Below are positions 1 to 34,685 of a stretch of 34,685 bases of DNA, piece by piece. The notes under the pieces were generated by a model, which saw only the letters and a program-made list of their open reading frames with translations, did no database searches and was not told the origin of the DNA. The DNA comes from Phycisphaerae bacterium (GTDB lineage Bacteria > Planctomycetota > Phycisphaerae > UBA1845). The stretch is taken from assembly GCA_029260025.1 (NCBI GenBank), contig JAJDDZ010000209.1, forward strand, positions 1 to 34,685, given 5' to 3'. Position numbers and translations under genes: made by a program. Position 1 is the stretch's first letter. The number at the start of each line of letters is the position of its first letter.

Positions 1-140
1 TCAGAGCATCGCCCGTAAGGAAGCTGATGATCCCCCCGCAGTGTCCCAACATCGCCTATCGTATCGGGCGCCACTGGCGGCTTGCCCGCCATGGCTCCTT
101 GCATCCTTGGTCCATGTCGAACTTCGCGTACAATAGACCA

Positions 141-677
141 ATGGCCTACATCCCCTACATCGAAGAACCAAACGCTCCCGAAGACCTAAAAACCCTCTAC
201 AACCGCTACCGCGACCCCCTAGGTCACGTCGACAATATCCTAAAAATCCACGGCCCAAACCCCCCAAGTCTAGAAGCCCATGCAAAGCTCTACGTCACCC
301 TCATGCGAGGAAAGTCCGACCTGAGCAAGATCCAAAGAGAGATGATCGCCGTCGTCGTGTCGTCGATCAACGAATGTCACTACTGAATCCACCACCACGC
401 GGCAGGTCTTGCCCGACTAACAAAAGATGAAACGCTAGCGAAGGCTCTAGCTGCTGACTACAAAACCGCCCCCATCGAATCAGCCGAAAAAGAAATGCTA
501 AACTACGCCGCCAAACTAACCAAAACCCCAGCAGCAATAGAGAAGGGCGACGTCGATGCACTGCGAAACTCAGGATTTTCCAACACCGCCATCCTGGACA
601 TCGCCCAAGTCACCGCCTACTTCGCCTACGTAAACAGAATCGCAGATGGTTTGGGAGTGGAGTTAGAAGGGGAGTAA
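141..677 (+). CDS. AhpD-like / carboxymuconolactone decarboxylase family peroxidase-related protein; candidate selenoprotein with Sec at in-frame TGA 384..386
   Basis: ORFs 27..386 and 495..677 are in the same frame. Reading through TGA gives ...SSINECHY-U-IHHHAAGLARLTKDETLAKALAADYKTAPIESAEKEMLNYAAKLTKTP...ILDIAQVTAYFAYVNRIADGLGVELEGE, a continuous AhpD-like protein with the NECxYCxxHH motif, Cys replaced by TGA. Confidence 0.88.
384..413 (+). promoter_or_regulatory. Candidate bacterial SECIS element immediately downstream of the UGA
   Basis: UGA at 384-386, then hairpin G401GCA-GGTCT-TGCC413. The AGGTCT apical segment is at +21..+26 counted from U of UGA, the same spacing and loop sequence as E. 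coli fdhF SECIS (recalled from knowledge). Confidence 0.8.
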
Positions 678-723
678 CAACCGGGGGTGGGGTAGGTCAT
701 TCTTAGTCTTGACGTTTGCGAAG

Positions 724-1332
724 CTACTTCTGCTTCTCGCCCTCACCCTTGAGTGAGCTTAGCTCCGCCCGAAGGCTAGCGAGCTTATCAAGCTCCTTGC
801 GATGCTCAGCCTCGGCTTCCGCCTCGATGAGTCGGTCAATGTCGGCGTCCGAAATCACTTCGCTATCGCTGCTCATCTCCGCATCCTGGGCTGCGACGTC
901 TTCGACGGTATCGAGGAACATATTCATCCGCTCCTCCATCGTCTGCGACTGAACCATCGCTTTTTCCCAATCCGCCTGCGTTTTGACAAGGTCTGTCTCA
1001 CCAAAAAGCTTGCCGATTTCGCTGGCCATCATCCCCATCGCGGAGGCAAAGTCAGCCGACGCCTCAGCCTGCTTCTTAATTAGCAGGGCATTTTTAACCG
1101 AAAGCAGTTGCCGCTCAAGCATCTTACGAATCGTTGCGGTCTTCTTCAGCGAGTTGCGAATGAACGCATACTGATTCATATCGCCGATTTTCTTAGCGTG
1201 CTGGGCGTTGCGGATGAACTCGTCCTGGAACTTACCTTGTTCCCGGATAGACTTCTCGATCCGCCGAATCCCCTGCCGGATTTTGATATCCCGCTCGATC
1301 CGCCGTTCCTCTGCCGATTTGAAAAGACCCAT
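724..1332 (-). CDS. Coiled-coil protein, putative ESCRT-III/Snf7-like (paralogue A)
   Basis: 202 aa: basic helical N-terminus (MGLFKSAEERRIERDIKIRQGIRRIEKSIREQ...), long helix with IRNSLKKTATIRKMLERQLLSVKNALL, 'ASAMGMMASEIGKL...WEKAMVQSQTMEERMNMFLDTVEDV', acidic C-terminus ending in ELDKLASLRAELSSLKGE. This resembles the CHMP/Snf7 layout. Confidence 0.55.
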   Translation of the reverse strand: MGLFKSAEERRIERDIKIRQGIRRIEKSIREQGKFQDEFIRNAQHAKKIGDMNQYAFIRNSLKKTATIRKMLERQLLSVKNALLIKKQAEASADFASAMGMMASEIGKLFGETDLVKTQADWEKAMVQSQTMEERMNMFLDTVEDVAAQDAEMSSDSEVISDADIDRLIEAEAEAEHRKELDKLASLRAELSSLKGEGEKQK

Positions 1333-1428
1333 ACGCTTTCTTTCTGCTAATCACATTGCGAGGCTGATGTGCATTCGTCGCGATAAACGCGCCGGCACCG
1401 AGTTTCATCACTCGCTATCTTGAATTTG

Positions 1429-2034
1429 CTATTCCTCTGGCGCAGCGTGCTTCTGCCGAACAGACTTATCCGCCTCTTCAAATGCTTCCTTCGCGTCCTC
1501 GATCGTTCCCGCGTCCATCTTATCCCAAATGTCGAGTACGGTATTTCCAGCCTCGCCCAATGAGCCGCCTTCTTCGTCAGCCGTCGCACCAACCGCCAGA
1601 ATTTCGTCCAGGCGCTCCTGATAGACTTCCGTACGGACCGAGTCCGATTCGATCAATTTCCCAAGACGTAGTAAGTCACCCTGACTCACAAGCCCCAGAC
1701 TACTAGAAGTACCAGCCCGCTCCGCATTCTCGCGAAGCATTCGCAAACGAGAAACCGTCAGCATCTCTTTGCTACGAATGTTAAGCTGCCGAGCAAGCAT
1801 CAGTTGCTCGGTCGTCTTGAACTCGAATTCCTGTGCAAGCGCACGACGAAGCTCAGGCGTCTTCTCGACAGATCCCCGCTCAAAAAGAGACTGCTTATTC
1901 GTCGCGATCTTGGTGATTTTATTCAAGAGCTGCGTACGGTCCTTCTCCAAAAGAAGCTCCTGCCGCCGCAACTCACTACGCGTCATACGCGAAAGTGGTT
2001 TCTTTCGTTTCAATAACCACTCAAGAAATGCCAT
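1429..2034 (-). CDS. Coiled-coil protein, putative ESCRT-III/Snf7-like (paralogue B)
   Basis: 201 aa: basic alpha1/alpha2-like hairpin (KDRTQLLNKITKIATNKQSLFERGSVEKTPELRRALAQEFEFKTTEQLMLARQLNIRSKEMLTVSRLRML), acidic C-terminus. Shares the MLxRQL motif with neighbours. Confidence 0.5.
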   Translation of the reverse strand: MAFLEWLLKRKKPLSRMTRSELRRQELLLEKDRTQLLNKITKIATNKQSLFERGSVEKTPELRRALAQEFEFKTTEQLMLARQLNIRSKEMLTVSRLRMLRENAERAGTSSSLGLVSQGDLLRLGKLIESDSVRTEVYQERLDEILAVGATADEEGGSLGEAGNTVLDIWDKMDAGTIEDAKEAFEEADKSVRQKHAAPEE

Positions 2035-2076
2035 GTAACATGCTTTCGTTTTGCAAAGGTATCCGAATCGCAGACT

Positions 2077-3549
2077 TTAAGAAGCCTCCGGACCCGCCTG
2101 GTCGCGCTCTGGTTCAACTTGAGTAGGAGGCAATTCCTCAATAGGCTCTGTCGAATCCACCACCGCCGAATCTGATTCCTTGACCAAAGAAGCCTTCTCG
2201 CTCTCCTTCGAAACCGGCCCAGGCGCTGGAGCCTCTGCAGCCTTAACGTCATCACCCTCAAACTCTTTCAAAATCGCAAGCTCGTCCGCGCTAACCAATG
2301 ACGCTTCCAACCCAGTCTCCAAGCTCCCCACAAGCGCCGCGTCAGCGTTAAGCGTCTCAAGCATTTCTTCAGCTTTCACCGCGTTCTCGGTTAGCTCTTC
2401 CGTATCCGGAAGTTGAGCAATCTCACCTTGTTGAATCAAAGTCAGGTTATGAATGTCGGTGCTGATAATGTTGATCTGCTGATTAAGCATCCCAGCCGTC
2501 GTGTTTTGCCGTGCAATGTCCTTGCGAAGTTGTGCAACTTGCGCCGCGAGTCGACGACGCGGAACCGAAGACCCAGCCGCCTTCCCATCCGCAACCAACC
2601 CCGCCTCTTTTACTTCCAACTTCGTAATATCGTCATAAATCCGATCACGCCGCTGCGAAAGCGCAGCCCGCCGCTCGGATAGCATATTAATCTTCTCGGC
2701 TTCGTTTCCTTCACCGGAAAAAAGTCGCCGCACCCTGTCGATCATATTCATCGATCGTTTTCCTCCCTGCTGCTCCGCCGCTCCGCGGTAAAGCAGGAAT
2801 TCTCCACCTTTTTTCGCAACCCTCAACTCTGGATCATCGGCGGCAACCTTCTCGAACCCCTCTTGGACAACGTTTTCCGGGAGATTCGCTTCTTTCGCCA
2901 GTTGTGAAACCGAAATACCGCCAGTCAATAGGTCCGTGCTCCGATCCGCGATTATCTCCCGAACCCGCTCTACCTTTTGCTTCGACCCTTCCGGATCAAA
3001 TATTTTGAGCACACGCGGGTCAACGTTCTCGCCGCTAGCCGTAGCCTTCCAGCCGCCCATACCGTCCGGTTCAACAAGAACAACCGTCGAGTTTGCAGTA
3101 TCAAGTTTCGCACTCCGCGCTTCTTCCGTAAAACCAGTCGGCGCACAAATACCAATCAAATGCGGCGACCGCCGATCAGTCAGGAGCTTACGAACATGAT
3201 CGCCCAGCTCTCCAAGTCCGATTGGACCAGCGCTTCCGCTCTTGGCAAACTCATCCAAGGGAGAAAGAACCGATGCAATGGCAACGCCCGTTCGCTTTCG
3301 CCAAAAAAGCATCTTTCGCGCAAATCCCTGGAGAACGATCTTCCGGTTAGACGGCAATGATTTAAGTTTGTCACGATCGTACACCCGGTTCGCCGCCAGT
3401 AGCGCCCGCAGCCGATCCGACTCATCGTCATCCGCACGTTTCCAATGCGAACCCTTCAGATCTTTCCCCTTCGCGTCCTCCAGGTTCGAGTCAACGCCAG
3501 ATAGAAAGTCCGTCTCGAATTGCAGTGCTTTGCTCGCGTCAGTTCCCAT
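2077..3549 (-). CDS. Multidomain protein: N-terminal alpha/beta-like region, central winged-helix-like segment, C-terminal Snf7-like coiled coil (paralogue C)
   Basis: 490 aa: 'DLLTGGISVSQLAKEANLPENVVQEGFEKVAADDPELRVAKKGGEFLLYRG' reads as a wHTH; the C-terminal half 'AEKINMLSERRAALSQRRDRIYDDITKLEVKEAGL...RRRLAAQVAQLRKDIARQNTTAGMLNQQINIISTDIHNLTLIQQ' parallels paralogue B; acidic/Pro-rich tail. Confidence 0.5.
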   Translation of the reverse strand: MGTDASKALQFETDFLSGVDSNLEDAKGKDLKGSHWKRADDDESDRLRALLAANRVYDRDKLKSLPSNRKIVLQGFARKMLFWRKRTGVAIASVLSPLDEFAKSGSAGPIGLGELGDHVRKLLTDRRSPHLIGICAPTGFTEEARSAKLDTANSTVVLVEPDGMGGWKATASGENVDPRVLKIFDPEGSKQKVERVREIIADRSTDLLTGGISVSQLAKEANLPENVVQEGFEKVAADDPELRVAKKGGEFLLYRGAAEQQGGKRSMNMIDRVRRLFSGEGNEAEKINMLSERRAALSQRRDRIYDDITKLEVKEAGLVADGKAAGSSVPRRRLAAQVAQLRKDIARQNTTAGMLNQQINIISTDIHNLTLIQQGEIAQLPDTEELTENAVKAEEMLETLNADAALVGSLETGLEASLVSADELAILKEFEGDDVKAAEAPAPGPVSKESEKASLVKESDSAVVDSTEPIEELPPTQVEPERDQAGPEAS

Positions 3550-3671
3550 GCATCTCGCCGTTTACGTCCAAATCCAATCTCTCATCTACGACAGGTTTGT
3601 AACCGGTGAATCAATCAAATACAACCGCACGTCACATCAGCACAGGCAAACCCACGATTCAACGCCACCCG

Positions 3672-3938
3672 TCACGACCGTCGCGCAACAAGCTTCGTCC
3701 CGCACTGACTACAGTAGCTCGCCTCGCGATTCTCTACTTTTCGACACCCTTCACGCGGGCACACCAGTCGCTCACCGCTGCCAGAGAAAGTATTCCGCCT
3801 TCCGAACACCAACCCGCAGGCAAAGCAAACCCCCCGCCAGACCGTGTGCAGAACGCCAAATACAAAGGCAGTGATCCCAAGCACAAGTACGATTGCAATG
3901 ACGAGCAGGTTCGCGGACATCGTCGTTCCTCGATTCAC
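3672..3938 (-). CDS. Small membrane-anchored zinc-ribbon protein
   Basis: 88 aa: TM helix (LLVIAIVLVLGITAFVFGVLHTVW) then CFACG...CPREGCRK...YCSQCGTKL. Confidence 0.6.
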   Translation of the reverse strand: MNRGTTMSANLLVIAIVLVLGITAFVFGVLHTVWRGVCFACGLVFGRRNTFSGSGERLVCPREGCRKVENREASYCSQCGTKLVARRS

Positions 3939-3945
3939 CGAGCGA

Positions 3946-5010
3946 TCACGTCAATCGCCCCAGATCCTTTCCACAAGAGATACAAAACCGGTCGCTATAA
4001 TGCACAACCGATTCGCAAGAAGGACAACTCGGGACCGACTCCACCAGCTGATGTCCGCACCGAATACAAAACTGATCCGTCGGCTCCACAGTCATCTCGC
4101 ACGCAGGGCACGCTCTTCCATTTTTCCCAACCCTCGCCCTTCTCACAAAAGCAGGCAAAGGCGGAATCGTAGCATCGACGTGTTGACCCCGGCTTGTCTC
4201 CGGCGAAAGCGCAGCCAACATCTCCTCCGCAGAGGTAAACCGCTGCTCAAGTCGTGTGTAACAACGCCTCACCACATCATCAAGCCATGAAGGAACCTCA
4301 CTCCGCAGTTTCCCCGGAAGATCAAAACCCTGTGGCCTCTCCCCAGTGAGAAGCTCAAACAAAATCACTCCGCAAGAGTAAAGATCGCTCCGCCCATCAA
4401 CGTCCGATCCCTGCTTCTGCTCCGGCGACATATACGCCCATGTCCCCGCAATACTTTTTCCATTTTCCGTCAGCACGCTACCGCTTTGCATCAGCGATTG
4501 CGTGACATTTCCACTAACAGACCCAAGCCCAAAGTCCGTTACCTTCACGCAATGTTCGCTCAGTTCATCAAGACGCGAAACGGGCAGCGTCAAGAGTATA
4601 TTTGCTGGCTTAACATCCCGATGAACAATCCCGGCCGCGTGCGCGCTCGCAAGCGCCCCAAGAATCCCCCGAACGACAACAATCGCAGACTCAATCGGAA
4701 ACGCTGCCCCAGCGTGGTCGATCGCCTCCCGTAGCGACGGACCATCGATGTATTCCATGATCAGGTAAGGCGGGTCGCCGTACGGGTCCATATCGATCGC
4801 CCGCACGATGTTCGCGTCGTCCAACCCATGAATCGCGACCCCTTCGCGCTGAAGATTACGAACATATTGTGGGTCAGTTGGGATCTTAATTGCGACGACT
4901 TGGTCAAGCACGTGATGGCGCGCTCGCCAAACTTCGCCAAAGCTTCCCGCACCGACAACACGGTCAAGCAAGTAGTTATTGATTCGATCGCCTTCACGAA
5001 GCGCAGACAT
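3946..5010 (-). CDS. Serine/threonine protein kinase with two C-terminal zinc ribbons
   Basis: GAGSFGEVWRA glycine loop, VAIK, IVHRDVKPANILL catalytic loop, VTDFGLG, APE-like MSPEQ; C-term CPACEMTVEPTDQFCIRCGHQL and CPSCESVVHYSDRFCISCGKDL. Confidence 0.93.
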   Translation of the reverse strand: MSALREGDRINNYLLDRVVGAGSFGEVWRARHHVLDQVVAIKIPTDPQYVRNLQREGVAIHGLDDANIVRAIDMDPYGDPPYLIMEYIDGPSLREAIDHAGAAFPIESAIVVVRGILGALASAHAAGIVHRDVKPANILLTLPVSRLDELSEHCVKVTDFGLGSVSGNVTQSLMQSGSVLTENGKSIAGTWAYMSPEQKQGSDVDGRSDLYSCGVILFELLTGERPQGFDLPGKLRSEVPSWLDDVVRRCYTRLEQRFTSAEEMLAALSPETSRGQHVDATIPPLPAFVRRARVGKNGRACPACEMTVEPTDQFCIRCGHQLVESVPSCPSCESVVHYSDRFCISCGKDLGRLT

Positions 5011-5136
5011 CGCAGAACCCTCATCTCAGCTTGCGAGGTCAACCGCTTCGCGCATCACGTGAAGTGCAAAACCAATCGGCCACGGTCAAACCAGCGCCAG
5101 CGGATAGAACATAAACAGTACAAGAGCGACGACTCA

Positions 5137-5556
5137 TCATCGTCCAAGATCCTCAAGCCGTTCCGCTTGGTGCTCGCAGGCCTTTAGATTATAGACGGCC
5201 GCAGCGAGGAATCCAAGAAAAAGGATCATCCAGGTAAACCCGCCGAGACCCGATATGCGCCCAATCAGACAGAACGCGACAACCGCATCAGCGATCAGGT
5301 ACCCAACTAGCATCAACACCGCAGCAATGTTCGAGTCCTTCGCAACAACCCAGCTCGTTAAGAAAAAAGTCGCCCAAGGAAGCGCCAAAACAATCCCGAT
5401 CCATACCAACACATACTTGATCGTCAGCCAAATCGTCTCAAGGTGTTCCGGGTGTTTCCAAAACCAAATCCCCGCCCCGATTGTTCCGAGCGCAATGATT
5501 CCGGAAATTACCTTTCCGCCTACATGTTGTCCAATTTCAGTCAGCATATTCGTCAC
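5137..5556 (-). CDS. Multi-pass membrane protein of unknown function
   Basis: 139 aa with several hydrophobic segments (IISGIIALGTIGAGIWFW; YVLVWIGIVLALPWATFFL; AAVLMLVGYLIADAVVAFCLI; FTWMILFLGFLAAAVY); co-directional with the kinase. Confidence 0.6.
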   Translation of the reverse strand: MTNMLTEIGQHVGGKVISGIIALGTIGAGIWFWKHPEHLETIWLTIKYVLVWIGIVLALPWATFFLTSWVVAKDSNIAAVLMLVGYLIADAVVAFCLIGRISGLGGFTWMILFLGFLAAAVYNLKACEHQAERLEDLGR

Positions 5557-5739
5557 CTCAAAACGCGCCTCAAAGCGATGACCGCTTACCTCAGCCCGCT
5601 CGTTCTCAAAATCCTATCCGCGCGCAGCGACATTACCATCGTATTCGGTATCCGAACGGAAATATCCGCCGAAACCTGACCAGATTCCAGCTAGAATTGA
5701 AGACAAATGCGGTCGCCTAGGTCGAAACGAATTGAAGGC

Positions 5740-7167
5740 CTAAAGAGACGCCGTATCCGAAATCTTACCCGCCACGCGAAGCTGGTTCTTTCCCCCAGCC
5801 TTAGCTTCGTATAGCGCCTGATCCGCCGCACGCACAAGACCGTCTGCATCAACTGCGTCACACGTCGGAAGATTCGCGATTCCAACACTCATCGTGACCC
5901 CAGCAAGCGGGAATCGCTCAGAAAGGCTAATCCGAAACCGTTCGATGATTCGCGTTCCGAGGGATGCCGCCTGCTCTTGATCAGTTTGCGGAAGTAGTAT
6001 GATAAACTCATCACCACCGAACCGGGCTGCAACGTCGTGCGAACGAAGTTCCCCAAGAAGCGTTTCCGCTGTGAGCATAAGAAGCTCATCGCCAACCTGA
6101 TGTCCAAAAGTATCGTTGGCGGTCTTAAACTCATCCAGGTCGATCATAATGCAAGAGAGATCACCGTTGTGGCGTGAGGCCTCAGAAAATCGCCGACCCA
6201 GTGTCTCGTTAAAGTACCGTCGGTTATAAAGGCCAGTCAGCGGTTCGCGCGACGCAAGCTCACGAAGTTGCCCGGTCCGATGCGCTACGCGCTCTTCGAG
6301 TTCCGCGTTGAGGCGAATGATCCGTTCGTGCGTCTGTTGCTGTTGGTCAGCCATCTGGTTAAACGCCCGCGCCAACCGTCCGATCTCATCGTTGCGACTT
6401 AGCGAGCTACGAACGTCGAGTTTGCCCTGCGAGAACTTCAAGATCACATCAGACAAACCGTCAAGAGGCGAAACGATCCGACGAACCACCATGAACCCCA
6501 ACGGTACCGCGATGAACATCGCCAGCATCCCAACCCCGACCACAAGGTCAAGCTTATTCGACATCGTCCGTCCCCAGTCCCCCGCGATCGTCCCCGTGCG
6601 GACATACCCCAGAAGCTCGGTAGGACGACCGCGACTACGCCCAGAGACCGCCTCGCGCCGCGTCACAGGATACATCACGTCAAGAAACATAGGAGTCGTG
6701 TCATTATCAGCGAAAACAACAGGCGTCCCGGGGAACGGAACACTCGTAGCGCCATCTCGACGAAGTTTTCGCAGAATGTCAACGCCATGATGTTGGGCAG
6801 ACGCGAGTTGCCGACCCTCCGCGTCGGAGATCAAGACGTAAAGAAGTGGGGATCCATTCGACGACTCAACCGCAAGAGGTTGCAGCGCGCCCTCGTCGCC
6901 AGACTCCATCGTCGCTGCCACGCCCTTGGCAAGAAGACCCGCAGCGTGAACCAGCTTTTCCGAATGATTATTCCGAGCAAGCTCCCCGCTTGAGCGCAAG
7001 AGGTACCCAGAAACCACAGCCGTCACTGACAGCGTCAGCACAACGACCAGCGCCGTCGCCTTGAACTGCAACGTTGAAACGGCGTCACAAGTGACACGCC
7101 AAAGCGTGCGTGGCGCAGTCTCAGGCGGACTATATACAGAAGGCGCGACCATGGATAAAGCAGACAT
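5740..7167 (-). CDS. Membrane-bound diguanylate cyclase (sensor region, HAMP, GGDEF)
   Basis: TM, periplasmic region, second TM, HAMP-like (VVRRIVSPLDGLSDVILKFSQGKLDVR), DPLTGLYNRR-like motif (REPLTGLYNRRYF) and RSHDVAARFGGDEF, i.e. intact GGDEF plus RxxD I-site. Confidence 0.93.
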   Translation of the reverse strand: MSALSMVAPSVYSPPETAPRTLWRVTCDAVSTLQFKATALVVVLTLSVTAVVSGYLLRSSGELARNNHSEKLVHAAGLLAKGVAATMESGDEGALQPLAVESSNGSPLLYVLISDAEGRQLASAQHHGVDILRKLRRDGATSVPFPGTPVVFADNDTTPMFLDVMYPVTRREAVSGRSRGRPTELLGYVRTGTIAGDWGRTMSNKLDLVVGVGMLAMFIAVPLGFMVVRRIVSPLDGLSDVILKFSQGKLDVRSSLSRNDEIGRLARAFNQMADQQQQTHERIIRLNAELEERVAHRTGQLRELASREPLTGLYNRRYFNETLGRRFSEASRHNGDLSCIMIDLDEFKTANDTFGHQVGDELLMLTAETLLGELRSHDVAARFGGDEFIILLPQTDQEQAASLGTRIIERFRISLSERFPLAGVTMSVGIANLPTCDAVDADGLVRAADQALYEAKAGGKNQLRVAGKISDTASL

Positions 7168-7345
7168 CTATCGCAAAACAGAACTCGAGAGCGCGGACCG
7201 ACCGCGCAACACCAAGAGCTGCGTCCATTATGCGTATCGACGCCTAAGGAAGGGAACTACATACCCTCAAGTCGACGAAGAAAGGGGGATCAGAGGACAT
7301 GGACCGGTGCGCATAGCAAGACCCGCAGTTATCGGACGATCAACC

Positions 7346-8356
7346 TTACGATTGGGCGGGTTGACTTGTTGTCTCGACCTCGCGCGCACGATCCCGAAGC
7401 GTATCAAGAACTTCGCGGACCTCGTTCGCCATCCGGGCGTTTGGGAAATCGCGTATCAGCTCCAAACCAGTATCGAGCGCATCCTGCCAGCGGTGATCCC
7501 GAACAGCAAACTGAAACTGCACGCCAAGTTGAAGAAGTTTCTCTTTGAAAACATCGCGAGCGCTGTCTTGCAGGGTGCGCGCTTCCGCCGGCGACAGGTA
7601 TTGATCAAGCTCTTTGAGAATATCAATCGCGTGGTCCGTATCGCTCTTACGAACAGCCTCATCCCATGACGAGATCAGTTCCTGTTTATGTTGCGACTGA
7701 AGTGACCGCATACGATCTGCAAGACCCAAGACCCGCGGATTGTCCGGAAGCGCGATTCTCAGTCGGTCGATTTCACTTTCCGCCCGAGTCCAAGCGAAGT
7801 CCAGGAAATAGCCCTCGATGATCTGGACCGCTTCTTGCAAGCGAGACTCAATCCGTTCAGCACGCGCATCGTCAAGCTCTTCCCGACACTTATCCGCTTC
7901 TTCCTTGCATCCAAAACGACGCTCGATTTCATCGATCAGATAAAGCGCAGCGTCCCAGTTCTCAGTACGAAGATCCTCGCGAATCGCGTTACGAAGTGCA
8001 TCCAGTTCTTCATCCCGCCTCGCCAAGGACTTCGCCACATCAGAGATACGCGTATTACCAGCAATCTCAGTAAGTGCTACCGTCTGAGTAGCGATCGCTT
8101 CACTAAGATCACGAGCAACTGTCAATTGTCGAGAAAGCGTCGCCTCTGTCTTCAAAAGAAGCGGCGTAAGAATAAAAACTATCGCAGCAAGGAAAATCAA
8201 GAAAACCCCCGCCGAAACCATCCAAAGTTTCGGAGAATCCCCATACCCCATGAGCGCAAGCCCAACAATCGAAACGCCATACAGCACCGCACCAACACAG
8301 GCGAAAGTCTGAAGCATCCGAACTTGAGGAAACCGATTACCAGATGACATAGTCAC
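7346..8356 (-). CDS. Membrane protein with cytoplasmic coiled-coil / repeat-like helical domain
   Basis: 336 aa: two N-terminal TM helices followed by a long helical domain (DEELDALRNAIREDLRTENWDAALYLIDEIERRFG...ALDTGLELIRDFPNARMANEVREVLDTL). Confidence 0.65.
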   Translation of the reverse strand: MTMSSGNRFPQVRMLQTFACVGAVLYGVSIVGLALMGYGDSPKLWMVSAGVFLIFLAAIVFILTPLLLKTEATLSRQLTVARDLSEAIATQTVALTEIAGNTRISDVAKSLARRDEELDALRNAIREDLRTENWDAALYLIDEIERRFGCKEEADKCREELDDARAERIESRLQEAVQIIEGYFLDFAWTRAESEIDRLRIALPDNPRVLGLADRMRSLQSQHKQELISSWDEAVRKSDTDHAIDILKELDQYLSPAEARTLQDSARDVFKEKLLQLGVQFQFAVRDHRWQDALDTGLELIRDFPNARMANEVREVLDTLRDRAREVETTSQPAQS

Positions 8357-8533
8357 GCCTACCTTATGAAAGCAAACAAAAAGCCGAGCAAGTCCAAAAC
8401 ATCCACGCAGCCATCGCCTCGGCCACTCCCTTCCCGCTCCCTACTTGAATTATATCGTATTTTTTCGGACGTTCCCGTCAACGCAACGCCCGTTTTCACC
8501 CCAGAAACACTGCTAACCTCAAGATGCGTCCGC

Positions 8534-8749
8534 TCAGCTCGCCAATTCAGTCTCGAGGATTTCAGCTTCTTCAACGGCCCGCTGCCTGGCTTTGAGACGC
8601 TCCTTCTCACGGTTTTCGACCCTCCTCGAAATCCCATCGCCATACGCGAGCCGGACTGAAATAACCTTCAAGAAAAGCATCGCCCCAGCCCCCGAAACCA
8701 GGCCCCATGTGATCGCTGTCCATCTGTCCATTGTCACGTCCCGTTCCAC
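8534..8749 (-). CDS. Small single-TM protein, hypothetical
   Basis: 71 aa: one TM (AITWGLVSGAGAMLFLKVISV) then charged helix (RRVENREKERLKARQRAVEEAEILETELAS). Weak evidence. Confidence 0.35.
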   Translation of the reverse strand: MERDVTMDRWTAITWGLVSGAGAMLFLKVISVRLAYGDGISRRVENREKERLKARQRAVEEAEILETELAS

Positions 8750-8912
8750 CCAAGGCCGAAAACCATCCCCAAGGCAACTCGCCGCACCACGCCGAAAACC
8801 TACCCGGCGCGGACCCGAAGCCCTCGTTTATCGGCGGATAGAACACAAGATTCTTGTTACGCCCCCAAACACCCCCTTGGCAGAATCCCCTCCCTGCGGT
8901 AAACCAAGGTCC

Positions 8913-9326
8913 ATGACCCCTGAGAACGAGAAAAAAATCGAACGGACCCCAACGGTACTCCTCGTAGACGACAATCAACAAAACCTCGAACTACTAGAGG
9001 TCTACATGGAAGATCTATCCAACATCCGCGTCGTTACCGCCACCAACGGTCTGGAAGCAATGACGATGGTCGCAGACGAATCCCCCGACCTCATCCTCTT
9101 AGACATCATGATGCCAAAGCTATCAGGCTTTGAAGTGTGCAAGCGGGTCAAGGCAGACCCAAAGACGCGAGACATTATCGTCATCATGGTCACAGCACTA
9201 AGCGAACCAAGCGACATCGAACGAGCCGCCGAGTGCGGAACAGACGACTACATCTCAAAACCAATCGACCGAAAAGCAATGGTCGACCTGGTCAGAAACC
9301 TACTAACAACCAAAACCCGATCATAG
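8913..9326 (+). CDS. Single-domain response regulator (CheY-like receiver)
   Basis: TVLLVDDNQQNLELLEVYMED..., phosphoacceptor LILLDIMMPKLSGFEVCKRVK, VTALSE, K in DYISKPIDR. Start chosen at ATG 8913 inside ORF 8592..9326. Confidence 0.92.
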   Translation: MTPENEKKIERTPTVLLVDDNQQNLELLEVYMEDLSNIRVVTATNGLEAMTMVADESPDLILLDIMMPKLSGFEVCKRVKADPKTRDIIVIMVTALSEPSDIERAAECGTDDYISKPIDRKAMVDLVRNLLTTKTRS

Positions 9327-9391
9327 CGATACGTTCGGTCATCGACCCAAAATCTTTCACTAGCGCGCAGAGATAGTGGCATCGACCAACC

Positions 9392-9841
9392 CTACCCCTC
9401 ATCACTCCCAGGCTCCTCCGGCGGCGCAGGCGCCTGTCGTGGCTGAACCTTCGCCAGTTGCAGCTTCGCCTCACGCAAAAGCTCCCCCTCACAGTAAAGC
9501 TGCACCCGATACTCCCCAGCCTCAGGAAAAGTAAGACCATGAAACTGAAGAGCAAGGTTTGCAATTGCGCGGGGATCCTTAAACTCAACAGTACCCTTAC
9601 CTTGAACGATCGGAGCCCGCGCCTCGTTAGAGTCAACGATCCGCAGGGTAAGCTCGACTTTCCCATGCCCATCCGTCAGCGCTACAAAAACACAAAGCTG
9701 AGGATGCGTCGCAGGAAGGCTCGCCGTATGAACTTTACTAAACATCCCGATCAGCGACTGCTTACCCGTCAGTCGATCAGTTATAATTTGATCACAAACA
9801 AGCATCGCCACAACGTCAGGACTCGGTTTATGCTGTCCCAT
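9392..9841 (-). CDS. DUF6941-like protein
   Basis: 149 aa: 'MLVCDQIITDRLTGKQSLIGMFSKVHTASLPATHPQLCVFVALTDGHGKVELTLRIVD...HGLTFPEAGEYRVQLYCEGELLREAKLQL' matches the pattern I associate with this family. Confidence 0.65.
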   Translation of the reverse strand: MGQHKPSPDVVAMLVCDQIITDRLTGKQSLIGMFSKVHTASLPATHPQLCVFVALTDGHGKVELTLRIVDSNEARAPIVQGKGTVEFKDPRAIANLALQFHGLTFPEAGEYRVQLYCEGELLREAKLQLAKVQPRQAPAPPEEPGSDEG

Positions 9842-10092
9842 GCGGACTAACTCCTTCGGGGGCCATTCTCAAAACCAACCGCGCCAGCGGCCACCCCCGA
9901 ATCATACCCAAAACCTGCAAGACGAACACCGACACCGCCGCTTCCTCCCAGATCGCCAAAAAAAAGCCTTCTTACGCAATGTATGGATCACGATCGAGAC
10001 TAGAAAAAGTGTGCCCAAGGCGCGTTTGATACAGGCAGAAACCGTCCAGAAATCATGTTGCTCGTAAACCTAATCCCGAAAGAGATAGACCC

Positions 10093-10617
10093 ATGAAGAC
10101 CAAGATTCTGACACTGAGCGGTTGTTCAGGCTGCGCGCTGCTCGCAATCGCAGGATGCCCAGGGGTTGAGTCCGTCGTGACCACCACCCAACCAGGCGGC
10201 CCCACAGCAGCCGCCCTCATCACCAACGTAACAGAAACAGACCCCTTCCAAGAGTGGACCCAGTTCCCCAGCGCAACCGGCGTCCAGGAAAGCGCACCCC
10301 CCCACGGACCAATCCGCCGCACATGGATCAACAGCGTCGTCCAGGCTGCAATCGCAGACCCCACCGATTCCCTCCCGGTGGACTCAATTGTCATCAAAGA
10401 GAATCTCGCCGACGCCGACGCACAAACCGCTACCACATGGAGCATCATGTGGAAAGTTGACGGCTTCGACCCCCAGAACAACGATTGGTTCTGGGCTGAG
10501 GTCACTCCAGGCGGCAACGTCATGGCCGAAGGAATGGTCAGTGCTTGCAATGCATGCCACGGCGGTGCCCGCGACAACGATTTCATCTTCCTCCAAAATC
10601 TCAACGGAGGAAACTAA
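10093..10617 (+). CDS. Lipoprotein with c-type heme motif, cytochrome P460-like
   Basis: Lipobox-like LLAIAGC near the N-terminus; C-terminal heme-binding CNACH followed by GGARDNDF, as in P460-type proteins. Confidence 0.65.
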   Translation: MKTKILTLSGCSGCALLAIAGCPGVESVVTTTQPGGPTAAALITNVTETDPFQEWTQFPSATGVQESAPPHGPIRRTWINSVVQAAIADPTDSLPVDSIVIKENLADADAQTATTWSIMWKVDGFDPQNNDWFWAEVTPGGNVMAEGMVSACNACHGGARDNDFIFLQNLNGGN

Positions 10618-10773
10618 GAGCGTAATGGCTTAGGTTTCCACACCGCCAAATCTCGGTTATGCTCCGCGCGTCCAGAAGGACGGTGCAGCTCGATGCGTCG
10701 TCTACGCGTGTAGGTTCGTAAGAATGCCCGAATCCCAGCGAACACCGAAGCTCAAACAAAAGAGAAACACACC

Positions 10774-11937
10774 ATGAAAGTACACGAATACCAAGCCCGT
10801 GAGTTGCTAAAAGAAGCAGGCGTCCCCGTACCAGATTCAATGGTTGTAGACGCCGTCCCAGCAGCCCTCGACGCCTACAGCAAAATCGGCGGAAAAGTCG
10901 TCGTCAAAGCACAGGTATTCGCCGGCGGACGCGGCAAGGCAGGCTTCGTGAAACTCTGCGACAACCAGGCCGCCGTCAAAGAGGCAGCCACCTTCATGCT
11001 CGCCAACAAAATGGTCTCCGTACAGACCGGCCCAGAAGGCATCGAGGTCAAAAAGCTCCTCATCGCCAAAGCGGTAGACATCGACACCGAATACTACATG
11101 GCCGTCGTCCTGGACCGCGCCAAAAGGTGTCCAGTCGTGATGGTCTCAAGAGAGGGCGGCGTAGAGATCGAAGTCGTTGCCGAAAAGAACCCAGACGCAA
11201 TCGTCAAGGCATGGCTACACCCCCATCTGGGTCTCGCCAGTTTCCAATGCGCTCAACTAGCGGCATCGTTAGGGCTAACCGACAAGGCCCAGCTAAAAGG
11301 CGCCCAAAAAGCAATCAAGGGCTTGGTCGACGTCTTCTATAAATACGATTGCGCCTTAGCAGAGATCAATCCACTGGTAAGAACAACAGACGGCGAGATC
11401 CTCGCGATTGATGCAAAGATGAACTTTGACGACAACGCAACATTCCGCCACAAACGCCTCCAGGAAATGCACGACCCGAGCGAAGACAACGAGCTAGAGG
11501 TCAGAGCACAAAAGCACGACCTCTCCTACATCGCCTTAGATGGCAACATCGGTTGCCTGGTCAACGGCGCAGGTTTGGCGATGGCCACCATGGACATCAT
11601 AAAACTCCACGGCGGCGAACCCGCCAACTTCCTGGACGTAGGCGGCTCCGTGACCACAGAGGGCGCCATAGAAGCATTCCGAATCATCCTCTCAGATGAA
11701 AAGGTAAACGGAATCTTGGTCAACATCTTCGGCGGAATCGCAAAGTGCGACACCATCGCCGAAGCCCTAATCGCCGCAGCCAAAGAAATAGGATTCAAAG
11801 TCCCAGTAGTGGTAAGGCTAGAGGGAACAAACGTAGAAAGAGCAAGACAATTGCTCGCCGACGCAGCCATCCCCCAACTAATCCCCGCCGCCGACCTGAC
11901 AGACGCCGCAACAAAAGTATGCGCCAAAGTCGCGTAG
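10774..11937 (+). CDS. sucC: Succinyl-CoA synthetase (ADP-forming) beta subunit
   Basis: [22 protein letters not shown]..., [82 protein letters not shown]. Confidence 0.97.
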
Positions 11938-11962
11938 CTTAGCCAACCTCAGCGCACTTCGT

Positions 11963-11981
11963 CCCCCCTTATCAAGGGGGG
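11963..11981. repeat. C/G-run hairpin (CCCCCCTT-ATC-AAGGGGGG) downstream of sucC
   Basis: Perfect 8-bp inverted repeat with 3-nt loop, followed by 'atgcaggggggcc'; reads like the intergenic G-run repeats common in bacterial genomes. Confidence 0.6.
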
Positions 11982-12140
11982 ATGCAGGGGGGCCTTCTCC
12001 GAGGGTGGCATGGCTCACGCTTGCGTGACCATGTAGTATGGCGACTGTCCCACTTCCTATGACGGATGGATTCCCTTGTACGCCTACCCCCATCAGAGCA
12101 GCGACCTTAAGGAAGCTGATGGAGCGCTGACATCGTACGA

Positions 12141-13976
12141 TCAGACCAAAACGCGACGCCGAAACGCGAGCTTCGCGGTAATCATCAGCAGTAGGGTTAG
12201 CGCCGCGAGTCCCCACTGCGAAACGGTTGGGATTGGGAGGAACGTGTCGCAGTCGTCGATGAGTCCATCGCCGTCGATATCGACGCTCGTCCCGTCACGC
12301 AGGTCACATGAGTCCGGGATGCCATTCCCATTGCAGTCTTCTTCCAAGGCGACGGAGATGTCGCATTCGTCAGGAACGCCGTTGCCGTTGCAATCGAGTT
12401 CACATTCGTCGGGTTCGCTGTTGCTATTGCAATCCAGACTCACATCATCACGAATGTCGCACGAGTCAGGGATCCCATTTGAATTGCAGTCTGATTCCTG
12501 GCCAGAATTGAGGGCACATTCGTCGATGATGCCGTCTTGGTCGCAGTCAGGTTCACACTCGTCAGGCACATGGTTAGTGTTGCAATCTACGCTTGTCGCA
12601 TCGTCGAAATCGCACATATCCGGGACGCCGTTTTCGTTACAATCCGCGCAAGCCAGTTCACCGCCGCAGTCGGCGATGACGCACGCATCTGGAGCACCGT
12701 CTTGATTGCAGTCTGGTTCACAACCATCGGGGATGTCATTTGAATTGCAATCGCTACACCATTTCTGTCCGTCGCAGGCAAGTACGTCAAAGGTATCAAG
12801 ACTTCCGTTACCGTTGCAATCTCGCGGATCAAAATCCAATGCGGAAATGCTTTGGATGGAACCAACCTCGCCGCCAAAATTAGCAATAAGGAGTCGATCT
12901 CCATCGAACAAGAGACCCCTCGGGTCAAATGGCGGAGATGATTGTAAGGACTGATAGCGGAGAACTGTGTTGCCAAGCGCATCCACAACTGCGAGAATTC
13001 CACCAGAGCCACCTCCGAGCTGGCTACCGCTAATTGACACTACGAGAAAGGATTCGTCTACAAAATCTTCACCAAAGGCTCTAAACCATCCCTTCGGTGA
13101 AAATGCGATCTGCCGCGTTCCGGACCCGGTCGGCATCACCGGCAACGCTTCTACGTTCGCAAATACAGCAACATCGTTAGTTAGCAGGTCGAAGGTTGTG
13201 ATCCCAAATTGGAGGACGTGTCCAATAAACAGTTTGCTGCCATTGTCTCCAAAATCTGGTGGAGCGAGGTGAACAGTGAATGCTCCGTATACCAGATCAG
13301 GGATTATTGTGCTGACAACCCCGAAACTATCGATCGTATACAATGCCCCGCGAAAGCTATCGCTGGTATTAGTTTGCCCGACTGCAACAAGCTTTCCCGC
13401 ATGTGGCCCCCCGATGCTCATCGGAATATACTCGATACCGGTCAGCCAACTTTGATCCATCACTCGTGCAAAGTTTGAAACGGTACCGTCAGGATTCACA
13501 ACAGTCACGTCATCCCAAGGGTCGGACTCATCAGACCTGTTAGCCACAAACACGCGCGGTCCTTGGTGTCCGAAAGCGTTGGGTGCCGCAGTAAGGTCAA
13601 CTGATCCATACATCAAAGGGATCCCGTTGTTGGTTAAGAGTCCGTCCTCACTGAAGGTAGAAACTGTATCCGTCTCAGGTGAGTAATGTAGAACGACCGC
13701 ACTTGTATCCAACGTGCCAATCAGAATCCCAGGAGGAAAACCTTCTGGTGCCTCGATCATCGATTCCGGGAAGTAGGAAGTGAACGCACGAACCGTCGGG
13801 TCAAAATGATAATCGCACAAGTCCGGCACACCGTTATCGTTGAAGTCGGCACACCTGGGATCGTTCTCGCAGTTTGCGACGTCTTGGGCGTCGTCGATTC
13901 CGTTGTTGTTGCAGTCGGGGAAGGAGAAAAATGCAGCAGAGCAGATTATGAATGAAGAAAGTAGGATGGAAGTCAT
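12141..13976 (-). CDS. Secreted calcium-binding-like DCNxNGxPDxCD repeat protein with C-terminal IPTL-type sorting signal
   Basis: Hydrophobic N-terminus (MTSILLSSFIICSAAFFSFP); about a dozen D-x-N-x-N-G-x-P-D-x-C repeats; C-terminus LPIPTVSQWGLAALTLLLMITAKLAFRRR (IPT motif, TM helix, basic tail). Confidence 0.85.
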   Translation of the reverse strand: MTSILLSSFIICSAAFFSFPDCNNNGIDDAQDVANCENDPRCADFNDNGVPDLCDYHFDPTVRAFTSYFPESMIEAPEGFPPGILIGTLDTSAVVLHYSPETDTVSTFSEDGLLTNNGIPLMYGSVDLTAAPNAFGHQGPRVFVANRSDESDPWDDVTVVNPDGTVSNFARVMDQSWLTGIEYIPMSIGGPHAGKLVAVGQTNTSDSFRGALYTIDSFGVVSTIIPDLVYGAFTVHLAPPDFGDNGSKLFIGHVLQFGITTFDLLTNDVAVFANVEALPVMPTGSGTRQIAFSPKGWFRAFGEDFVDESFLVVSISGSQLGGGSGGILAVVDALGNTVLRYQSLQSSPPFDPRGLLFDGDRLLIANFGGEVGSIQSISALDFDPRDCNGNGSLDTFDVLACDGQKWCSDCNSNDIPDGCEPDCNQDGAPDACVIADCGGELACADCNENGVPDMCDFDDATSVDCNTNHVPDECEPDCDQDGIIDECALNSGQESDCNSNGIPDSCDIRDDVSLDCNSNSEPDECELDCNGNGVPDECDISVALEEDCNGNGIPDSCDLRDGTSVDIDGDGLIDDCDTFLPIPTVSQWGLAALTLLLMITAKLAFRRRVLV

Positions 13977-14329
13977 CGGGACCCTTTCCGGTTTGAGGTT
14001 TGCTTGATTCCCTTGGGGGCAGTTTAGGGTAAACCCGGGTGGGAATGCAAGGAAAACGTCGGAACATCAAGAAACTCAAACGTCGAAAACCCTCAGGCCG
14101 CTCCGCGGGGCGTTTTTGGGTGTATTCTGGCGATTTGACCTGTACGAGGTTGGCACCGCCAGCGTCACGCTCCACGAATACGTCAAAGCATTGAACGGTC
14201 CTTTCCCCACCCCATTTTCTTCATCCACTCTTCGCTATTTTGAATGAATCCCCATTCCCCGCCTCTAAACCACTGATCGCTTAAGAAATCTCCTTAACCG
14301 ATCACCCGTCACGTTATATAGGTGGAAAA

Positions 14330-14346
14330 GCGCGGAAGGTCCGCGC
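14330..14346. other. Stem-loop (GCGCGGA-AGG-TCCGCGC)
   Basis: Perfect 7-bp inverted repeat in the intergenic region; no U-tract, so terminator function is not supported. Confidence 0.4.
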
Positions 14347-14511
14347 GGAAGAATGAAAGGAAAGAGAGAGGGACCGTGTCAAAAAGAAATTCAACAAACA
14401 AACCCATTTGTCCACCTGAGGCCCCCCAATCAACGATCAACCTCAAAACGAACCCATTTTCAAACCCATCAAGACCCAATTCTCAAACAATCGCAACCGC
14501 CGTTTGGACGT

Positions 14512-17500
14512 TTACTCCAATTCCATCTCAAACGCCCCAACCGGATGAAATCCCTTCTCAACAACTTCATCCCCCGAGAAAACCGCCCAGGATGGAATAT
14601 CCCGAACATACTTCTTGGTCATCTCATAAAGCTCCAACGCGGAGTTGGCTGCAATGATGTACATCACACGCTTTTTGTTAAACGGATTCGGCACAACAAG
14701 AAAAAGTCCATCATCAGGCGAACCATACGTCACCCCGCGCCATTCAAAATGGTTCCGACCAAACTTCACCGGAAGATCGCCAACCCCATCCGCAAACCAC
14801 CGGTTATCGTTCAGCGTCCCCATCACGATCAGGTCGTGCGTAGCAGCTTGCTCAAGTGTAAGCTCCGAATCCTTAACCAGTGGCGGCAGAATCTCGATGT
14901 ACGTATCCGCAACCCGCTCCTGCCACTTGCGAGCAAGCGTATGGTTCCCCTCGTCCATCCGGGCTGTTCCGTACACGATGAGCGTATCATGAAAGTCGTC
15001 GATCAAATTCGCCCAAACATAGAAGTTGAAGTTCTCAACCGGAATATCACTCAGCCCGTTGAACTCGATCTTCGTAGGCTTTTCCTCGAACGAAAGCGTC
15101 ACCTCAGTCTTCCTTCCGTTCACCTCAACCCGCCGCACATGTCGCTCCTCGCCCGCGTCGACGACCACATGCGTAAACAGATGATAAGGCTCGCCATCCT
15201 GTGAAACCGTCAACCGCACATTCCACTTCCCGTCCTTTGTTTCTTCAACCTCAACCGAAGGCGCAAGTCGCGGAAGGCCATCGCGCTCGATCCACTGACG
15301 AACAACACCCACCGCCCCAGCTCCCGCATGCTCCTGCACAACCGAAAGAAGCTGCGCATTCGTCGTCTCCTTTTCCGCGAACTTCTCGTGGATCGTTCGC
15401 ATCAGAGAAAGAAACGACTCAGTTCCAACCATCAACCGAAGCTGATGAAGCGCAAAAGTCCCCTTTATGCGAGGAATCTGATAAGGCCCATACCGATCGT
15501 AAACACGCGAAGTCTCAACAGGAACCATCTCCCGTTCGCGCGAAACCGTATACAGGTATTTCTGATTTAAGTCCGAAAGCTGATCCGCCAGGTCTTCCGC
15601 CGAGGCAACCTCGTCGTCTTCGTCGAATCCTTCGAGCATCCGCCAGTAACGCGCCGTGGCACTCACAAACCAATTCTCAGCCGCACTCGCCGGAAAGATT
15701 GTTCGTCGCCAAAGATAATCCGCATCGACCGCAAAATCCGCCTCGACCTCGTCCATCACAACCTCAAGGTCATCAGTCTCAACGGGCGCGATCCAGCGAC
15801 CCGCGTCGCGCGCCTCCTTCAGCTTGTCGGTCACATAGATCGGACTGGCCGTGGAATACCCAAGACTCAAATGAGGAATCGCATCCGGAAGATCCGGCAT
15901 GATCCGCCACCCTTTGGTCGGAAACTTTTCTCGAAGGGTGACTTTTCCATAATGAGCAAGAAACACCAGCTCCTTCGCCATCTCGCTCGTCGTGATCTTT
16001 CCGTCACACGCGTGCGCCCGGTTGATAGGAGACGACGCCCACATGTTAACGCCCACGGTCGAATCGAATTTCCCTTCATATTGCTTATAAAACTCGTTAA
16101 ACGAAACATCGCGATTCCATGGAGAAAACACCAGGTCGAAGGGCCGATCGTCTGGTTGCGCGAGGTACTCCTTCCGTACCTCGTCGTCCCGATTGTTGTT
16201 GTTCGCCCAAAGGAATCCCGGAGTGCCAAAGGGTGACATATCCTCACTCGTTCGCCACAACTTCTTTCGGTGAGTTCCCAACAGCAGAATCGCTACCTCG
16301 CCCGTCTTCACGTCTGCGATGGGCCAATCGTTCGTATACATCCCGTTGTTCTTTTCCCAAAGAATGCGCTCAACGTCGTCAATCGAAGATGCATACTGCG
16401 CAGCCTTTCGAATCCGATTCGACTGCGGCGTCGAGTCGGGCTCAAAAGGCGTCTGCGAAACCGTCGTCTCGCCAATGATGATCCCCGCCGAGTTAATATA
16501 AAAGTCAGCCCCAGAATGAATACCACCCGGAAACGTGTGATAGACAAGTCGATGACCATCGGACGGCTCGATGTCGGTAATCACGTTCCAATGAACACCC
16601 GTATACCCGCTCCACATGAAGATCTGACCAAAAACAACCTGTCCATCGGCCGTGGCAGGACCGGTTGCCGCAAATGCGGAACACTTATGATCTTCTTCGG
16701 TGATGTTCAACTCTTCTTCGGTCTTAAGGAAACTCTCGCCGGTCAATCCGTGTGGCGTAATCCCCATCGCTCGCTTGAGCTGACCAAGATCAACAACCGA
16801 GTTGATCGTCACAATATCCAGAAGATCAACCTCGCGGTCGTGATACTTCGCGCCAGCTTTTGCAGCCCCGTCCGCTATCCCCTTCATCTCTGTCAGATAC
16901 TCTTTGTCATATCCCCGCATGAAAAGCGAATCGCACTCAAACCGAAGATCCCGCCAACCCGCAGCCGGGTCTTTCCCATTTCGCTGAACGGCGAGTTTGC
17001 TGATGTACTGAACTATCTCGTCGCTCACCAAGCTGCCATATTGATAACCCCGCTCGTACGGCTCGCCTTCGATGTGAACGAAAATCCATCCGCGATTGTC
17101 GTAGCGATATCCGTTGCCAAACCACCGCACCGTCTCCATCGGAATCACGTCGGCGATGTCATCGACCTCTTCGATCGCAACGTCGTCGAACCACACTTTT
17201 CCCGAAGCGGTACCGTTATGACCCAAATGCAAATGGATACGATCCTTGCTCCGTGTGGCGATGAAGATCGTTTCCACGTGAGTCCAGTCCGCGTTCCCGC
17301 CGACAGCTTGCGAGTGATTGGTGAAGGGCTGAGATTCCATCGACATGCACGCGGGGACCGCCGTCGGGTATTTCGAGGTAGGGTCGGATGTCACTTTTTG
17401 GCACTTAATCCAGCCACTGAGGCGATAGGCATGCCCGACTCGAAGCGCAACAATCTCAGACGCGATAATCGCTTGCGACGGCGATGCATTCTGGACTGCA

Positions 17501-17727
17501 AGACTACGACTGCCGGAATGCGCGACCGTTGTATCGGGGCCAACAATCGATCTGCCACGCGATTGGGTGCGATCGTAGAGCCATCCGGCAGGATGGCCGC
17601 TATCGGCGATCGTTTCGAATCCGCCGTTGGCGACGTTCACCGGATCATCAGCGAAGCTCGCGCTAGCGCAGACCGCGACGATCACGAAGATCGTCGCCCA
17701 AGAGTGTTGGTTGGTTGTGTGCTTCAT
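14512..17727 (-). CDS. Large secreted multidomain protein: N-terminal CBM-like region, C45/phospholipase-B-like hydrolase, C-terminal M1-peptidase-like extension
   Basis: Signal peptide MKHTTNQHSWATIFVIVAVCASASFAD (start at 17727); NGGFETIADSGHPAGW...HSGSRSLAV; EPYERGYQYGSLVSDEI...CSAFAATGPATADGQVVFGQIFMWSGYTGVHWNVI; C-terminal HQLRLMVGTESFLSLMRTIHEKFA...IERDGLPRL. Confidence 0.75.
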   Translation of the reverse strand: MKHTTNQHSWATIFVIVAVCASASFADDPVNVANGGFETIADSGHPAGWLYDRTQSRGRSIVGPDTTVAHSGSRSLAVQNASPSQAIIASEIVALRVGHAYRLSGWIKCQKVTSDPTSKYPTAVPACMSMESQPFTNHSQAVGGNADWTHVETIFIATRSKDRIHLHLGHNGTASGKVWFDDVAIEEVDDIADVIPMETVRWFGNGYRYDNRGWIFVHIEGEPYERGYQYGSLVSDEIVQYISKLAVQRNGKDPAAGWRDLRFECDSLFMRGYDKEYLTEMKGIADGAAKAGAKYHDREVDLLDIVTINSVVDLGQLKRAMGITPHGLTGESFLKTEEELNITEEDHKCSAFAATGPATADGQVVFGQIFMWSGYTGVHWNVITDIEPSDGHRLVYHTFPGGIHSGADFYINSAGIIIGETTVSQTPFEPDSTPQSNRIRKAAQYASSIDDVERILWEKNNGMYTNDWPIADVKTGEVAILLLGTHRKKLWRTSEDMSPFGTPGFLWANNNNRDDEVRKEYLAQPDDRPFDLVFSPWNRDVSFNEFYKQYEGKFDSTVGVNMWASSPINRAHACDGKITTSEMAKELVFLAHYGKVTLREKFPTKGWRIMPDLPDAIPHLSLGYSTASPIYVTDKLKEARDAGRWIAPVETDDLEVVMDEVEADFAVDADYLWRRTIFPASAAENWFVSATARYWRMLEGFDEDDEVASAEDLADQLSDLNQKYLYTVSREREMVPVETSRVYDRYGPYQIPRIKGTFALHQLRLMVGTESFLSLMRTIHEKFAEKETTNAQLLSVVQEHAGAGAVGVVRQWIERDGLPRLAPSVEVEETKDGKWNVRLTVSQDGEPYHLFTHVVVDAGEERHVRRVEVNGRKTEVTLSFEEKPTKIEFNGLSDIPVENFNFYVWANLIDDFHDTLIVYGTARMDEGNHTLARKWQERVADTYIEILPPLVKDSELTLEQAATHDLIVMGTLNDNRWFADGVGDLPVKFGRNHFEWRGVTYGSPDDGLFLVVPNPFNKKRVMYIIAANSALELYEMTKKYVRDIPSWAVFSGDEVVEKGFHPVGAFEMELE

Positions 17728-17987
17728 CGTTGTTTCATCAATTCCGAAAGGGTATGTTGGAATGAGCTGGGTTTGCAACGTCCAATTGGTAGAAGGCTTT
17801 CGCCACGTCGCCAAACCGTACCACAGAGTGGGGTCGGGCAAAAGCGATCGCCTCGCTTGATGCAACGAAGGGACCTTTGCGAAAATGATCAAATCGATCG
17901 TGGGTGTCGACGCGAGGCCCCATCTACAAATCTCTCTAATGAAGGAGCTTTATCACCCAAGGGTTTGCGCCGCCTACTTGAGGTTCG

Positions 17988-19166
17988 TTATCGCCAAGCA
18001 ACCTGGGCGAAATTCGCAATAAACGCCGCATTGTCGGGGAACTTACTCATCGATCCCAGAAGTGTTTCCATCGCGCGAATCTCGCCCTGGTCCAGAAGCG
18101 ATCGTCGGATCTTGTATGAAACTTCAAGCGCCTGGGGAGAAAGCAACCGTTCTTCCTTTCGCGTACCAGAAAGGTTCAGGTCGATGGCTGGCCAAACGCG
18201 GCGGTTGGCCATCTCGCGCGAAAGCATGATTTCCATGTTCCCCGTCCCCTTGAACTCGTTGAAAATAACGTCGTCCATGCGCGATCCTGTTTCGATAAGC
18301 GCCGACGCCACAATCGTGAGTGACCCGCCGCCTTCGACGTTTCGGGCCGCCCCGAAAATTTGCTTGGGTTCGTTGAGCGCTCCTACAGAAAGACCGCCGG
18401 ACATGGTTCGTCCACCGCCGCCGCCCCGACCTCCGTAGCGCCCGCCGTTTCGCCCACCGCCTCCGCTGCGACCGTCGTCAACGTTAAAGGCCCGTCCAAG
18501 TCTCGTAAGGGAATCGAGCAAAATGAATACGTCCCTGCCCGCTTCGACCATACGTTTTGCTTTTAGGTTCATGAGTCGCGCGATTCGAACATGACTCGCC
18601 GTGTCTTCATCGTTGCTGCTGGAGACGACTTCGCCGTTGACGCTTCGGCGCATGTCGGTGACTTCCTCGGGTCGTTCGTCAATGAGCAAGACCATCATGT
18701 ATACGTCGGGGTGGTTGGCGGCGACACCGGCCGCCATCTGCTGAAGCAGGACGGTTTTTCCGGTTCGCGGGGGTGCGACGATGAGGCCTCGTTGTCCCAG
18801 GCCAATCGGGGTCATCAGGTCAACGATTCGCATCGTCGCTGGTCCGCCGTCGGTTTCAAAACGAACCGCCTGCTCCGGATCGATCGCAATGAGATCGTCA
18901 AACGGTTCGACGCTGTCGTGATCTTTTGGGTCGCGTTCCTGAATGGTCAGGACCTCGCCGACCTGGTTTTTCGCCTTCGCTCGTTTATCCTTGGCATGCT
19001 TGATGGTGCATTCAATCAGCTCTCCGCCCTTAAGTCCAAGGGAGCGTACGAGTTCTGGCGTCACGAAGGGGTCGGTCGGCTTGATGCGGTAGTTGGACTT
19101 CTGCTCTCGCAAGTACCCGCTTCCGCGGTCAGTTTGTTCATAGACGCCAATGAAGCTATCTGCCAT
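17988..19166 (-). CDS. rho: Transcription termination factor Rho
   Basis: GLIVAPPRTGKTVLLQQMA Walker A, LLIDERPEEVTDM, FILLDSLTRLGRAFN, FGAARNVEGGGSLTIVASALIETGSRMDDVIFNEFKGTGNMEI, SGTRKEE. Confidence 0.97.
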   Translation of the reverse strand: MADSFIGVYEQTDRGSGYLREQKSNYRIKPTDPFVTPELVRSLGLKGGELIECTIKHAKDKRAKAKNQVGEVLTIQERDPKDHDSVEPFDDLIAIDPEQAVRFETDGGPATMRIVDLMTPIGLGQRGLIVAPPRTGKTVLLQQMAAGVAANHPDVYMMVLLIDERPEEVTDMRRSVNGEVVSSSNDEDTASHVRIARLMNLKAKRMVEAGRDVFILLDSLTRLGRAFNVDDGRSGGGGRNGGRYGGRGGGGGRTMSGGLSVGALNEPKQIFGAARNVEGGGSLTIVASALIETGSRMDDVIFNEFKGTGNMEIMLSREMANRRVWPAIDLNLSGTRKEERLLSPQALEVSYKIRRSLLDQGEIRAMETLLGSMSKFPDNAAFIANFAQVAWR

Positions 19167-19284
19167 TGTCTTTTCCTATTTTAACATCGCGAATAATTCA
19201 CGAGGTCGCAATGAAAGCGAGAGTGCGTACGAATCTTGTCTGGCTCGAGTTGCCCTGCGCGGTCGTGCCTAGAGGATTCCCGAA

Positions 19285-19313
19285 CGTAAAGTATTATAAT
19301 CGCTTGCTTTACG
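19285..19313. promoter_or_regulatory. Inverted repeat CGTAAAG-N15-CTTTACG flanking a TATTATAAT core, upstream of rho
   Basis: Direct reading; perfect 7-bp arms around an AT-rich -10-like core. Function unproven. Confidence 0.3.
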
Positions 19314-19760
19314 GCGTTTTTCCCAACGGGTCGAATGGGTGGGACGTAGTTTCAGGCGTGGATCGAAAGATCGGTAACGCCCGCCTGACGTACTATTATA
19401 GCACAATCTTGCGCCACGGAAACTCCCAGAGACCATTGAAAATCAATCTTGACATTGGTTTAGACGTGCGCAGAATACCCCCCCGCTGATCGAATTGTTG
19501 GTCTCTCACTGTAGAGGCTAGTGGCTGAGCTCGCAGATTCGTTCATGCACTTTAAAGTTCGTGCCCGATAAGGGCGTAAGCATACTCCGCTACTAGGCGT
19601 GGTCAGCAGGGTTTGCGATGAGGGCGAGTACGGAGGACTTCTCCGTCAGCCAGAATTCGTTTTGCCCCGCTATGGCGGGTCGCAACGAAAGAGAGAATTT
19701 TTTAGCGAAATAGTGTGGAGCCGGTTCGTGCCGGTACCCGTTTAGGAGTAAGGGAACAAG

Positions 19761-19810
19761 CCGGGTTTGCCCGGTGCGGGACGGCGGATGTTTTCGTCAA
19801 CCGCGTCCCG
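19761..19810 (+). other. Consecutive strong stem-loops in the 5' leader of the small lipoprotein-like gene
   Basis: CCGGG-TTTG-CCCGG at 19761-19774, then CGGGAC(G)GCGG...CCGCGTCCCG at 19777-19810. Confidence 0.45.
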
Positions 19811-19862
19811 ATTGATGTTAGGTGAGCGAGTTCGCGAACCGTTTCTCAAAGGAGATCGACTT

Positions 19863-20063
19863 ATGAAGAAAAGCAGTTTTAAGGGAATGGCGTTGGTCGT
19901 GCTGACGTCTGGTTGCATGTTCGGTGCGTTTGGTTGCCTGAGCAATCTTCCAGGGCTCGTATTGCGTGCGCTTCCTGGTCAAATCGTCGGCGAACTCTTG
20001 ATTGACAGCGATGCAGTCTTCGACCTGTTCGGCGACAGCAACGACGCTACTGAGGTTCTCTAG
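19863..20063 (+). CDS. Small secreted/lipoprotein-like protein, hypothetical
   Basis: 66 aa: MKKSSFKGMALVVLTSGCMFGAFGCLSNLPGL..., Lys-rich N-terminus + hydrophobic core + Cys; RBS-like AAAGGAG upstream (19848 region). Start inside ORF 19767..20063. Confidence 0.65.
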   Translation: MKKSSFKGMALVVLTSGCMFGAFGCLSNLPGLVLRALPGQIVGELLIDSDAVFDLFGDSNDATEVL

Positions 20064-20162
20064 AGCCCTTCGTCGTCTAATCGATAAATCACAGAGGCGG
20101 GATCATCCGAGCTTTTCGGCTGGTCCCGCTTCTATTTGTTTTGCATAGTTGTCTACCAGTTG

Positions 20163-21035
20163 CTAGCAGTTAGGCCATAACGTTTCAATAACAACTGGAC
20201 GATGAAATGTCCCGGCGATCATAGCTCCGCCGTGATTGGGATCGTGTGGAAACGCGAGGAGCAGACCCTCTTCGAGGCATCGTTGGTAGATAACCTCTCG
20301 CTCCCGGATCGTATCAAGGGGGCGCAGGTCGTAGCTCATCACCCATCCGAGTTTCAAATGTGCGATCGTCGGCACCAGGTCTCCGACGAAGAGAAGATTT
20401 CGTTCGTTCCCGACGAATTCGGGGTGAAGCTGACACGTTGTGTGACCCTGCGACACCATCCATCTTACGCCTTCAATCGTAGGTCCGGGGTGATCCCCTT
20501 CGACAAATGAAAGAACGCCCGCATCCTCCACGGCGGCGAAGTCCGCCTGGACAAAGGACGCTCGATCTTTCGGTGTGGCGCAACGGGCGTGCTCCAGGTG
20601 CGATCGATGGACCCAGTGGCGGGCGTTTGGGAAACGCAGCGACGTCTTGCCCCCTGGCTCATCGTACCAATCGGTCAGTCCGCCGTTGTGGTCGAAGTGC
20701 AAGTGGGTGATCACAACGTCGGTCACATCGGCAAGACCCAGCCCCATTTCGCCGAGTTTGGTCGGAAGTGCGTCGGGATCATGCCGAATCGCGTATCTGG
20801 CGGCACTTTTCTTGTCCCATTTGCTTCCGCACCCGGTATCAACCACGATCAATCGGTTCGCGGACCTGTCGAGGGCGACCAGCGACCGGGCAGCAAGTGG
20901 GATTCGGTTTTGTTCGTCCACGTCGGTTACGTTTTGCCATAGAGCTTTTGGGACCACGCCGAACATCGCTCCGCCGTCGAGTCGAAGGGTTCCGTTAATC
21001 ACAGTGTGCAGCTCGTAGTTTCCGATTTTCAACAT
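20163..21035 (-). CDS. MBL-fold metallo-hydrolase
   Basis: 290 aa: VVITHLHFDHNGGLTDW (HxHxDH), VSQGHTTCQLH, LLFVGDLVPT. Confidence 0.92.
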   Translation of the reverse strand: MLKIGNYELHTVINGTLRLDGGAMFGVVPKALWQNVTDVDEQNRIPLAARSLVALDRSANRLIVVDTGCGSKWDKKSAARYAIRHDPDALPTKLGEMGLGLADVTDVVITHLHFDHNGGLTDWYDEPGGKTSLRFPNARHWVHRSHLEHARCATPKDRASFVQADFAAVEDAGVLSFVEGDHPGPTIEGVRWMVSQGHTTCQLHPEFVGNERNLLFVGDLVPTIAHLKLGWVMSYDLRPLDTIREREVIYQRCLEEGLLLAFPHDPNHGGAMIAGTFHRPVVIETLWPNC

Positions 21036-21131
21036 AGTGGTCTCATTTTAGCCAGTTAAGCTTCCTTACGCACGTCCCGGAATGACAACGAATGGTGTAG
21101 TTTCCGGCGGGAGCCGCTGTACAATAGAAAT

Positions 21132-22118
21132 ATGGCCGAGTCGATCGCAGAAAAAGCAAAGAAGTCGAGCGAACCGTCAAGAAGTGGAAAGGGCGTGTTC
21201 GGAAGCATCGCCCCAATTGCCCAGGAACCGCTGTCGGTATGGGAGCGGGTCTCTTTCGGGCTTGCTCATGCTGCCACTTCGGGGCTGCTGCTCGTCTTGG
21301 GGCTTAGGGGGTTATACCGGTTCGGTCAGGCGTTCGGGATTCTCGAATGGTCGTTGGACTACAAGCGTCGCCGCCGGTTTTCTCGAGCGCTGACCCGCGT
21401 CCTCGGTCGCAAGCCGACCAGAAGCGAGCGGTGGCGACATACTCGTCTTTTCTTCATGAGGATGCGCTGCGACAAGATGTTTTATCTGATCTTCGATCGT
21501 ATCCCGCGTGAACGTGCGGTGTCTCTTTTTTCGATAAGCGACCAGGATGCTTTCGACGGGGCGCTTGGGAGGGGGCGAGGTGTTTACTTGGCTGTCTGTC
21601 ATCACGGATCACAGCACGTGCTCGCCATGTTTCTTGCACTGATCGGTCAAAAACCCGCCGGCGTGCGAGATCGAAAAGAGGGGGGTCTTCGTCGGTACAT
21701 TCAGAAAAGATTCGACGACAAGTACCCGGAGTTTCGTAGGATGCGCGTGTTGTACTCAGACAGTTATCCGCGCGATATTTTTCGTTGTTTCGAGGAGGGG
21801 TATGTTGTCGGAAGCGCGATGGACATTTCGCGTCTCCGGTCGGGCCGTCAAAAAACGGAAGATGTTACAGTCTTCGGCGAGCGTCGACCATTTCTCAGCG
21901 GTCCGTTGCGCATCGCGATGCGCAGCGAAACGGTTGTTCTGCAGGCGTTCGTCATATCCGAACCAGGGTTTCATTACCGATTGGAAATCGTCGAGACGCT
22001 ATTTGATCCACAAACCCGCACAGACGACGCCCAGACACTCTCGGCGGCGATGCAGACGTACGCGTCAAACCTGGAACGCTTCGTGTCCGAATCGCCCAGC
22101 CAACTGAGTCGCATATAA
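21132..22118 (+). CDS. LpxL/HtrB-like lysophospholipid acyltransferase family protein
   Basis: 328 aa: GRGRGVYLAVCHHGSQHVLAMFLALIGQKPAGVRD, R-rich middle region, FGERRPFLSGPLRIAMRSETVVLQAFVIS. Confidence 0.7.
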   Translation: MAESIAEKAKKSSEPSRSGKGVFGSIAPIAQEPLSVWERVSFGLAHAATSGLLLVLGLRGLYRFGQAFGILEWSLDYKRRRRFSRALTRVLGRKPTRSERWRHTRLFFMRMRCDKMFYLIFDRIPRERAVSLFSISDQDAFDGALGRGRGVYLAVCHHGSQHVLAMFLALIGQKPAGVRDRKEGGLRRYIQKRFDDKYPEFRRMRVLYSDSYPRDIFRCFEEGYVVGSAMDISRLRSGRQKTEDVTVFGERRPFLSGPLRIAMRSETVVLQAFVISEPGFHYRLEIVETLFDPQTRTDDAQTLSAAMQTYASNLERFVSESPSQLSRI

Positions 22119-22154
22119 TGCCTCTTCGACTTGCTTTTCGTTTTTCGGCAAGTT

Positions 22155-22172
22155 CCTCGCGGACTCGCGAGG
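22155..22172. other. GC-rich stem-loop (CCTCGCG-GACT-CGCGAGG)
   Basis: Perfect 7-bp inverted repeat just after the acyltransferase stop codon; no T-run follows. Confidence 0.4.
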
Positions 22173-22270
22173 GATCTCAGGCGGAAGCCTCTCCGCGACG
22201 TAGTGTGTTCGCGCCGTCGTATCCTACTTGACGAGAATCCGTCGGCTGGTACTGTGATATTGAACTTGAT

Positions 22271-22343
<73 letters not shown>

Positions 22344-22455
22344 TTTTTCCCCGGGTCGCTAGCTCTTCGGTGCGTCGCGACTCGGGGTTATTTCTGCGCA
22401 GGCCAGGAGCGCGCGTGCAGGCAAGAGTATACGTGCTTCGAGACGTGGGGCCGCC

Positions 22456-23676
22456 ATGATCCGCCATCTCAAGACGCTTGGGCCAGGGCTTCTCGTGACC
22501 GCTGCCTTTGTCGGTCCGGGGACGGTAACGACTGCCACGAGCGCCGGCGCATCGTACGGGTTCGCACTCCTCTGGGCGATCGGATTTTCCGTAATCGCGA
22601 CAATCGTTTTCCAGGAAATGGCAGCCAGACTCGGGCTGGTGGCAAAGATGGATCTAGGGCAGGCTCTCCGCGAAAGCATCCCCAACCCTCTCGCCCGAGC
22701 GCTCATGGCAGCCCTGGTCGTTGGCGCGATCGCTGCAGGGAATGCCGCCTACGAGATGGGAAACATCGCGGGGGCAGCGATGGCGTTAGAGACGATCACC
22801 GGCGTGAGTTCTCGCGCGTGGTCGGTTTGCATCGGCGCAAGTGCAGCCGCGATTCTTCTGGTAGGAACCTACTGTCGGTTCGAGCGAATCCTCGTCGCGA
22901 TGGTCATCTTGATGAGTTTGACGTTCCTAGCAACAGCCATCGTCTTTCGCCCCGATGTTTCTGAGGTTCTCTCCGGGTTGTGTCGACCGACCATGCCAGC
23001 CGGGTCGCTAACGACGGTCATAGCTTTGATCGGTACAACCGTCGTTCCATACAATCTCTTTCTTCACGCCGGAGCAGTTCGTGCTAAGTGGGCGGGTGTT
23101 GATGACACTTCGTCAGCACTTCGCGCGGTTCGATGGGATACTGCGCTCGCCGTCGGGTTGGGCGGTGCGATGACGGGTGCGATCGTAGTCACCTCAGCCT
23201 CAGTCTTCGCGCCGGGTACGGAGATCACCAATATCGGGCAAATGGTCGAACAGCTGAGACCACTTCTTGGAGTGGCCGCTGCCCCGGTCTTTGCGATCGG
23301 ACTAACGGCTGCCGGTCTGACCAGCGCCATCACCGCACCTCTCGCAGCCGCCTATGCAACCGCTGGCGTACTCGGTTGGCGTGGCGGACTCGCATCGATG
23401 CGTTTTCGCTTGGTTTGGTTTGCGATTATCGTGATCGGAACCGGGTGTGCGGTTTTAGGGACCAAACCTGTGAGCGCCATCCTCTTCGCCCAGGCAGCCA
23501 ATGGCATCTTACTACCCATCGTTGCGGTCTTCCTAATCTTTGCGGTCAACCGTCGCGCGATCATGGGTCGCCACGTCAACGGCACGGTTGCGAATGTATT
23601 GGGCGTGGCGTCTGTGTTACTGATCTCAGGTCTAGCAGGTTGGAAGCTGTTTTGGATGCTCAGGGGTATTCTCTAA
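22456..23676 (+). CDS. Nramp-family divalent metal transporter homologue (divergent)
   Basis: 406 aa with about 11 TM segments; LGPGLLVTAAFVGPGTVTTATSAGASYGFALLWAI and IGTTVVPYNLFLHAGAVRAKW are the Nramp TM1 and TM6 regions. Confidence 0.85.
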   Translation: MIRHLKTLGPGLLVTAAFVGPGTVTTATSAGASYGFALLWAIGFSVIATIVFQEMAARLGLVAKMDLGQALRESIPNPLARALMAALVVGAIAAGNAAYEMGNIAGAAMALETITGVSSRAWSVCIGASAAAILLVGTYCRFERILVAMVILMSLTFLATAIVFRPDVSEVLSGLCRPTMPAGSLTTVIALIGTTVVPYNLFLHAGAVRAKWAGVDDTSSALRAVRWDTALAVGLGGAMTGAIVVTSASVFAPGTEITNIGQMVEQLRPLLGVAAAPVFAIGLTAAGLTSAITAPLAAAYATAGVLGWRGGLASMRFRLVWFAIIVIGTGCAVLGTKPVSAILFAQAANGILLPIVAVFLIFAVNRRAIMGRHVNGTVANVLGVASVLLISGLAGWKLFWMLRGIL

Positions 23677-24752
23677 GAACGTTCTTGCGATCGATCGCCT
23701 AGAGGCAGGGCAGTGGATCCGTCATCTCGCAACGAGTTGACCACATCAGTCGCCAACCACTTGGAAAGCTTTCGCGCTCCGTCAGCGTGCAGATGAACTG
23801 GATCAAAAAAATCAGCGTCTTCTAGGAACCCACTCGGCAGGCGAACGACTTGGGTTCGTGTCACGTAGGCGATGCGCTCGACCATCGCGAGATAAGGAGC
23901 GTTCGTCTCAGGGCGACTCCACGGAGCAGCGATCGACGTAACGGGGATCTCCAGAAGTCGAACCTCGATTCCGGCAGACTGAAGAAGCTCGACGGTTTGT
24001 TTCAGCGCCTCAGCAAGCGGTCCACGCCGCGAAAACCCGCTAGCCATCCGAGCCAACGTCTCATCATCCACCTCTGGCGGTGCGAGGCGCGGAAGTCCAG
24101 AGATATCGTCATCCCATCGCGCCCAACCGCGCTGCGTGTACGTTATCTTCGATCGTGGCGATGTCGGCGCACCCATCGCAACACGCCGAGCAAACGTTCT
24201 AATGTCATCCCATTGGTGGTAGCTACCCAGTAGTGACGTCGCCAACGTATCCCAAAATAGGTCCGACTCACACGCCCACGCGAGGGGTAGGTCTCTAAAC
24301 TCGCCGAGCGCACGTAAACCGTACAGCATCGTGTCCGTCTTGTTCGAATCAGCCACGGCAGGACTAACGCCAAGGTAGACGAGTTTCGGGTGGCGTTCGC
24401 TCTCGACGATCCGTCTCGCTAACAAGAAAATTGTGACCGTGCTCGCAGCTGACGTGGCCAGGTTCAGACTTCGTACAGGCCTCCCGCCAGCATCTAACGC
24501 TGTCTCGTCCACCGTGGCCGGGTCGATCCCGCACCACTCATGCGATGTTCCGAGAAAGACAACATCAGGCGTTTGGACCTCTGTCTCGTACAAGGCAAGC
24601 TTGCCGCGAATTATGTTGCGACCCATGTATGGATCAGAAACCTGAACCCATCCGACAGTCCAATCGCCGACCACAAACGCCGCCATGAATCCAAGCGCGA
24701 TTTGAATCGCATGCCAAGATGGTTCTCGATGATGTGCTCGTGTGGAATTCAT
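23673..24752 (-). CDS. SGNH/AlgX-AlgJ-like putative O-acetylation partner protein
   Basis: 359 aa: one N-terminal TM, DVVFLGTSHEWCGIDPATVDE, LARRIVES...LVYLGVSPAVAD, C-terminal DPVHLHADGARKLSKWLA; adjacent to an MBOAT gene. Confidence 0.7.
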   Translation of the reverse strand: MNSTRAHHREPSWHAIQIALGFMAAFVVGDWTVGWVQVSDPYMGRNIIRGKLALYETEVQTPDVVFLGTSHEWCGIDPATVDETALDAGGRPVRSLNLATSAASTVTIFLLARRIVESERHPKLVYLGVSPAVADSNKTDTMLYGLRALGEFRDLPLAWACESDLFWDTLATSLLGSYHQWDDIRTFARRVAMGAPTSPRSKITYTQRGWARWDDDISGLPRLAPPEVDDETLARMASGFSRRGPLAEALKQTVELLQSAGIEVRLLEIPVTSIAAPWSRPETNAPYLAMVERIAYVTRTQVVRLPSGFLEDADFFDPVHLHADGARKLSKWLATDVVNSLRDDGSTALPLGDRSQERS

Positions 24753-24764
24753 GTTGTCACCGCA

Positions 24765-26162
24765 TCAGAATTGAAAATAGATGAATGCTTCCCCCCCAGG
24801 ACTAATCAAAAAAAGCAACCAGCAACAGGCTCCCGCGAGCGCCCCCTGCGCGGTCGGCGGGAGCTGTCCAAATCGACGCCCAAGTGCTCGAAACAACGGG
24901 TGACAGTGGGCAACGGCGCATGCGAACACGATCAGAGCAATGCGTTTTCCGTGTACCGGCGCGGGCGAGAAGTTGGTGAGACTTGACAGCATTGACGTCA
25001 CCGTTTCCCAGTCCGGTGCTCGAAACAATAGCCACCCAAGGCAAGTTGCATGAAACATCAGGCAGGCGCGGACGATAGGCGCTGGCCCTGACGGGACACG
25101 TTCGGTTGCGGATTTGTGACGCCTGCGCAAGACGCGCTCGCCGATCAATAGCGCCGCATGATAAACACCCCAAGCGACAAACGTCCAAGCTGCCCCGTGC
25201 CACAATCCGCCCAGCGTCATCGTGATAAGAAGGTTGCGAACGGTAAACCACTGTCCGAATCTCGATCCGCCCAGTGGAATGTAGAGATAGTCGCGCAACC
25301 ACGTCGAAAGCGTAATGTGCCAACGCTTCCAAAACTCCGACGGCGATGTAGCGAGGTACGGGGCGTTAAAATTCTCAGGGAACTTCAATCCCAGCAAGTG
25401 ACCTATCCCGATGGCGCAATCGGTGTAACCAGAAAAGTCCATATAGATCTGAAATGCGTAGGCGTAGAGCGCAATCCAAGCTGAAATGCCGGTATAACCC
25501 GCCGGGTCAGCAAACACGACGTCAACATAAAGAGCGAGCGTGTCGGCCACGACCATTTTCTTGAACAGTCCGCGAAAAAGACGAAAGATCCCAGAGGAAA
25601 AATCAGCTTGTCCAAATGTCTGCTGTTCTTGAAGTTGCGGGAGAAGCTTCTTGCTGCGAACGATGGGTCCCGCGACAAGCTGCGGAAAACAAGACACAAA
25701 CACAGCGAAGTTGAGCAAACTCCGTTCAGCCTTCGCTCCGCGATACACGTCGATGGTGTAGGACATTGTCTGGAACGTGTAGAAAGAAATTCCCATCGGC
25801 AGAACGACGTTCAGCGCCGGAAGATCGCCCGCAATACCAATGGTTGCCAGAAGGGCTGTCACCCCTTCGCTGAAAAAGTTGTAATACTTGAACGTCGCAA
25901 GAACCCCGAGGTTGGTCCCGATGCTCAGTAGCAGTAGAGATTTCTTGCGCGACGACTCGTTCGATCGTTCGATCCACTGCGCACAACAGAAGTCCACAAG
26001 TGTGCTTAACGCCATCAAGCCGCAAAAACGCCAATCCCACCAGGAATAGAAAAAGTAGCTTCCGATAAGAAGTGACCACCGCCGACCCGATCCTCGCAGC
26101 GACCAATAGGTCACCAACATCACTGGCAGAAACAGTGCAAATGCGGAGCTATTAAACAGCAT
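24765..26162 (-). CDS. MBOAT family O-acyltransferase (AlgI-like)
   Basis: 465 aa: MLFNSSAFALFLPVMLVTYW, LPMGISFYTFQTMSYTIDVYRG, FPQLVAGPIVR, WHITLSTWLRDYLYIPLGGSR, TMTLGGLWHGAAWTFVAWGVYH. Confidence 0.95.
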   Translation of the reverse strand: MLFNSSAFALFLPVMLVTYWSLRGSGRRWSLLIGSYFFYSWWDWRFCGLMALSTLVDFCCAQWIERSNESSRKKSLLLLSIGTNLGVLATFKYYNFFSEGVTALLATIGIAGDLPALNVVLPMGISFYTFQTMSYTIDVYRGAKAERSLLNFAVFVSCFPQLVAGPIVRSKKLLPQLQEQQTFGQADFSSGIFRLFRGLFKKMVVADTLALYVDVVFADPAGYTGISAWIALYAYAFQIYMDFSGYTDCAIGIGHLLGLKFPENFNAPYLATSPSEFWKRWHITLSTWLRDYLYIPLGGSRFGQWFTVRNLLITMTLGGLWHGAAWTFVAWGVYHAALLIGERVLRRRHKSATERVPSGPAPIVRACLMFHATCLGWLLFRAPDWETVTSMLSSLTNFSPAPVHGKRIALIVFACAVAHCHPLFRALGRRFGQLPPTAQGALAGACCWLLFLISPGGEAFIYFQF

Positions 26163-26259
26163 GACGTACGCGGTTCCTCGGTGGTTACGTCTTGTTATCG
26201 GAAGGAGGCAATAGTAAGTTGAATAGAGGTCAATGCGCGGCGAGACTATCGGGACAGGC

Positions 26260-27564
26260 CTATTGGTCCAGAACCGGAACTTCAGAAAGCATCCGGCGAA
26301 CTTGCGTGAGCGACTCTACGAGTTGTCGATCAACGGTCAATAATGTCGTCCCTGCGACTTGTTCATCCACGGGTCCAACGTCGAGTGCGTGGCGTGCTCG
26401 TTGAATGCCCATCGTTTCATATTCGTCCAAAGAAATCACGATATCCGGCAAGATTCCCCAGTTATCGGTATCAAGATTGCCGGGCGTTCGATGGATGATA
26501 CGTCCGTCGGGCAGTTTGTAATGCGCGACCGTAAGCTTAATCGCACCGCCATGCCCGGTCAGCTCGATTCGATGTTGAACACTTCCTTTGCCAAAGCTCC
26601 GCTCTCCAACCACGATCGCACGACCCCGTGCCTGAAGAGCGCCCGCCACAATCTCTGCGGAGCTCGCCGAACTTGAATTGACCAGCACAACGATTGGAAT
26701 TTCGGTGATCGATCCCGGAGACGTCGCACGGTATTCCTTGATCGCCTGACGACGAGTCACCGTTGAAAGAATCGACCCGTCTGACAGAAAACGGTCTGCC
26801 ATAGCGATCGCCGAGTTCATTAACCCGCCCGGGTCAAACCGAAGATCGAGAATGATCCCGCGAACCCCGCCAACCAGTAGTTCCCGCAACGCCTCATCGA
26901 ATTGTTGCATTGTGCTAGCGCGAAAACTACTCACCCGGATGTAACCAATGCGATCCTCGCGATCGATGAAATAGTCCCAGCTGTCAGGTCCGCTTCGACG
27001 AAAACCGCGAACTGTTCGTACAGTAATATGCTCGCGCGTAATTGATAGCTTCTGCGGCTCATCTTCACCGGGATGGCGAACCAAGATTGTGATGACCGCT
27101 CCCACATCACCAGCTAGAAGTTCTTCCACGTTAAGAACTGACCGCCGTTCAAGGTCCACCCCATCGATGCTCAGAAGTTCATCCCCCGCCAGAACTCCGG
27201 CACGCGCCGCCGGTCCCCCTTCGATCGGCGCGATGACCACGAGCTTCCCTTGACGAATACCAAGCTCAATCCCGATCCCCTCAAACGCCCCCCGACTGCG
27301 CCGCTCAAACCTCGGCAACTCATTCGGAGCGATGTATCCGCTATAGGGGTCAAGTTGAAACATCATCCCCCGGATTGCACCGTCAACCAGGACGTCCGGC
27401 TCGATGCGCTCCACATACTTCTGCCTGGCGAGCGCGTCCACTTCAACCAGCGCGCTATAGGTATGAAATACCGAGTCCTGCTTCGCCATCATGGGCGGAA
27501 GTTGCAAGAACATCAGCGCCGTCACCGCGAAAATCGAAAGCCAAATCAATCCGCTCTTACCCAT
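26260..27564 (-). CDS. S41 family C-terminal processing peptidase (PDZ + tail-specific protease domain)
   Basis: PDZ GIGIELGIRQGKLVVIAPIEGGPAARAGVLAGDELLSIDG; LRFDPGGLMNSAI; VLVNSSSASSAEIVAGALQ; SFGKGSVQ. Start placed at MGKSGLIWLSIF (27564) inside ORF 26260..27645. Confidence 0.93.
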   Translation of the reverse strand: MGKSGLIWLSIFAVTALMFLQLPPMMAKQDSVFHTYSALVEVDALARQKYVERIEPDVLVDGAIRGMMFQLDPYSGYIAPNELPRFERRSRGAFEGIGIELGIRQGKLVVIAPIEGGPAARAGVLAGDELLSIDGVDLERRSVLNVEELLAGDVGAVITILVRHPGEDEPQKLSITREHITVRTVRGFRRSGPDSWDYFIDREDRIGYIRVSSFRASTMQQFDEALRELLVGGVRGIILDLRFDPGGLMNSAIAMADRFLSDGSILSTVTRRQAIKEYRATSPGSITEIPIVVLVNSSSASSAEIVAGALQARGRAIVVGERSFGKGSVQHRIELTGHGGAIKLTVAHYKLPDGRIIHRTPGNLDTDNWGILPDIVISLDEYETMGIQRARHALDVGPVDEQVAGTTLLTVDRQLVESLTQVRRMLSEVPVLDQ

Positions 27565-27745
27565 GAAATCGCCAAGAAACAATGAGTCCGATACTACGGT
27601 CGCTACGCACCCGGCGCGCGCCCCTTCAACATCGTTTTCGTCCACCCACGATCATCGCTGGATAGAGACGCCTTACCTCGACGACATTGACGATTAACCG
27701 TAAGATATCGGACGGATTCGCGAGACGCCCGAGAGCAGCAACATC

Positions 27746-28171
27746 ATGCCCAAGGAAAAATGGTACAAAGACGGTCTAAAATTCGCCTGCACCCAGTGCG
27801 GAAACTGCTGCAGCGGCGACCCCGGCTACGTCTGGGCGACCAAGGATGAAATCAAGAAAATCTCCGAGTTCCTCGGTCGAGACGATGCCTGGTTAGACAA
27901 AAAACACGTCCGACGCGTTGGCTTGCGGTATAGTTTGACAGAAAAAAAAGACGGCGACTGTATCTTCCTAGCGCGCGACGGTGAGAAGGTTGGCTGTAGT
28001 ATTTACTCGGTCCGCCCGATGCAATGTCGAACCTGGCCATTCTGGACAGAGAATCTCAAATCCGAAGCCGCCTGGAACGAACACAGCGAAACGTTGTGCC
28101 CTGGTATGAACCAAGGAAAAAAGCACGACTTCGTCCAAATCGAGCTAATTCGCAAGCAGCGAACGTGGTAG
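27746..28171 (+). CDS. YkgJ-family Cys-cluster (putative Zn/Fe-chelating) protein
   Basis: FACTQCGNCCSGDPGYVWAT, CIFLARDGEKVGCSIYSVRPMQCRTWPFW. Confidence 0.9.
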   Translation: MPKEKWYKDGLKFACTQCGNCCSGDPGYVWATKDEIKKISEFLGRDDAWLDKKHVRRVGLRYSLTEKKDGDCIFLARDGEKVGCSIYSVRPMQCRTWPFWTENLKSEAAWNEHSETLCPGMNQGKKHDFVQIELIRKQRTW

Positions 28172-28300
28172 GGAGGGGCTTCAAAGGGAAAGCTCTTGTG
28201 TGGCACCGGTTTGTAACCTGTGCAAAGTCACGCATACGCGCGTGAACTGGACACGCAACCCTAATCCGGCGCTTTGAGAAAACATGCGACGCGTCCCCGC

Positions 28301-29242
28301 CTATTTCTTAACTAAAAGCCCAGCCTTCAGCGTCGCAAGCTTCCCCGCTGGCAACTTCGAGGTCTTCTTCAGTACGTCCATGTAGTACGCAACTTCAAAA
28401 TCCTCAACCGGGTATCCGCAGTTACCCTCCGGACCAACAGAGTCAACCAGCTTCTTCCCGTTCCCATCGATCACGGCAAAAAACGGGATGCCAAGGCCTT
28501 CATCTTTCCCAAACTCTTCCGCCACGTCTTCCCCGTCCGTCATGCGTTCAATGTCGATCTTCACCCGAACGAAAGCGCTATCGAAAATCGCAACAACGTC
28601 TTCGCGGGCAAAGTACGCGTCGAACTTCTTACACCAGCTGCACCAAGGGGCTGAGAAGTGTGCGAATACCTGCTTCGACTCAGACTTTGCTTTCGCAATA
28701 GCAGATGACATCACCGCCTCCGCCGAAACCGGGGCTGCTTTGTACTTCTTTAGGACCTCGTGAACCTTGCCGTGGTCATAGCCCTTGCCTTTTTCAAGCG
28801 GTTCCGTGTTAATCGCCGCCAGCTTCTTCCCGTCCGCATCAAGCACCACCCAAACAGGCAGCCCCTTCTCGATCGGATTCCCATACTTGGCGATCGTCGC
28901 TGCGTTGTGTTGTCTCTCGCCGACCGTGTCCACATCAACAAGCACGAGAACGTATTCATAGTTCATCGTCTTGGCGATCTCTTTGTCGTCCGCGAGAACC
29001 CCGTGCAAGATGTGACACCAACTACACCAGTTCGCTCCGAATTGAAGAAGTACCCGCTTGTTGTCATGCTTGGCAATTTCAAGGGCGTCGGCGATTTGCT
29101 GCGCACCGTCAGCCGTTGTGTCGTAAATAGCAGGGCGTTTCTTCTTATCGCCAGCCGCCACGCTCGGGCACGTCACACCCAGTGCGATCGCCGCGGCCAA
29201 ACAAAGTTGAACAGCCGCTGATGTACGTCTGCAAATGGACAT
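28301..29242 (-). CDS. Secreted protein with two thioredoxin-like domains
   Basis: Signal peptide MSICRRTSAAVQLCLAAAIALGVTCPSVAA (start at 29242); two CSWC motifs (GANWCSWCHILHG and SAPWCSWCKKFDA). Confidence 0.88.
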   Translation of the reverse strand: MSICRRTSAAVQLCLAAAIALGVTCPSVAAGDKKKRPAIYDTTADGAQQIADALEIAKHDNKRVLLQFGANWCSWCHILHGVLADDKEIAKTMNYEYVLVLVDVDTVGERQHNAATIAKYGNPIEKGLPVWVVLDADGKKLAAINTEPLEKGKGYDHGKVHEVLKKYKAAPVSAEAVMSSAIAKAKSESKQVFAHFSAPWCSWCKKFDAYFAREDVVAIFDSAFVRVKIDIERMTDGEDVAEEFGKDEGLGIPFFAVIDGNGKKLVDSVGPEGNCGYPVEDFEVAYYMDVLKKTSKLPAGKLATLKAGLLVKK

Positions 29243-29369
29243 GGTGTTTCTCTCCGTTTTGGGAATAAGGATAGGCTCGCCGCAGGTTCGTCGCTCGAAA
29301 CGTTTTGCTGGCTGAGTTTCGCGGGTTCCGAGTGTATCACCCGAGCGCGACAAACGCCAAGAAGACTGC

Positions 29370-29846
29370 TCAATCGTCCTTTGTCTCGTCCTCGTCGGGC
29401 TTTTCTGAGTCGTCCCCACCCGTTCCCTCGCCGCGTTTCACTCCCCGCCAACGCGCGAAAGGCCCCCGGAAGAAAGCAATCAAAGGATACAACCCCATAA
29501 TGAACCCAACATTCGCCACCAGCACCGCGCAAAGAGGATAAAGCGTCCCCACTGCACAGCTCTTGAGCTCAAGATCCGGCGGCGCAATGCTCGACCCGAC
29601 GTACGCCGGATAAAACTCAACCCACCCAAGCTCCGCCGCATAAGCATCAAGTGGCCACCACCCCCGAAGAGGCCCAGTAAACTCAATCCGCGACTCCCCA
29701 TCCCCAAAGCTAACACGAAGCTTCGTCCCCCCGTCGTATTCGCTGCCAACAGTCCAAATAGACTCACTCGTCCACATCATCGCCGCATAAAGCAACAAGA
29801 ACGCCGACAAGCAACTCAGCAATAGTATGGATGCTTTGCGAATCAT
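29370..29846 (-). CDS. Hypothetical two-TM membrane protein
   Basis: 158 aa: N-terminal TM ASILLLSCLSAFLLLYAAMMW, C-terminal TM LYPLCAVLVANVGFIMGLYPLIAFF, acidic tail. Confidence 0.6.
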   Translation of the reverse strand: MIRKASILLLSCLSAFLLLYAAMMWTSESIWTVGSEYDGGTKLRVSFGDGESRIEFTGPLRGWWPLDAYAAELGWVEFYPAYVGSSIAPPDLELKSCAVGTLYPLCAVLVANVGFIMGLYPLIAFFRGPFARWRGVKRGEGTGGDDSEKPDEDETKDD

Positions 29847-29862
29847 CGCAGACGTTCATCCA

Positions 29863-30663
29863 TCATAAACAGAGGCCAATATATTTCTCAACAAACCGAG
29901 CATTCGTCCCCCCTGTATGTCCGCCCGCATTGTCCGCACTCGCAAATTCCTTCCGCCACGCGATATCTTTCACCTTTGCGTAAAGACGTTTCTGAGAAGC
30001 CGTCGCATCGCGCGGTTTGTGAAACCCCTTGATCCCCGCAGAGCACGGCCCGCAAAACTTACGGTCAGCCGTCCCCGCAATCGCAACAGCAAACCTCAGC
30101 ATCTTGTCTTTCTTCGATGTCAAAACGTAGAACTTATCACGAACTTTCGCAAGGGCGTTCGATAAATCGTAGTGCTTACTCAACGACGATCCAAGAAGCA
30201 CAACATTCGAAACCCGGTGCGTCAACGGCAGTTCCTCAAGCGCATAGACCGCGACCGCGGTCCCGGCCGATAGCCCCATCAGGTTCACCGCAGCCCCAGG
30301 ATGCGAATCCATGTAGGCCACGATCTCCGCTGCCACCTCGCGAGCTTTTTTTCGTTTGTACTTGTTGCTGGTGTTTTGATCCGCAACGATCCCAAACCCC
30401 GTCTGCCACGAACGGTTCTCAAACCCGCCCGGATACCCGCCAGCTTTGAGACCAGCCCGAACACCCCTCCCCCAGTCGGTCAGCTTGCTACCTCCGCCCG
30501 CACCATCAAGATAATAAACCTTCCCATACCGATCGAGCTCATGCTCATGAACATGCGTAATCGCACACCCACCAAAGTTCAACAGAAACCCCACTGCCAA
30601 GAACTTCAAAACCATCAAGAACCCTCCGAAATCGTTAATCAGAAATCGATCCCTTTCGCCCAC
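29863..30663 (-). CDS. Alpha/beta-hydrolase-like lipoprotein
   Basis: GLSAGTAVAVYALEELPL nucleophile-elbow-like GxSxG; Cys-containing signal region VLKFLAVGFLLNFGGC; actual start may be internal. Confidence 0.6.
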   Translation of the reverse strand: MGERDRFLINDFGGFLMVLKFLAVGFLLNFGGCAITHVHEHELDRYGKVYYLDGAGGGSKLTDWGRGVRAGLKAGGYPGGFENRSWQTGFGIVADQNTSNKYKRKKAREVAAEIVAYMDSHPGAAVNLMGLSAGTAVAVYALEELPLTHRVSNVVLLGSSLSKHYDLSNALAKVRDKFYVLTSKKDKMLRFAVAIAGTADRKFCGPCSAGIKGFHKPRDATASQKRLYAKVKDIAWRKEFASADNAGGHTGGTNARFVEKYIGLCL

Positions 30664-31186
30664 GCATCAAATACCCAACCCAAAGTCGCGTAGGCCACGC
30701 AAGCACACTAATCGACGACAACAACAAGACGCCAGACATCGGCACGCTCAGCGTCAGATCCCCGCAAACCTGGTAGCTTGCAATCGGATCCCCGCCAACG
30801 CCTTGCACAGCATAATTCCGCTCAAGATCAAAAACATACCAGACCCGCGAGACCTCAGCCTCAGGGAAATCAGTAAAGATCTCAGGGCCAAAGTCATTGG
30901 CTGCGATCGGCGGATCGAGACCAACCTCCGGTCCGCATTGCGTCACATCAAAAGAAAAATCCCCATCAGCCACAGAGATCGCCCCCGGCTTCGCAGCCCA
31001 GCCAATAAAGTCAGCAAGCAAAGAATCCCCACTCGTATCCCACCGCCCGTTCATCGCCGCCTGCACCCATATGATCATAAGGCAAGCCCACATCGCCAAA
31101 GACGGAACAAGAAGAACAATCGCAAGTCCCAACCGAGCCCGCCGAAATAACCGTCCAATGATCAACGCAAAACCTCCGTGCCGCAT
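30635..31186 (-). CDS. Hypothetical membrane protein, member of coupled tandem gene set
   Basis: 183 aa, N- and C-terminal TMs; start overlaps the stop of the upstream gene (31162..31641). Confidence 0.6.
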   Translation of the reverse strand: MRHGGFALIIGRLFRRARLGLAIVLLVPSLAMWACLMIIWVQAAMNGRWDTSGDSLLADFIGWAAKPGAISVADGDFSFDVTQCGPEVGLDPPIAANDFGPEIFTDFPEAEVSRVWYVFDLERNYAVQGVGGDPIASYQVCGDLTLSVPMSGVLLLSSISVLAWPTRLWVGYLMRGRKGSISD

Positions 31187-31641
31187 TCAGGACAAACGCC
31201 TGACTCGTTGCCGGTCAAGTTGTATTCGCAGCGGATACATAAGCCAGCCTTGAGCCGACGCCGCTTGACAAGAAAAGGCAAGAGTGGAACGACAACCACC
31301 AGCAGAGAGGCGAGCAGTGGAACGTGAAGCGGAAACTTGAACTCCCACTCACCACCCCCGAGATCATTGAAGCTCGGCAAGAGCGTCCAAGGGCTGTATA
31401 TCGGCGAGCTGTAAGACCGGAAAGCTCCATACCAAGGGCGGGCGATTGGTACTGCTCCTAGATTCTTTACGTTATTGCCAAACACGACGCCATGCTCAAT
31501 GTAGAGATAGTAGCGGCTTTGACTGTCCGTCCATCCCATGACCCGGAAAAAGCTATTGGAAATCGTGAAAACTGTCAGCGTCATGCAACCCAAAGCGACC
31601 CACCACCACCATCGCCGTTTGTTCTGTCTCAAAGAACCCAC
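31162..31641 (-). CDS. Membrane protein with C-terminal CxxCxYxLTGNxSGxCPECG zinc ribbon
   Basis: 159 aa: TM segments and C-terminal CIRCEYNLTGNESGVCPECGTEVLR. Confidence 0.75.
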   Translation of the reverse strand: MGSLRQNKRRWWWWVALGCMTLTVFTISNSFFRVMGWTDSQSRYYLYIEHGVVFGNNVKNLGAVPIARPWYGAFRSYSSPIYSPWTLLPSFNDLGGGEWEFKFPLHVPLLASLLVVVVPLLPFLVKRRRLKAGLCIRCEYNLTGNESGVCPECGTEVLR

Positions 31642-32297
31642 TCCGTTTCCTTACCACACTCCGAACACCGCCCCGACTCATTCCCCGTAAGATCATACCC
31701 GCATTTCGCACAAAGCCGGTTTCGCCCCCTCCGCGAACGCTTGAACGGCCCCAAGATCAAAGGAATCGCACGGGATCCTACTGCGATTAGCAACAGGGCA
31801 GCTCCGAATGCAACGATGGGCATTCTCACGGTATGTTGTACTGGCGTGGTTTGCGGGACCCACTTAATAAAGCCTTGTTCAACATCGGAATCTCGAACCC
31901 TCGATCCGTAATGACAGCCTTTTGAATTGGGATTGCGATTACGACTACCCTCGCGGTTGCGCTGCAATCCAGCCAGAGTCCACTTCCAACCACCTTCATA
32001 GTTAGCGCACCGAACACGCCATAGAAAGCCAAACGAGTCTACGCGAACGCCAGTATCGCGACGAACACCAGTCGCGACGTATCCATATTCAATTTCGATA
32101 CTGCCGGTTTCGACCACAAGGGAAAGATCACATGGAGGAGAACTAAGCAGGTCAAGGCGGCAGGGAAGAATCCAGCCAATAATCCAAAGACAAACAGTAA
32201 CGCCGATCAACACAAGCCAGAGGGTCGGTAATATTCTCGATGCTACGCGACCCGCCCGCTTCGCAAACCGCCGTAACCGATGACGCTTCCTAGTCAT
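31629..32297 (-). CDS. Membrane protein with C-terminal CGYDLTGNESGRCSECG zinc ribbon
   Basis: 222 aa: LCAKCGYDLTGNESGRCSECGKETEWVL; overlaps neighbours at both ends. Confidence 0.75.
   Translation of the reverse strand: MTRKRHRLRRFAKRAGRVASRILPTLWLVLIGVTVCLWIIGWILPCRLDLLSSPPCDLSLVVETGSIEIEYGYVATGVRRDTGVRVDSFGFLWRVRCANYEGGWKWTLAGLQRNREGSRNRNPNSKGCHYGSRVRDSDVEQGFIKWVPQTTPVQHTVRMPIVAFGAALLLIAVGSRAIPLILGPFKRSRRGRNRLCAKCGYDLTGNESGRCSECGKETEWVL
31651..31700. repeat. 50-bp direct repeat, copy 1 (zinc-ribbon coding)
   Basis: ttaccacactccgaacaccgccccgactcattccccgtaagatcataccc; 49/50 identical to 32304-32353. Confidence 0.95.
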
Positions 32298-32875
32298 ATT
32301 GATTTACCACACTCCGAACACCGCCCCGATTCATTCCCCGTAAGATCATACCCACAACATTGGCAAAATCCCGGCGGATACCCCCGATCCTGCAGCCAAA
32401 CGACAAGCGTCGGTATCGCGAAAACGAAAAGAGGCATCCAGAGGGGGATCAGCGTTAGCCCAATCGTCCCACCGCTATCAGCGACTGGCCAAAACATTCC
32501 CATTCCTGTGGTCAATCTTCCAGTCATTGTAGATTCGGCGATGAAGAGCGTACCGTAAAGTGCATAGATATCTGATGGATTATTCGGGAACCCTCCGCCC
32601 ACCCAGAAGGCAACGAACAGAACGAAGCCAACTCCCATGGAAATCGTTAGCCCAATCCACTTTGAAACGCTGCGCCGAATCGAAAATAAGCGATATATGC
32701 CAAACGTGACAAGGCAAACCGCGAAAACAAAGCCAGGTTTCCTGACGCTCGCGAAGTAGCCATAAAACAAGTAGACGGCACAAATCAATCCTGACAGAAT
32801 CGCAGCCGTTCCGCTAATAACCCGACCAACCACTGAAATCGCACTCAAGCTTGTTGATTCGCGTCTTCGCCACAT
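32294..32875 (-). CDS. Membrane protein with C-terminal CGYDLTGNESGRCSECG zinc ribbon
   Basis: 193 aa: CQCCGYDLTGNESGRCSECGKSI; 4-nt stop/start overlap with the next gene. Confidence 0.75.
   Translation of the reverse strand: MWRRRESTSLSAISVVGRVISGTAAILSGLICAVYLFYGYFASVRKPGFVFAVCLVTFGIYRLFSIRRSVSKWIGLTISMGVGFVLFVAFWVGGGFPNNPSDIYALYGTLFIAESTMTGRLTTGMGMFWPVADSGGTIGLTLIPLWMPLFVFAIPTLVVWLQDRGYPPGFCQCCGYDLTGNESGRCSECGKSI
32304..32353. repeat. 50-bp direct repeat, copy 2 (zinc-ribbon coding)
   Basis: ttaccacactccgaacaccgccccgattcattccccgtaagatcataccc; one mismatch to copy 1. Confidence 0.95.
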
Positions 32876-32925
32876 TCCAAACAGTCTCCGAACTCATCCC
32901 CCATCCAATTATACCCATGCTGACA
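32845..32925 (-). pseudogene. Remnant of a fourth zinc-ribbon C-terminus
   Basis: Minus-strand frame reads CQHGYNWMGDEFGDCLECGEDANQQA* (cf. C..CGYDLTGNESGRCSECG), preceded by an in-frame stop at 32935-32937; first Cys pair degraded. Confidence 0.6.
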
Positions 32926-33069
32926 GCGCGAGGCTCACGAAACGGCGAACGACCATCGTTCGCCGCAGTTTCGACGTTTGAATCAGAATCTTGACGAAAA
33001 CGCAAATCTCGCCTATATTCGTTCCGTGCAGCACCTATCTGGTCAATATTTTGAGCGAGGCGGTTCGCG

Positions 33070-33858
33070 ATGAACACCGTCGCAGTAATCCCGGCTCGCT
33101 ACGCCTCCACTCGACTCCCTGCAAAACCCCTCGCTTCAAGAACCGGAAAGTTCCTCGTTCAGCACGTTTGCGAACAGGTCCAAAAGTCACGCCTGATCGA
33201 TAGGGCGGTCGTTGCGACGGACGACCAGCGAATCGTCGACGCCGTAACCTCTTTCGGCGGCGAGGCTCGCATGACCGATCCCAATCATCCAACAGGCACA
33301 GACCGCGTCGGTGAGATTGCCGAACTGTTGAAACTTGGTTCCGACGACCTCGTGTTAAATGTTCAGGGCGATGAGCCGGAGATGAGTCCCGAGAGCTTAG
33401 ACGCGTTGGTCCAGCGCATGACCGCCTCATCAGACGGCCCACGCATCGGCACCATCGCAGCCCGCTTTCCAGACGATGGACCCAAAGAGGGTTTCCGATC
33501 GCCCCACGATCCAAATTGCGTCAAGGTGGTACTGGACGAATCCGGCCGGGCGCTTTACTTTTCGCGTAGTCCGATTCCTTACCCGCGCGACGCCTCGGGA
33601 CATATCGAAAAACCGTCGCGATGGTTTCTGCATCTCGGAGTCTATGCGTTTCGCGTCGATGCGTTGCGGAGTCTGACCGGCGGACGCTTAAAGCCAACAG
33701 AATTAGAAAAAACAGAATCGTTAGAGCAATTGCGGTGGTTGGGCGCAGGTCATTCGATAGTCGTCGTAGAGGTGAAGGAACGCTCATCGGGAATCGACAC
33801 CCCGGAGGACTACGCCGCCTTCGTCGCCCGATACGAAAAAGCAGAGCAAAGCGTCTAA
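33070..33858 (+). CDS. kdsB: 3-deoxy-manno-octulosonate cytidylyltransferase (CMP-KDO synthetase)
   Basis: VAVIPARYASTRLPAKPLA, VVATDDQRI, HPTGTDRVGEIAE, VLNVQGDEPEMSPE, LYFSRSPIPYPR, GVYAFRVDAL. Confidence 0.96.
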   Translation: MNTVAVIPARYASTRLPAKPLASRTGKFLVQHVCEQVQKSRLIDRAVVATDDQRIVDAVTSFGGEARMTDPNHPTGTDRVGEIAELLKLGSDDLVLNVQGDEPEMSPESLDALVQRMTASSDGPRIGTIAARFPDDGPKEGFRSPHDPNCVKVVLDESGRALYFSRSPIPYPRDASGHIEKPSRWFLHLGVYAFRVDALRSLTGGRLKPTELEKTESLEQLRWLGAGHSIVVVEVKERSSGIDTPEDYAAFVARYEKAEQSV

Positions 33859-33921
33859 GCAAAGTCGGTCAAGCAGGTACAAGCAGCAAGAACTAAAACC
33901 GGGAAGCGAGCACAACACTAG

Positions 33922-34685
33922 ATGAGTGAATCAGAGCTATCCAAGATAGGCCACGCGAGCGAAGACACAGAGTTCTTCACCCCTATGCCCGCTGGCTATA
34001 CGCCCGGAAAGACCAAGTACGTCGTCGTATTCGGCACGGTCATGAGCGGTCTGGGCAAGGGCATCTTCTCAAGCTCCCTCGCCAAGGTGCTCAAGGACAA
34101 GGGTCTTACAGTTGCACCCATCAAACTAGAGGGCTACCTCAACCGCGACAGCGGCACGCTCAACCCATTCCGTCACGGCGAAGTCTTCGTCTTAGATGAC
34201 GGCATGGAATGCGACATGGACCTGGGCACCTACGAGCGAATGCTCAACCAGGACGTCTCAAGGCTGAACTTCACGACCAGCGGGCAGATTTTCTCATCGG
34301 TCTTGGAGAAAGAGCGAAAAGGGCGTTACTTGGGTCGCGACGTCCAGATGATCCCGCACGTCACTGGCGAGGTAAAACTAAGACTTCGCGAGTTGGCTGT
34401 TTCTTCTCAGGCGGACGTCGTTTTTGTCGAAATCGGCGGAACTGTCGGCGACGTCGAAAACGCCTATTACATCGAAGCAGTCCGCGAGATGTCATTTGAA
34501 GAAGGCCCCAGCAATTTCTCCTTCGTCGCACTCACGTACATCGTAGCCCCAAGCATCCTCGGCGAGCAAAAATCAAAACCAGCCCAGCTAAACCTCAAGC
34601 TCCTAAACGCCGCCGGCATTCATCCCAACATCATCGCCTGCCGCGCTTCGTCACCCGTTAGCAAGAAAGTCCGCGAGAAAATCGC
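33922..34685 (+). CDS. pyrG: CTP synthase, N-terminal synthetase domain (truncated by window end)
   Basis: TKYVVVFGTVMSGLGKGIFSSSLAKVLK, GTLNPFRHGEVFVLDDGMECDMDLGTYERML, VQMIPHVTGEVK, VFVEIGGTVGDVENAYYIEAVR; open at 3' end. Confidence 0.93.
   Translation, partial: MSESELSKIGHASEDTEFFTPMPAGYTPGKTKYVVVFGTVMSGLGKGIFSSSLAKVLKDKGLTVAPIKLEGYLNRDSGTLNPFRHGEVFVLDDGMECDMDLGTYERMLNQDVSRLNFTTSGQIFSSVLEKERKGRYLGRDVQMIPHVTGEVKLRLRELAVSSQADVVFVEIGGTVGDVENAYYIEAVREMSFEEGPSNFSFVALTYIVAPSILGEQKSKPAQLNLKLLNAAGIHPNIIACRASSPVSKKVREKI

Follow-up and report, generated by a model that had tools for sequence, protein, structure and literature searches.

Gene organization and conservation of the cluster

The window (the whole stretch of DNA analysed here, 34,685 nucleotides of a Phycisphaerae contig) contains five genes that lie in the order K, Z, C, B, and A on the minus strand, separated by gaps of 7 to 122 bases (Table 1). 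The open reading frames of A, B, and C, to which a sequence-only reading had drawn attention, were found exactly as described there, and every motif that it had quoted was present. Gene A was encoded in 81 of 100 related genomes, mostly Phycisphaerae represented by metagenome-assembled genomes, with identities of 59-90% and no internal stops. Conservation of the cluster, a check that the same reading had proposed, was also evident: K, C, B, and A had the same order and strand across the Phycisphaerae contigs, with K as the conserved head of the cluster and with Z usually present too, generally between K and C. The wide occurrence of A without stops and the maintained order and strand show that A, B, and C are genuine genes of a conserved operon-like cluster in Phycisphaerae.

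Table 1. Genes of the cluster and their predicted products
Gene	Position	Strand	Length (aa)	Product
A	724..1332	minus	202	ESCRT-III superfamily (CHMP/Snf7-like) protein
B	1429..2034	minus	201	Coiled-coil protein, homologue of the C-terminal unit of C
C	2077..3549	minus	490	N-terminal conserved domain, coiled-coil unit, and acidic tail
Z	3672..3938	minus		Small zinc-ribbon protein, hydrophobic segment at the N-terminus
K	3946..5010	minus		Ser/Thr protein kinase with a C-terminal double zinc ribbon

All three proteins had been described as helical hairpins with basic N-terminal halves and acidic tails. The charge distribution was confirmed by the net charges of A (+12 in residues 1-90 and -15 in the rest, that is, a basic core and an acidic tail), B (+9/-11), and the C-terminal part of C (+8/-24). 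The hairpin was found in A and B; for C the description holds only in part, being confined to a coiled-coil unit at residues ~263-430.

At two loci, L070 (7974-8216) and G046:C23 (83892-84131), a second partial copy comprising the C-terminal 80 residues of A lies near the full gene. Two further loci with planctomycete-type clusters bear the titles Proteobacteria (L074, JAFMMO010000127.1) and Alphaproteobacteria (L059, JANQQE010000024.1), and the match coordinates in L074 are identical to those of G256, which belongs to the same phylum as the window's genome. Judging from the clusters and the shared coordinates, both titles are probably wrong.

Protein A is a member of the ESCRT-III superfamily

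A search of Pfam with A of the window alone gave a weak, colinear match to Snf7 (residues 17-150, 7.5 bits, E 4.1). A Clostridial homologue, which matched A over nearly the full length with about a third identity, gave an E-value of 1.7e-5 for the same family; both proteins are under the Snf7 cut-off. The wide family alignment (A7) extends to Clostridia and to planctomycete classes besides that of the window; Snf7 was matched by 30 of its 32 members (best E 3.7e-6), and every other Pfam family was matched by at most 3 of the 32. The top PDB matches of the profile built from this alignment were CHMP3 (2.2e-4), Snf7 (0.013), and CHMP2A (0.058), and a narrower profile recovered CHMP3, Snf7, CHMP2A, and CdvB among its eight matches. 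The predicted ESCRT-III kinship of A rests on the family, the protein of the window being weak in Pfam by itself.

The AlphaFold2 model of A (pLDDT 74, pTM 0.51) consists of helices at residues 7-49, 52-109, 116-157, and 162-200, of which the first two form the long alpha1-alpha2 hairpin and the last two are shorter. When this model was compared with the PDB using Foldseek, ranks 1-17 were all occupied by chains of the ESCRT-III superfamily; the CHMP2A-CHMP3 polymer was at the top (prob 1.00 for CHMP2A and CHMP3), with modest E-values (best 4e-3). For A, the structure and profile check suggested by the sequence-only reading revealed the ESCRT-III helix topology and favoured no unrelated coiled-coil family. 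The agreement of Pfam, the PDB profiles, and Foldseek over nearly the full length of the protein supports the assignment of A to the ESCRT-III superfamily, nearer to CHMP/Snf7 than to PspA/Vipp1.

The C-terminus of A carries a conserved L..(R/E)L..LK tail, a leucine-spaced helix that resembles MIM1. The hydrophobic spacing of MIM1 was present in 57 of 70 A tails against a mean of 4.8 in shuffled tails, these being related sequences, and the full motif occurred in only 1 of the 70.

Some other candidates were set aside. A match of A to CodY (E 0.002; 3 of 32 members in the wider set) was taken as a chance helical match, and a generic coiled coil was rejected on the specificity of the Foldseek and PDB profile results. 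A role in anti-phage defence was also rejected: PADLOC gave no match for A, B, or C, and the IetA matches of the ATPases described below were mostly on the AAA region.

Proteins B and C

Alignment of profiles using hhalign yielded a probability of 99.1% (P 6e-19) for B versus the C-terminal unit of C, with 0.2% for the reversed controls, and iterative searches merged B with the same unit; these results show the homology of B and this unit. The values for A versus B and C, on the other hand, were 1.4-5.8% (2.9% for A and C), near those of the reversed controls (0.4-1.2%). The three proteins had been read as paralogues of one another; only the pair of B and C was upheld by this all-versus-all comparison, and a direct paralogy of A with B and C was set aside as unsupported. 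No ESCRT-III chain was found in the PDB search with the B profile, so that neither this search nor hhalign connected B and C with A or Snf7/CHMP. Of the proposed ESCRT-III (Snf7)-type set, A therefore stands, by its fold, its Pfam Snf7 matches, and its PDB profile; B and C are at most candidate members.

The model of B (pLDDT 79), for which the alignment included C-terminal parts of C, has helices at residues 3-8, 19-56, 60-109, 118-154, 161-175, and 181-196. A long hairpin comes after a short helix at the N-terminus and before the shorter helices, an ESCRT-III-like order. Foldseek returned for this model an unspecific mixture of helical bundles and BAR domains; archaeal CdvB2 took ranks 5, 16, and 19.

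The N-terminal and C-terminal parts of C were aligned as separate sets. Residues ~1-262 form a separate conserved domain that ends in a winged-helix-like segment, and the coiled-coil unit homologous to B is followed by an acidic tail. The first 260 residues matched no Pfam family; positions about 200-251 of the N-terminal profile showed a weak match (E about 1) to FeoC-type proteins, which are winged-helix proteins, and on these grounds we infer a putative winged helix in this domain. Other planctomycete classes encode the N-terminal domain and the coiled-coil unit in separate genes, and B is present there in duplicate. In L117, a gene (1610-3436) upstream of these split genes encodes a 608-aa protein that gave only a weak PQQ/propeller-like match and no confident Pfam assignment.

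A linked MIT-AAA ATPase

Most relatives have a gene for an AAA ATPase beside A, as do Clostridia and planctomycetes of other classes. A same-strand ATPase gene was found in the fetched stretch for 86 A genes, 44 of them in the 300-base class; a few of the 44 are overlapping frames, and since the loci overlap, these numbers count places and not independent events. In several planctomycete classes the two genes were often <300 bp apart, and in Clostridia they lay within about 4.5 kb of each other. Among 35 genomes of the order, each of the 28 with A also had the ATPase, and each of the 7 lacking A lacked the ATPase too. For independent genomes, such a distribution would arise by chance once in about 6.7 million, but these genomes are not independent; both states, A with ATPase and neither, occurred within one family (f5). 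The genome of the window has the ATPase orthologue on another contig (C88), where the contig ends within the gene, at the Walker A motif.

The ATPase consists of an MIT-like N-terminal domain, an AAA domain of the Cdc48/Vps4 type, and a Vps4_C helix. In the PDB, the N-terminal profile had full-length matches to the MIT domains of SKD1/VPS4B (E 5e-4, positions 12-72 of 78) and VPS4A; calpain-7 and a katanin-like MIT domain from archaea were matched over shorter stretches, natural TPR proteins matched only half of the domain, and single ATPase sequences gave no direct match to Pfam MIT. Vps4_C was detected at 22.0 bits (cut-off 21.3) in the ATPase of L032, the first scanned, and more weakly, at 15 bits, in a second ATPase type from other planctomycete classes, which carries the Vps4-like segment 'SRFEKKILIPLPD'. 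In the alignment, the Clostridial copies were without the Vps4_C-like tail region. PDB searches placed the AAA domain closest to Cdc48 D2, and in a small tree with few references, archaeal ones being absent, the two types (AAA1 and AAA2) each formed a deep clade separate from Vps4 and Cdc48. By its MIT-like domain and Vps4_C helix, the ATPase would be of the Vps4 type, although it does not group with Vps4 in that tree. The linkage of such an ATPase strengthens the ESCRT-III reading of A beyond what the sequence-only reading had claimed.

Other arrangements were seen around A. The second, distinct MIT-AAA ATPase lies near A in other planctomycete families (L113-L115, L117, L119, L120, L122-L126, L128, and L129), and where both ATPases were seen they often flank A. 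In Clostridia, the A homologue shares one neighbourhood with another protein of the A family, a Band-7/SPFH protein, an FtsK/SpoIIIE ATPase whose N-terminal domain is A-like, and the AAA ATPase, whose N-terminus is helical. The fusions of an A-like (ESCRT-III-like) domain to FtsK/SpoIIIE lie next to the A homologue in these bacteria, Pumilibacter muris among them (L075:4080-5981, for which Pfam was checked, L076:3916-5835, L077:4065-5978, and L078:4134-5996). A further A-family gene directly precedes the MIT-AAA gene at L075:9577-10158, L077:9674-10258, and L078:8449-9030.

Comparison with known systems and alternative explanations

Protein A shares with the ESCRT-III proteins (CHMP3/Vps24, CHMP2A, Snf7/CHMP4, archaeal CdvB, and Asgard ESCRT-IIIA/B) the helical hairpin fold, an MGLF-type N-terminus colinear with that of CHMP3, and the basic core and acidic tail, and its locus shares with theirs several helical subunits and an adjacent MIT-AAA ATPase gene. 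It differs in being bacterial, in the sub-threshold Pfam scores of the window protein and its Clostridial homologue, in having partners (B and C) of no demonstrable ESCRT-III kinship, and in the kinase within the cluster and the FtsK fusion in Clostridia. The bacterial ATPase likewise resembles Vps4/CdvC in its MIT-like N-terminus, AAA domain, Vps4_C helix, and linkage to ESCRT-III, but departs from them in an AAA domain nearest to Cdc48 D2, in the separate AAA1 and AAA2 clades of the small tree, and in the Clostridial copies without the tail region. Taken together, we consider it very probable that A is a bacterial CHMP/Snf7-type subunit, distinct from PspA/Vipp1, that works in a machine of the ESCRT-III/Vps4 type.

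How such a set came to be in bacteria is a sub-question compatible with this explanation. Lateral transfer of a CHMP and Vps4 set from archaea or eukaryotes would agree with the closeness of A to CHMP3 rather than PspA and with the reporting of ESCRT-III and Vps4 otherwise from archaea and eukaryotes (PMC10936438). We regard it as rather unlikely, however: the ATPases form deep clades that are not nested with eukaryotic Vps4 in a tree of few references and no archaeal ones, and the set occurs, in differing architectures, across Clostridia and many planctomycete families.

It is improbable that A, B, and C are generic coiled-coil scaffolds with convergent hairpins and that the ATPase is a Cdc48-like AAA protein with a TPR-like domain belonging to an unrelated complex. 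The weak E-values of single proteins, the TPR half-matches and missing Pfam MIT match of the ATPase N-terminus, and the unspecific matches of the B model would fit such scaffolds, but three independent methods converge on ESCRT-III for A, and distant bacteria link A to an MIT-like AAA protein, which in planctomycetes has a Vps4_C helix.

The identification of A as a divergent PspA/Vipp1 (IM30) protein, a member of the known bacterial ESCRT-III branch that serves in envelope stress without a Vps4 motor, was rejected as highly improbable: PspA and ESCRT-III have a common fold (PMC8281802) and Vipp1 chains were among the Foldseek matches of the A model, but A fails the family model (PspA_IM30 matched 2 of 42 members, best E 0.2, and Snf7 matched 18 of the 42), PDB profiles bring up CHMP/Snf7/CdvB and not PspA, several genomes hold both A and a PspA, and A has an MIT-AAA partner. 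The eukaryote- or archaea-like character that had been proposed for all three proteins was thus borne out for A. PspA was not detected in the window's own genome.

A possible membrane-remodelling machine

The Vps4 MIT domain binds C-terminal motifs of ESCRT-III subunits and extracts these subunits from the polymer (PMC7615534). The basic core, acidic tail, and leucine-spaced helix of A match this scheme of a Vps4 substrate; read most simply, A would form a membrane-remodelling polymer that has B and C as partners and is turned over by the ATPase. In our CHMP/Snf7-type model, A would form polymers on the cytoplasmic membrane, to which B and C would probably contribute as co-polymerizing, nucleating, or recruiting subunits; C may act through its winged-helix-like domain in the manner of CHMP7, CdvB, or ESCRT-II. 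The MIT-like domain of the ATPase would grip the C-terminal tail of A, and subunits of A would then be pulled out at the expense of ATP, leading to constriction, scission, or repair. The linked kinase K may regulate the machine.

FtsZ was not found in 38 planctomycete genomes, with or without A. The replacement of FtsZ was rejected as the sole explanation of A, since FtsZ is missing also from planctomycetes that have no A. Nevertheless, the absence of a detectable FtsZ and the fusion of an A-like domain to an FtsK/SpoIIIE ATPase in Clostridia make cell division or abscission our leading guess for the process, albeit a tentative one; the remaining probability falls to the repair of membranes or the shaping of internal ones. 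The role in endomembranes or budding proposed by the sequence-only reading is conjectural.

According to reviews, the pairing of ESCRT-III with Vps4 is absent from bacteria, and the accessible part of a 2025 review (PMC7618577) contains nothing on bacterial members that alters this picture. A description of such a set from Clostridia or planctomycetes was not found in the portion of the full-text literature that was searchable, bioRxiv and most subscription journals lying outside it. The planctomycete membrane-coat-like proteins (PMC2799638) are another proposed eukaryote-like membrane machinery of these bacteria; the abstract of that paper describes them as beta-propeller/alpha-helical-repeat proteins, which sets them apart from A, B, and C.

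That planctomycetes and Clostridia have a conserved CHMP-like protein linked to an MIT-AAA ATPase is directly relevant to the timing of the origin of ESCRT, and a bacterial set of the ESCRT-III/Vps4 type would provide a system for studying the ESCRT machine in bacteria. For some planctomycetes without FtsZ, the A system is a concrete candidate for membrane cutting or shaping. Several bacterial lineages may even own a complete, ancient, multi-subunit ESCRT-III/Vps4 machine, possibly used for division or scission in FtsZ-less planctomycetes, a view to which we give nearly, though not quite, an even chance; if it is true, ESCRT systems are not confined to archaea and eukaryotes.
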